From Buxus sempervirens (taxonomy: Eukaryota; Streptophyta; Magnoliopsida; Buxales; Buxaceae): a DNA stretch of 64,000 bases. This document shows, piece after piece, positions 1 to 64,000 of this stretch (positions are counted from its first letter, which is position 1; every line of letters begins with the position of its first letter). Below the pieces are notes generated by a model. That model saw only the letters and a program-made list of their open reading frames with translations, was not told the origin of the DNA and did not search any database. The translations under genes were made by a program, and so were the position numbers. Where the stretch lies: assembly GCA_947561395.2 (NCBI GenBank), contig OX387187.1:28625829-28689828 (forward strand), written 5' to 3'.

Positions 1-486
1 TTCTGGACAACGATTATTGTCTCAATGCCATCAATGAACTGTAACTAAATATCGGCAGCACATTGTTGATATTTCAGAAGTCCTGACTTGCTCAAAATGG
101 TTTAAATTTTAGCAGCACGATGCAGTGTACCATGGAAATTTAGCTAGAAATATTTTTTTTTTGTTTTTTTTTATTACAGAAGAAGCGTATAATGATTGTA
201 AATTAGGAATATCATTCATAAGCATAATCATTCATAACTGAGTGATATAATAAGAAGATAACCATTCATGAGAATAAATAAGAAAATATCAAACACATTA
301 GTAAGGAAAACATGCAAAAAATTGAGCAAACCCAACAGAAAATAGCAACCAATGGTAGCTGGTAAAAAAAACACATTTTATCTCATATATACTAAATTGA
401 AGTAGTTTAAAGTAGTTCTAACTAGATTAGAGCCTTAAAAATAGAAATAAACAAGGATACTGAAGAATCATGTTAATTCACTCATG
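1..486. other. Non-coding flank, nothing recognised
   Basis: AT-rich sequence with short poly(T) runs and no reading frame that resembles a protein. It probably belongs to an intron or the 3' region of the primase gene, because the last primase exons have not been reached by position 1188 and must lie at or before this point on the minus strand. Confidence 0.4.
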
Positions 487-827
487 AAGGGGTGCAACTC
501 GGTTATGTTCAGTCTGGGTTGACCTCAACCCAAAACCAAACCAAGGTCACAGACTTTTAACCTAAAATCAAACCAAACCAAACGGAAAACCCAAAACCAA
601 ACCAAAGTTAATTAGGGTTGGTTTAATGTAAAAAGGTATATTTTAAGCTGGGTTCAGTTCGGTTCAATCAAAACATCAACCCAAAACGAACCAAAGTTAA
701 TTCAGTTTACAGATTTTCAAACCAAAACCGAACCCTATGGTTTGAAACCCAACCCAAACCAGCCCAAAGTCTGTTTCTGTTTGGGTTGGTCAGTTCTCGG
801 TTTTAACCAAGCCGAGTTACACCCCTA
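487..827. repeat. MITE-like element with hAT-type terminal inverted repeats
   Basis: The left end reads AAGGGGTGCAACTCGG and the reverse complement of the right end reads TAGGGGTGTAACTCGG, so about 14 of 16 terminal bases pair. The interior is made of AACCCAAACCAAACC-type runs on one side and GGTTTGGGTT-type runs on the other, so the whole piece can fold back on itself. There is no coding capacity. Such ends are typical of short non-autonomous hAT elements in plants. I found no convincing 8-bp target duplication, which may have decayed. Confidence 0.5.
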
Positions 828-1187
828 CCACATTATTCAACCAACTAAAGCTAACCTAATATCTATTCACCCAGTGTGTTTTTCTCCGTCCTCATATTCT
901 CCATGTTTCCCACGATGCAAATTGCTTTCCAAGGTCAGTGGTCTTTAATAAAATCACGGATTCTCAGCAAACACAATCAGATGCACCTAATTCCATATCA
1001 AACATATTCACAATCAGTTAATTGCTTTTATCCACAAGGCATCAACTAATCAGTCAACCAAATTCCTTATCCCATGGATAAACTCATAGCATGACATATT
1101 CTAATCTTTACAGTGAAATGCATTTTAACTACCAGGGAAAAAAAATTAGCCTTTTTAAAATCATATTTGGTTCCCACATCTACAGAC

Positions 1188-4100
1188 CTGTTTTGGGGTG
1201 CACACAGAATGGTGCCTTCAGCAAATGATTCATATGTTTTGAAACCTGAAATAAACCAGATGGATTTCATGAGAATATGATTCACATCCGCAGATTCCTC
1301 AGCAGAAAAAGGGTAGGGGAAGGGGTTGGTCCTTATTCAATGTATTCATCACTGTGCTTCATAGATCCACAGTATTGGATGATTTACAAGATTTGCACCA
1401 GAAATACTCAGAACAATCTGCAGTTTGGACCTTACAGAAGATGCTCCACAGGACACCAACATTTAAAAGAAAAAGAAAGAACAAAAGAGCGATTCAGCAA
1501 ACCTCCATATCAAGTCTGGGGTATGTGTATGTAAAAATAATCTCCTCCACACACCTACGAAGCCCTTGTGCCTGTAACATCATTTAGCTGTCATAAGAAA
1601 TATATATTCTTTCTGGTTAACAAAAATATTATTAGATTCACATAGAAAATAAGATGATCCTTGCATAATGTACAATGAAACAATTTGTTGAGCTCACATA
1701 TTCCAAGAAATCCAACAGATGTGCAATTATGTCTTTCATTGATACAAAGCCTATGAAAAGGGAAAACATTGAAGAAAAATAGAAAATAAGAAGAAAAGAA
1801 AACATTGACGAGTACACATAGTAAGATTTGTATGGAACATCCAATCAGAAACATAAGAAAAGAAAGCTTAAGCACCTTGCTGGGAACCTGTCAAGTTGAT
1901 CTACATATATAAAAAATAAAATATGCTAGAAGATGATAACATGAACCATCATCACCTATTCATTTACATCGTCTCTAAGGCTTTATGGCAATCCTTGTAT
2001 AATTTTACTAGCATTCCAATGTAAGGAGGGCTATATCTTCAATTAACATGACTGACTTCAAATCAGTTGTGCCATTTCATTTCAAGGTCCTTCACCCTGT
2101 CTTAGAGTGCTCCCTCTAAATCTCAGTAAACTTCGGTGCACAAGATCCGCTCTTATCTACAACCCCTGGGATCAATTTCTAGGATCCTAAGATGTATATG
2201 TTTATTCTTGCAGTCTTGTTGTTCCTTAAGCTTAACATTCTCATACAAACTATGCTCATCCAATGTCAATATTTTTATTTCCTCAATTTTCTAATGTATT
2301 ATGTTTCATAAGCATATTTGGACATTGCTAAACAAGTTTGGTGAGAATAAGTTGATCACACAGCACCGCAGAACCATGTATCCAATACAGACACTAAGCT
2401 TTTGACTAATGGATGCTGCCTTATGGTCGCTGAAAGTTTTGCTATCAACCTGAACCATAAGTGGAAACAAAATTTCTTCAAAACTTCAGTGGAAGAAAAG
2501 CCACATAAAAAATGAAAAAAAATATAAAAAAAATAAAAGAAAGAAAGAAAGAGAGAGAGAGAAAGAGGAAAGCAAATGGTTATAGCCATCAATCACGTCA
2601 TGTCTGTATAGTCATCAAGAATCTCCAGAATTGTTCAATGTGGGGACAAACCCATTTAAATGTTCACAAATAACACAGTTGGTAGATTACTTAATTGCTT
2701 ATAACAAGTAGAATTGTATTCCACTCAGTTTTTCTGCACTACTCATGTTCCTATTTGTTTGTAAACCACAAAGCTAGTTATTTTCTTTGTAAAATTTAAA
2801 GGTTGCTACTTCTTTTTTAGTGTTTTGTTATTTATTTAACATCGTACCTTCTGTTTTCCAGACTGCAGCAGATGTTTTAGTTGATTCCACCGAACAAAAT
2901 TAGGGTCTTCTTTGGAAATTGAGGACCTACGATTGTCCTGCCACTTTCCACGAAGCTCAGAAGTAATGGCTGCATGGATTTCATGTCTGGGTTAACATGC
3001 CAATACCGTCTGACAAAAAAATAGTAATAATAGGAGAAGCTATTATGCTCCTCTGAGTAAAATCAACGTACATTCATCAGGAATCATCTCAAGGATCATC
3101 TCATATCTTTCCTCAGTTGCAAGCAGCTTTTGACTACAAAGCATTTTATCTTCAAAGAATGCCTTCAGAACTTCTGTATAAGATCTTCTGTAGAGCTTGA
3201 ATATGAGTTTCCCAATTAAAGAACAGGGTTATTTAAGGAAAAGAAATATATTACAGTATGCTATAACTTACGCAAGAAAAGGATGAAGAACAGAACCAGT
3301 CAAAGAAACCTTCTTATTACTATTTTCATTTCCCTAAAACAAAGAGCAGTGTCAATAACTTCCATGATTAGATATTAGGAAACGTCTTCCACACATCAGG
3401 CAAAATAATTTTGTCACCTTATAGACCCTAAAGTAGTCTGCAATTGCAGCCCGCTGTTCATTTGTCAACCTGAATGGAACAATACTCAAGAATTTAGAGA
3501 AATAGAAAGAATATCAAATTAATTGAATTTTCCAACTACCATTACCTTCTTGCTCTCCCATCACAAACCCAGCAGTGAACTCCACGCCTGCCGCTAAACA
3601 CCCACAGAATGTGATTAAAACCAAAGTCATCTGTATTCATGTATGAAAAAGAAAAATAGTGAATCACACATTGACCACAATTTTATGATTGTCAGTATAA
3701 TTTTAATCTTGAACTTTATAGCTATGGTGTCCTTATTCATTACTCCTCATTACAGAAGAAAATTGCTAGACAATAAGCCCAAAACTATGTATAAACATTG
3801 TCTGATTACATAATTAATATGCAAAATCATCTTTATATATTAAAAAAAAATTCTGCTGGGAATGCAAAATCAGCAGAAGTAAGATACTTGAGGAGATAGA
3901 ACAAACCACGCATTGAACAGATAAAACCTGTCCTAGTAACAGTGTCAATGTGTGCCAAGACTACATTGAAAGTGAAGAAAGACCCAAGATGGAAGGTTTC
4001 AAAAGAAGTTTATGTGATAGAATAGCCACATGATGAAGCAGCAGAGTGGCAAGACATGCAGGGCACATGCAGCAGTGCACGACCAGCCCTGAGACATTAT

Positions 4101-4703
4101 ATATCAAAAACCTACCAAATAAACGAGATGAACTTTTCTCCAGTTGTTGGGCTATATTTTCATACATCCATAATTGGATGTTAAACAAATACTGAATTAT
4201 TAATTTTGTCAGTCAACCAACAATTGATTAATATTAATCAGTCATGAGCACTTACATAGTCTGGCATGAGTAACCCATAAAATATAGGCTCAATGTTCTT
4301 GCATACGCTCAACATGTCCTCCACATTAACATATATCAAAGAATGCCATCTCTTTGTTGGTACTACCCTGTACGGCTGATCATATTGAAGCTTAGAATTC
4401 CAAGGCTTTCATGGAAAAACCAAGGCCCCCTATTTCCTATGTTAAATCTTCCAGAACTTCTCCTCTGCCTCCTTACCATAGCTACCAGCCCACTGAAGAA
4501 ATATCAGATGGTCTCAGAAAGAGAACACTCAAGCCACTGCTCCATTGGCGATATGATCCCAATGGGTTCTAAGGCTTGATCTGACGCATGTCGTCAGCTC
4601 CATGGGCTTTTGGTGTATTGGTCAGCTTCATTTGGTATCAAAGTGAGTGTCCATGTCAAGAGACCTGCTCGTGCACAGTGTGAACAGACTCTGTGTGTGC
4701 ATG

Positions 4704-4736
<33 letters not shown>

Positions 4737-7700
4737 ACCCGCTGGTAAAGCATAAGCAAATATAGAAAGAGATATTTGGATCAAAGTTTGAGACACTGAA
4801 ATGGGAAAAGGGGTTACTCGCTCCATAGTGAAAACTACCTAGAATGAGTACAGCAAATGTTGTTCACTGGGAAGCATGTGGTATCTTACTATTCCAAAGT
4901 GTTTAAAGGCTTGATTTCACTCACACCAGTCATACTTAGGATTTCTGGCATACTGAGTCAAATTTTTACTATTTTGTTTATCATTGGTTAGGAAGTTCTT
5001 TTACAACTATCCCTTATGACATGAATTAAATAATTCGTTGCAGCTTACAGGAATCTGAAAGAACATTAGTCCCTAGGGTTTCTCCGCCAGATTCCTTTCT
5101 TTTTCATTGTTTCTGGCCAGGGAACTGCATATTATTTTGGCTTCATGGCAACAATCACATCAAAGGCGACCTTTTTCTTTATTGAACGATCACCAAACTT
5201 CAAATCAAGCTCACAACTATTGTTAAAATAAAAAAAACTGCTGTCAAATGTTGCCCTGTGAATCTCTTTGCCACAAATTTTGGTATATTTTACCAGGATC
5301 ATTACCTATTACCTAACATCAATTGCAAATGTCATAGACAAGGTCCCAAACAGTGGCCTTACTACGCATCTAACTCACGCTAGCCTGCCCAGGGTTTGGA
5401 TCATTGTTCTTTTGAAAGACAGTCGTGAGAGGATATGGCAAAGTGCAATAAAGGAAGATGGCAGAAATTCCTCTCCCAGAAATATCTGTGATACTGCAAA
5501 TTGTTGCAAACAAGTCCGTGAAATATGACCATAATTATTTCTATGGGGATAATTCTCAATTCCCTTTTGTTTTCCAATTATGAAAGAGGGAAATGAGAAG
5601 GAAACTTTCAAAGAAGGATCGGGCAAAAAGTAGAATTGTTCTCAAAGTTAATAATGCAGAGGTCAAGAACCCAAGATAAAAGTGATCTAATATCTCTCCT
5701 GTCTTTAGCAACAACATAACATAGTGCTCCCAAGCAATCAAGGACTTCAAATGATGAAACTGAACTTATCTCAGAACCGGCCAAGATATTAGAAATGAAG
5801 TTTTAAAAGCTGATTGAGTCTTGTGCCTTGAGACTTAACCTTGAGGCTCAAATACTATGGTTTTCACATGAAGTTCACAGTTCATGCCTTAAGGTTCTCC
5901 TTATGTTTGAGTATTGAACCACATCCAAAACGAGGTTCTCCATTAAATCAGCAATTTTGCAGCAAATTTAAAGTATGGAAACTCATACAAAACAAGGTTC
6001 TCCATTAAGGCATTTCACAACTCAAGCCTTAAGGTTCTCCATTATGTTTGAGTATTGAACCTCATATAAAACGAGGTTCTCCATCAAAATCAGCAATTTT
6101 GAACCTCATACGGAACGAGGTTCTCCATTAAAATCAATAAAGGTCCTCCATAAGGTTCTCCAACTAAATCAGCAATTTTGCAGCAAAACAATACTGCAAT
6201 CTTTAAAAATTAATATTTTATACTTCTTATGATAAGTTTTATCATTTTCTAAAACCTTCTGGAGAATCAAAGATCCATTATAGATATGGAAGGGATATGA
6301 TTTTGCATTTTAATAGCTTTGTGACCTGGATACAACTATCCCATCTAAAACTTTCAATTTGAAATGACGGCCAACTATTGTTTAAAATTTCCATATGAAC
6401 AAAAGTTAATCATAGCTTCTAGAAGTTTGAGAACTTCATATGATAGCTCGTTTTGAAACTAGATAGGATTCATGAAATATGTTCTTGTATATTTTGGAAT
6501 TATAATTTTTTTTCCCACTGCACCCTAAATTTCTTATTCAAGCCATACATTATATTATATTGTATGTACTTATTCAGTGTTTTGCCTAATGAAAAATTCA
6601 CGCTCAGGAGACTTAAGCCTCATACCTTAAGGCTCCAACATCACATGCTAATCAAGTGAAATGCAGCAAATGCCTCGCCCATGCTTTAGCTTTTGAAAAC
6701 ATTAATTAGAACTATATAATAGGAAAGTAGTACAAGAAGGAATAGGAAATGCTCACAATATAAAGAAACCATACAATTTGCACCCATAACAACTCCAAGA
6801 GTGCAAATTTTGATTCAAACCAAAACTGAAATAGACGGTAATGGAGCAACCTATAATATGCAATCAACGCTATGGAATCAACTTTTAAAACCAAATTTCG
6901 GAAAGCTAATAAGGAGACACGTGCATAAATTGGAGAACATAATGAAGGAACTCATAGTGGAATTTCAGACAATAAACTAATAATTTATTGCCTGTGACTT
7001 CCAATCCAAAAAGAAGAAGAACGAGATAGCAATGGCTAATTGCCAAAACAAAAGAAAGAATACTAAGGTGGGGGACTTAGTGCAATGCAGTTTAAGCAAT
7101 ATGGTTCATCTTGCCCTGTTGCATTGTGACGTATAATACTTAGAGAAGGGTAAGATTTCATCTATGTCCAAAACACCCATATCAAAAATTATAAATCTTC
7201 CACCCGCTGGTGGAATCCCTGTTAATTAAATTTTATTTTGAAAGGGGACCTTTGGTGCCCAGATTGAATTTTATAAAATGAGCCATTTAAAAAGCAAAGA
7301 AAAACGCACTAGTTCCTACCTCTTAGGGTGGTATCAATCACTTTAATAGCAATAGTCATTAATGGCCAGCAATCCAAGCAAATATCAGCTCCCGAGCAAC
7401 AATATCGGACATCATCATAATCTGTCATGTCCTGTACAAGAAAATGTGTTAGGTACGCATCAAACATCTAATAATCAGACAAAGGCAATTAAAATACATG
7501 TTCAATTGCAAAGGTGGATGATCAGCTTACTATATCAAAAATTAGCTCCCTTTCAACAGGAGTGAAAACATTATCACCAGCTTGTGCATATGCATGCCTC
7601 TTAGCAGGCTGTAATAAACATGATCCAAAAGATAACTTAACAGGTCAATAGGCAAGCCAAACAGGGGCAACCATTAAAAGGAAAAAAAACACACTTAAAC

Positions 7701-9514
7701 ATGATTCCAGAAACACAGCTAACTATCAGCATGAAATATTCTTACAAATGCCATGAGGCCCACAACTCTTATCAAAGTAAAACAAAAAATAAATTAGTCA
7801 GCTGATTCATACTCAGCAATAGCCACTAGGGGACTACAAAATTAAGAGAGACATATCTCTTTAAAAAAAATTTCTTAATTAAGATCATGATATAAAATCA
7901 GAACACCATAGCAGGACCAGGAACATTAGCAACAATGATTTACTTCACTTAAATGCACATTTACATACAAGTTCTACATACAATAGACATGCATATCCAA
8001 GAGAAAAAACTTCAGATTTTTCTATCAATGAGCAAATGTTAAAAGTAAAAAGAATTCCTCTTTTTAGTCACCAGTTCAAACTGCTTTGTCAAGCTTTTCC
8101 TTGCAAAATTTTCAATTAAAGTCATATGCTGATAAATGATACTTTTAGCACTAAAAACAAGTATTCATATCATACATCAACACTGTAAACAGGTCCAATG
8201 TCAATTTTAAAGGGGCACTTTTCTTTGATGGAATTTTCCAATTCTGCCTCACTGTTGAATGACTGGAAGCGCAGGTAAATATCATTATCCAGAGTGAAGG
8301 AAAATTCTCTTCGACCAAAGTATGACTGGTCACAGGCAGGGTGCTTCCCATCTACAAACAAGGAACCAAGGGGCAATGTTATAAGTGAAAAGGCTAATAA
8401 AACTGAAAGAGAGAAAGCGGAAATTATAAAGAAATAGATGATAGTATCATACTATCAGGTTCATCAGGAAACTTGAATACCATTTCCATAGGACATCCAT
8501 TTAAAAATCTCAGTATGAGGAAACAGCTTCCCTGTCACAAATGAAACTTGCTGTGAGCTGACCAAATTTATAGGACCCTTGTACCAGAAATGGGACTATG
8601 CAATTTAATGTAGACATAGCAAACGTCATATATGGAAACTGACCCAGTTAAGGTGGTCGCAATATCATATTCTTCATTGTACACAAACTAATATACAAAC
8701 ACATAAAAAAGGAGGTGGGATTCCAAAACATTAGCCTTTGTGCTAACTTCATAATCCCCCGACCACCATTCAATCATGGAAAGGCATTTTATGAGTCAAG
8801 ATTTTCGGCTTATCCATTCATTTTGGGGCTAGAACCAGATTCATTTCCTTTTTTATAGTTTCATCTTTTTTTTTTTTTTGGGTGCCCTTGGAGGTAGGCA
8901 AGCGTGGTGTTTATTGTGCAAAGCAGTTAATTGGTTTGGACTGGTTTCAAACTTTATCGGCATCATGAATAGATGCTGCAAATAACAAACTGAAAGATAC
9001 ATGGACAACGGAGCTTCCTTAATGATCACTCTTGTAACAAAACGCAGAATGTGTATTATTGCACTGCTCATTTTAGAAGAAGAGCTTTCACTGAGTTCAG
9101 CCCATCTTAAGGAAAAGGGAAGGAATGGACATCTAGTGTAAATGAAGATTCCCTTCAAGAATCTAATCAGTACATAAAGCTTATGACACATCTAGAACAT
9201 GTCCTCAATTCTAAGAAACAATGATTAAGTAAAAACTTCCATGTTAGGAATATAAACATCCATGTATATTCCTAAAATGGTATAACAACTCAAGAGGACA
9301 TCAAATCATTTAAGAAAAACAAGTATCAAGAATTAGACCAAAAGAATGCCAGGGTAACAAGCGAATCATCGGATCTTAGAGAACATTACCATAATAAATT
9401 CTGAGATAGTTAGCATCAAATCCTTCGGGGAACAGCATTCCCTTGCCCATGTTCAGCCTCGTGCCCATCAACTAACATATCATCTCTTCCATTCTCAACT
9501 TCTCCCTTGGCCAT
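1188..9514 (-). CDS. PRIM1: DNA primase small (catalytic) subunit, 12 exons, C-terminus beyond window
   Basis: Makes the RNA primers for DNA polymerase alpha in the nucleus. Exons on the minus strand: 9514-9390, 8531-8481, 8351-8176, 7608-7531, 7431-7320, 3630-3546, 3469-3418, 3333-3272, 3187-3072, 2969-2848, 1571-1503, 1245-1188. All have GT/AG borders and matching phases from exon 1 to exon 12. Seen motifs: [15 protein letters not shown]; the catalytic aspartates in [11 protein letters not shown], spanning exons 4 and 5; the zinc-site cysteines in [24 protein letters not shown]; and [19 protein letters not shown] in the last visible exon. About 350 residues are covered; the family has about 420-450, so roughly the last 80-100 lie before position 1188 or outside the window. 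The expected start (MAKGEV, 9514) is out of frame with the rest because of a run of four C; an in-frame ATG at 9468 would bypass this. Family identity is certain; the start is not. Confidence 0.93.
2525..2570. repeat. AAAG/AG-rich simple repeat in primase intron
   Basis: A purine-only stretch of AAAGAAAG and AGAGAG units within the intron between exons 10 and 11 of the primase gene. Ordinary microsatellite. Confidence 0.7.
4691..4732. repeat. (GT)n(GA)n microsatellite
   Basis: Compound dinucleotide repeat: GTGTGTGCATGTGTGTGT followed by GAGAGAGAGAGA. Lies inside primase intron 5. Confidence 0.9.
5870..6180. repeat. Diverged tandem repeat with AAGGTTCTCC / ACGAGGTTCTCC units
   Basis: The phrases GAGGTTCTCCATTAAA, ATCAGCAATTTTG, AAGGTTCTCCTTATG and GTTTGAGTATTGAACC recur several times in the same order with substitutions and small deletions. 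Unit length is irregular, about 60-120 bases. No coding capacity. It lies in primase intron 5. Confidence 0.7.
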
Positions 9515-9518
9515 ATCT

Positions 9519-10035
9519 CTGTATTATGATTTACCTTAAACAGCAGAATACAAATTCAGGTTAGGAAAATATACCTTGTAAGCTAGACAAAACATTTACA
9601 AATAAAAAACTTCTGTTTTTTTTAATAATTGCAAATCAAAAACTTAACTACATAAAATGGATCAAAGGAGACAATCTGAATTTGCCACTTATAGCATTTT
9701 CTTGCCATCAAATTAATCACTAGCAGCACATCAACTCCATGTTTCCATATGTAACACTTAAGTTTCAAACCCAGAGAAATTTTCCACTTGGCAGCAACCT
9801 CATCCAAGAACTAAAATCTTTCCAGGTCTAAAGAAGCATTAAAACATCATAAACATCCACTCCGACTAAAGATTTTGTCCACAGGTCAAAATGGACGCTC
9901 TAAATTGACCAAATCATTCTTCCACATGACACATTCTGATCTGTCACAACAGCCAATTAAAAGCTGCTGCGACAGAACATAACCCCTTTCGCCTCACATA
10001 ATCTAGCCACCACCAAATGGGCAGAGGCTCAAAGC
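9519..10035 (-). other. Primase 5' leader intron, proximal part
   Basis: AT-rich DNA upstream of the first coding exon. A good acceptor (AATACAG followed by AGATATGG) sits just before the ATG at 9514, which implies an intron in the 5' leader. Apart from that I see nothing in it before the hAT-like element starts at 10036. Confidence 0.45.
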
Positions 10036-10710
10036 TAAAGCTGTAAGTAGGGGGGGTTGGGCCGGGTTTTAATGAGTTCGGGCTTAGCCCAATCTAAAAT
10101 TAGGTAACCCAAACCTTCCTTGTTCAGAAGCTTGTATTTGACGAGCAATCTAGGCATTCTGCTGTCTTTCTCACTTCTACTGTGGCAGGCATGTTAGTAG
10201 TTCCAAAACCAAACAGAATAACATCCAAGTTGCCTATGGATACTCTGGATTAGTAACCTCCAAAATTAAGAGATAAGAAAGACACAGTTTACTGATTGCA
10301 ATAACAAAGTGTAGAAAAGCACCAATTGGGTCAACAGATTATGGCCCAAAGATGTGCCACATAGCACCAAGCAGAATTGCATCATGCATATAATTTTCAA
10401 TGGCTTGATTGATTTTCTACCAATAATAGAAAAAATAATAATAATCATAATAATAAGTATGCTGTCAAATCTTTTCCATATTTTTTATTTAATACAAATT
10501 TTCAGTACTCATCAAAAAAGGTATTTTGTCAACACTTCAACGCCCAAAAGAAATAACACTTCAATTTTAGGCACCAATAGCTCTTCAATGGAATGATATT
10601 TCTATGTTATTGTAGAGTGTACTGTGTAGTGAAGAAGTCCAAATCTACAACGGATCACGTGTTTATGATTGTCAAAAATCTAAAAGCAAGCAACCAAAAT
10701 AAGGTTTAAC

Positions 10711-11114
10711 AGAGCAAGCTCCATTAAATAACAAACACAGGATCCATAAAAAAACCACTAAATAGATCATCAAATAATAGAAATCACTTCCATAATAAAC
10801 TAACGATAGAAAAACTAGAAACGCTTAAAGTAAATCAAATTAACAAGAGCCAAAAATGAAAACGAAGATATGGGGAAACAAGAAGAGAAAGACGAAATGC
10901 AAATATAACTGCTCAATGTTTAAGAGGGCAAGGTACATTAAGTAACAAACACAAGATCCATAAAAAAACCACTAAATATATCATCAAATAATAGAAATCA
11001 CTTCCATAATAAACTAATGATAGAAAAACCAGAAATGCTGCAAGTGAATCAAATTAACAAGAGTCAAAAATGAAGACGAAGATAGGGGAAACAAGAAGAG
11101 AAAGACGAAATTCA
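10711..11114. repeat. Tandem duplication, two copies of about 205 bp
   Basis: Copy 1 runs from about 10711 to 10923 and copy 2 from about 10924 to 11114. Both contain, in order, CCATAAAAAAACCACTAAAT, ATCATCAAATAATAGAAATC, ACTTCCATAATAAACTAA and AGAAGAGAAAGACGAAAT, with scattered substitutions. It lies within the older hAT-like element, upstream of the nested hAT insertion. Confidence 0.85.
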
Positions 11115-11312
11115 AAAATTCGCATATAGAATGCGCAAAAACTTAAGAAATTCTCCGGAAAGGAGAATAAGAAGCCAAAAAAAATATTGAATCTAGGAGA
11201 AACTAAATGAGAAAAACAGAAACAAGAAACTCAAAATTCTAATTCCAAGCAAATAGATATAAATTTCAGAAGGGGCGAATAGAGTATAAGTAAATAAAAA
11301 TAGAAAGAAACA

Positions 11313-11555
11313 TTACGCCAAACGCAGCATGATGGGTGCACATTGCTTGCTAGATATAAGTGAACGAAGAACTTGAAACATAGGGTTTTGAATGACGACA
11401 ATGTGAAGTAGAGAATAGGGAGAAGAAGGGAGAAGGGTCTCACCACCGCCGGTAGACTCCGCCACCGGAAGATCCCGTTGCCAGTTGCTCTCGCCGGAAT
11501 AAGGAAGAAGAAAGGTCGGACAGTGGAGAAGGGAGAGGGTTTCAACGTCTGGTTT
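11313..11555 (-). other. Gene-like segment with possible first exon, unassigned
   Basis: On the minus strand a GC-richer leader precedes an ATG opening a 22-residue stretch beginning MFQVLRSLISSKQCA and reaching a possible GTAATG donor near 11311. It could be a captured first exon of a host gene inside the older hAT-like element. The longer frames that run on into the neighbouring GC-rich hAT end are composition artefacts. I do not recognise the product. Confidence 0.2.
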
Positions 11556-11571
11556 GGTCTTGGTAGGCATG

Positions 11572-11930
11572 AGCAACGGGCCGTGCCGGCCACGCCTGTG
11601 GCGTGCCTGGGCTGGCCCGGGCACGCCACGGGCCTGGCCCGGCACGGCACGCCCACTGGGGCGTGCCGTGCCGAGCCTAGGGCCCTGGGGGCACGGCCCG
11701 TTTGGGCACGGCCCGCCAGGGCACGCGGGCCGCGGCACGCGGGCCCGCGTGCCAGCCCGGGCCCGCGCTCGGCGCGGGCGCGCGCGGGCCCAAGCGGGCT
11801 GGCCCGCGCGCCGGCCCGCGCGCGAGCCCGCTGGGCACGCGCCCAACGGCAGGCACGCGTGCCTGCCGTTGGGGCAAGGCGGGCCGGCCCGCCCGGCGGC
11901 CCGCCTGGCCCGCCAGAGAGCTAGCCGTTG
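11572..11930. repeat. Left subterminal GC-rich array of the hAT element
   Basis: About 350 bases of almost pure G and C in which GGCACG, GCACGG, CGTGCC and GGCCCG are repeated many times on both strands. In hAT elements such as Tam3 and Ac, subterminal arrays of short motifs are transposase binding sites; the Tam3 motif is of GCHCG type, which fits the frequent GCACG here. A site role is inferred, not shown. Confidence 0.7.
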
Positions 11931-12125
11931 GCTAGCTCTCTTTTCCCTCCATACAAGTGGCTTTTAGCCATTTTTATGCCTATTTTACCCCCCCAACAGC
12001 CATATAACAACTATATTGGGGGGATATAGTTGTAATTGATGATAAAAAGACCTTTTCTACCCTTCCAACTGCAAAATAACAGTCATATTGAAGGGTAGAG
12101 GTAGTAAAAAGCCACTTTTAATTTC

Positions 12126-12133
12126 TATAAATA
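12126..12133 (+). promoter_or_regulatory. TATA box of the hAT transposase gene
   Basis: TATAAATA in the context TTCTATAAATAGCC, about 365 bases before the transposase ATG, followed by a pyrimidine-rich leader. A possible GTATTC donor at about 12339 suggests a leader intron, but I could not place its acceptor. Confidence 0.55.
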
Positions 12134-12492
12134 GCCACTCCCTTTCCCACTCCAAACCACACCACTTCTACAATCTCCTACTCTCTTCTAATTGATTATC
12201 AAATAGTTCTTTGCTCTAATTGTTGTAATTGGAAATTGGTGATACTCAATCTCTTCTAATTGTTCAAGCATCAAAAGTGGGAAATTGGACTCTGGAGGTT
12301 GAAGGCTTCAATTGCAAAGTTCAAGATTCATTCTAAAGAGGTATTCTTCTATTTAATTTTCTGATTTTAAAATTAGTATAAATATTATTATTATAAGTAA
12401 GTCTCTCCTTCTACCTTTCTTATAAATTAATATCACCAAATAGTTATTATAATATTATTTATTAAGAATTTTTTTTTTCAAAAAATTTGATA

Positions 12493-14556
12493 ATGGACCC
12501 TAGGTATCCTATGTTTTTTGACACTGAAGAAAGGGAATATCTTAGACCCCTTTCTGACCCAGTATTTTCTGATGATATAACCCAACCCCAATATAATGAC
12601 CCTCCCATCCAAGGTCTTGAAACAGAATTCCCTTCACAGGATATGGGATCGTCTTCCCTACCACCTAGGAGCACTAAGAGGAGTAGAACCTCTAGTGTTT
12701 GGCTTAATTTTACAATTGAAAGTGTAGGGAGTGAAGAGAAGGCAGTGTGTAACCATTGCAAAAAACAGTTTAGTTGTAAAGGCAAAGGTGGTACAGGCCA
12801 CTTGAACCGGCATTTGCAGAAATGCCTTCCAAAACATGGCCAAATTGACCCTAGGCAAACCCAAATTTCTACTAGTAGTGTTGCTATAAGTAATTTTATT
12901 TTTAATCAAGAAGAAACTAGGCTTGAAATAGTAAAGTGGGTAATTCAAGAAGAATTACCCTTTAGATTAATAGATTCTAAAAGATTTCACCGTTTACTAA
13001 CTAAATATTTAGCACCACAATTTAAACCTTTTTCACGCCACACTTTAAGAAAGGATGCCATAAAATTATATGGAAAAATGAAAACTGCATTAATAGAAAC
13101 TTTGTCAAACAGTACTTTTAAAATAGCTTTAACTTCAGATATTTGGACAAGTAGACAACAAATAAGCTATTTAGCTATAACCGCACATTATATTGATGAA
13201 AATTGGAATATGGAAAAAAGAATAATAACTTTTGAACCACTAGATGCTAGCCATACTGGAATAAATATATCAAATGCTATAAGTAGAAATCTAAGAAATT
13301 ATAAAATACACAATAAAATAATGGCTCTAGCACTTGATAATGCAAGTGCTAATAATGTTGCAATAGGAATATTAAGACAACAATTAAACTTAAATATAGA
13401 TGGAAGTTTATTTCATGTTAGGTGTGCTTGTCATATTCTTAATTTAGTTGTGCAAGATGGATTAAAAATTGTTCAACATCATTTAATAAATATTAGAGAT
13501 GCAGTAAGATTTATAAAACAATCTAGCACAACCGCTAGAGAATTTAAATATTATTGTGAAACTTTAGGAAAACAATATAAAAAAATTACCCTAGATGTTG
13601 AACATAGGTGGAATTCAACATATATAATGCTAGAAGCTGCATTAGGATTAAAACAAGAAATTACAATATTTTATAAAAGTAAAATGCCTGAAAGTGACTT
13701 AGAGGATCTTGATTGGCAAATAGCCGAAATTTTAAGAGATTTTTTAAAAGTTTTTTATGATGCAACAAGATATTTATCAGTAGTTTATTACCCAACATCT
13801 TCAAGTATTATAACTTGTTTATATCAAATAAGTATTTGTTTTAAACAATATAGAGATGTACCCATTGCTAAGGAAATTATCCCTGCAATGGAAATTAAAT
13901 TTTTAAAATATTGGCAAGAGATGCCTAATTTATATTGTTTAGCTACTACAATGGACCCTAGGATTAAATTAGGAGTTGAAGACTTAATAGATGGAATAAA
14001 TGAAAATATGAATTCTACTTTTCAAATAGATATACGTAAAATAAGAAATCTATTAGAAAGACTTTTTTGTGAATACGATACTAGTAGTAGCATACAAAGT
14101 CATACACGAACCCAACAAACACTACCAAATAATTCCGCTTGGAATTTTTTAAGTGGGAGAAGAAAGGGAAAACAACCAGCTTCTAGTAGTGGGGGATCAT
14201 CTGAATTAATGATTTTTTTAGAAAGCCCCCCAATGAGTTTTAATACTATAGAAGAGCATAATGCTTTTAACATTTTGACATGGTGGAAGCAAAATCAGGT
14301 TAATTATCCTGTGCTTTCCGCCATGGCACGTGATCTACTAACGGTTCCGGTGTCCACAGTTGCATCGGAATCAGCTTTTAGTGCAGGTGGACGAACCGTG
14401 GATGATTACAGGAGCAGATTAACGCCGGAGATGGTGCAAGCATGTGTTAGTCTTACAGATTGGTTAAGGGCAGAACTGAGAGAACAAGAATATGAAGATG
14501 ATCAACTTGCTGGAGACTTTGATGATTTGAATATTGATTTTAGTCAACTAGAGTAG
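12493..14556 (+). CDS. hAT superfamily transposase (BED zinc finger, RNase H-like, hATC)
   Basis: Cuts and pastes the surrounding element. The 687-residue protein has, in order: an acidic N-terminus; a BED-type zinc finger at about residues 65-115 (CNHCKKQF, then HLNRHLQKC); an RNase H-like fold with first aspartate in LTSDIWTS (about 216) and second in ALDNASANN (about 282); CACHILNLVVQDGL; and a C-terminal hATC dimerisation domain with VSTVASESAFSAGGR followed by LTPEMVQACVSLTDWLR. A TTG two codons earlier is in frame, but the ATG at 12493 is the proper start. Coding sequence is intronless, AT-rich and uninterrupted, of normal length for the plant BED-hAT class (RICESLEEPER-like). No mutated key residue was seen, so it may still be functional. 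Confidence 0.95.
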   Translation: MDPRYPMFFDTEEREYLRPLSDPVFSDDITQPQYNDPPIQGLETEFPSQDMGSSSLPPRSTKRSRTSSVWLNFTIESVGSEEKAVCNHCKKQFSCKGKGGTGHLNRHLQKCLPKHGQIDPRQTQISTSSVAISNFIFNQEETRLEIVKWVIQEELPFRLIDSKRFHRLLTKYLAPQFKPFSRHTLRKDAIKLYGKMKTALIETLSNSTFKIALTSDIWTSRQQISYLAITAHYIDENWNMEKRIITFEPLDASHTGINISNAISRNLRNYKIHNKIMALALDNASANNVAIGILRQQLNLNIDGSLFHVRCACHILNLVVQDGLKIVQHHLINIRDAVRFIKQSSTTAREFKYYCETLGKQYKKITLDVEHRWNSTYIMLEAALGLKQEITIFYKSKMPESDLEDLDWQIAEILRDFLKVFYDATRYLSVVYYPTSSSIITCLYQISICFKQYRDVPIAKEIIPAMEIKFLKYWQEMPNLYCLATTMDPRIKLGVEDLIDGINENMNSTFQIDIRKIRNLLERLFCEYDTSSSIQSHTRTQQTLPNNSAWNFLSGRRKGKQPASSSGGSSELMIFLESPPMSFNTIEEHNAFNILTWWKQNQVNYPVLSAMARDLLTVPVSTVASESAFSAGGRTVDDYRSRLTPEMVQACVSLTDWLRAELREQEYEDDQLAGDFDDLNIDFSQLE

Positions 14557-14837
14557 TCTAAGTTTTGTTATAATTTTTGTAATCAAAGTATAGGAATTGT
14601 ACTTTCTCTTTTTTTTGTTTCTTTTAAACTGCAAATGATAGATAGATGAGTGGGTGCCAACCTAGTTGGGATGTGCTTATACTATAGTGATGCAGTATTA
14701 TTTGTTCAAGTAATTATGTAATTTTTGCAAAGTTGTAAGTGTACTTATGCTAATTAATGAATTTATATTTTTTTGAGCAAAATTTATCTCAATATGTGTA
14801 AAACAATTTTGTGAATAATAAAAGTATTTTACAGAAA

Positions 14838-14905
14838 TTTTTTGGGATTTTTTGGGATTTTTTTGGGATTTTTTGGGATTTTTTTGGGATTTTTTGGGAT
14901 TTTTA
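14838..14905. repeat. GGGATTTTTT minisatellite in the hAT 3' region
   Basis: About six tandem copies of a 10-11 base unit (TTTTTTGGGAT, T-run length varying) between the transposase gene and the right subterminal array. Confidence 0.9.
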
Positions 14906-14924
14906 AAAATAAAAAAAATTAATT

Positions 14925-15128
14925 GGCCCGCCGGCCCGGCGGGCTAGGCCCGGCACGGCACGCCTGCTGGGGCGTGCCGTGCCGGGCTTGGGTTTGGGGC
15001 AAATGGGCCTGGCGTGCCGCGGCCCGCCAGGCCCGCGGCACGTCAGGCCCGCGGCACGGCTGGCCCGCGGCCCGCCCGAGCACGCCTGAGGCGTGCCGGG
15101 CCGTGCCGGGCCGGCCCGCCGCGCACCC
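14925..15128. repeat. Right subterminal GC-rich array of the hAT element
   Basis: Two hundred bases dominated by GGCCCG, GCACGG, CGTGCC and CCCGCGGC in both orientations, the counterpart of the array at 11572-11930. It ends directly in the right terminal inverted repeat. Same inferred role as transposase binding region. Confidence 0.7.
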
Positions 15129-15911
15129 CTAGGTCTTGGGGACTGGTTTAGTTTAAGCAGAGGGTTTACCGGTTTAATGATTGAAGATTGGTTCTCGAGT
15201 TGAGGGGGGCAAATTTGTCTTGCTTCACTTACAGAAGAAAAGGAGATGCTGAAGGCTTAAATGGTCAAAAACTTTGTAAAAAAGTTCTGGAGTTGTCGTA
15301 CAATAAATAACATAGATCAAAAAATCTTTTTTTTTCTTATTACCAAAAACAAAAAAAACAAAAAATGGGACCGTACCGTAATTTTCCCTAGAAAAAACGG
15401 GAGTGGAATCAATGGATAGGAGGGTTTTTACGAGTTATGCGGTTTTTATAGTCGGGCTTTTTGGGTTCTTCGGGCTGTAAAATGTGAGCCCGAGCTCAAC
15501 CCGAACTTAAGTCCAGGCTTAAAATTAAACCCGAACCGAACCCAAACCTAAACTGAACTCTTAGATTGGGCTACAATTTGGGCTGGGCTGGGCGGGTTTA
15601 GGGCGGGCCGGGCAAAACTTACAGCTCTACTCAAAGCTCGAGCAACTGTGTAACTCCCACTTTAACAAATAACAACAAATGCCCTTAACATTCTCTCTCT
15701 TCTTTCCACCATGGCTTAATTTTCGTTTTGTTTCTGCAATTCCTGCCAAAGCATGTCGCTTCTAGGCCACTCAAAACAATGAGCACAGGCGATTTCGCCC
15801 AAATTCCCCAAATCTAAACGTAAATAAACAAAGTAAAATAAGGGATAGAGGCATCGGAGCAAACCAGTGTCCGGACGTCTGAAGTCTCTTTCTTCTGTTT
15901 GTGTTTTTGCG

Positions 15912-15920
15912 TTTCCCGCC
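15912..15920. promoter_or_regulatory. E2F-type site TTTCCCGCC
   Basis: Exact match to the plant E2F consensus TTTSSCGC plus C. The same 9-mer recurs 62 bases further at 15974, both within the context GTTTCCCGCCTT. Confidence 0.65.
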
Positions 15921-15973
15921 TTAGGGCTTCCTTCAGTCTGGCTTGTGGACTCTTTCTTCCTTTCATGATCGTG

Positions 15974-15982
15974 TTTCCCGCC
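15974..15982. promoter_or_regulatory. E2F-type site TTTCCCGCC, second copy
   Basis: Second exact E2F-type site upstream of the primase gene. Two copies in the same orientation and flank argue against chance. Confidence 0.65.
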
Positions 15983-16264
15983 TTGGCGCTTACATGGGAT
16001 CTTGTCGTTTAGTTGAGAATGGGCCGATAAACATGACGGAACGGGATGAAATAGTCTTTGGCATTTAACTCCAGTAATCTGTGCAGGTGAAAAGAGATGC
16101 TGCCGCATGTACCATTTCCAGATTAGGGGTTTTTTTTTCCTTTTTTCTTTTTTATATTTTTCAGATGTTGTACGTTACAATGGGTTGATATCGTCTGTGG
16201 GCTGCGGCAGACCCTGCAAATGCTACCATGTGTAGCATCCCACAAATGCTGTATTTTTTATATT

Positions 16265-16305
16265 AAAAAAGTGAAATGTCACTTCAGCTAACATTTCACT
16301 TTTTT
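16265..16305. repeat. Perfect 15-bp inverted repeat (hairpin)
   Basis: AAAAAAGTGAAATGT at 16265-16279 pairs perfectly with ACATTTCACTTTTTT at 16291-16305 across an 11-base loop. Flanked by two further related phrases (TGTAGCATCC and GGATGCTGCA), so it may be the core of a small fold-back element. Confidence 0.75.
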
Positions 16306-16329
16306 AAAAATGTGAGTTAATAGCATCCG

Positions 16330-17956
16330 TAGGATGCTGCAGGTGTAAGCACCTCATTTTTGTACCCCTTGGAAAGCTAGAAATGAAAGCCCTAAAAGAC
16401 AGGTCAAACTCTAGGGGGCAGAAATTGGTTTTCTAATCAAGCTTGAATTGGCTGTCATACCCTATTCCAATGGACAGAAAATCTCGACACAGTTCCAACG
16501 TAACTAAGTTTGTCAGAATCAAAGTCCAAATGAAGGAGATATGAGCATAACAACCCTAAGGGCAAAATTGTAAATAAATGCAGAAATTCTGTCCACGTGG
16601 CAAAAATGGCAAATTAAAGGACAAAAGGATAAAATAAAGAGAAGATAAAACACAAAAGCAAAATATCTCAAATAAAATAGTATTATTTTCTAAAATATCT
16701 CATTTAATTAATTAATTAATTAAATTAAAAAAAATCCGGATTCTCTCATTAATGAGGAATCAAACATCATCTCAAGCAAATTGGAGAGAAAGCAAAAATA
16801 TAAAAATATCTAAAAATAATCGAAATTACTTTTCAGTTATACATAAAATATTTATAACCGAAATTTAATTTCGGTTCTAAGATAAGGTTATGGATTTTCG
16901 TGTCAGGATTCTCTACACGAATCCCTGACGCAAATCATTGCTAATTGGATGTTAATGTGACCGAAATTATATTTCGGTCACAAATAAGTTATGTATAGCT
17001 GAAATTATATTTCGGGTATACATAAAAATAATGTGAACAAACTGAGTTTTCGGTCACATTATTTTTGCCTATATAAGGCAAATAGCAGCTCATTTCAAGG
17101 GGTTAGCTGTTTTTGGCTTCTCCCACTCCTCTCCCACATGCACCCGTCTCTCCTAACCCCTCTCGCCACTCCCCAAGCACCCTAATCTCTTCCAAACACC
17201 CTCAAATCACCACCCAATCCACCTTTCTTCCACTTTAACCAAAAGTAAAGCTTGGGAAACACTTGGAAGCTGAAGAAGAGGGCTCCAGTTGTTGTCCACT
17301 TCTCAAAGGATCTCCAAGACACTTCAAAGAAGTTTACTTCTTCCAAGGTAAGGCTCTTTTCTCATTTTATGTAACATATATGAGATTCATGACATTATAA
17401 GCATATTTTGAGTTATATGTTTAGCTTCCTAGTTTATCTTGCTCCTTCCCCCCATGTCCCTTCATCACTTCTTCATTTTCCTTTCTAAGATGATGCTCCT
17501 ATGGTAAGGGGAGAAGGGTGAGGTAAATGGGAGGATGAGAGGGAGCAACAACATCACCTAAAGAGTCATCCTAGATCATTGTTAACTTTTACATTTAAAG
17601 GAAGAGCTTGTTCTTCCCTTCTCCATCTATTGTACCCTTTAAAACCCCCATTACCTTTCTTTTATTTGCTTGGTCTTCTAGTTTACATCTTAGCATCATT
17701 CATCCCATGTTGTGTAATTGCATGAGTTGGTGGTCTTGCATGGGTATAAGAGGTATGAGTAACATATCATGGTAACATTAGTAGGTTTGCTTACTCCATG
17801 CCTTTAGTCAAATCTCTTGGGATTTCTACACTCAACACAAGCATATTGCACATGTATAATCTTATGATCTAAAAATATGTGTCTCCCAAGGTTTTCCACT
17901 CTTTCCCACACTCCCATGCATATTCCATGTTTGCACCCACACACATAAGTCTCCTC
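16330..17956 (+). other. Promoter-like, LTR-like segment with no coding region
   Basis: No protein frame is supported. It contains three related palindromes built on CCGAAATTATATTTCGG (16856-16876, 16957-16981, 16993-17021), a TATA box TATATAA at 17070, a pyrimidine-rich leader and a plausible first donor site (CCAAGGTAAGG, about 17345). The arrangement resembles an LTR or a TE promoter. A related palindrome half (GACCGAAATATAATTTCG) recurs near 24600, so a dispersed family is likely. I could not find the paired LTR or TSD. Confidence 0.35.
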
Positions 17957-19055
17957 TAAGGCCCTGATTGGTTCAAAGAATTGGGGCAAGAATTCAGTAT
18001 GGAATTGGAATTGTGAGCTTAAATTCCAAATCTCATGTTTGGAAGCACAATAGAGATTTGAATTAGAATTGTTACAAATTCTGTTGAATTACGTTATAAG
18101 CTATTTTTTAGCTTACCTAATCCCTATCCCAAGAGGAGAGAATTTAGGATTTGTGATAAGAATTGGGAAGTCAATAGACTCAATACGAAAACTAACCCAT
18201 CGATAGTCTGTGTTAACGTTTTCTTTTGAACAGGTTGAGAAACTCGTTCCTCTCCATTACTTCTAAACAGGTAAGCCTTCTATTTTCTTTTTACGGTCAT
18301 CTTCTCCAATCGTTTGTTCTATTTTTTTTTCTTTTCCAGTCATCATTTTCTAGCGATATCTCCATTACTTCAAAACAGGTAAGCTTTCTCTTTTCTTTTT
18401 CCAGCCATCTTCTCCAATCGTTTTGTTTTTTTTTTCCTTTTCGAGTCATCGTTTTCTAGCGATATCTCCGGTTGTCTTTGCCGTTAATGTCAAACAATGT
18501 CCTCTCTCTTCTGTAGTTTTTTCTTCTCTTTTTCTGGTCGCCTTTTTCCCATCATTTTCTTTTGGTTTTTTTTTTTGTCGTCTTTTTTTCCTTCCTTTTT
18601 CTAGTCATCTTTTTGCATAATTTTTTTCCTCTTTCCAAAGATGAAATCAAAGATTCAGATAAAAGACTAAACCGCAATAAGAATAGAGTTCAGAGCCGCA
18701 ATGAGATAAAGACGGAACCACTAATAATTACAAATAGAAGGTGAAGTCAAAGCCGCAATGAGAACAGAGTTCAGCTAATCAGCAATAAATTTAATATTCT
18801 GAGGTCTCTGTCCTCGCCTGAACTGTGATGACCTAACACCTGGAACACTTAAAAATATCACAAGCAAACCTAAACTGGTTTCCTCCTTAATGGTCTTCTT
18901 GCGTCTTTTCTCGAGCTTCCTTTGTCTATTCCCGTTGGTTATTGGCTGCAGCTCAACCCTGTGGTCCATTGTTTCCAATTTGTTTCCAACGAAAACCTTC
19001 GTTGTGCTCTATTGGTTCCAATTTGCGTCTTTTCTTGCTAAGAGGATTCCCCCTG

Positions 19056-19393
19056 TGTAACGCCCCAGACTCATACCCAACAAGATATTATCCGCTTTGG
19101 GCCCACGGGCCCTCGCGGATTTTTTCTTAAGGATAACACGAGAAAACTTCCTAGGGGTCACCCATCCTAGCAGTGCTCCCATCCAAGCACGCTTAACTTT
19201 AGGGTTCCCAGGGGATTTAGTCCTGTGTTGCTCCTTAAAAGGCATCTTGCTAAGTTGGGGGTCTTAAGACTACTTATAGCATCCCCGAGCGTTGTGGGAT
19301 CCCAAACATATGCACATCATCGCCTGGTAGCTCGCCCAGGTCTCTCACCCCACCCACATCACAGCCGCCCACTCAGATAGCCAGGATGTCACA
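19056..19393 (-). repeat. Cassandra 3' LTR with 5S rRNA-like domain
   Basis: Minus-strand 3' LTR. The 5S-like segment lies around 19145-19240 (complement) and includes the internal control region words used by Pol III. It also contains GGGATGCTATAAGTAGTC. It differs from its partner LTR by many substitutions and a 15-bp length difference, so the insertion is not recent. Confidence 0.85.
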
Positions 19394-19474
19394 TACTCCC
19401 TTCCATGGGACAACGCGTCCTCGCGTTGGGCCGAACCCCCACACTTTCCGGTCGGAGCAGGCTTTGATACCATT

Positions 19475-19797
19475 TGTAACACCTCGGACCCATAACCAGC
19501 AAGATATTGTCCGCTCTGGGCCCTCACGGATTTGTTCTTAAGGGATAACATAAGAAAACTTCCCAGTGGTCACCCATCCTAGCAGTGCTCTCACCCGAGC
19601 ACGCTTAACTTCAGGGTTCCAAGGGAATTTAGTCCCGTGTTATGCCTTAAAAGGCCTCTTGCTTAGTAGGAGATCTCAAGACTACTTATAGCATCCCCGA
19701 GCGTTGTGGGATCCCAACCATATGTACATTCTCGCCTGGTAGCTCGCCCAGTGAAATTACCCATTCACCCGCCCACTCAGATAGCCAAGATGTCACA
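19475..19797 (-). repeat. Cassandra 5' LTR with 5S rRNA-like domain
   Basis: Minus-strand 5' LTR, directly followed by the tRNA-Met primer-binding site at 19474 and below. The 5S-like words GTTAAGCGTGCTCGG and CTAGGATGGGTGACC are seen in the complement of about 19560-19620. This is not a functional 5S gene; it is a TE-embedded derivative. Confidence 0.85.
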
Positions 19798-20315
19798 CCC
19801 TGCTCCAAGGTTTCTTCACCTGTTGTTCAAGAGGGCCAAAGAAAAGGTCAGACCTGTGAAAGAATTCCAATGACTTGGTTGCAAACAAGTCTTGCATAGG
19901 AAAACAACAGAGAGAAGAAGAATCTTTTTCTGTTCCTTTTCTGGTTTTGCATAATCTTTTCCTGTGAAAGAATTCACCTGTTGTTCAAGTTTTTCATAAT
20001 CTTTTTCTGTTCCTTTTCTGGCCGTCTTTTCCTATCTTTTTCTTCTGGTTTTTTTTTTCTTTGGGTCGTCTTCTTTTCCTTCCTTTTTCTAGTCATCTTT
20101 TGGCATAAGTTTTTTTTCTTTTTCAGTCCTCTTTTTCAAGCAATCTAGTCGTCTTTTGGCATAAGTTTGCAATCTGGTCGTCTTTTGGCATAAGTTTTTT
20201 TTCTTCTTAATTCCTCTTTTTCTAGCAATATGTGGTCGTCCTTTTGCATAATTTCTGGTCATCTCTGTTTCCTTACTTTTAATTTTCTGGTCGTCTCTTT
20301 CTACCACTATTTTTA

Positions 20316-20579
20316 TGGTCGTCTTTTCTTGTGATCTCTCCGATCTTGGTCTTTATCGTCAAACAATCACATTTTTAAAATCAATGTCAAACCGAACCCA
20401 TAACAATCACTTTTCTTGTGACCTCTCTTGCAAATATTAGGAGGGTATTTTTCTGGTCATCTTTTCTTGTGATCTCTCCGGTCTTGGTCGTTATCGTCAA
20501 ACAATCACATTTTAAAAATCAATGTCAAACCGAACCGATAACAATCACTTTTCTTGTGACCTCTCTTGCAAATATTAGG
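20316..20579. repeat. Tandem duplication of about 125 bp in the Harbinger 5' region
   Basis: Two copies share, in order, CTTTTCTTGTGATCTCTCCG, TATCGTCAAACAATCACATT, AATCAATGTCAAACCGAACC and GACCTCTCTTGCAAATATTA. They start about 138 bases apart. The surrounding region (19980-20310) is a degenerate series of TGGTCGTCTTTTGGCATAAG-like units. No coding function. Confidence 0.8.
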
Positions 20580-21039
20580 CCCTCCTGGCCCAACATATCT
20601 ATGGCCTCTCTTGCAAATAGAGGAGCCAAATCATTTCAAATGAGAATTATATTTTGTAAATCTAGAAATGCAAGCAGAATTTTGAAGACTCTCTTCTTCT
20701 TCTTCTTCTCTCTCTCTAATGTTATGTTTTAAATTGATGTTGTACAATTTCTTTTTCAGCAACCTCTCACGTGATCATTGTCTTTGTTGCAAACAAAGTG
20801 ATACCCAACTAGTACCTTCAAACGTTGCCGGTGTGTACTATATTCTCTTCTTATATTTTTCTTCGTCTATTTTGTCTTAACTTTTCTTATTTGTATATTT
20901 TTGCTGCTATTATGTGCTATGTTTTTCTTTTTTATTTGTTTTACACTAAATTCCATATATGTGCATGTATGTGCTTTGGTGTGTACTGTCAAAATGCATG
21001 ATTAATATGTTGTTTGATATGCAATTTTTTGCTTTACAG

Positions 21040-22503
21040 ATGGATGATAGATTGATTGGTATTCATGCCAACAATGACACAAAAGAGAAGAAGAAGAAAC
21101 TTATTTTACATGCACTTGCTTGTACTGTTACGGCAATTACAATTTGGCATTATGAAAAATATATTGTGAAAGGACCAACTGAAAATAATGATATTTTAAG
21201 GAAACTATATTTAACACATTTGTATGGTGCAAGTGATATAATGTGTTATGATAATTTACGACTTACAAAAAGGGCATTTTATAAGCTATGTGAAATCTTA
21301 CGCGGAAGGGGAGGATTATATGACACAAGGCATATCACTGTAGAAGAATCAATTTCAATGTTCCTACATGTCCTTGCCCATGATGTCAAGTTTCGAGTAA
21401 TTAAGGGTACTTTTATCCGTTCGGGAGAGACAATTAGCAGACATTTTGGTTTTGTTCTAAGGGGAGTGCTCAAACTAACGAAGGATTTCATAAAAGTGAC
21501 AGATAACGTTGGAAATGATTCTAAAGATGACAAATGAAAATGGTTTAAGGTAAACAAAAAAATTGTACACGATACGTAGTTACATTAGTTGTTTACAAAT
21601 TAAGAAAACTAATTTCTTACTCTTTTCCTCAGAATTGCCTTGGAGCTTTAGATGGAACATATATCCAAGTAACCGTTCCACTTCAAGATCAAGGTCGATA
21701 TCGAAATAGAAAGCAAGATATTTCTGCGAATGTCTTAGGAGTATGTGACCGCAACATGAAATTTATTTATGTATTACCTGGTTAGGAAGGATCAGCTTCA
21801 GACTCTAGGGTGCTAAGAAATGCCCTTACTAGATCTTGTCCATTATCTGTTCCCATTGGTACTTTTTTCAAACCTTAATTATTTGATTTCATGATTTTTT
21901 ATGATTTATTTAGTTGTTGATTTTTCCATCGATTATAGGAAAATACTATCTAGTTGATGCAGGATACACAAATGGTCCTGGTTTTCTAGCTCCATATCGC
22001 CAAACTCGTTATCACCTTAATGAATGGGTTGTAAGTGGAAATAATCCAAATAACTACAAAGAGTTATTTAATCTTCGCCATTCTTCAGCAAGGAATGTGA
22101 TTGAAAGAACATTTGGTTTGCTAAAGAAGCGATGGGCCATTTTGAGAACTCCATCATTCTTTGATGTGAAAACTAAGATAGTGATTGTGATAAACTTTTC
22201 ATAAAAAAATTGTAATAGAAATTGATTGTTTAAGTAACATCTTTTTATGCATAAATTTAGGTGCAGATAATCAATGCTTGTTGTGTTATACACAACTTCA
22301 TAAGAGACGAGCATCGAGAGATAGATGATAGCCTTTTAAGAGAAGTTGATGAAGAGTTATCATCAGAGCCACAAATACCAAAAGAGTTAGATGAAGTATT
22401 GATAACAAGTGTTCAAGTTACAAATGAGTGGACAAAGTTTCGAGATGATTTAGCTCAGAGCATGTATGCTGACTATCAAGCTAGGCGAAGGAACAAAAAT
22501 TAA
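21040..22503 (+). pseudogene. PIF/Harbinger transposase (ALP1/DDE_Tnp_4 type), two nonsense codons
   Basis: Four exons with GT/AG borders and consistent phases: 21040-21549, 21633-21858, 21939-22180, 22261-22503. The start ATG follows a TTTACAG acceptor, so a leader intron exists. The catalytic triad positions are present: D in NCLGALDGTYI, D in YYLVDAGYTNGPG and E in RNVIERTFGLLKKRW, followed by the conserved ACCVIHNFIR. Two in-frame stops interrupt it: TGA at 21535 just before KWFK, and TAG at 21783 in VLPG-stop-EGSASDSRVL. Both are sites where family members have tryptophan. The DDE residues are intact, so loss is recent or only these codons are damaged. Sister gene to the Myb/SANT gene at 22776. 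Confidence 0.93.
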
Positions 22504-22775
22504 AGTTATAGATTAATTTAGCATTATTTAGTCTTTTGACTATTTTTTTTTATAATTCTTGAACACATGAGAAATTCCTTTTGTTAATTAAATTGAATTG
22601 TGCTATTGGTTTATATCTCCTCATACTTGGTGGTTTTAATTTATTTTTGAAAATATCATTTCCTGTGTATGCTATCAAAAATTTTTATGGCTCAATATTT
22701 ATTATAATTTATGAAATTACAATTGCATATTGTTTTAAGTAACTATTATATTAATATTTGTGTAGATTATTACAG

Positions 22776-23742
22776 ATGGAAAGTGGTAGATCTCAATCCC
22801 AAGCTCAAAATGTAAGAGAGAAAGGAAAATCATATTTTAAATGGACGATAGAAATGGATCGTGTTCTAACCACTATTCTCCTTGATCAACATAACCTTGG
22901 AAATAAAACACCAAATGGATGGAAGTCTCCAGCCTTTACTGCAGCTATAAATGCCTTAAAAGATCAATGTGGTGTATCAATTTCTAAAGATAACATTAAA
23001 TATCGTCTCAAAACTTGGGACAAACACTACCGCATTGTTAGTGAGATTATCAAGCAAAGTGGTTTTGGATGGGACAACACCAAGAATATGGTTCATGTTG
23101 ATGATGAAAACGTGTGAAATGCTTTTTGTCAGGTATATTATAATTTAGTTTAATGTTTAAATATTTACAAAAGTATATTACCTTGTACTAATTTTATTTA
23201 TTTTATTTTATTTTTAACAGTCTCATGTAGAAGCAAAGTGTTATCGGTCAAAAGTGATTGACAACTGGGATGACTTGAGCATCATTTGTGGGCAGGATCA
23301 TGCTAATGGAGATGGTGTAGAACATGGTGAAGAGGCAGAACAAGCTTTTGTGGCTAATGATGGAGCTGACATTAATAATAATGTTAGTCTTGATGATATA
23401 GATATCAGTGATTTACCTTCTCCGACATCCAGTTCTTCATCTCGTCGACAGGCGCCATCATCTGCATCACTTTTGCAATCCTTAAGGAAAAGAAACCGTA
23501 CAAGTGACACATTGGCAACTGCAGTTTCCCACATGGCCCAATCAATTGATAGAGCCTTAAATAATGAGCCTGCTAAAGTGAGTGCACAAGTAGTATTTGA
23601 AGAGGTCTCCAAGGTTCTAGATCTTGAAATGTCACAACTTATCAAGGCGGGTGATTTGCTGGCAAGTGATCCACGGAAGTTTGAGTATTTTTCATGCCTT
23701 CCAATTGAATTTAGGAAGAAGTGGATAAACATGCATACTTAA
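22776..23742 (+). pseudogene. Harbinger-associated Myb/SANT-like DNA-binding protein, one nonsense codon
   Basis: Second protein of the element; in this superfamily it helps bring the transposase to the nucleus and to the ends. Exons 22776-23132 and 23221-23742, with the ATG directly after a TTACAG acceptor. The N-terminal Myb/SANT-like (Myb_DNA-bind_3) domain contains YFKWTIEMDRVLTTILLDQ, GWKSPAFTAAINAL and YRLKTWDKHYRIV. It is followed by an acidic and serine-rich linker and a C-terminal segment ending CLPIEFRKKWINM. A TGA at 23115 replaces the conserved tryptophan of the V-W-N-A-F motif just before the intron. Otherwise open and of normal length. Confidence 0.9.
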
Positions 23743-24152
23743 ATAGTTTTTTATTTTATAGTATAGATATAGATTAGTATTTAGTAATTAGACTGTTATT
23801 TTTTTGGATGGTTTATGAATATTAATAATGCGGTCAAATACATTGTTATTTTAATTTTAGTGTTAAAGTTTATATTATTATCAGTTTTTAAAATATAGAC
23901 TTGATATGTCTTGATAATCAATCACTTGTGTTGTTATTATTAACATGGGAATGATAGAAATCAATTCTTCATAAGTTCATCCGATTAGTGGAATTGGATT
24001 TTAAATCAATTATTCATGGAATTGTAATTCCAAATTTCAATTCTCTTACAATCCAATCATAATAAATTCAATTTTACCAAATTCCAATTCTTGATGAAGT
24101 AGAATTGGAATTATAATTCTTAATTCCAATTCATTGAACCAATCGGAGCTAA

Positions 24153-24984
24153 GGTATTTTAAATTACATTTTGACCATATTAATGCTTAGTTAGTTTTTA
24201 TTTTTTAAATATGTAAATGGTGTGGCCGGTTGGATTTTGGCAAGACCTATCAGGTCCCACTTTCTTTTCTTATTTAGAAGAGAATGAGTAGCCACTTTAC
24301 TATAAAAGAGACACCTTCTGGCCTCTTTTGGTTGTTGGGATTTCATCCCAATAAGGAGGGGAAGACCCCTAGCCTCATCCCCTCCTCTTCCTTGGCTTAA
24401 AAATCAAGATCATTAGTAAATTAGGTCAAAACCCCAATCTTAGACCACTGTGGGCCTGCCCCAAGGCCCACAGAAGATCTGGTTACCCCAAGAAACCAAG
24501 GATCCCAAACCCTAACTGAAAATTGCAAATCTTGGTATTTTCATGCTTGATCGAAAACACAGTTCGATTAAGCAATATTTTTTTATAGAATAAGTATGAC
24601 CGAAATATAATTTCGATCATGAAGAATTAGGGTTTGGGCGAACTGTATTTTCCACCAAGCCCAGAAAAATCAGAAAATTCAGATTTTGTTTTCTTTTAGT
24701 TATTTTTAGTCCCTTTTAACTAAATCAAATAAATCCAATATGGTTTTGGGCTCTCCCATAACCCAATATGGGCCTTGGGCCCATTGGGCCCTAATGGAGT
24801 ACTGATGGACCTTCCTACTGGGCCCACCCATCCCAACCCAACTCACTTTGATTAATTAAACAAATCTTAATTAAGGGTCATACCCTTTGAGGCCCAATTA
24901 AAGCCCAATAAAATGCATGCTTGGATAGTTTAGATGGTTTGGCTGAGAAATTGGGTGTGGGCTTATCGGGCCCCATCTCTTTCT
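24153..24984. other. TE-derived non-coding segment, LTR-like
   Basis: No protein frame. It contains a possible TATA box (CTATAAAAGAGAC, about 24300), GC-rich phrases such as GGGCCTGCCCCAAGGCCCAC and a GACCGAAATATAATTTCG palindrome half shared in style with the 16.9-kb segment. The run around 24780-24840 (GGGCCC and CCTTCC near CTGGGCCCACC) also resembles 31850-31900. Probably a fragment of an LTR retrotransposon; ends not found. Confidence 0.3.
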
Positions 24985-25075
24985 TTAAAGAGAGCCCATC
25001 CAACAAATTGAGAGATGGAAGGGACACACATCCCTTAATTCTTGCTCATATTCATTCATTAATTTGGAGAAGTTA

Positions 25076-26201
25076 GTGGCATGGAACCAGATTTGTAGAT
25101 CAAAGTTAGAGGGGGGGCTTGGTCTAAGGCCTCTACCGATGTTTAACATAGCCCTTCTCCAAAAGTGGATTTTGAGGTTTGGTAGCGAGAGCGGGAGTAT
25201 GTGGAGAGACCTAATCATTGCAAAATATGGTTCCTCATCCAATGGTTGGTTCCCAAAACCCTCTAATCTCCCGTGTGGGATGAGCCTGTGGAGGCCTATT
25301 GCCAAGTTGACAAGTTCAGTGAAGAAGGAATGCAAATACTTAGTGGGAAATGGTTTGCGAATCAGATTTTGGGACGATCTATGGTGTGGAGAGGCTAAAC
25401 TGAAGGAATCTTTCCCACTGATTTACAACCTGTGCACTAATAAACTAGCAATGGTAAATGATTACATGTCCTTCTCAGAAGCTGGCATAGTGTGGAACAT
25501 TGATCTAAGAAGAAATCTGATGGATTGGGAGATTGAAAGCCTTGAGGCCTTATTAAGTGAGTTGTATACCAAGGTAGTAGGGCAAGAAGAAGACTCCAGG
25601 AGGTGGATTCATGGTAGATCTGGCTCCTTTTTAGTCAAGGATGCTTTTGATCTCCTCCATAATTCTGGTGTGGAGCAAGCAGTCTTTAAGTAAATTTGGT
25701 CTCATTTGTTTCCAAGTAAAATAGCCTTCTTTATGTGGACAGCAACCCTTGACAAGATACTTACAGTGGACCACTTGAAGAGTAGGGGATGGCATTTGGC
25801 AAATAGATGCAGCATTTGTAAAGAAGAAGAAGAGAATGTAGCTCATCTACTCTTGCACTGTTCAGGCGTTACTCGGATTTGGGGTTCAATTCTCCAACGA
25901 TTTAAGGTAGAATGGACCCATCCAAAAGAGCTTAGACAAGCTTTAGAAGCTTGGGGGTGGGAAGAAAGGGAAATCTTGTGGTAATATTTGTTGGAATGTG
26001 GCCCCTGCAGCAATAGCATGGGTAATTTGGGGCGAAAGGAATAGAAGAATATTTAGGAACTTGGAGAGAAATAACCAATTGCTTGAGAGGGCTGTTTTAA
26101 GCTTGATGCACAGCTGGTTGACTGGGCAAGTAGGGGGATCTAATATACCTATTGAGGATTTTCTGTTATGTAACAACTTCTATGATCTGGGAGGGGGATG
26201 A
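25076..26201 (+). pseudogene. LINE ORF2 C-terminal part (zf-RVT region), with stop codons
   Basis: Matches the region after the reverse transcriptase of plant L1-type LINEs: WNQICRSKLEGGLGLRPL, GMSLWRPIAKL, WDDLWCGE, then the zinc-binding zf-RVT domain LFPSKIAFFMWTATLDKIL, RCSICKEEEENVAHLLLHC. Interrupted by a TAA at about 25692 and a frame change near 25980, after which GPCSNSMG-type residues and an AWVIWGERNRRIF stretch are in another frame. Not functional. Confidence 0.85.
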
Positions 26202-26352
26202 TTGGGTCGTTGTTCGTTGTCCTTCGGTTCTAGTCCTTAAGCCTTGTATTGACTACTTTTGTTCCTAGGTGTGGGTACACTCTTTGTGTACCATGTCTGT
26301 TTTTTCCTTCATTTATATCATTTCCATCTTTTTACTGATCAAAAAAAAAAAT
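25076..26352 (+). mobile_element. 5'-truncated LINE inserted in the CACTA remnant
   Basis: A perfect 13-bp target duplication TTTGGAGAAGTTA lies at 25063-25075 and 26353-26365. The insert ends in a short poly(A) tract at 26340-26351, as expected for target-primed reverse transcription. Only the 3' end of ORF2 and a 3' UTR remain; the endonuclease and most of the reverse transcriptase are missing because of 5' truncation. Confidence 0.93.
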
Positions 26353-26911
26353 TTTGGAGAAGTTATTAGTATGTTCATTGTGCTGGTGTTCAGCTTCTTG
26401 CCCTTCCAAGTTTTGGTTCCCAACACCACTTGACTCTTCATTCGAGTTTTGGTTTCCAAAACCACTTGGCAATTCATGCAAGTTCTGATTCCCAAAAATA
26501 TCATGTACTAAGTCACTAATACCATCATCTCTTGTCACACTAGGTTCATTATTCCCCAAATTGTTAGTAGACGTTGCTAACTGTAAAATATCTTCTCCAT
26601 GATGATACCATGTCCTATAATTTTTAGCAAATCCATGCCTCAAAATGTGGTCTTCTACTGTATTTCGATGATGCCATAACACATTATTGCATTTGGGACA
26701 CGGACACTTCAATTGTTCCCCAATATTGGTTCTATGATCAAATGCAAACTGAAGAAAACCCTGAACACCATCAAGGAATTCATTGGTTGCCCTATTTAAG
26801 CTAGAAAATAAGAATTATATTAGTATATCAATAAGACATATACAAAATAAAAGAGTCTAAATTAACCAAATAAAATTTAATAGTTATATACCTCATCCAA
26901 GACTTATCCAT

Positions 26912-28857
26912 AGGAGAGTATGTTGTTCCTCAAAGCTCTCACTTCTTTGTTGATTTGGTTGCAAATAATCCTCACTCTTTATTTCAACTAACAATTCAAG
27001 TGACTTTTATCACCATTATCAAATGTATGCATTCATATCTTTAGAACTTGTAATAGAAAAAAAAATGAAACAACTTTTAACAAAGAAAAGATTATAAGGC
27101 AACCTATAATACATAGTAGACACTAGTTTTATCTAAGCAACACAATACTAAAGGAAAGAAAATAAATATTCTAATATCCCACAGGCATGTAAATGAAGAG
27201 TATGGACCAACCACTTGCTGAGTTCACTTTGATAAAATTGCAATTAACAAGGACACACATTCACAAAATAAATAAATTTAACAATATCATCATATAAGAA
27301 TTTGTCACAAAGAGACCAGCCAACCCCAAACTTGTTGGTTTTGACGTTCCTGCAAATCAGTCAGTCAATCATGTTTCAAATTTCTGATTAAGTTGACAAG
27401 CAATTAAAACCTCTACTGGATAAGTGCTTATGCATATCTACTCGTTGTTTGTCTTTTAGAGAGAATGATTCTACTAACAAAGACACTTCAGCAAACCTCT
27501 TTGTTAAGAGTTGAAGAGTTGCATTGTGCTGAAGTTGGGAGCCAAACACCCCCAAAAAAATGGTAAAAAGGCACAAATAAAAAAGAGTTACCTACTTTGT
27601 TTAATTGTGTTGTACAGATGGTATTCATTATTGATATACTTTATGGTATAATAATTTTATATGTCCATGATGAACAGGAGAAAGGTCTGTGGTTTGAAAG
27701 AATCAGAGGTCAGACTGATAATCTGTGCAATTTTTACTTGGTTAGGCAAAGGTCAAGATCCTATTATGCCTTATGAAAAGCTGGGTACTCTGTTTCCATG
27801 AACGGGGTCATAATGTAAAGTGTAAACAGGAGATAATAGACAGCAGTAATCTTATTTTTAATGAGTTGACTGGTACAACATACTTACAAATCACAAAACC
27901 ATGATGTCCAAAGAAACTTTAAGAAAACAGTCCAGTGCTACTGCAGTAGCCTTGCCACCAGTGATTATTTGATAGGGGAAAGAGAAAAATGTATTGTTTT
28001 AAGAGAGAAAGAAATCTGAGATTGAAATAAACAATAACAAAGCTGCAATGGTAATCTAACATGGATCATTCTTCTACAGTATAAGCTCTTATGTATGCAT
28101 TTACCGGATGCTGTCCTCTCAGCTGAGGCAGTTTTCGCAAAGCAACTGTTTCTCCTTTTCGAAAGCAATGTCAAATAGGCCTGAATATTTTCAAGGTCAT
28201 TATTCTTGACAAGGACTCTAAATGCTTTTAGATTGTACAATACACAAAAAACCATCAGCTGAAGCAGAGCCACCACCTCCCCCACCAATAGAGATTAGTT
28301 TATCCTTTGGCCAAGACTCCATCAATGACAAACCATCATTTGCTTGAAATTTTACAAGAGAATGTTCCTATATGCTACTCCAGATATATAGCATTATTTC
28401 TAAGCTAGAGAAGCATCTGCCAGCTCACCGTAGAAAACTAAAAGTTCCGATTTCTTAGGGAGAAAATTTTACAGCAATAGTCCTCCACTCACTCTCCAAC
28501 AGAAAATGACAACTAGAGTGTGATAACCCCAAGATCAAACATATTTGAAAAAGCACCCCAGGAAAATGCAACTACCACATAACGACTTGGAAACACTTCC
28601 ATGTCTCATATTCGCACTAGGTGCTATCATGGTTAAAGCATTTTTCTGGAAAACAATAATTTTGCACAGGTTGGGAAATCCAAAAAGATATTGTGGGTCT
28701 ATCATCTCCCTAAAAATTAAGTGAAACTATTATCTATACTCCTAGTCCAGGATGAATTAAAGATTTTGGAATTCCAATCTCCTTTTCAAAATCTAAAACT
28801 GTTCATAAACCAGCACATACGCAAGATTTCAATCTATTAAATCAGAACCAACAAACA
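26912..28857. other. Mostly non-coding, with two unrecognised coding-like pieces
   Basis: AT-rich. On the minus strand, about 27565-27388 reads FGSQLQHNATLQLLTKRFAE to a stop, with no frame break over 58 residues. At about 28340-28130, two overlapping minus frames look coding: one has WPKDKLISIGGGGGGSAS, the other VLVKNNDLENIQAYLTLLSK before a GTAAAT donor. They may be exons of one decayed host gene on the minus strand. I do not recognise the product, and the frame break between the 28-kb pieces suggests decay. Confidence 0.25.
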
Positions 28858-29042
28858 TGTTGCCTAAGAATTATATTCTGTACAGAGTATGGGGGGAGGG
28901 CTTGCACTTATGTGTAATGTGTTCAGACTAAGGGGGTCTTGAGAGCCTGAATCTAGTCTTGTAATCTAGTCCTTGTCAAGCATTATAAAACTCTTTCCTA
29001 GAAATTAATATAATAATATATATTGATTACCGATAAAAAAAA
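28858..29042 (+). mobile_element. Very short 5'-truncated LINE (3' UTR only)
   Basis: About 185 bases ending in a poly(A) tract after TTGATTACCGATAAAAAAA, a typical plant LINE 3' end. Flanked by an 18-bp duplication AATCAGAACCAACAAACA (28840-28857) and AATCAAAACCAACAAACA (29043-29060), one mismatch. Confidence 0.8.
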
Positions 29043-29060
29043 AATCAAAACCAACAAACA

Positions 29061-31600
29061 GAAAGGAACTCCCTGGCACAATTACCAGCAAGCTTCAGAG
29101 ATTCTTCTATTTCACTTTTACAAGCCCCAAACAAGAAGCGAATGGAAGGGCTTTTGGAGAGGATTTTAATCCTTGTCCAAAGCGCCAGCCAAGAAGCAAA
29201 CAACTTCATTCTTTTGAGCTAAAAATTTCATGCTAAAAAAGTGAGAAAAAAAAAACCCCCAAAATTGGGAAAAAGCCCCATATAATTTGAGTGATTCCAA
29301 AAGCTGCCACCGGATGCTAAATATCCTCTAGGTCCTCACACACACACACGCTACATACATCCTCCAATGACCTACATACTCCGATGAGACATTTGATGAC
29401 TTAGATTATCTAATGCTACAAGCTTGTCCCTCACCCACATTCAAATTAATGCTCGTGTTCTCCAATGGTTATCAAGCAGACATTAGCATTACGTCAAACA
29501 TGAAATCCTATTGAAATTCTTTTTAAAAAAAAATGGAATTGCTGAAATGAGAAAAACCCACCAAGCTCATCCCATCTATGTTAAGTGTAGCAGTCATTAG
29601 CATCACATCAAATATGAAATCCTATTGAAATTCTTTTAAAAAAATGTTAATGCTGATATGAGAAAATACACCCATCTCATCTCATCTATGTTTTAAGTGT
29701 GGTCAGTCTTTTAAATACTAACAAGGTAAAATGGTAGTATGTAGATGGTTAGATGGCACTGATGACTTTGATTTATTTGTCTCCTTCCAAACCGGATGGA
29801 GTCATTAATTAGATACAATTAATGCCAACAGTGTCACAAAATAAGCAGCGAGAATGTAATTCAACGACTAAAACTTGCTAATGGGTAAACTAAACACAAT
29901 CTAATTAGGAAGATTTAGATGCATCAATCCAAGCCCCAGTGGTGGGATTTTTCTTTGTGTTATGTAGTGGTTAATGTATACCACAGATAATCGTGATATT
30001 ATATCACCAAGAATTGACAAGCAGATGAGATTTCCAAGCAACCTTCCTCTTTAGGAAAGGTCTTTCCCCTAAAAGCCCAAATGCTCTCCCTTCTTAATGT
30101 AAAAACTTTTTGCTTTTGCTTTTACATTCTGCTATCAAATAAAGTGCAATGGAGGAGTTAGGTAAACACGATCTAATTAAGGGGACTTAAGTGCATCCAA
30201 TCAAGCCCCAAGGGTGGGATTTCCTTTTGTTTTATGCAGCGGACAATACACATTATATATACTCCTAGTTAAGAAAGTAAAAATTCCAAAATGAGATAAA
30301 TAAACATCAATACAATATGAATTTGCATGCATATCTTACCTCCAATAACCAAATAGCGAAAGAATAACCACCCACTAACAACAGCTTCACTAATCTGCAA
30401 ATTTTGAATAAAACAGAATAGATGATGAAAAAGAAAAAACTCATAAAAAATAAAAAATAAATTCAATCCCATGAAAATCATATGTATCATTTTGATTTGC
30501 TTCAACTGTCTAAATACCATGGGGCATGGCATTGTGCAGTGACTTGTCTCATACTCTTCTTTTTTCATTTCCACACATTTCAAAGAGGCATTCTTATTTC
30601 TTATAGCCTTTGTGAGGCAAACATTAAGCCAAACAATGACGAACAGATAGGAATTTTTTTTTTAGGAAATAGGAACTTTACATCGATCAAAATGTATTGA
30701 TAACATATATGGGAAGAGTATTTCAATCCCTGAATAAATTTAGTCTAACAATATACACCATTTAAAGATAAATTCCAATCTATATACTAAAGATAAACTG
30801 ATGTTATAAGAGCCTTGGATTGAAACCCCAATTCAAAATTGAAGAATAAAATTAAAAGAAACTGCCAGAGAATAGAAGTTAAAAAAAAAAAAAAAGGTTT
30901 TTCCAACCCTGTGCATGACGGAATCAAAGGGAAAAAAAAAGGAAAAAGAAAAAAAAAACCGTAAGATTGAATAGAAGAAGATTCATGTTCAACAAAAACA
31001 TCACGGCCCCAAGAAAAATACAAAGGGCTTTTCATTTCTACAAAGACGACATTAAAGGACCAAATCGGAGCAAACAGAGAGTGTCTACCTGGAGTTGAAA
31101 TCTTTCTCCAATCAATCTGCAACAGCACAATCAAGCTCGACAATAGCAAATTGCAGAGACGATTGTGTTCTCAACAGAACAAAAGGTCGACGATGGTAGA
31201 TTGGAGTGCTGATAGTAGCAGATCGAATTGCTGCAGGATCGACAACGGCAGACTTCAGTACTGATTAATGGGTCGTCAATGGCAGATTACAATGCTGACC
31301 GAGTTTTCCAACAGCGTAACCAGAGTTAAAAATGGCAGATTGGAAGCGGTAGAGCCCTGATTAGGGCTTGATCTTGTGTTGTTAGTTGCAAGCAAACGGG
31401 AACATGCGCGGGAGAGGGAGAATGACTTGCGCGCGAAAGGAAAAAGGGTTAAAAGAAAGCGCCGTCGTGCAAATAGAATTAGCGACTAACAATCTGTGGC
31501 GAAGGTTGTGGGTCTGCCGCAATTTAGTCCTTTTCACTACTACCTTTCCATCTGTCACAAAATATTTGACACAAAAAACCCTCTTTTTTTTTTAGTGCTT
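29061..31600. other. Non-coding intron-like or intergenic DNA
   Basis: No protein frame is supported. Contains a tandem duplication (29475-29694), a second direct repeat pair (about 29890-29990 and 30155-30243, both with CAATC..AAGCCCCA.GG.TGGGATTT), poly(A) runs near 30880-30955, and a GC-richer region near 31140-31460 with repeated GGCAGATT.. phrases that could be a promoter or leader of a minus-strand gene. Confidence 0.4.
29475..29694. repeat. Tandem duplication of about 110 bp
   Basis: Two copies share AAATCCTATTGAAATTCTTT, an A-rich run, GCTGA.ATGAGAAAA, and CATC.CATCTATGTT, in the same order. Confidence 0.8.
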
Positions 31601-32358
31601 TAATCCTGAAAAATCTTAGGCTTTCAAGCCTAAGCCTAGAAGATGAGCCCCAAGTCCATCCTTCGTAACAAAGATAATAAAACTAAAGAAGGCTATAGTG
31701 AGGCCCACCCAGAGGGCCCACTGAATGTCATAAATCTTAATCTTAAACCCTTTTTTAACCTCAATCTAATAAAATCAATCTAACTTAAAATCCAAAACCT
31801 TAAAGAGCTTGTAGGTTTAGACCAAGCCCAAATGAAGGACAAGTGGGCTACACGCTAGCCCATCTGGGATCCAGCGGGCCTTCCAACAGGGCCCGCCTTA
31901 TCAGACCAAGATCACTTAAATAAAGAAGATAAAATCAAATGAAAGGGGACCTACACCACTTAAAGGGTCCCCACATAGACCTAAAATAAAAAGTGCACAT
32001 CGGATTATGATCGGGTGAGGTAATCAAGTTGACTCTTAACCAGGATGACCTATGGGACTCATCACCCGATAGGGTGGACTGGAGCGTCTACAGACTTCCC
32101 CGGGCTGTAACCGAGAACTTATTCAGAATCTCAAGCCGCATACCACCTAATAGACAAACACTAGATACACAGGTGTCTGCCTGCAACTCGTTAGGCAGTG
32201 GCAACTCCTTATCGCCCATTTCCCAAAAGAAGCACGCACTCACACACACCTCCTAAAGAGATCCCAACCTCGACGTGCGGCCCATGGATCGACGTGCCCA
32301 CAGCAAGGTCTACCGCAAGACCACTGTGGCAAACGATTTTATCCCCGTTACAACATTA
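31600..32358. other. TE-like fragment, non-coding
   Basis: GC content rises relative to both sides. Words such as GGGATCCAGCGGGCCTTCC and AACAGGGCCCGCC resemble the 24.8-kb segment. A short frame at 32029-32256 has no recognisable similarity. Probably part of an LTR retrotransposon, truncated; no ends found. Confidence 0.3.
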
Positions 32359-32847
32359 GAAGCTGTTTGGTAACGTTTACAAATTCAATTTTGTTGTTTT
32401 TGAGGGTGTTTGGTAACATGTTTGACATTGTTTTTTGGTTTTTAAAAACAAAAAACCGAAAACTTGTTTGGTAGTGAGAGTTTTCAAATCGTTTTTCAGA
32501 AAAACGATTGAAAACAACCCCATTTTTAAAAACCGAATTTTTTTGTTTTTATAAGCGACAAATCGTGTTTCGATTTGATGGCATTTTTATAATATATTAT
32601 TTCTTTTCTCTTCGATAGTTTTATCTCTCGTCTCTATTCTTCAAACTAAACTCTTCTTCCTCACAAGCACGATCAGATATCGGAGAAGAAACAGAAATGG
32701 CATTGTTTCTCAGACCATCTCAAAGCTCTGATCTATATCAATTTGTTGTTACGATTTCATTGATTACATTCATGCTATTTTGTTATGATCTCTTCTTTGG
32801 ATTTTCTGTTATTCAGTGCTAATAGACATGGGGTTTTGATATCTCCA

Positions 32848-33057
32848 ATGTCTCCCGCTAGAAAATGGTTAGGATTTATAACGACTGTATGGATTCAGGC
32901 CATTTCCGGCAACAAATCAACCTTTTCCAACTACTCCACCGCTTTGAAATCTCTCAAGGTCCTCACCCGATTGGAGCTGTGAAATCTCTCAAGGCCCTCA
33001 CCCGAATGGAGTTGAAAATCCTTTCTGTTGCTAAAGATTTGGGGAAGGCATTGGAAT
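32848..33057 (+). pseudogene. Captured fragment of a nodulin-like / NFD4-type transporter gene
   Basis: Starts at an ATG with RKWLGFITTVWIQAISGNKS then TFSNYSTALKSLKVLTRLEL, the N-terminus of plant nodulin-like major-facilitator proteins (NUCLEAR FUSION DEFECTIVE 4-like), covering the first transmembrane helix. A 35-bp tandem duplication (32945-32979 and 32980-33014) breaks the frame with a stop at 32980; after it the similarity continues in another frame as LKALTRMELKILSVAKDLGK. The rest of the transporter is absent. Not functional. Confidence 0.75.
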
Positions 33058-33224
33058 CCTTGTTGTCTTGCTTCGAACCATCTCTCAATGCCTATAATTC
33101 TCATCATCAGATCTTTAGAAGGTGTAAGAAGCATCCTGTATCAGTGATTTATGCGATCCTCAATGGAGGAGGTCATGGATGTCAAAAGAAGCTATTAGCT
33201 TCCGGTGCATACCGGCACTTGTAG
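33058..33224 (+). pseudogene. Possible second captured fragment (armadillo-repeat-like)
   Basis: Continues the open frame with HPVSVIYAILNGGG and GCQKKLLASGAYRHL, then a stop, and just beyond the stop KLAEPEYKDLM. The pattern resembles the C-terminal end of some plant armadillo-repeat proteins, but the match is from memory and weak. Confidence 0.3.
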
Positions 33225-34192
33225 AAGCTTGCGGAACCAGAGTACAAGGACTTGATGAAAATCGTCTGAAAAACATGTTCGGAAGGGAATTTTGGTTTTT
33301 AGTGATTCTTTTTTAACATAATTCATATCTCGTCGTCCAATTATTTGTAATTAAAAATTAGTGATACTTTTTTCAAGTAATAGAGAACAAGTGTCATTCA
33401 CAAAGACTTTCTTCATAAGTGACCTTTTCAACCTTTTGTAATAATGGTTTGTTGAAAGTATTTAAACAAGTTTATAAGTCTTTTAAGGGTATTTTTGGAA
33501 AAGAACTCCATGAAGTATGAACAATAATAAATGATACTTGTTCTCAATTGTTTGAAAAAAGTATTGCTAATTGTCAATTACAAAGAATTGGACTTGGAAG
33601 GAATAAGGAAAGAAGACCATAAGGTCCATAACCACTGCAAAGGTCAATTTTTTTAGTGGCAAGATTTCAGCAAAATGGCACGCAAGGCTCTCATCAAATC
33701 AGCACCAAGCTTTATACAATTTGTCCTTCATTAATATTTTTATCTAGAATAACAAAATTATAAAGATTTAAATGATTAAAACGGCTATGATTTTTAAATT
33801 TGTTACTACCGTCTTTAAACTATCAACAAATAAAAATAGCCAATGGTGTGAGAGTTGTTTATGATGGTGGGTATAGGAAGGGTTGATAGCATTGGTTAGT
33901 TTGTAATCTGTGGTATAGAATTTTGATTTGCTTATTTTTTCATAGCAACTTTGTTATTGTTTAACAGCCTTGCATGTTGTATAGTAATGCATTTTTGTTG
34001 ATTTTGAAAACTTTAATCGTTTTTCTTAAATCAATTGTTGCTAAACAGGTTTCTTGACACCCATTTAAAAAACCCAAAAAACAATAATTGTTACCAAACG
34101 GGTTTCTTGTCACTTGTTTTCAAAAACCCAAAAACAGTTGAAAGTGTTTTTAGTTTTCAAACTGTTTTTTAAAAACATTACCAAACGGCCTC

Positions 34193-36305
34193 TTGAAAAT
34201 AGGAAACACAAAATCGTGTTTGGCATACTTAGTTTTCAAATTGTTAGAAACAAAAAAGAGAGAGATTGAGAACCAAGATTGTTTTTAAAAGCCGAAACTT
34301 CCAGTTTTTAAAAAACCACAAATCATGTGGAATTTTTGCAATTTTTTTTAGTTAATGTGCTCGAACCCAAGTTCGAGCCTCTCTATCTCAGAAGCACCAA
34401 AGGAAAAGCTAGAGTTGAGAGAACAAGCAAATATAGTTTAGATGATTTCGTTGGAGACTCTAATTTTACTTTGATCAACAACATCAATCAGCCCACGCCG
34501 TGTCCGTCCCACAAGCTTGCCCTAGTTTTCCATCAATCTTCTGAACAACTTCTTTAAAAGGGCTGAGAATTCTCACCTTTTTTCAATCTCATTATATGTG
34601 GTATCTTGAATTTTGAATAATAATAACTTATATAAAACTAAAAATTATTTAAAGAGACCGTCGATAATTTAAAGTGTATCTTATGTATAATGATAACGAG
34701 GATTAATATGGATGGTTTGATGAAGATCCAACGGTTGGATTTACTTTTAAGAATGTGATAGTTAATTAAATATTTTCTTTTAATCCAATTGATTGTATTT
34801 TATGAGTTTTGGTGGAGTAGCATAGTTAGCAATCATGAAATTCTAATAGAAACATTGGGACCCGTTAATCAATTTTGAGAAATTTCCTTGTGCTAAAACT
34901 CTATTGTGGTCATGTGTGCTATTGTTTTGGGGGAAAAAAAATCCTATCGCATTGTGCTACTTTGGACGACTAAACCTAGAGAGGAAGAAAAACCGATGTT
35001 ATAGGCTGAAAGACGTGGGGATCTTCGTCTGGGTTGGTGTGTTGATCATAGAAAGAGTTGCTGAAGATCTTGGTTTGAGTATGGATTGAGTTGGTAGGTA
35101 AGTAACAATCCTTTAAAGGAAATCTATGCATTGTTTTATAGTTTAAGCAACAAACATTGGTTTTTTGAATGGATTTGATGATCTATTTGGGTAAATGTAT
35201 ATTGTTTTGAAAGGTTTTGAATGAATAATTTTTAGTATTCTTGGATGATTATGCTTAAATTCTATTGTTTATGATGTTGAATTGATAATGGATGATTAGG
35301 AATGTATTGGAGATGATTTGAAAGGATTTTCAAAGAGTTCTAGATCTGTTTTGATCGTAGAAAACCCAGAAGGAATGACTATTCCATGAAAATCCAATAA
35401 ATTCTTAGATTATGCCTTCACACCAGCTTGCACTTCAACCACTATCAAGCATAGCATATTTTTGTGTCTTCGCGCCTATCTCGTACAGTTAGCCTTAACA
35501 TTAAGTGATGACTATGTTAAATTTTTAGAATTGGATAGCAAGTTTCCTACACCTAACCTGCACCCAATGTCCCACTCCAATATCACTTGTTTTATTAAGC
35601 CTTTGAAATTGCGCCCTACCCACACTCGTGCAGTCGCGCGTGAACCATTTTGTTATTCAGCCGCTGTAGACACCCTAATTTGGGCTAGACTCCTTAAGAG
35701 CAAGTCTACATTCACCAAAAACCCCCGTTGCCATCCCCACTCTAAAGTCTAAACTCTATTGGCTTTCTAATCCCACTTCATTGTGTGCTTAAATATGGGC
35801 CAAATTCAACAATACTCCATCGCATGGTAAGATATGGATTTGGCGCAGTTGAGTTTATGAATTGGTTATTCAAAGCGAAGGCAGACAAGATGTTATATAC
35901 CCCCAAAGAAAGTCCACAAGCAACTTTGGCATAGAGAAATGACAATATTGGGAGAAAGAATCACACAATAGATGGCAAGATATTATGGTATATGGGTTAT
36001 GTAGGATATGAGTACTACGATAACAGTAGTTAGACCCATTAAAATAGTTATTATCCTTTTTTAGTAATACGGTTATAGTATTGTTCTTTTTACACTTCTT
36101 AATGAAAATGATGGTTGGACCTTATAAAAGGCATTATGCATCATTTTGTACGGTCTTAATAGAAGGCTTTATGCATTATATGATACAAGCAAGCAAAATA
36201 AAATTTTAATTATTACCAAACACATTATATTTTTAAAATTGTAATTGAATTTGTCTTAAACAACAGCCTTTATACAGAGGATCCATCTGATATTTAATTG
36301 GACTA
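34193..36305. other. Non-coding, nothing recognised
   Basis: AT-rich DNA. Frames at 34327-34557 and 35462-35752 are open but resemble nothing and lack splice or promoter context. Confidence 0.4.

Positions 36306-36343
<38 letters not shown>
36306..36343 (+). repeat. Poly(G) tract of 38 bases
   Basis: An uninterrupted run of 38 G (C on the minus strand), very unusual in a plant genome of this composition. It directly abuts the palindrome at 36346-36366. Length may be affected by polymerase slippage or assembly. Confidence 0.9.
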
Positions 36344-36345
<2 letters not shown>

Positions 36346-36366
36346 TGCACGTGCATCGCACGTGCA
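36346..36366 (-). repeat. Perfect hairpin with two CACGTG cores, possible Helitron 3' end
   Basis: TGCACGTGC and GCACGTGCA form 9-bp perfect arms around ATC. On the minus strand the hairpin is followed by the poly(C) run and then CTAG-T at 36306-36302. A GC hairpin shortly before CTAG and a 3' flanking T is the signature of a Helitron 3' terminus; here the spacer would be an expanded C-run. No matching 5' TC end was found, so this is a candidate only. Confidence 0.4.
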
Positions 36367-36783
36367 AAAGAATTCAGTCACTAATCACTCTACAACTTGA
36401 AATGAGTGTTATGTGTTTAGGCCTTGTTATATAACCGCGAAATGGTGAACACATTTTTAATTTCTTGAAATCTGGTTTGGCAAGACTTAAAATGAATTAG
36501 ATTCAAGTTGCAAAATAAAGTAGAGATATATCAATAACAACAATCTGCCTAAAACATCCTTGCCAACCCCAATACATTACCAATTTCAGTTAAAATGCAA
36601 CAAAGTTATTCTAAGAAACTTAATTTGTGATCTCCAATAGATATTTTTCCCCTGTTTAGGTTCTGCAACTTGCCTTTTGTTGAAGAAAACCATAAATAAT
36701 AAAAAGCAGAAGTACAAAATAGAATCTATTACAGGATTACAATTGCCATAATTCTATACTATCACATGGTGCATGACGATCAA

Positions 36784-36954
36784 TCAGATGCTCAACTGGT
36801 CCCGCTGCATGATGTTCTCATCAGTTGAATCAAGTGTAGAAGGATCAGGTGGGTCTGAAAACTTTGACCAGCATGTGTTAACCAAGTCAACATTCCACCA
36901 ATTTGCCTTATCAAAGCTCCAGTTCCCAACACTAAACTCCAAACCATAGTGAAA
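36784..36954 (-). CDS. Unrecognised tryptophan-rich terminal exon
   Basis: An open 56-codon stretch after a TTGGGAG acceptor, ending at a TGA at 36784. It contains FHYGLEFSVGNWSFDKANWW and ends MQRDQLSI. Amino-acid composition and lack of stops look like real coding sequence of a minus-strand gene, but I do not recognise the family and could not link it to other exons with certainty. Confidence 0.35.
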   Translation of the reverse strand, partial: FHYGLEFSVGNWSFDKANWWNVDLVNTCWSKFSDPPDPSTLDSTDENIMQRDQLSI

Positions 36955-39900
36955 CTCCCAACATTATCATAGAGGGATATAATCTAGGGCTTTTTATGTC
37001 CATAAAAAGATATGTCCATAATCATGATATTTCTCGTTCCGCTCCCTTTGCCAGAAATAGACCTATAGAAGTACAAAGCACTTAATCCCGTCAAATAATA
37101 AAAGCAATCACAACTGAAAATGAAAAGAAAACAATCTACCAACAGGACAACTGCCTGTTCAGCTATCTTGCGTTTGAGGAATTTGAAGAGAAGAATATAG
37201 CAATGTGTTTGCAAGGAAGACTATAGCCAATACGAATACATACATAAAATATTTATCAAATTTGTTTATGCATTACATGAATCCTGAAGAATTATTTCAA
37301 TCTTTAACCTATAGGGATGGACCGGATTCATTTACTGACCCTAGCTAGTTAAGATAGGGCATTGGCTATCAATTGATTGATTGATCAAAATTTATTATGC
37401 ATAACCATTTCTGACTGATAGTTCCCATTCCTAATCCTGCATTTGAACCTACTTGCAACAACATCTAAAAGATATAGACTAACAAGAACATGTTTTCTGC
37501 TTATGTGTGAATAACTTCAAATTTGGTACAAGTAATTGTCATAACCTGACATACGATGGTGCTCCATGTATAAAAAATCGAATCTTATTATGCACCGTCA
37601 CCTATTTGAATCCATGCCAAGCTAAACTACAAGTTTATCTGGGTCTGGGTTCTCAAATTAGAGAATTTGGTTCTGAATTGGATCGGTTACATTATGGGTT
37701 GGTTTTGCTGATGTTTTAGACCCTGAGTTTGGAACTGGCTTGGCATCAAACCCACCCAAACCAACCTGAGTTTAAGGAAAGTTCACTATTTTAATCATTA
37801 CAAAGTTAAATCTAATTTTTTTTTCCCATAATTCACATATAGAAATGAGTTCCTAATTAGAAGAACAAAGACCTCAGAGAGTGCAGTCACTGTCAAACAA
37901 GATTTTATAATGTTTTCAAAGTAGTTTCTTATGTACTCATACAATGTTTATTCATCTAATGAAAAACTTGGTCCGAGGTTAATTCAAATCTTTACAAACA
38001 TTTCATGTACATACACAAATTGGAGCAAACCCATAATCATAAATCTCATTTATCAAGTTTGACGTATCCACTTTTTTTGTATATACTGAATAATAGAAAA
38101 TTTCTGTTCAAAAGGATAGTTAATGTTTATTATGATGCCTAACATTTGACATAAAAAAATTTGTGTAGGATATAACTCTCTCTGGAAAACGAGTTGGAAA
38201 TCTCAGTTATGCTCAAAACAGTGCTGCTCTATATGGTGTCTAATTGTCCTTTTATATGATCAAGATCCACTGAAAGAACACTAATCCTAACAAATCATAT
38301 TGCATATGACACCTTATGCGGTTAAAGGAACCAGCAGAAAGTTTGTGTTACATAATATCCACGGGGTCTACTCCTTCCATAATTTGATCAAGAGATTTAA
38401 TGATCAGTAATATCCGCTAGAATAACCAGAATCCAAAGATGTACTCAAATGACTATCCTCGAAAGGAATTAACTCAGACAGAAGACAAAAAGGTGAAAAC
38501 CTACCAGAAGGACAAATGTGAACACCTGATCTGAAGTAGACCCTTGATTACACACTGTTTTCCCCCTTCATTTGAAACTGAATTACCTAAAGACAACATG
38601 AAACCTAAATTGAGGATGACTCGATTACCTCTCTCATAACTCTACCATTTTACACACCTCTCAAGAACCTACATACTAATTAACATGAAATCACATTGAG
38701 GAAACCACTACTGAACTGGTTCAGTCATACAAAAATTATATGATCTTAAAAAAATCAAAAATACTTTCAAAATTTTAAATTAAGTACAATAAAATTATAG
38801 TAATACAAAATGAACCATTTGATGAGAGAAACAGAACAACACACACCACAACCCCCCACCCCCCAAAAAAAAAGAACACACTGGAGTTAGTCAGATACAA
38901 ATTGGATACTCATAATAACAGTGAAGACACAATTTTTGACATGTGGTGGAGAAACAAGGTCCATATTGACAACCATACATACATGGGATAAATACTTTGT
39001 TATTTTTGTTCCTTCTGTATTTAAGCAGAACAATATTATTCTAGCTATTGATGCAAAAGCATCAAATAACCTGAGATTTTTGAGTCAAACAAGTTAGCCA
39101 CCTGGACTTGTGCCCAATCAAGAGACATTTCCCACATGAGAGAAAAAGATAAGCTTCTACATAAATTTTGCTCATGTCAAACAATGAAGGAAAATTCAAC
39201 AATAAATAGACACCAATATATAAAGTCAAATCTTATATTTCTAATTTCGATGCTCATAAGAATCTGATCACGTAAAGCTTAAGAATTTTTGCATAACATA
39301 GAATTGATTCACATTCTTACAGAGAAGTGGAAAAATAACATTTTCTAAATGTTAGCAAAAATAAAAGGTACAAACTTCCATAGAAGACTTATCATTATTC
39401 ATTAGTGCCATATGGCCCACAGTGAAAGCAAAGTAATAATATTAAACAAGAAACTTGCTGCACTTGACAAGGATAAGAAACATGCACTTGACAAGGATAA
39501 GAAACAAATGCGAATCTTTTCAGAATAATCAAATGGATAAGTAGTTAACTGACAATTGAAGTATTACTTTGCCTTTCCCTAAAACATGAAAGCCATACAC
39601 TGAAGAGAAAAAATGGAAAAAAGAAATCCAGGAATGAGACGGTCAGTACTAAGTAACCCTTCTAGATCATGATACAAGAGACAGAAATATTAAACAGAAC
39701 TCCCCAAAACTTCAGCAACCATGTGTTCATCTCCAAACAAGATAGAAAGTGATGAACATAAAAGAAGTCAAATGAACCCGTTCTGCTCTCCTATGGCCTT
39801 TTAAATTGATAAATTTGCTTTCCTCTGAATGGCAGGGAAGAGAAACAGAAAACCTCTACTCTCCTTGTTCTCTAGCATTTTGACTTTCTTTGTCTGGCAG

Positions 39901-40389
39901 ATCTACTTTTGAATTTTCTCTTTTCCATCAAAATCTCTCTTTGTCATTTGAGCTTACAGTTTCAAAGCAATACTTCAATGGAAACTCTTGGAAAGCAAAT
40001 AGGCCAAGAAGCAATAAAAAGCTTTGTTTAGTCGAAAATGAAGACATCATTAGGAAGACATCAAGAAGCAAATAGACACTGAAACAGTTCATATAAATAA
40101 CTGGATGCCTGATACTGAAGACATCAATTAGGATGTACACAAAAATCATCATCTTGACAGCTAGATAATGTATTCTCATGGCCCCATCAACTTCCAAGTA
40201 TATGTATATATTAGGAGATACTCTGACTGGAACTTTGATGAAGTAAAATATTAATGTTAAGTGTTTTTACTCCCCTGAAATTATTTTTTTTAGACTACAT
40301 CATCACTTGATAACGTCATATGAATGGAAATGATAACCTCAAAGACTTTAGAAATTACTGATGCAATATTATTTGGTTCGGTCGTGTAC
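36955..40389. other. Non-coding, intron-like
   Basis: AT-rich with no supported exon. A poorly conserved phrase GATATGTCCATAATCA occurs near 37010 and 40925. Possibly an intron or flank of the decayed acyl-CoA synthetase copy just upstream on the minus strand. Confidence 0.35.
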
Positions 40390-40877
40390 CCCCTGGTAGA
40401 AACCAACTGCAACTCCAAAGTACACTGTAATAACTTGATTTGCACGTTCATAGATGTGAGCCAAAGGAAGATATGATATGTAACTGCCCACAAGAAAGAG
40501 AGATAGAGTGAGAAGGAGGAGATGCCAAGCAGCTTAATTAAAAATAAAACTCAGAAAGAGATAAAGCACTAATTCCTCTACATCATATAAATGTACAATC
40601 TGAAAAAATAACTTACATCTAATGGATAGAACTTTGTAGTAAGAGTGGAACAAGCAATATTTGCAATAAAATTTCCATGGGTCAGCATAACTCCCTTGCC
40701 ATAAGAACAATACACACTTCACATAGTTAATATAAGCAACAAATTCATTCCAATGAGAATACTTGAATTAAAGTATCTTTATAGTACCATTGGTGTCCCT
40801 GTTGTCCCACTTGTGTAGCAAATGGTGGCAAGATCATCAAGTTTTGGGGAGCAAAAAGGCTGAAGATCATTGTGGCC
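40390..40877 (-). pseudogene. Long-chain acyl-CoA synthetase (peroxisomal LACS6/7-like), three exons only
   Basis: Three consecutive exons of the AMP-binding domain. Exon a, 40877-40788, has KLDDLATICYTSGTTGTPM. Exon b, 40694-40617, has GVMLTHGNFIANIA. Exon c, 40483-40390, has YISYLPLAHIYERANQVITV and FGVAVGFYQG. The intron positions match those of plant peroxisomal LACS genes, so this is not a processed copy. Signs of decay: the invariant lysine of the SGTTGTPKG motif is methionine; the b/c junction is out of phase by one base with the visible GT/AG sites; and no upstream or downstream LACS exons were found within several kilobases. Most likely a partial gene copy. Confidence 0.75.
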
Positions 40878-42563
40878 CTAAAAGATATTGGGGAAAAAAA
40901 AAGATACGTCCATAAAATGCAAAGATATGTCCATAATCAAATGCTAGAAATACTTACATGTCATGTACCATCTTCACTACAAACAACTTAAGCTCCAAGA
41001 AATTCAGGAATATTACTCTAAACTGTTATAGAATTATCTCAGTTCAATTGGTTCTATGCTTGTAATTTTTTTCCCCTTTCATGATCAATTTATGCTTCCA
41101 TAATCTATTTCCTGACCTACAATGAATATGCAAATATGCAAGTTATGCTTCTATAAGGAATTTACACCAACTGTAAGGAATAAATTGTTAACAAAGGAAT
41201 ATGCAATTATGCTTAGATAAAAGAGTAGACATACATCTTGGATAACCAATTAATGCAGCAGAGTACTGCACATGACATTTGTCACAAGATTGATTCACTG
41301 TAATCAGAAATCCAAAATTAATCCATCATAATCATCACCAAGGAGAAACTTTTAAATGTGAAAATGCATGTCGATTCCCTTTATGCATCATGCTAATATG
41401 CCTAGCTGCAGCAGTAAAAAGCTGATAGAATTCAGAACTTAAACAAATGTTAACCTTTTCCAAAAAGAGCTTTGAAGTGAATACTGTTCATGGATATTCC
41501 TTCAGCTTGAGCTATAGCATCTACCATCTCAAAACCCACCTGGAAAAAATCCATCACACAGTATTGTAGCATGAAAACAAAAAGGTTGAAATCTGTTATT
41601 TACAGGCTATGGCTTTCATTTACAGGCTATTAAATTAACTATACAAGTACAGAAAAACATGACAAAGTACAAAACATCCACAGCGAAAAAAAAAGGTTTT
41701 ACCCCACATTGGGAACTTGTTCTCAGACCAATAAGGAATTTTATTTTACTAATGCACCATAAAAAAAAATATAACAGAAGTTGATATAGAACATATAGAG
41801 CATGTGTGCAGGGGAAAAAAGTGTACCCAGTGCCCAATTTTCTGGTCTCTTCAAATGTTCAGATTTGGAACAGTTTGCAGCTGACAAGTTGCCAATAAGG
41901 GACCTGCATATTCAGGAATATGTTTCTTCAGAGGGGCAAGTATTTGTTGTTTGTTTTGCTACATTTAATCTCTCCTTTCTCTCAAATAGACCCAATCAGC
42001 GTGCATGCACATGCAATGTTTAAGTTTGTTATAGATATGAGATATACGAAACCATGAAGGAAATAAAATAAAAAGCAAAGTAAACTTACTGTTGATTTGC
42101 ACACTCCGAATGAAAGCATTTTATAAATCTGTAGCAGCAAGTGATAAATTGCTCTTTGTATTTTTCTAACAAGATATTTTGTTCTTTTTTCTGAAATTTA
42201 TTGTGCTTAATGTAATTACAAATAGATGTAAAAAAGGCGAGGTTCTTATTAACTTATGAAAGAGGTATTTACAAGATTACATACAGATATAACAAAAAAA
42301 GAGCAAATTGCTGTTTGCTCGTATGTATAACAAAAAAAGAGCAATTTGTTACTTGCTCATATCTATTACAAAAAAGGCAACATTCTGTGATGTAGTCATA
42401 CTTATGAAATAAGTGCACGGCAGAATGAGCTAGAACTATCATAAGGACAGTAATTACAAACAGTAGCTTTGACCTGATCCATATGTACAAAGCATATACA
42501 GCAGGTGTGATAAAACAAAACCAACTAACAGGAGAATTCACCAAACCAAACAAATCTGTTCCT
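40878..42563. other. Mostly non-coding, with one possible exon
   Basis: Apart from the possible exon at 41455-41539, AT-rich non-coding sequence. A short direct repeat occurs near 42275-42380 (TATAACAAAAAAAGAGCAA and ACTTGCTCATATCTATTACA-like units). Confidence 0.35.
41455..41539 (-). CDS. Unrecognised internal exon
   Basis: An 85-base stretch between a TTTTCCAG acceptor and a GTTAAC donor encodes VGFEMVDAIAQAEGISMNSI followed by HFKALFGK, with no stop. It looks coding but I cannot name the family. It lies on the same strand as the LACS pieces, 0.6 kb upstream of them, but does not resemble any LACS segment I know. Confidence 0.3.
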
Positions 42564-43025
42564 TCAAATATCCATTTGTTCAAGCCTTTCAGCCAGCATC
42601 TGGTTCTCGTTCATATATTCTAATATTGTTTGATTCGAATCTTGGATTTTTGATTCCAATGCCATTACATGGTCTTCATTTTTTTGTAACTTTTCTTCTA
42701 AATAACTCACATATTTCTTAATTTCAGATATTTCAACTCTAGCTTCATTCAGTTGCTTTTTCAAATCAACAATGACTGGATCAAGCATACTGGAAACTCC
42801 TTTTGAATTTAATACATCAACGGCAACATCTGCTGCAGATTTTTCAGCTTCTTTCTTATTTTTCTTCCATGCTCCTATAGATGAAACTTTACCCACAATA
42901 ATCGTTTATTGGAAAAACAGTTGGTGTGCATCACCTTCTGTAATGTGATTGTAAACTGGTAAATTGATCTTATACTTCTGACACATTTCTTGGAGGACGT
43001 TCTTTGGGCTGAGTGTATTTTCCAT
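42564..43025 (-). pseudogene. Double-stranded RNA-binding domain protein, intronless, with one in-frame stop
   Basis: Begins at ATG 43025 with SPKNVLQEMCQKYKINLPVY, then GDAHQLFFQ, a TAA stop at 42908-42906, and continues in the same frame with VGKVSSIGAWKKNKKEAEKS and AADVAVDVL. Together these give the alpha-beta-beta-beta-alpha order of a dsRBD with the final KK-x-AE-x-SAA helix intact. A heptad-rich coiled coil follows (LKKQLNEARVEISEIKKYVS to MLAERLEQM). The dsRBD is uninterrupted by introns, suggesting a retrocopy or a TE-carried gene. Without the stop the protein would be about 153 residues. Confidence 0.7.
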
Positions 43026-44250
43026 ATCTATAATTTATCATAAAAAAGAAAGAATAAGAGAATATAGAATTGACAAGAAGGATCTAAAAAATAAACTACA
43101 AATGTTGTTTTCCATATCAATTTAGATGTTTGTGCTTTATGGCTAAGGTTTTAGTTTGGTGTTGTTTAATTGAGGTTCCAACCCAAAACTAAGTTGATCT
43201 AATGTTTCAGTATTTTTTATAGAAGAAGAAGTAAAAAATGACAAATAACTGTAATATTTAATCCATAACAGTTGACACTATATAAATACAAAATAAAACT
43301 GATCAAACATCATTTTTTGGTTTTCGGCTAGGTTTATGGTTAATCTGAAAAGATTTAGCTTCTTTTTTGCTTCAACATTGTGGTTTTGATTATTTATTGG
43401 TTTAGTTTGCACTTTGTTTTCTTATATTTATAGTTAATAAAAAATGACACTACATAAAATTGAAGCAAAACATGTAAACGAACAAACAACAGTAACTCTC
43501 TTCCTATATTGAGCTGGAATTTTTACGAAATCCTAAAATGGAAGTGTCACTAAATTTTAAGTATTTTATGCATTTTGAGCTTCCTTTATCCTACAAATAT
43601 GGCTCTGATCCTTCTTTTTTTCTCCCTAACTAAGAATGTTATTTATATATGGACAGATAAATATTAATATTGGCAATATGTGTATCAGAAATGGCAATAA
43701 CTGATTGATATTGATACAGATACTGTAAACAATGTCGAAGTTTCATCAACAACAAAACAACTAAAGATGAAAGTGAAGTTACTTTCTTGCACTCAAATTG
43801 GTTTTTCGCAGTTCCCTGACATTTTTCATTATATCAAGAAGTAAGATTCTCTACTTACCGATTGAGGTAGGAAGAGAGAAAAAGAAAAACACACACACAC
43901 ACACACACACACATGCAGAACAAATGCAAAAAAAGGACCTACAAGCATAACAGAAATCACAGGTAATAAATACAGAAACATAGAGGAGAAGACCACATCA
44001 AAACAAAATTAAATATGACATCTCGATGCTTTTATAGTAAGAGAAATTCTTTTGCATTGTATGATGTCTCATGGCTTTTCACTTTTCATCTGTTGATGTA
44101 AAATGATTTGTCAGATTAATTACTCAGCACACACATGAAACAAAGGGAAAAGGAAAAGCACCAACAGTAGCCCCATTTCAAAGACAAGCAGACAAACAAA
44201 ATCGTAGACAGACAAGCAGACAAACAAAATAACAACAACACCAACAATAT
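43026..44250. other. Non-coding, with an (AC)n microsatellite
   Basis: AT-rich; no supported frame. The only notable features are the (AC)n tract at 43889-43913 and a small direct repeat ACAAGCAGACAAACAAAAT at about 44184-44230. Confidence 0.45.
43889..43913. repeat. (AC)12 microsatellite
   Basis: Uninterrupted AC dinucleotide repeat. Confidence 0.95.
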
Positions 44251-44254
44251 CACC

Positions 44255-45723
44255 TAAAAGAAATCGATGGCAACCCCCCAATATCATCTCCATCGGGGTC
44301 TTCAGACTCTTCAACCGCCGATTCCATTTACAAGAAACTCGCTGAACCATAGGTTGCACAATATATGGGAGTGCATACGTTGGTTTTGGGGGGTCACTCA
44401 ATTTATCTAAAGCCTCAACCCAGGTCCTGCTGTCGTTTCACTTATTAAGTGTAGAAAATGCTACCAATGATTTTTATTACCTCTCAAACAAGGGGCGAAA
44501 GATGAGTAACCAAAATAAAAAGTTCTGATTGCTAAAACTCATTGGAAAGAACAATTGTTTACAATTAAAAGATTGACGAGTAAATCAAATCTCGTAGAAC
44601 AAGTAATGATATGCAAAACCATAATCTTAAAACGATTTTAAGGCAAGATTCTGATGCTGTTCAAATTACTTTTCCTGGTTCAATTGAACTGGTCAAACCG
44701 ACGTTTCTAATAAACCCTAGAAACAGCGCAGCTCAAGTGTCAGTTTGTCTGGTTCGGTTTCTTTAAAGACCCAAATAAGTTAAAAAGGGTTTCAAACAAA
44801 GATCGGTTGGAAGACAACCAGATCTTTGTTCCATCAGCTGTGATCCCAAGGAAACGGTCACCTTGCTATACGCCAACTCCGTTGAAGGAGTCACCATGCA
44901 ACCGGACGCCACCCCAACCGAAACAAAACAAAAACCCATTTATTTCTATACTTATTTATCGGGTTCAACTCAGCTCTTCAGCACAATAACACGCTACAAG
45001 CCTTTCACATTAGAGTTTAGACAGAAACAGACAACTTCCAAGTCGTCAATCTTCTATAACAAGAAGAGAAAACATAAGACAAGGTCAAAATGTTCACACA
45101 AGGAAAACACATACCGAATCTCAGGGGTTCTTTCTCCTCTTTTCACATGACAAAATAGGTGAGGAATTATATCAAACAGGTGAAGTTCGGCTCCTCAGGA
45201 AGAAGATAGCCGCACCGAACAAGTAACGATTTGGGCCCACTGCCTCAGCCTTGTCTTTACCGTCTGAGGATTATCACCTGCAATTAAGGATAATCAAGAC
45301 AGCAAATTAGAAAAGCAAGTTACATATTTTATAAAAAGAGATGTTCGGATTAGCTGTTTTAAGAATCCCCAATCCACAGACCAACCGCTGCATCAATGGA
45401 GCACCAAACTGAGTACCACATGAAGCAAGGCAAAACAACGAACTCAATATGCTTTAAAAAAAACATTTTTTTTAAATTCCCCAGAAACAGCATGTGAGTA
45501 GATTTATCCGATCGAAAAACTTCGATGTCATTAAGAAAATCAAAAATTGATCGATGGATCGTTGATAAGATAGAATCACCTGGAGTGAAAGAGATTGGGA
45601 GAGGGCTTCAAAGAGGCGATGCATCGCGCTCCGAGGCCGTCGATGAGGACGAAGACATGGAGGTGAGCATGCAGGTTGACACGAGTGCTGAAACGTGGCC
45701 GGAATAGTAGGAGTTGAAAACAT
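44255..45723 (-). CDS. 5' exons of an unrecognised minus-strand gene (tentative)
   Basis: Possible exons are: one ending at about 45580 (SLQ or FTPG before a GTGATT donor); one starting at 45277 with GDNPQTVKTRLRQWAQIVTC; and one around 44430-44255 with TWVEALDKLSDPPKPTYALP and YIVQPMVQRV. The second and third read like conserved protein, but I could not find a fully open joined frame: the frame that fits exon 2 has a TGA at 45610 in exon 1, and exon 2 lacks a clear GT donor. A TATA box lies upstream at 45807-45815. I do not recognise the family. Confidence 0.3.
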
Positions 45724-45806
45724 GGAGGAGGTGAATGACGCTGAAGATTGTTTTCATAAATGAAATGATGAAGCAGACAGGTCGGAAAACAGGAGGTCGT
45801 AACGGA

Positions 45807-45815
45807 CCTTTTATA
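45807..45815 (-). promoter_or_regulatory. TATA box of the divergent minus-strand gene
   Basis: TATAAAAGG on the minus strand, about 85 bases before the first minus ATG at 45723. Together with RH5 starting at 46059 on the plus strand it defines a compact divergent promoter of about 335 bp. Confidence 0.55.
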
Positions 45816-46058
45816 CACGTTAATAGATTCGGATATCTTTAAAATTAATGGGATTGGATCTTAGATCGGGTCGGAATCTCACCCGTTGCAGGCTTGCAGC
45901 CCTACATGGTCACAAAGGAAGTCATAGACTCAGCCATTCGGTGAGTGTTACATTCGTAATTTAATATCGTATGCAATGGTGTTTTTGTTAATCTCTTAAG
46001 CGGAGTCACCTGTTTGGTTTCGTGGAATTTTGTTCCTGGTTCGCGTTTTGCTTACAGA

Positions 46059-46479
46059 ATGGGAAGAGAACTCGAAGATGCACGACGTCTAATGGAACCA
46101 GAAGCCTTGGAAGTTACAGAGAACGGTGGAGATTTTGAAACTAAGAAGATAAAGAAGAACAAGAGGAAGAAGAGGAAGGACAAGGAAACAGAACACTTTG
46201 ATGTAAGTGGGGAAAATCAAGCATCAGAACTGCATGAAGGGGAAGCAAAGAGGAAGTGGAAGCAGGAAGAAGTTGAGCTTGTTGGCGAAGAAGAGAACGG
46301 AACCCTAGCAGTCTCGGAAAGCCATGGAAGCGATGCACAAGAGAGAAAGAATAAGAAGGAGAAGAAAAAGAGGGAATTGAATCGCAGTGAGCGGATGAAA
46401 TTTGAGAATGGAAAGGAAGATGAAACCGTAACGGAATTGGAGAAGAAGAGTAAGAGGCAGAAGAAATCTGTTGTGTTTG
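46059..46479 (+). pseudogene. RH5: DEAD-box RNA helicase RH5, 5' part of first coding exon, cut by a retrotransposon
   Basis: Nucleolar-type DEAD-box helicase with a basic N-terminal extension, needed for RNA processing. The 140 residues visible here begin MGRELEDARRLMEPEALEV and are a lysine/glutamate-rich low-complexity extension (KKIKKNKRKKRKDKETEHF, then KSKRQKKSVVF). The frame stops inside the LTR of the inserted element after the shared GTTTG. The same codon frame resumes at 63082. An in-frame ATG lies 15 codons upstream, but a TTACAG acceptor just before 46059 and the family pattern favour this one. As it stands only a short truncated protein could be made. Confidence 0.88.
46475..46479. 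repeat. Target site duplication GTTTG, left copy
   Basis: GTTTG immediately before the left LTR, matched by GTTTG at 63082-63086. These bases are RH5 coding sequence. Confidence 0.95.
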
Positions 46480-47567
46480 TGTTGCTCCAAAAATGGGCCG
46501 GTGTGGACACGTGTCTGTGGTGGTGATGTGTCTCTACGCGGGCGTGCCAGTATCGTTTGATACAATGATTTTCGAGTCGATTCCTGACCCCGGGCACCTG
46601 TTCCGAATCTGAACCGGGATCGGTTCAGTCGTACTGCAAGTCACCTGTAATAAAACGGGTCAGGCGATGGTATGAAGACTAGCGGTTCGGTCTTCGTTTC
46701 GGGTTCTTGTAAGTGTTTGAAAGCGAAAGCAACTAACGGCACACAAATCCTTTATTAATAAATCGGCCGAATAGCCGAAAGCGACAACAGATAATCCTCA
46801 AAATGGAAACAACAAGTGCAAAAGAAAATCGACAGGGCTCGCAGGACCGGCCTGTCCTGGTCTTATAGCCGTAATCGGGTATAAGCGCAGGAGGAAGGGG
46901 GCGGCTGCTTACAAAGTCGGTTCAGGGGGTTCACCTTGGATTGCTGCTTACCCGAAAATACACAAGTCACCTGGCGTGAACAGAGCGAGTCTCGGGACCG
47001 GCTGCTCGGGATTCTGTAAAGACAGAACTGCGAGTCAGGGGCGGCCTCAACTTACTCTCCGGTGGCAGGATTCTGGTGTTAATCGGAGTAAAGAGGGGTC
47101 GAAGATGTCACTGCGACTGGAAGCAGTGAGAGAAGTCCTAGTTTATCCGTCTGTATTAGAGGGGATAAAGGATCACGGATGATCAAAATAATATAATAAC
47201 CGGTTGCGGTTGTGTGGATTGTGTCCTCGAGCTCTTCGAATTGAGGCCTTTTATAGCCGCTCCTTGACGGTTGCTCAACTTCCTACTCTCGCACGATCTT
47301 CATGGCGGTTGTTTATCTTCAGTTCTCTGTTTCAAAGTGATAACCGCCCGGCCATGATCTAATAATTCTATTCTTGAACGGCCGATGGCACGATCTTCTG
47401 CTATTTATGGTTTTGTCTTATTGGCTTGCGTGGCTCGAACCGCATTCTTCTGTATGCGTGCTGACGCGGCCGGCTCAACCCTTCAAAGTCTACGGGCCGT
47501 GGCCTAACCAAGCCACCTAGGCACCACGTGTCCTTCTCTTATTCGTCGGTTATATAGGGTGTAAACA
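46480..47567 (-). repeat. 3' LTR of the Tat element
   Basis: On the minus strand runs from TGTTTACACCC to GGAGCAACA. It contains a TATA box (complement of 47247-47255) and an AATAAAGG polyadenylation-like signal (complement of about 46750). Matches the 5' LTR base for base except one position, as far as I can read. Confidence 0.95.
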
Positions 47568-47582
47568 TTGCCCCCCTACTTA
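47568..47582 (-). promoter_or_regulatory. Polypurine tract of the Tat element
   Basis: On the minus strand, AAGTAGGGGGGCAA immediately precedes the 3' LTR. It is the expected primer site for plus-strand cDNA synthesis. Confidence 0.8.
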
Positions 47583-47715
47583 CTTGTGACGCCGTCATCG
47601 GCCGGTGTGATGAGTAAGTATTTTCGGGTTTTTCAAAATTTGTCCGTCGTTTGATGTGAAAAGATCGCGCCGTTTCCTTACGATCGTAATGATGAAACCT
47701 TTCGGATTTCGCCTT

Positions 47716-47722
47716 CTATAAA
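47716..47722 (+). promoter_or_regulatory. TATA box for the first antisense PMD gene
   Basis: TATAAAG at CTTCTATAAAGTACC, 76 bases before the ATG of the PMD gene and about 150 bases inside the LTR. Followed by a pyrimidine-rich leader. This gives the antisense gene its own promoter, independent of the LTR. Confidence 0.55.
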
Positions 47723-47791
47723 GTACCACAGCCGAGATTTTACTTTACTCTTTCTTTTTGGCTGTTTGTCTTTTCTTCCTCTTTGTCTTCA

Positions 47792-50700
47792 ATGGCGGGC
47801 ACTCTCATACACTATCCTTCTACAGTCGAAGTTTTCGGCAACTCGATATCTGTAGGCCCCTTCATTTGTGCCAGTAATGCTCCTTTGGAGGCCCCGACTG
47901 AGAAAGTGAGGGGCCCTTTACTCTTTACTGACGAAGAGAATCTCCATCTACCTCTTCGCTTTCGAAATTGGCCGACTGCTTACCCTGAATGGAAAGCTTG
48001 GGTTGACCGCATGAAGGATCGTTTTGCCGTTGTTTGGCGTAAGACAGGTATTTATGACATGATTATCTTTTCGTGTCACTCTATTCCCTGCAATCGTGAT
48101 CTTCTCTGCGCCATGAGTTCATTCTGGAATACTCATACCAACACCTTCAATTTCCCCTGCGGAATGATGACTCCTACTGTCATGGATGTCTGCTTTATTA
48201 CTGGTTTCTTCGCGACTGGTCATGAGATCCGGGTCGGTATGGCGGACCTTAAGGATTACCAGCATTTACCTCCGATGGAAGTGGGTGACAAAGGGAAAGA
48301 GGTAGAAAAGAAACGAAAGCAACCCTCAACGAAGAATAACAGGGCTTTCAAGAAGGCACGATCTTCTCGGCCAAAAGGTATTGTGTTGTCTGAGAATGAA
48401 CCTCCACCGTCAGAGAGCGAATCTCCACCAACTTCAATTCATTCTTCTTATCGGTCCTACATCAAGGACTGTGCCAAATTTCGGCCTCCAGCTTATGCAG
48501 ATGAGGTGGAACACTTCTACTTTCTTCTTTATTTTTTCTGCAACTTTGTGTTCTGTTCCAAGGCTCAAGCAGTTACCAAAGAGTATTACTCATTGGTCAA
48601 GTTAATTCTGGGTGAGTATGAAGTTGCCCTTGCTCCTTACTTTTTATCGGTTTTATACCGTTCACTTCAAGAGTTCGTTCATGGCTCCCTTCAGAATCCT
48701 GGGGGGCCATTGTGGTTTCTCCAATTTTGGGCTTATCACTATTTTCCTTCCCAGTTTTATGCTCAAGTACCAATCCCTCCCAACATGCCTTCTGATTTCG
48801 GTGGCCACGCCTGTTTGGCTGCCACTCCAGCTGTTCTATCTTTTTCTGAATGTTTCCGTTTCTTTTTCAATCTTCATAATTTTCCTACTCCTCCTTTTGA
48901 AGTTTCCGCAAATTCTCCCGGTTTCCTTTCAATGGTGGATGACATAACTGACGAGCAGCATCTCATCTGGGCCAGTTTTCTGAAGGCTCGAAATTTAAAT
49001 TATGCTGTGAAGTCAATTAACAAGAAACCGGGGTATGAAGTATACTTACCCAATTGTGTCGGCCGGCAATTTCAATGTGAACAGAGGATCCCCTTATTTG
49101 ATATAGATGGTTTGTTCACAATTAATGCCAAATCTGTTGATCGGCCGTCTGTCACTGTAGCAGAGGCTGCCGACATGGAAGATGCTTATAGAGTTACTGC
49201 CGTTGAATTTCGACTTCCCTTTCTTCCTCGTCATCACGACTGTCGCAGTGATTTCCATGTTTGGTGGAAATCTTTGTGGAACAATATCTGCTGTTATTCG
49301 GCCGATTATTATCTGGAAAGGATGGGTCTGTTTGAGCCCCCGGCTTCACCTATCCAAGAAGGTATATTCTTATCTTTCTTGTTTCTGATCCGCTTGATGT
49401 TCACTCAGTTTTTCTGTCATTAGGTAAAGTTCCGGCTCTAGCTTTGGAGGCTAGTCCACTTGAACTTTTGCCTGAACCTGTCCAAGAAGATATCAGTTCA
49501 GCTATTAGGCCACCCGGTGAAACGCCGTTTCTTACATTGGAGGCTCATGCTTCTCCTTCCGGGGAATTGGCCGAAGCTGATGCGTTGTCACCAGAATGTC
49601 CTCTCTCGATTGTCCCGTATGAAGATGATGAGGATCCCGACGATGTCCCACTACGATGGCGTCCTCGGAAGGTACAGGATCTTTATTGCTCCTCTTCTTA
49701 ATTTTATTTTTCGTTCTGACATTTCATTCTTCTAGGCTTCGAGTTCCTCGGGTCCAACTGCTTTTTCTTCCAATGTCATGGAATCTTCTTCGGATCTAGT
49801 TGTTGATCCCATGTCTGTTTTTGATTCGGCCAATTTCTCTGTTCCTACCGAAGCGTTGGATTCTCCTGGTAGCGTCGTTGCAGCAGCCCCTTTAGCACTT
49901 GCTGAAGGTCAGGAGCATTTATCCGTTCAAGAGGTTTCTTCAGAAAGAAGTCCGTCTCCCGAGTTACCTCCTGGATATGAGCAGAGTGCTGCCTTACCGG
50001 TAGTTGGGATTGCAACGTCTACTATTTCTATTGGGCCTTCCGGCCCTTCTGCCTTGGCCGATATTCCTTCTGATTCTCCTGTTACAGCAGCGGAAGTTGA
50101 TATTGGTCGGTCGAAGCAAAAGCTTAACGACTTGGGGAGTTCCAGTTCATCGCTTATTCCTTCTTTTGCTGCGGGATCACTCCCTGGTGATGGCCGATTG
50201 GACACTATATTGAACGATGTCTGTTCTACTCTCTCATCAGATGGCTTATCTGAGCCCTTATCTCCAACGAGTATCCGATCGGAGATTACTCGCCTCCTCT
50301 CTCCAGGAATAATTGGTATTTCCGAAGAGACTCTTACCCGTGTAATGGCATTGGCTGCACAGCTTCGGGATCTGTCTTCTGTATCTCCTGATGTCAAATC
50401 GGTGTTCTCTCAACTTACTCTCCTTTACCCTTATAAAGTTGTCTTTGACCATCTTTCGGCCAAATTACATGAAATGAGTAATACGGCCGACTCTGTTGAT
50501 GGTCGATATCAACTTTTGCAACAGTTGAGGAATGAGCGCGAGATTTGTCATCATCAGTTTACTGAAACGGTCCACCGTATAAACATCATTGATGATGATA
50601 TTTCGGCGGTCGACCGTCAGATTGCTGAGTTTCAGTCTAGGAAGTCTGATCTTGTAAATCAACGGGAGGAACTTCTTCGTACACATAACTCTATTGATGA

Positions 50701-50872
50701 CACCTTGAAAGAGAAGACCCGTCAGTGCATCGAAATCTCCCACGAGCTGAAATCGGAGATAGAGTTGGCTCGAGGTTCCTCTCTGCTTCGGTCCACTTTG
50801 GTTGAAGAAAAACGGTCTGCCCAAGAGTCTTTTGACCGTATATATTCTGCCATTTTAAATACTTATTTGTAA
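47792..50872 (+). CDS. Plant mobile domain (PMD) protein A, antisense gene of the Tat element
   Basis: Three exons with clean GT/AG borders and consistent phases: 47792-49361, 49424-49671, 49736-50872, giving 984 residues without a stop. The N-terminal half is a plant mobile domain (as in MAIN/MAIL1 and many TE proteins): RFRNWPTAYPEWKAWVDRMK, MIIFSCHSIPCNRDLL, NTFNFPCGMMTPTVMDVCFI, YFLSVLYRSLQEFVHGSL, GPLWFLQFWAYHYFPSQF. A basic insert with NLS character (KKRKQPSTKNNRAFKKARSS) splits the domain. Then come an acidic proline/serine-rich linker and a C-terminal coiled coil (RQIAEFQSRKSDLVNQREEL). MAIN-type PMD proteins act in gene expression and TE silencing; the job of the TE copies is not known. 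It runs opposite to gag-pol. Confidence 0.85.
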
Positions 50873-51209
50873 AGCATTTAATGAATTAAACTCTTTTTTG
50901 GAATCCATTTTGCCAACTGTCCTAGCCGTCAGAATCGGCTCCTTTTTCGACAAAGTTATCTTTTCAATTTGATTCATCCGTATGATCTTTACCCTTAAAA
51001 ACGCTTTTTTCGAGAAGATATCGAGCCGCCGTTTCGATTTCTTCGGGAAGGCGATCGTACTATCAACATCTTTTTCGGGAAGACAGCAGTCTTATCAACG
51101 TCCTGCTCGATATTTTGAATCATTACGAGCTCTCCTTCCTGCAGACGTTTCCTTGTTTCATTTCGTCTTCTTCCTTCGAGCTTTTCTTTTCTGATTTCTG
51201 GTATCGATC
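50873..51209 (+). other. Spacer between the two PMD genes
   Basis: 337 bases holding the 3' region of PMD A and the leader of PMD B. TTTTTCG and CTTCGGGAAG phrases repeat. No clear TATA box was seen, so PMD B may use a weaker promoter. Confidence 0.4.
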
Positions 51210-53964
51210 ATGGCGGACGACAACCCTAACGACTTGAATCTGTTCCTTGATGGTGAGGATGGTCCTGTTCTTGGTCCATGCACTGGTGACGAGACGGAAA
51301 AGGCCCCAAAGGTCCTGCACTCTTCCTACCACTTGATCAGCGCCTCTGATCCTGTGAGATGGGGTAATCTGATTACTCTTCCTCGCTCCTGGCCTAAGTG
51401 TTCCCCTGAGTGGAACAAATGGGTTGAGCGTTTACGGTCTTATTATATGGAGACCTGGGTTAGGCTAGGTTTGGCGGAGATGATCTTCTATTCCACATTC
51501 TACATTCCCTTCAATCCTATTTTGCTTGGGGTGGCCTCATTTTTCTGGTGTCGGGGTTCCAACACCTTCTCCTTTTACCATGGGCCTATGACCCCGACCC
51601 TGTTGGATGTTTGCTGCATCACAGGTCTTTCGGTCCTTGGGGAAGAAGTAGATTCTACCCTGTCCGTTTTCTCATCTTCTGTTTTTAACACCGCTCATGC
51701 TTCTTCTGCTTTCGGCACCTTTGTTCGTGCTGAGCGAGTTCCAAATACCGATAATCCTCCTTCCCTTCAAGAGCATTGCTCTTTCTTGCTGTTTTTTCTT
51801 TGCCATTTTTTCTGCTGTGGCCCATCTGCTCAGATGGTAAAGGAGTTTGCCGGTATTGCGGTAGCCCTGGCCCATGGTCGCCGTTTGGCTCTAGCCCCTT
51901 TCTTTCTCAGCCAGGTCTACCGTGGTTTACACAGTCTGTCTTCCGGCCGATTAGGGGTTGCCAGTGGCCCTCTTTGGTTTTTACAATTCTGGTTTTATGA
52001 ATACTTTCCCGGCTTTTTCTGTACAGCCGTAGACAATCCTTTTCCTAATTATTACTATGCCGGCCGTCGTTGGCTTACCGCAACACCTATTCAATTGTCT
52101 TTCACGGCTGTTCTTGATTTCTTCCTGGTAGGTCTACAGGAAAATAATCCTCCTTTATTCCATCACTTTTCTCTAGACCAATTTCATGGGTCTCCCCTTT
52201 ATGCCGCCATCAATTCTTCTCCAGAAGCTCACCGACGTGCTACGGCCAGTTTTCTTATTGCCCGTGAGCTTCCTTTTGGCTTGCATAACCGAGATGCTCC
52301 TGCCACTTCTAGAAGAGAAGGGGTGGAAATATATCTGCCGCATTTCGTCAGTCGGCAACTTGGTTATGGCCAAGGCATTCCTCTGGTGGTGTTTTCATCT
52401 ACCAATGGTGGCTCTCGGTCTGTTTTGAGCCCTAGTTACCTGTCATTAGCAACTTCTCGGTTCCGCGATCTTTCTGATCGCTTCCGCAATTATCCTCTTC
52501 CCCGGGAATCCTCAGTTGAACCTTCCTTTCGTCGATGGTGGTCTCAGCTTTACTCTGACTTTGTCCGGCTTGATGCAGAGTCGTATACTGCGCTATTTCG
52601 ACCGAATGCGGTCGATATAGCGAGTATAGGCAAACTCCGCGGGTATTATGAGGCCCGTTACCCAGGTAACTTTCTTTTATGTTTTTATAAATTGATCTTC
52701 TTTATTCGGTCGCGTCTGACTTTCTTTTTCTTTATTAGATGATCCTCGATCCTCCCATGTGAAGAGCAAGAAGAAGAAAGCCGAGACGTCGGTCACCTTT
52801 AACTGGCGGCGACCTTCCAAGGTTTCTGCCAGTCGGAGCAACCCTTCTTCCAAACAGTCGCCTTTGAAAAAACGGAAGATTGGTGAGGTATCGGATGGTC
52901 GTGCTTACGTTACTCGTTCCAGTTTGCGACTCCGAGTTCAGCATCCAGGTGAGCGTGTCGTCGTGGCTGACGATTCTTCGGACGAGGAAGAAGACATCGA
53001 TTTATTTCGTCCTCAGCATGGGCCTCCAGTTCATTCTGGGAGTAGTGGTAGATCAACTCCCATGCCGACTCCTCCTCGTGCATTTCATTATGCTAGTCCC
53101 CCAACCTCAACTCGATTTGTCACTCCTTCGACCGATCCGTTGCCTAGTGCATCTAGGCCGGCTCCTTTCTTCCCTCGTCCCGTGGTTGATGAAGCTGGTC
53201 CATCCACTATGCCTGGTGCTGCTTCCTCTGGTTCTTCTTCTGGTGAATTACCTTCTGAGCCAAAAATTCCTGTGGCCAAGGAAGAAAATTATAGACCCCT
53301 CCCTGGTACTTGCTTCGGATTTGTCAGGTTTTGCTTCATGGAAGTAGACCGTTGTCTTTCATCTCCAGAGTTTCATGACCTTCGTCCGGCATTTCTTTCG
53401 GATTTTGACAGTTGGAACGAACTCCGCTCCTTTGTTCTTCGTCAGCCTGAAGAACTTTCTGACGAAGAATTGTCAGAAGTTCGATTGTTGATATGCAGAG
53501 CCGTAGTGATGAATTCTCGCGGGGATCGTTCAACCGGAGATCGGCTGATGTCCATGCTTGGTTTTTATAGTGCCGTGCCGCAGCTAAGGGAAGCCATGGA
53601 CTTTCTCCGTTCTGTCAACGTGAGATGTTCCGATTTCCGTCAAGAAATCCGTGCTGTATATGGTCATAATCGCCAGTTGGAAACTTTGAGGTGGTCTCTT
53701 CATAAAAATTCTCTTGGCCAGGGCTCTATTGCTGGTGACCCATCAGATACTGCTCCAGACGAATTATCTCGGCTACAATCTGAGGAACATCATCTTAAAG
53801 AATCTATCCAGATTCAGATGCTGCTGATCGAATCGAGCCGGCACCGTTTGGAGGAGCACATGAGGGATGAAAGGGAGGTGGAGGTGCGTCGAGCTGAGAT
53901 GCAATTATTATTGGAGCGGGCGAAGTATGATCATGCCCGATTTCAGACTTGGTTCGAAAGGTAA
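51210..53964 (+). CDS. Plant mobile domain (PMD) protein B, second antisense gene of the Tat element
   Basis: Two exons, 51210-52665 and 52739-53964, giving about 893 residues with no stop. The start MADDNPNDLNLFLDGEDG is acidic. The PMD follows with the same motif order as PMD A: LPRSWPKCSPEWNKWVERLR, MIFYSTFYIPFNPILLG, NTFSFYHGPMTPTLLDVCCI, FFLSQVYRGLHSL, GPLWFLQFWFYEYFPGFF. The phase-1 intron at the end of the domain is at the same place as in PMD A. The tail differs: basic KSKKKKAETSVTF and SPLKKRKIGE (NLS-like), a Pro/Ser-rich linker, then a coiled coil ending RAEMQLLLERAKYDHARFQT. Overall identity to PMD A looks low, so the duplication is old although the insertion is young. Confidence 0.85.
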
Positions 53965-54436
53965 GGTTATAAAACCTTTTCTAAACAATCATACCGTTTG
54001 TTCGGTATTCACTTTTTATGATAATGCCATATGGCTGGCATTTTAAACTTTATTCAGCCGACTCCTCGGCTTTTATTAAATGGTAGTTTTTTGCATGCTT
54101 TTTGGATGCGTAACATACTCGTTTTATTTCATATCTACTGCTCGTCATAGAAAGATTAGAACTAAACAAACAAAATAAGAATGTTTTTATTTCAACATTG
54201 ATCTTTCATACAACCAAAGCCGAGCTCTTCTGGCTCTTTCATACAATCAAGGCCAGATGTATCAGCCGGGGTATGATAATACAACCGGGGCCGATATGCC
54301 CCTGAAATTGCTCCGCACTCCAACCATAGACGGTGTTAGTGAGGGCCAATTCCTTCAAAGGGGCAAGAGGAAAGAGGGGGGGATGGCGACTATTCCGACC
54401 GGCGTAAATGCTGGTCGGAGGAGAGAACTCTCGTCT

Positions 54437-54589
54437 CTACCCAGAACTTGGTGGGAGAAGACCCACCGTGATGGGGTCAGCGAGAGTAGAGTCGCCTTTT
54501 CCGATCCCGCCCATTCTCATGAAGTCATCGGCTTTGTTGACTTCTTTTTCTCCGATCGTCTCCGTCATCGGCTCTTGACTTTTCGCCAT
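54437..54589 (-). CDS. Small ORF with its own TATA box, function unknown
   Basis: On the minus strand an ATG at about 54589 opens a 50-residue frame, MAKSQEPMTETIGEKEVNKA to GLLPPSSG, acidic at first and hydrophobic at the end. A good TATA box (TATAAATA, about 54637-54644) lies about 50 bases upstream. It is in gag-pol orientation, downstream of pol. It could be the remains of another accessory gene or a chance frame. Confidence 0.3.
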   Translation of the reverse strand: MAKSQEPMTETIGEKEVNKADDFMRMGGIGKGDSTLADPITVGLLPPSSG

Positions 54590-54636
54590 CTCTTCTCTTC
54601 TTCCCTTTCTTGAAAGAATGGCGAGCATTGCCTTAG

Positions 54637-54644
54637 TATTTATA
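54637..54644 (-). promoter_or_regulatory. TATA box inside the Tat element, minus strand
   Basis: TATAAATA in the minus-strand context GTCTATAAATACTAAGG, upstream of the small ORF. An internal promoter at this place would be independent of the LTR. Confidence 0.4.
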
Positions 54645-54791
54645 GACCGATCGTTAGAAAGAAGATCAATGGGTTTGAGCGGATCTCGAAGAGATTTCCT
54701 ATTTTAGTCTAATCCGCACTGTATGTCGGCTCCTCGATTTGACAATGCCATTTATTTGGCGTTGCAGGTACCGAACAGTAGATATTTTATT

Positions 54792-57700
54792 TTATTCCTG
54801 ATTTTCCTCAGGTTGGTTATTGATTTCGCGGCTTTCCCATAGAGTGGGAAAGTACCGTTTCAAAAACTGGCCGTTGATAATCTTCTTTTCTTGGCCATCC
54901 AATGACTGTATATGGTATGCCCCCCCGGGCAATACCTTGCTGACTTGTAATGGTCCTTCCCACGTGGGGGACCATTTTCCATACAAAGAATCCTTTTTCC
55001 CTATTGGCAGCAGGGTTTTCCACACTAAATCTCCTTGAGCAAATGATTTGTGTTTTACTCGGCGATTATAGGATCTTGCAATCCTTTGCTTGAGGGCTCT
55101 CTGCCTATCCAGGGCTAGCCTCCTCATCTCTCCCAAGTCTTCTAATTCAACTAACATTGCTTCCGTGTAATCCTTGGGAGTGAAATTATTCTGAATAGCC
55201 ACCCTTAACGATTTGACCGTGATTTCGGCCGGAATAACTGCCTCATGACCGAAGGTTAAGGCAAAAGGGGTAGTTCCAATAGACGTCTTGTAAGACATTC
55301 GATACGCCCACAATGCTTCAGATAAGAGTTTATGCCAACTTCTTGGCTTATCCTCAATCATCTTTCTTAGGATATTTTTCAACACCTTATTCGTGGCTTC
55401 AGCTTGCCCATTTTCCTGTGCGTAATAGGGTGTAGATTGAATCATTCTGATGCCATATGTTTTGGCAAATTCAGTCACTTCTTGTCCTACAAAAACGGTA
55501 CCTGAATCGGTCGTAATGGTTTCGGGGATACCGTATCTGTGAATTATCTGTTCTCTGATAAACTCAATCACATCCGATTGTTCCACTTTTTTCAAAGGTT
55601 TAGCTTCTACCCATTTGGTGAAGTAATCGGTGGCCACTATGATGAAGTTGTGTAGACCGGTCGAAGGAGGATACACTTTTCCAATCAAATCCATTGCCCA
55701 ACCTCTGAAGGGCCATGGCTTGACTATGGTTTGCAATTCAAATGCCGGCACCCTCTGAACTGGTCCATGTTTCTGACATTCTTGACATCCTGCAGCGAAC
55801 ATCTGACAATCTTTCAAGATTGACGGCCAGTAATAACCATGCCGACGTAATAACCATCGCATCTTGACTCCTGCTTGGTGTGCGCCACAAATCCCTTCGT
55901 GTACTTCGGCCATTATTAACATGGCTTCTGTTGGGTTGACACATCTAAGTGGGATGTCCTCAATACTCTTTTTATATAGCTCATCGCCCAGAATAAAATA
56001 GTTGGCAGCTTTCCTTTTGGTCGATCTGCTAGTCTTTATAGTAGGATCTTTAAGATATCCCCAGATCTCACCTCTCCAATCCTGTCTTATTGTCTGGTTA
56101 CAACATGCTAATGAATCCACCAGAAATGGTCTTTTCTCGGAGTTGGGGAGAGATTGTATGGTTACCGTTCTAACTGAATCGCGCAGTCTGAGTCCAGATG
56201 CCAACTGGGCTAGTTCATTAGCTTGGTAGTTTTCCTTCCTTGGCCGATGTTCGAATTCAATTCTATTGAACTGCTGGGCCAAGAATCTCGCCCTTCGTAG
56301 CAACAACACTAATGACTCGCTATTGCAGTTATATATGCCCTCCATTTGCTTCAAGACGAGTTGGGAATCTCCAACAATATTAACTGCTCGAGCACCCATT
56401 TCCCATAGAATTTCCAACCCTATAATTGTAGCTTCAAACTCTGCCTGATTGTTTGTGGATAATTCTTCAAGCTGAAATGCATGTTCGTGCTTGTCACCAG
56501 TAGGTGAAGTTATTACTACTCCGATCCCAGAAGCAAACTCTGTTTTTGAGCCATCAAATTCCAGTGTCCATGGTTGGAATTCGGCATAGCAAAAACTGGC
56601 ATGAAATACTGGGATATCCAATTCTTTTTCCTGCACACTAGATGGATGATCGGCCAAAAAATCGGCCAATGCTTGTCCCTTTACCGCTTTCTGCGGTACA
56701 TATTTAAAGTCGAATTCCATCAGAGTCAGGGTCCATTTTCCGAGTCTACCACTCACCGTAGGCCGAGTGAGCATGTACTTGACCACGTCAGTGGCTGCTA
56801 TGACGAAAATTTCTTTGGCCGACAGGAGATAATGTCGTAGTTTGGTAGCTGCATAATAGAGTGTTAGACACAACTTCTCTAGATTAGTGTACCTTTCTTC
56901 CACTGGAGTCAGGAATCTACTGAGGTAATAAATGGCCTGCTCATATCCTTGATCGTTCTCTTGAGCCAACAAGACTCCAACTGAATCGCTCGAAGCCGCT
57001 ATATAAAGTTTTAGCGGCCGTTCTTTTGAAGGTGGCACCAAAACCGGTGGGGTTGCCAAATATTGTTTGATGCCTTCAAAAGCGGCTTGATGGTCTTCAT
57101 TCCAGATAAACTCTTCAGTATTCTTGATTTTCAATAATGGGGATAGGACCCTGATCTTCCCGGCCAGGTTTGAAATGAATCTTCTCAAGAAATTCACCTG
57201 GCCGAGCAACCTTTGTAGTTGTTTCTTATTGGCTGGTGGTTTGGCCTCTATGACCGATTTTGCCTTATTTTTATCGACCTCGATTCCTCTCTGGTGTACG
57301 AGAAAGCCTAGGAAATTTCCGGCCGATACACCAAAAGCACACTTTAATGGATTCATTTTCAAACTGTACTTACGAAGTCGTTCAAAAACCTTCTTTAAAT
57401 GCTGCAAGTGGCCCATTTCGGTCTGAGACTTTATCACAACATCGTCAATATATACCTCAAGTATTTGACCGATCATGTCATGGAAGATAAGATTCATTGC
57501 CCTTTGATAGATTGCGCCAGCATTCTTTAATCCGAACGGCATAACCACCCAACAATAAGTTCCTAATGCTCCTGGGCATCGAAACGCCGTTTTAGCTACA
57601 TCTTCCTCGGCAATAAAGATTTGGTTATATCCGGAGTGGCCGTCCATAAATGACAAAAACTTATGCCGTGATGCATTATCAACTAAGAGGTCTGCGATCG

Positions 57701-58367
57701 GCATTGGATATTCGTCCTTGGGCGTTGCAGAATTCAGATTGCGGAAGTCAATACATACCCTAATTTGACCATTCTTTTTAATTACGGGTACAAAGTTTGA
57801 AAGCCACTCGGCATATCGTATCGGCCTAATAAACCCGGCTGATAAAAGCCGTTCTATTTCAACCTTCACTTTACATACCACGTCGCCACCCATCCTTCTT
57901 GAAGGTTGTCTGAATGGTTTAAATTCTGGCTTGATCGGGAGCCTGTGTTCTACCATTCTTCGGTCCAATCCTGGCATCTCTTGATAAGTCCAGGCGAAAC
58001 AGTCCGAATATTCGGTTAACAATAGTCTCATTTCTTGTCTGACCGAAGGTGGTAATAGCTTACTTATGAAAACAGGCTTCTGTTCCACCTCTGTCCCCAG
58101 GTTGATTTCTTCTAATGGATCTTGGGTATCTACCTTCAGGTCTTCTAATTTGGCTGGTGCTGCTTGTAGGTCGGCGAGAGTAATCTCATTCCGGTTTAGT
58201 ACCCTTTCATCCTCTTGTTCATTAATGAATTCGGCCGAGTTTATCATTATCTCGCCGTTTTCCAGCCATTCTTGTTCCTGCTGCAACTTCCCTATCTTTT
58301 CTTCCTGCATGTAAGCCGTCATCTTTCTTACGACGGCTTCTGCGACTTCTGATGGTTTAACCATCAT
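54792..58367 (-). CDS. pol: Tat-lineage pol: reverse transcriptase, RNase H, archaeal-type RNase H, integrase
   Basis: A 1191-residue frame without stops. In order: RT from about residue 140 with RVCIDFRNLNSATPKDEYPM and the catalytic YIDD at about 306; the gypsy RNase H around 430-560; a second, archaeal-type RNase H from about 598 (LEFDGSK, NNQAEFEA, VGDSQLV), the Tat hallmark; integrase from about 820 with HEGICGAHQAG, the HHCC finger (CQMFAAGCQECQKHG), a DDE core with DLIGKVYPP, ITTDSGTVF and ENGQAEATNKVLKN; and a C-terminal domain ending NGQFLKRYFPTLWE. No chromodomain. It overlaps the protease frame by 11 bases in a different frame, so translation needs a frameshift or reinitiation at the ATGATGG overlap. 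Confidence 0.95.
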   Translation of the reverse strand: MMVKPSEVAEAVVRKMTAYMQEEKIGKLQQEQEWLENGEIMINSAEFINEQEDERVLNRNEITLADLQAAPAKLEDLKVDTQDPLEEINLGTEVEQKPVFISKLLPPSVRQEMRLLLTEYSDCFAWTYQEMPGLDRRMVEHRLPIKPEFKPFRQPSRRMGGDVVCKVKVEIERLLSAGFIRPIRYAEWLSNFVPVIKKNGQIRVCIDFRNLNSATPKDEYPMPIADLLVDNASRHKFLSFMDGHSGYNQIFIAEEDVAKTAFRCPGALGTYCWVVMPFGLKNAGAIYQRAMNLIFHDMIGQILEVYIDDVVIKSQTEMGHLQHLKKVFERLRKYSLKMNPLKCAFGVSAGNFLGFLVHQRGIEVDKNKAKSVIEAKPPANKKQLQRLLGQVNFLRRFISNLAGKIRVLSPLLKIKNTEEFIWNEDHQAAFEGIKQYLATPPVLVPPSKERPLKLYIAASSDSVGVLLAQENDQGYEQAIYYLSRFLTPVEERYTNLEKLCLTLYYAATKLRHYLLSAKEIFVIAATDVVKYMLTRPTVSGRLGKWTLTLMEFDFKYVPQKAVKGQALADFLADHPSSVQEKELDIPVFHASFCYAEFQPWTLEFDGSKTEFASGIGVVITSPTGDKHEHAFQLEELSTNNQAEFEATIIGLEILWEMGARAVNIVGDSQLVLKQMEGIYNCNSESLVLLLRRARFLAQQFNRIEFEHRPRKENYQANELAQLASGLRLRDSVRTVTIQSLPNSEKRPFLVDSLACCNQTIRQDWRGEIWGYLKDPTIKTSRSTKRKAANYFILGDELYKKSIEDIPLRCVNPTEAMLIMAEVHEGICGAHQAGVKMRWLLRRHGYYWPSILKDCQMFAAGCQECQKHGPVQRVPAFELQTIVKPWPFRGWAMDLIGKVYPPSTGLHNFIIVATDYFTKWVEAKPLKKVEQSDVIEFIREQIIHRYGIPETITTDSGTVFVGQEVTEFAKTYGIRMIQSTPYYAQENGQAEATNKVLKNILRKMIEDKPRSWHKLLSEALWAYRMSYKTSIGTTPFALTFGHEAVIPAEITVKSLRVAIQNNFTPKDYTEAMLVELEDLGEMRRLALDRQRALKQRIARSYNRRVKHKSFAQGDLVWKTLLPIGKKDSLYGKWSPTWEGPLQVSKVLPGGAYHIQSLDGQEKKIINGQFLKRYFPTLWESREINNQPEENQE

Positions 58368-59586
58368 TTGGTAGTTCTTTGAGTTCGGCGACTGCGGCTA
58401 CTTCTGTAATCTGTAGTTGCGCCGTTTGTAGTATAGCCGAATTTGAAGTGATCGGCTGCCCATTCTTGTCATATCCACTGAATGAAATTGGTTTTACCCC
58501 TTCGTTATAAAGGGATGCATGTGCGGCATTGGAATCCACGGCAAATGGCCGCTGGTCGGCTTTTACTTCTTCGGTCTTGCCATCCTTCCAAAACAGCAAC
58601 GATTGGTGTAAAGAAGATGGTACACATTTGTTTGAATGGATCCAATCTCTTCCCAGCAATGCATTGTATCCGGCGGATGATTCAATTACGAAGAATGCCG
58701 TAAGAGACTGCCGTGTCCCAACCGTTAGTTCGATTGGGAGGATTCCTCTAGTTCCTGTAATACCTCCTGCAAAGTTAGTGACGGTGATCTCGGAAGAAAT
58801 TAAATCCGAATAAGACTTACCTAATTTCTTCAATGTGGATATTGGGATGAAATTTATTGCTGCTCCATTATCAATTAGAATTCTATTGATAGGGATCCCA
58901 TTCATGTGCGCCTTTATAAATAAAGGTTTCAGATGTTGAGTCATGGTTAAGGATGGTTCAACGAAACATACCTCTCCCACCAGACCGATTTTGTCACCAT
59001 CGGCCGGTTTCTGATCTTTTTTCTCTTCTTCGAGATGTTCTGGATCAATCACATACAAAGCTACTGGGTCTTCCTCCTCCTGGATCTCCTCTAAACGTGG
59101 TAACTCCATGCTGGCCCCAAAAGTCATAGGTAAAGTGAGGACCATATGACAGTCGAGTGGTATCGGGGGCATCCGACCGAAACAGATTTCGGCGATTGAT
59201 GCATCCGCACTCAATGGAGGTTGACTCAGCGACTCACTGATCTCGTCTTTGGGATTTTCGAGCGTCAATTCCTCTGTTATTTCCACCGTAGACGGAGTTG
59301 AGATTCTACTGTACTCTGTTAACATTTGTTCAACTAACAATTGTTCTCCCTCTCCTCCGGCGAAATTGTCTGTCAACTCTTCGTCCGAAACCAACCTTTC
59401 GGTCACTGCATTGGAATTGTGCTCGGGCGTGGTGTCTGGAGGGATTGGTGAATCAGGCGGGCTCTTTTTGAGCCTTTGTGGCTTCGGAAGGCGTCTTTTG
59501 GCAACAAACCTAGACGACCAATATGGCTCGGATGATCCAGTACTCTGTTCCTGGTATCGTCTCTTAGCTTGCTGTCGCTGCCAGCG
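58357..59586 (-). CDS. pro: Retropepsin-like protease region of the Tat element
   Basis: In frame with gag after a single TGA (59589-59587). The protease core is HMNGIPINRILIDNGAAINF, IPISTLKKLG, then LPIELTVGTRQSLTAFFVI and YNALLGRDWIHSN, the aspartic protease flap and hydrophobic-hydrophobic-G order. The active-site triplet is D-N-G rather than D-S/T-G; Tat proteases often vary here. It is released as part of a gag-pro or gag-pro-pol polyprotein. The N-terminal 180 residues are an acidic linker (EELTDNFAGGEGEQLL). Confidence 0.85.
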   Translation of the reverse strand, partial: RWQRQQAKRRYQEQSTGSSEPYWSSRFVAKRRLPKPQRLKKSPPDSPIPPDTTPEHNSNAVTERLVSDEELTDNFAGGEGEQLLVEQMLTEYSRISTPSTVEITEELTLENPKDEISESLSQPPLSADASIAEICFGRMPPIPLDCHMVLTLPMTFGASMELPRLEEIQEEEDPVALYVIDPEHLEEEKKDQKPADGDKIGLVGEVCFVEPSLTMTQHLKPLFIKAHMNGIPINRILIDNGAAINFIPISTLKKLGKSYSDLISSEITVTNFAGGITGTRGILPIELTVGTRQSLTAFFVIESSAGYNALLGRDWIHSNKCVPSSLHQSLLFWKDGKTEEVKADQRPFAVDSNAAHASLYNEGVKPISFSGYDKNGQPITSNSAILQTAQLQITEVAAVAELKELPNDG

Positions 59587-61944
59587 TCAATTCTGCGTTC
59601 TGGTCAGTTCTGCGATACTTGCCTGCGCATGAAAAGGAAATTTAGGATGAGTCAATCTTTTCCAGTGACCATCCTGGATAATAGGTGGTTTTACCATCCT
59701 GGGTTTGACCCCGTTTACCATCCTGTATTGCTCGTAAGTCATGTAGCCGCTGTCTCTAACGGAGCTATAGGTGGCTGCCGTCCTTGTCGGCGAGCCTACT
59801 TGTCTACCAGATGTGAAGTACAAGGGTCTCTTGCCCCCCTGAGTGTGGCGTGCATCTTCATGCTTGACTGATTTCCCTTTGTATTGGGAATACCGGTATT
59901 CTGCTATCACTTTTTGCTTGCAGTCTTGGCAAAGGAGGCCTAGTGACATCTCTATTTTCTCCGGAATCTTGCATGATGTATCTTTATCGACGGAAGACTC
60001 CTCTGAGGATTTAGCAACCGTTTCCAGTCGCTTTTTGGTTGCAGCTTGATTGGAAGACAATTCAGAAGGAACCAAAACCAATTTCTTTGTTGTTTTTTCA
60101 TTGAGTTCTGGTTTCCTGTCTTCTTCTATTCTGGGTTCGCGTCTGGGCTTATGCCACCATTCACCCCAGATTTCCCCTTTCCTCTCTTGATGCCATGACC
60201 GTCCTTGTGTAGGTGGATACCTCCAATGGTTCCTTGGTCGTAAATTCACCTGGTTTTGCACTGGTTGTGCTGTTTTCCCCCATTTCCCTGAGGAAGATCC
60301 ATCCAGGTCGATCTTAACTGCTGGAGTGCGTTTTGGCAATCCAATGGTAACCATATTTGCCGACACCTCTTTAGGGAATGGTTGTGTGTCGACCTGCATC
60401 TTTTCTTTGTCGGTTTCTGCAAACTTCAGGAGCCCTTTATCAATATTCTCCTGTATCACATTACGAAGCACAGTACATTCATTAGTTTCGTGAGTTTTTA
60501 CCCCGTGCCATTTACAAGCTTTACCCTTGGCTGCCACATTGGCTGGGATAAAAGGATGGTCTTTGGTTAATCTGAAGAATCCCTGTTTCAAGAGGTATTC
60601 AAATACTTCAGCCGTCTTATTTATGTCAAAGGAATAATTTCGGCTAAAAGTACTCGTCTCCTTTGTTGCCTCTGTATCCTTGGTTTTCCGGATAAGAATC
60701 GGGCAGGTGATTGATTGTTTTCCCACGACTTCTACAACTCCGTATTCAAAGTTCGGGTCTTTGTAATAAGACCCGTAAGATGAGACTTTCTTTTCGTTGT
60801 CTTCCTGTAATAGCCACTCGTATTTGGTGGCTCTGGCCGACAACTCAAATAAGTCTTCGAACTGTTCACCTTCGAATTTCTTTCGGAGTTCAAAGTGTAA
60901 TCCATTTAAAGCCAAATTTGCAAATTCCGATTCTGGTAAAAGAATTCGGCATTTGTTTTTCATATATTTAAAGCGAGCAATATATTTATCGGCCGATTCC
61001 CCTGGTTGTTGTCTTAACCGAGCAAGATCAACCATGGTTACTTCGGGCTCCGTACGATAAAATTGGGAGTGGAATTTTTCTTCCATCATTCCCCAATTTG
61101 TAACTGAATTGGCCGGTAAAGTAATATACCATGTAAAAGCCTGTCCGGTCAATGAGTTTCCAAATAGTCTAAGTCTAAGGAAATCATTACCGGATGCTTC
61201 TCCACATTGAACCGTAAATCGGCCAATGTGTTCAATGGTAGATTGTTGACCTTCTCCTGAAAACAAAGTGAATTCGGGAATTTTGTATCCCCTAGGGAAT
61301 TCAAATTGTTGGTCAATCCAGCCTGGGTAAGGTTTCCTATAAACTGGCCTAGTCATTCGTCGGTGATATTGATCTCCGATCATTTCTTGAATTACATTTT
61401 GAATGTAATTACGGTTTACGGCCATATTTCTTACCCCGATATCTTCTCTATGGTTCTCCTGTGCTTCCCTTTGTCCCATGGGTCGCACCTCGATCGGAGG
61501 CACATTGGGATGAACTGGGACACCAGGAGGTATTTCTCCCCTCAAAGCAGCGGTGTTGGCCTGTTCGTGTCGGCCGTTTACACCTAGGTTCATGATTGGT
61601 GGCTGCTCCGGGATATTTATCCTCTCGTGAGCATTTGACCCAGCAGCCGATGTTTCGGCTCGTTCGGTCATTATGACAGGTCTTGCCATTGTAGAGAAAC
61701 CTTCTTGTAAAACCGCTAGGATTCTACCATTATCAGAAGAAATTTTGTTAATACCCTGGCCAAAGCCTGCCATTTGTTGGCTGAGACCTTGTATGGCCTG
61801 AATAAGTCGCTCATTAAGGTCCGGCTGAGAACTCGAAGGTCCTTCTTCCGGGACCTCTGAAGCATAAAGAGGATTTACCTGAGATTCGGCAGGTTCCTCT
61901 GGCGCTGCATTTTCAGCATGCCGAGTACTTCTTCTTGCCGCCAT
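59587..61944 (-). CDS. gag: Gag of the Tat element
   Basis: 785 residues starting MAARRSTRHAENA; upstream in-frame codons reach back into the LTR and are not expected to be used. The capsid-like Retrotrans_gag domain includes FPRGYKIPEFTLFSGEGQ, NSLTGQAFTWYITLPANSV, LARLRQQPGESADKYIARFK and LNGLHFELRKKFEG. A zinc-knuckle-like motif CKWHGVKTHETNEC follows. The rest is basic and glutamine-rich. It ends at TGA 59589-59587 in the context CAG-AAT-TGA-CGC, after which the same frame continues into the protease. Confidence 0.93.
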   Translation of the reverse strand: MAARRSTRHAENAAPEEPAESQVNPLYASEVPEEGPSSSQPDLNERLIQAIQGLSQQMAGFGQGINKISSDNGRILAVLQEGFSTMARPVIMTERAETSAAGSNAHERINIPEQPPIMNLGVNGRHEQANTAALRGEIPPGVPVHPNVPPIEVRPMGQREAQENHREDIGVRNMAVNRNYIQNVIQEMIGDQYHRRMTRPVYRKPYPGWIDQQFEFPRGYKIPEFTLFSGEGQQSTIEHIGRFTVQCGEASGNDFLRLRLFGNSLTGQAFTWYITLPANSVTNWGMMEEKFHSQFYRTEPEVTMVDLARLRQQPGESADKYIARFKYMKNKCRILLPESEFANLALNGLHFELRKKFEGEQFEDLFELSARATKYEWLLQEDNEKKVSSYGSYYKDPNFEYGVVEVVGKQSITCPILIRKTKDTEATKETSTFSRNYSFDINKTAEVFEYLLKQGFFRLTKDHPFIPANVAAKGKACKWHGVKTHETNECTVLRNVIQENIDKGLLKFAETDKEKMQVDTQPFPKEVSANMVTIGLPKRTPAVKIDLDGSSSGKWGKTAQPVQNQVNLRPRNHWRYPPTQGRSWHQERKGEIWGEWWHKPRREPRIEEDRKPELNEKTTKKLVLVPSELSSNQAATKKRLETVAKSSEESSVDKDTSCKIPEKIEMSLGLLCQDCKQKVIAEYRYSQYKGKSVKHEDARHTQGGKRPLYFTSGRQVGSPTRTAATYSSVRDSGYMTYEQYRMVNGVKPRMVKPPIIQDGHWKRLTHPKFPFHAQASIAELTRTQN

Positions 61945-61959
61945 TAGTGCTCTTTCAAA

Positions 61960-61988
61960 GACTAATGGTCCCACCGGGCGTGCCAAAA
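61960..61988 (-). promoter_or_regulatory. Probable primer-binding site of the Tat element
   Basis: Just inside the 5' LTR on the minus strand, TCCCTTTTTGGCACGCCCGG leads into TGGGACC. The TGGCACGCCCGGTGGGAC part occupies the usual place and ends in the style of Tat elements. I could not assign the tRNA. Confidence 0.5.
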
Positions 61989-61993
61989 AGGGA

Positions 61994-63081
61994 TGTTGCT
62001 CCAAAAATGGGCCGGTGTGGACACGTGTCTGTGGTGGTGATGTGTCTCTACGCGGGCGTGCCAGTATCGTTTGATACAATGATTTTCGAGTCGATTCCTG
62101 ACCCCGGGCACCTGTTCCGAATCTGAACCGGGATCGGTTCAGTCGTACTGCAAGTCACCTGTAATAAAACGGGTCAGGCGATGGTATGAAGACTAGGGGT
62201 TCGGTCTTCGTTTCGGGTTCTTGTAAGTGTTTGAAAGCGAAAGCAACTAACGGCACACAAATCCTTTATTAATAAATCGGCCGAATAGCCGAAAGCGACA
62301 ACAGATAATCCTCAAAATGGAAACAACAAGTGCAAAAGAAAATCGACAGGGCTCGCAGGACCGGCCTGTCCTGGTCTTATAGCCGTAATCGGGTATAAGC
62401 GCAGGAGGAAGGGGGCGGCTGCTTACAAAGTCGGTTCAGGGGGTTCACCTTGGATTGCTGCTTACCCGAAAATACACAAGTCACCTGGCGTGAACAGAGC
62501 GAGTCTCGGGACCGGCTGCTCGGGATTCTGTAAAGACAGAACTGCGAGTCAGGGGCGGCCTCAACTTACTCTCCGGTGGCAGGATTCTGGTGTTAATCGG
62601 AGTAAAGAGGGGTCGAAGATGTCACTGCGACTGGAAGCAGTGAGAGAAGTCCTAGTTTATCCGTCTGTATTAGAGGGGATAAAGGATCACGGATGATCAA
62701 AATAATATAATAACCGGTTGCGGTTGTGTGGATTGTGTCCTCGAGCTCTTCGAATTGAGGCCTTTTATAGCCGCTCCTTGACGGTTGCTCAACTTCCTAC
62801 TCTCGCACGATCTTCATGGCGGTTGTTTATCTTCAGTTCTCTGTTTCAAAGTGATAACCGCCCGGCCATGATCTAATAATTCTATTCTTGAACGGCCGAT
62901 GGCACGATCTTCTGCTATTTATGGTTTTGTCTTATTGGCTTGCGTGGCTCGAACCGCATTCTTCTGTATGCGTGCTGACGCGGCCGGCTCAACCCTTCAA
63001 AGTCTACGGGCCGTGGCCTAACCAAGCCACCTAGGCACCACGTGTCCTTCTCTTATTCGTCGGTTATATAGGGTGTAAACA
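61994..63081 (-). repeat. 5' LTR of the Tat element
   Basis: 1088 bp, same borders as the left LTR. The minus-strand TATA box GCTATAAAAGG (complement of 62761-62769) would drive gag-pol; the transcript would start about 30 bases further. Confidence 0.95.
62761..62769 (-). promoter_or_regulatory. LTR TATA box (gag-pol promoter)
   Basis: TATAAAAGG on the minus strand in the 5' LTR; the same site in the 3' LTR is 47247-47255. Pol II promoter of the retrotransposon, inferred from sequence. Confidence 0.65.
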
Positions 63082-63604
63082 GTTTGATAATGTTGAAGCT
63101 AAGAGAGGCCAATATGAGGAGTTAACGAGTGAGGATGGTGTGACTGTGTCCGGAAATAATGTAAAGGAATCGAAGTATTTGGCTCTGAGTTCTTTTGCTG
63201 AATCTCGACTTCCCGACGAGGTGATTGAATGCTGCAAGAATTTTAGCAAACCATCGCCAATCCAGTCTCATGCTTGGCCTTTCCTTTTGGATGGGCGGGA
63301 TTTCATTGGAATTGCGGCGACTGGATTTGGTATACATTAGAATTTTGCATTAGAGACTGTGCTCTTTTTCAAAATTTCGTCTATTTGATGTTTTAGTTGA
63401 AGTGGTTGTGTTTCTTTGTTCGCTGCGTAATGTTTTATTCTATTTAGTCTGATGATGTGACGTGTTTTCTTGTGATCAGGTAAAACTTTGGCATTTGGGG
63501 TTCCGGCACTCATGCATATATTGCAAAAGGAACATATGAGAACGTCAAAGAAAAGGAATCCACTTTGCCTTGTACTTTCACCAACAAGAGAACTAGCTCA
63601 ACAA
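63082..63604 (+). pseudogene. RH5: DEAD-box RNA helicase RH5, continuation after the retrotransposon
   Basis: Resumes the exon cut at 46479: [19 protein letters not shown], then [20 protein letters not shown], the Q motif ([20 protein letters not shown]) and motif I, A-A-T-G-F-G-K-T, split by an intron (63330-63479). Exon 63480-63604 carries [15 protein letters not shown] and motif Ia [12 protein letters not shown] before a GTATGTG donor. The core residues of motif I are intact, and no other damage was seen, so the gene was probably functional before the insertion. DEAD motif and the second RecA domain lie beyond the window. Confidence 0.9.
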
Positions 63605-63644
63605 GTATGTGTACTTTTTTGTCCTAATTTAATGTGTTGGCATT

Positions 63645-64000
63645 AGTTTCACCAACAGTGACTTCATTTGGATTCCAGCATATCAGAATTCTTCCTTTGA
63701 GTGCATCAGAATAATTGTCCAAACAGCTCCATTTTGGACACAATCTATTGACTATATTCCTTTTATTCACCTGTCTGATCTTAGTTTCAAGAAGGCATAT
63801 CAAACTGAACTTATGGTCAGAGATCAGTTGCTGCACTGCTCTCTGCTTTGAGGGGTAATTTAGACCCCTAATATTCCAGCATGCTAAACTAATCATGAAG
63901 ATGAGGGTCTGAGTTCCCCTGGTGGTTCCCCACCTTTCTTGCTTTTTGATTTAGCATTGGCAGCCTTCATTTCGATTTCATCCACTAGCAATTGTTTCAA
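63645..64000 (-). mobile_element. LINE fragment in an RH5 intron, 5' part only in view
   Basis: On the minus strand the C-terminal end of ORF1 (LKQLLVDEIEMKAANAKSK, stop TGA) overlaps the ORF2 ATG at 63896. ORF2 begins with an endonuclease domain, WNIRGLNYPSKQRAVQQLI and ICLLETKIR, and breaks off near 63645 after CWNPNEVTVGE, about 40 bases from the RH5 exon. No poly(A) lies at that junction, so the 3' side is missing, unusual for a LINE. It continues beyond position 64000. Confidence 0.8.

Follow-up and report, generated by a model that had tools for sequence, protein, structure and literature searches.

Two tandem antisense plant mobile domain genes, apparently maintained by selection as proteins, are a family trait of a Tat-type gypsy retrotransposon in Buxus sempervirens

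The window analysed here is a stretch of 64,000 nt from Buxus sempervirens (assembly GCA_947561395.2, contig OX387187.1, positions 28,625,829 to 28,689,828 of the forward strand). It holds a Tat-type Ty3/gypsy element of 16.6 kb on the minus strand (46480-63081). Two spliced genes, here called A and B, lie between pol (54795-58397) and the 3' LTR (46480-47567) on the plus strand, antisense to gag-pol, and each encodes a plant mobile domain (PMD). The features are as follows, in window coordinates.

46475..46479, unstranded: left target site duplication (TSD), GTTTG
46480..47567, minus: 3' LTR, 1088 bp, one mismatch to the 5' LTR
47568..47581, minus: polypurine tract adjoining the 3' LTR, identified by eye
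47717..47722, plus: TATAAA, candidate gene A promoter, about 70 bp before the ATG
47792..49361, plus: gene A exon 1, containing the PMD (protein 86-493)
49362..49423, plus: gene A intron 1, phase 1, 62 nt, GT-AG
49424..49671, plus: gene A exon 2
49672..49735, plus: gene A intron 2, 64 nt, GT-AG
49736..50872, plus: gene A exon 3, linker and C-terminal coiled coil
51210..52665, plus: gene B exon 1, containing the PMD (protein 87-445)
52666..52738, plus: gene B intron, phase 1, 73 nt, GT-AG
52739..53964, plus: gene B exon 2, basic NLS-like segment, linker and charged C-terminus
54795..58397, minus: RT-RNase H-second RNase H-integrase (pol) frame
58360..59586, minus: aspartic protease frame
59587..59589, minus: in-frame stop between gag and protease, found in the window copy only among 7 compared
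59590..62079, minus: gag frame
61968..61985, minus: candidate primer binding site, identified by eye; no tRNA gene lies within the window
61994..63081, minus: 5' LTR, 1088 bp
63082..63086, unstranded: right TSD, GTTTG

The two LTRs differ by 1 mismatch in 1088 bp and the 5-bp TSD matches on both flanks, and thus the window copy is young, as an earlier sequence-only reading of this DNA had held. That reading had also placed the element in the Tat lineage, and the order of the pol domains agrees: RT (residues 197-355 of the pol frame), RNase H (422-552), RVT_3, a second RNase H (604-722), and integrase (811-981). An extra RNase H domain lying after the first and ahead of integrase is the mark by which the Ogre/Retand group of Tat is recognised (PMC6317226). 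Ogre elements are further described as having a primer binding site against tRNA-Arg (PMC9289625) and a gap, 274 bp on average, between the gag-protease and RT-integrase frames, with an intron in pea and Medicago (PMC6317226). No such gap separates the protease and RT frames of the window copy, which overlap at 58360-58397. The stop at 59587-59589 was absent from all six other copies compared; the window copy is therefore not fully intact, its PMD genes being intact and its gag-protease frame broken.

Gene A encodes a protein of 984 aa and gene B one of 893 aa, neither with an internal stop. Both matched the PMD profile PF10536 over positions 1-347, at 112.1 bits (E = 4.3e-32) in exon 1 of A and 111.3 bits (E = 7.4e-32) in exon 1 of B, well above the curated cut-off of 34.9 bits. 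The claim of two uninterrupted PMD genes between pol and the 3' LTR is thus borne out by exons, GT-AG introns and profile scores, and the absence of a PMD match, named beforehand as grounds for dropping it, was not seen. NLS-like basic segments had also been reported, and clusters of this kind occur at residues 173-190 in A and 496-532 in B, by pattern only. A C-terminal coiled coil had been assigned to each protein; on a crude score, it exceeded shuffled controls in A (residues 842-870 and 878-915), and the same score did not rise above shuffles in B, so that this part of the claim stands for A only. The TATAAA before gene A had its first base kept in at least 95% of 40 copies and its other five bases in all of them, and the block around it was more divergent than the whole upstream stretch (0.0385 vs 0.025). 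No promoter was recognised for gene B. A structure prediction for the gene A protein from a two-row alignment gave a pLDDT of 30 and was discarded, and sequence search found no solved structure related to A or B.

Judged by their sequences, A and B are old paralogues with 29% identity. They scored 163 bits against each other and 40 and 30 bits, respectively, against the best-scoring PMD repeat in the genome (L002), a comparator that is not a genic MAIN/MAIL sequence; FastTree placed A and B as sisters, with a support of only 0.70. By eye, L002 resembles PMD-C. An assignment of the repeats L001-L005 to MULEs was rejected, because SWIM segments in L001 and L004 fall largely or entirely beyond the sequence that the copies share.

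The pair is a family trait, since B was found downstream within 9 kb at 64 of the 82 scored A matches and both genes were present in at least 30 of 40 copies picked by flanking sequence other than the PMD genes. The distance from A to B was 3.33-3.43 kb in 61 of the 64 paired matches. Among 40 copies read, A was intact in 28, B in 25 and both in 19; in the remaining 21, one gene or both were broken or truncated. Broken copies had been named as an observation that would count against the genes being kept, and they do occur, but the substitution pattern among copies is still constrained. The stop variants were not all private, one site in A having a stop in two copies. GT-AG splice sites were kept in every assessable copy (39/39 for A, 37/37 for B).

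Selection was estimated from 35 A and 33 B sequences, with mean synonymous distances among copies of 0.07-0.08. Values of dN/dS were 0.31 for A (bootstrap 0.25-0.38) and 0.21 for B (0.17-0.28), not near 1 as would be expected had the proposal of selection been wrong. The PMD (A 0.24, B 0.155) and C-terminal (A 0.25, B 0.20) parts were constrained and the linker (A 0.59, B 0.36) was loose; the C-termini played no part in choosing the copies and show the same constraint. In the gene frame, pN/pS was 0.32 for A and 0.20 for B, vs 0.98-1.91 in the other two frames of the same strand, and N/S for variants present in at least two copies was 0.26-0.31 (A) and about 0.155 (B), vs 0.45-0.49 for singletons. 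One sense-strand frame echoed the signal (pN/pS 0.42 for A, 0.24 for B) because wobble positions coincide; sense-strand coding was rejected as the source of constraint, as in the window copy that frame is interrupted by 48 stops over A and 43 over B. Overall, A and B appear to be maintained as proteins by purifying selection, since the low dN/dS is tied to the gene frame, the splice sites are kept and most copies of the family carry the pair.

That Tat elements can carry PMD genes has been published before (PMC6317226, PMC5418596); what is new, relative to the available text of these sources, is the conserved pair, of which no earlier report was found in the passages searched. A PMD was reported in 57% of Ogre elements (PMC6317226), the clades PMD-A1 and PMD-A2 are described as exclusively gypsy-encoded (PMC5418596), and among the atypical domains of plant LTR elements the PMD is listed as the commonest (PMC9289625). 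The present element shares with PMD-carrying Tat/Ogre elements the Tat pol order and extra PMD genes outside gag-pol, and differs from those described in the portions available in having two distinct tandem PMD genes, both spliced and antisense. Retand/Grande-type elements carry antisense TRP28 ORFs, and some of their antisense ORFs have Smc-like (coiled-coil) matches (PMC11963269), but their domain is Transposase_28 whereas that of A and B is the PMD. By the Retand criterion, an antisense TRP28 (PF04195) ORF in 97% of recent clusters, a TRP28 relationship of A and B was rejected, as PF04195 matched none of A exon 1, A exon 3, B exon 1 and B exon 2; a search of this genome with the profile gave no match, but as it gave none in any control genome either it does not establish absence. 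The MULE-captured PMD-C genes are also transposon-borne, but there the PMD is fused to the transposase of a DNA transposon, unlike A and B in an LTR element (PMC5418596). The PMD-C-like repeats L001-L005 of this genome are remote from A and B.

A and B are probably kept because they are useful to the element's life in the nucleus. Taken as a whole, the proposal we favour, at a confidence somewhat short of even, is that they form a two-gene antisense module encoding a regulator that would act in the nucleus, possibly as a heteromer, on the chromatin or transcription of the element itself. Each predicted protein has its PMD in the N-terminal part and also carries a basic segment of nuclear-import type, a loosely constrained linker and a constrained C-terminal region. 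Both may be expressed from internal promoters, with the TATA box before A as a candidate, and would enter the nucleus and act jointly, perhaps as a heteromer by analogy with host MAIN and MAIL1, which interact mutually and with PP7L in TE silencing (PMC7156037). These host PMD-C proteins belong to the same domain family and are likewise two PMD proteins working together (PMC7156037, PMC9899485); A and B differ from them in lying within a transposon and in having added linkers and C-terminal regions. The target would be the element's own chromatin or transcription, and the effect most likely an offsetting of silencing. The sequence-only reading had suggested that A and B perhaps counter or mimic host PMD-dependent silencing, which here too stands as an inference.

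A TE-encoded anti-silencing protein of the kind supposed here is known in VANC of VANDAL MULEs, but VANC targets noncoding tandem repeats (PMC10398659) and no such target was found in the noncoding regions of this element, its one weak 14-bp array (score 44) lying inside gene B. One-mismatch matches to the one printed instance of the DOWN motif numbered 8 in the window vs 6.2 expected and 0 in the element vs about 1.6 expected by length, so this count says little. Separately, the element had a mild excess of the words ATCGGCC (17 vs 3.5 expected) and TCGGCC (33 vs 13.5); these sites fall in all codon phases, and the number of copies retaining a given site ranges from 5 to 40 out of 40. Elsewhere in the window other words are in stronger excess.

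A possible, if unlikely, alternative is that A and B assist the replication cycle as accessory proteins, acting in nuclear entry of the cDNA-integrase complex or in integration-site choice, as retroviral accessory proteins do. It fits the same dN/dS and gene-frame pN/pS values and the basic clusters of both proteins, and such a role was proposed for antisense ORFs in a review (PMC7264820), but the cellular functions reported for PMD proteins concern transcription and silencing (PMC7156037, PMC9899485). A bolder form of the regulator proposal, which we regard as rather doubtful, is a selfish two-subunit PMD complex, a counterpart of MAIN-MAIL1, that would shield the LTR lineage, its antisense placement keeping introns and a separate promoter through reverse transcription. 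Because broken copies apparently have few descendants, such a complex may give an advantage to its own encoding copy; the stop common to two copies in A lowers the odds of this form.

That A and B mimic host MAIN/MAIL1 and titrate PP7L or another partner in a dominant-negative manner seems improbable. They share the domain family, and PMDs captured by MULEs have been suggested to serve against silencing (PMC5418596), but both are far from the PMD-C-like repeat, on bit scores from a comparison among repeats. We consider it quite improbable that the antisense transcripts matter rather than the proteins, by pairing with genomic RNA and tuning copy number via small RNAs. The convergent arrangement, a proposal to this effect (PMC7264820) and the phased siRNAs from PMD genes of tea (PMC10673657) speak for such a role, but constraint that follows a codon frame is not what RNA pairing would predict, and the dN/dS values have already weakened this reading. 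That A and B are functionless passengers, intact-looking through the youth of copies such as this one and often broken elsewhere, is very improbable and was rejected on a dN/dS far below 1 at these synonymous distances, tied to the gene frame and more pronounced in variants shared among copies than in private ones; only a sampling artefact behind the low ratio would rescue it, and against that stands the same constraint on the C-termini.

The constrained pair has consequences beyond this locus. It shows that antisense genes in Tat elements can encode genuine proteins on which selection acts, and need not be chance open frames; the family also offers a direct test of whether such proteins bind one another, the PMD partners of the host or the DNA of the element itself. 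A co-conserved, constrained pair of PMD genes also bears on whether the silencing PMDs of the host came from transposons or the reverse, a question raised in the available text of PMC5418596.

On the strand opposite to gag-pol, the element carries two genes with a plant mobile domain (PMD; profile PF10536), here termed A and B:

46480-63081, minus strand: Tat-type LTR retrotransposon with paired LTRs, target duplication and polypurine tract
47792-50872, plus strand: gene A, between the 3' LTR and pol, three exons, 984 codons
51210-53964, plus strand: gene B, between the 3' LTR and pol, two exons, 893 codons

The polypurine tract adjoins the 3' LTR, the target duplication GTTTG is present at both flanks, and the LTRs, 1088 bp each, differ by a single mismatch. 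Given ~1e-8 substitutions per site per year, a single difference between LTRs of 1088 bp corresponds to an age of tens of thousands of years. The sequence-only reading of a young element was thus borne out, but the whole element could not be described as intact, as one stop at 59587-59589 breaks the gag/protease frames. This stop was missing in all six other copies compared over gag-protease (L049-L054) and probably originated in the window copy or its immediate source. The pol domains run from reverse transcriptase through RNase H and a second RNase H to integrase, which is the order reported for the angiosperm Tat elements Ogre and Retand (PMC6317226).

All introns of A and B are GT-AG and none has a length divisible by three; the full proteins therefore require splicing. 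Both genes matched the PMD profile over its full length (112.1 bits for A, 111.3 bits for B), and they aligned with each other at ~29% identity across ~520 residues (163 bits), far above the scores of a third PMD family (L007; 47 bits against A and 52 bits against B). L002, a repeat copy that was itself a top scorer against the PMD profile, gave 40 bits against A and 30 bits against B. A phase-1 intron follows shortly after the PMD in both A and B, and is missing from the reading frames of L007 and L008. The simplest reading of these sequences is that A and B would stem from an old duplication inside the transposon lineage, for which tree support was weak (0.70).

The third family (L006-L008; ~950 aa with a coiled-coil-like end) is remote from A and B; L007 and L008 are intronless open frames of 970 and 985 aa, L006 is interrupted, and no tandem partner for any of them was found among 117 scored genomic PMD matches. 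The genome's top PMD scores (165-173 bits over half of the profile) belonged to five copies of one repeat, closely related to each other (L001-L005), which we take to be PMD-C-like, judging by eye. A SWIM zinc finger adjoins this repeat above the cut-off in L004 and slightly under it in L001; these segments lie in the flanks, mostly or wholly beyond the stretch common to the copies, and a MULE link is therefore unsupported.

The arrangement of A and B was recurrent in the 676.5-Mb genome. With exon 1 of A as query, 82 copies were scored among 2079 candidates, and with exon 1 of B, 88 among 1132, the window being included in each; 65 of the 82 and 63 of the 88 matches listed were stop-free. In 64 of the 82 A matches listed, a B match followed on that strand no more than 9 kb downstream, at a spacing of 3328-3429 bases in 61 pairs and 4.1-7.0 kb in three; none of the A matches listed had a B match in the 9 kb upstream. 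Unpaired matches among those listed (18 A, 24 B) do not necessarily lack the partner. A PMD-independent sample, obtained through the noncoding stretch 53990-54620 (40 copies scored of 300 candidates, window among them), showed both genes among the A and B matches listed in 30 of the 40 copies, so at least 30 carry the pair; the listed matches gave B only in four, A only in three and neither in three; both exon-1 frames were stop-free in 22 of 40.

Integrity was then read from the PMD region of 40 copies (L009-L048), out of 44 other genomic PMD matches whose length and span on the profile place them in the A type. A was intact in 28, carried one or two stops in six, was frameshifted or otherwise broken in five and truncated in one; the respective numbers for B were 25, seven, five and three (truncated or absent), and 19 copies had both genes intact. 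GT-AG splice sites were kept in all assessable copies (39/39 for A, 37/37 for B). Among the sequences used for dN/dS, 15 internal stops fell at 14 sites, 13 of them confined to one copy and one, near the end of A, shared by two (L011, L022). Two one-base deletions were common to many copies and were compensated where the frame was intact; in a comparison of deletions, no permanently frame-shifting one of the frameshifted copies was found in two copies. Since stops were nearly all private and such deletions unshared, it seems that few descendants come from broken copies, within this modest sample.

After frameshifted or truncated copies had been removed (6 for A, 8 for B), dN/dS was counted over 35 sequences of A and 33 of B, those of the window among them. 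It came to 0.31 for A (0.24 in the PMD part, 0.59 in the linker and 0.25 in the C-terminal part) and 0.21 for B (0.155, 0.36 and 0.20, respectively). The copies are non-independent, and picking them by PMD score may have depressed the values for the PMD part. The C-termini played no role in this selection of copies and showed the same constraint, and N/S was lower for variants common to at least two copies than for singletons. In a frame control (3 of 41 sequences dropped, a random 18 of the remaining 38 kept), pN/pS was 0.32 (A) and 0.20 (B) in the gene frame, 0.98 to 1.91 in the remaining two frames of that strand, and 0.97-2.05 in two frames of the sense strand. The third sense frame (0.42 for A, 0.24 for B) shares its wobble positions with the genes and contains 48 (A) and 43 (B) stops. 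Distance to the window was uneven between genes in some copies (L020, 4.4% in A and 2.5% in B; L011, 3.6% and 5.1%), and the two distances were correlated (r 0.82, 29 sequences); recombination between element RNAs is a possible source of the inequality.

Gene A plausibly has its own promoter, as judged from a TATAAA ~70 bp upstream of its ATG and outside the LTR, of which the first base was kept in at least 95% of 40 copies and the other bases in all. Divergence was 0.025 over the 224 bp from LTR to A, compared to 0.063 at fourfold sites and 0.039-0.055 in introns; the 41-bp block that holds the TATA box (0.0385) exceeded the remainder of that stretch. No promoter was recognised upstream of B. 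Since the genomic RNA is made from the other strand, introns and promoter of antisense genes can in principle survive reverse transcription. Separately, the word ATCGGCC was in excess within 46480-61993 (17 vs 3.5 expected), and its core TCGGCC was counted 13 times within gene A, 12 times within pol and a single time within gene B.

PMD is reported as the most frequent atypical domain in plant LTR elements (PMC9289625) and as present in 57% of Ogre elements, with Transposase_28 in 23% of Retand elements (PMC6317226); PMD clades A1 and A2 are described as restricted to gypsy elements (PMC5418596), and antisense Transposase_28 ORFs are reported for 97% of recent Retand clusters (PMC11963269). 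Thus, a PMD in a Tat element and antisense placement are both of known kinds. The literature searched gave no report of two different PMD genes kept as a tandem pair with demonstrated selection. By its sequence, the element appears to match neither group cleanly: unlike Ogre it has no gap between frames, and unlike Retand its antisense genes do not carry Transposase_28. The Transposase_28 profile PF04195, described as typical of Retand antisense ORFs (PMC11963269), had no match in the genome in a search that gave none in control genomes either.

Both ends of A and B are conserved and the middle is loose, a layout that would fit a protein with a binding domain and an interaction part at its opposite ends, and basic clusters in both proteins suggest a nuclear location. 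The host PMD proteins MAIN and MAIL1 are reported to interact mutually and with the phosphatase PP7L, and the silencing of certain TEs as well as MORC1 expression is reported to require them (PMC7156037, PMC9899485). Tandem-repeat targets of the type associated with VANC, the anti-silencing proteins of VANDAL MULEs, were absent from the element. The DOWN motif had no one-mismatch match in the element, where ~1.6 would be expected by chance, and its absence therefore carries little weight. The nearest rival is that A and B serve as accessory proteins for nuclear entry or integration. By analogy with MAIN and MAIL1, we favour the reading that A and B would form a nuclear, perhaps heteromeric regulator that acts on the chromatin of the element itself, most likely to oppose silencing.
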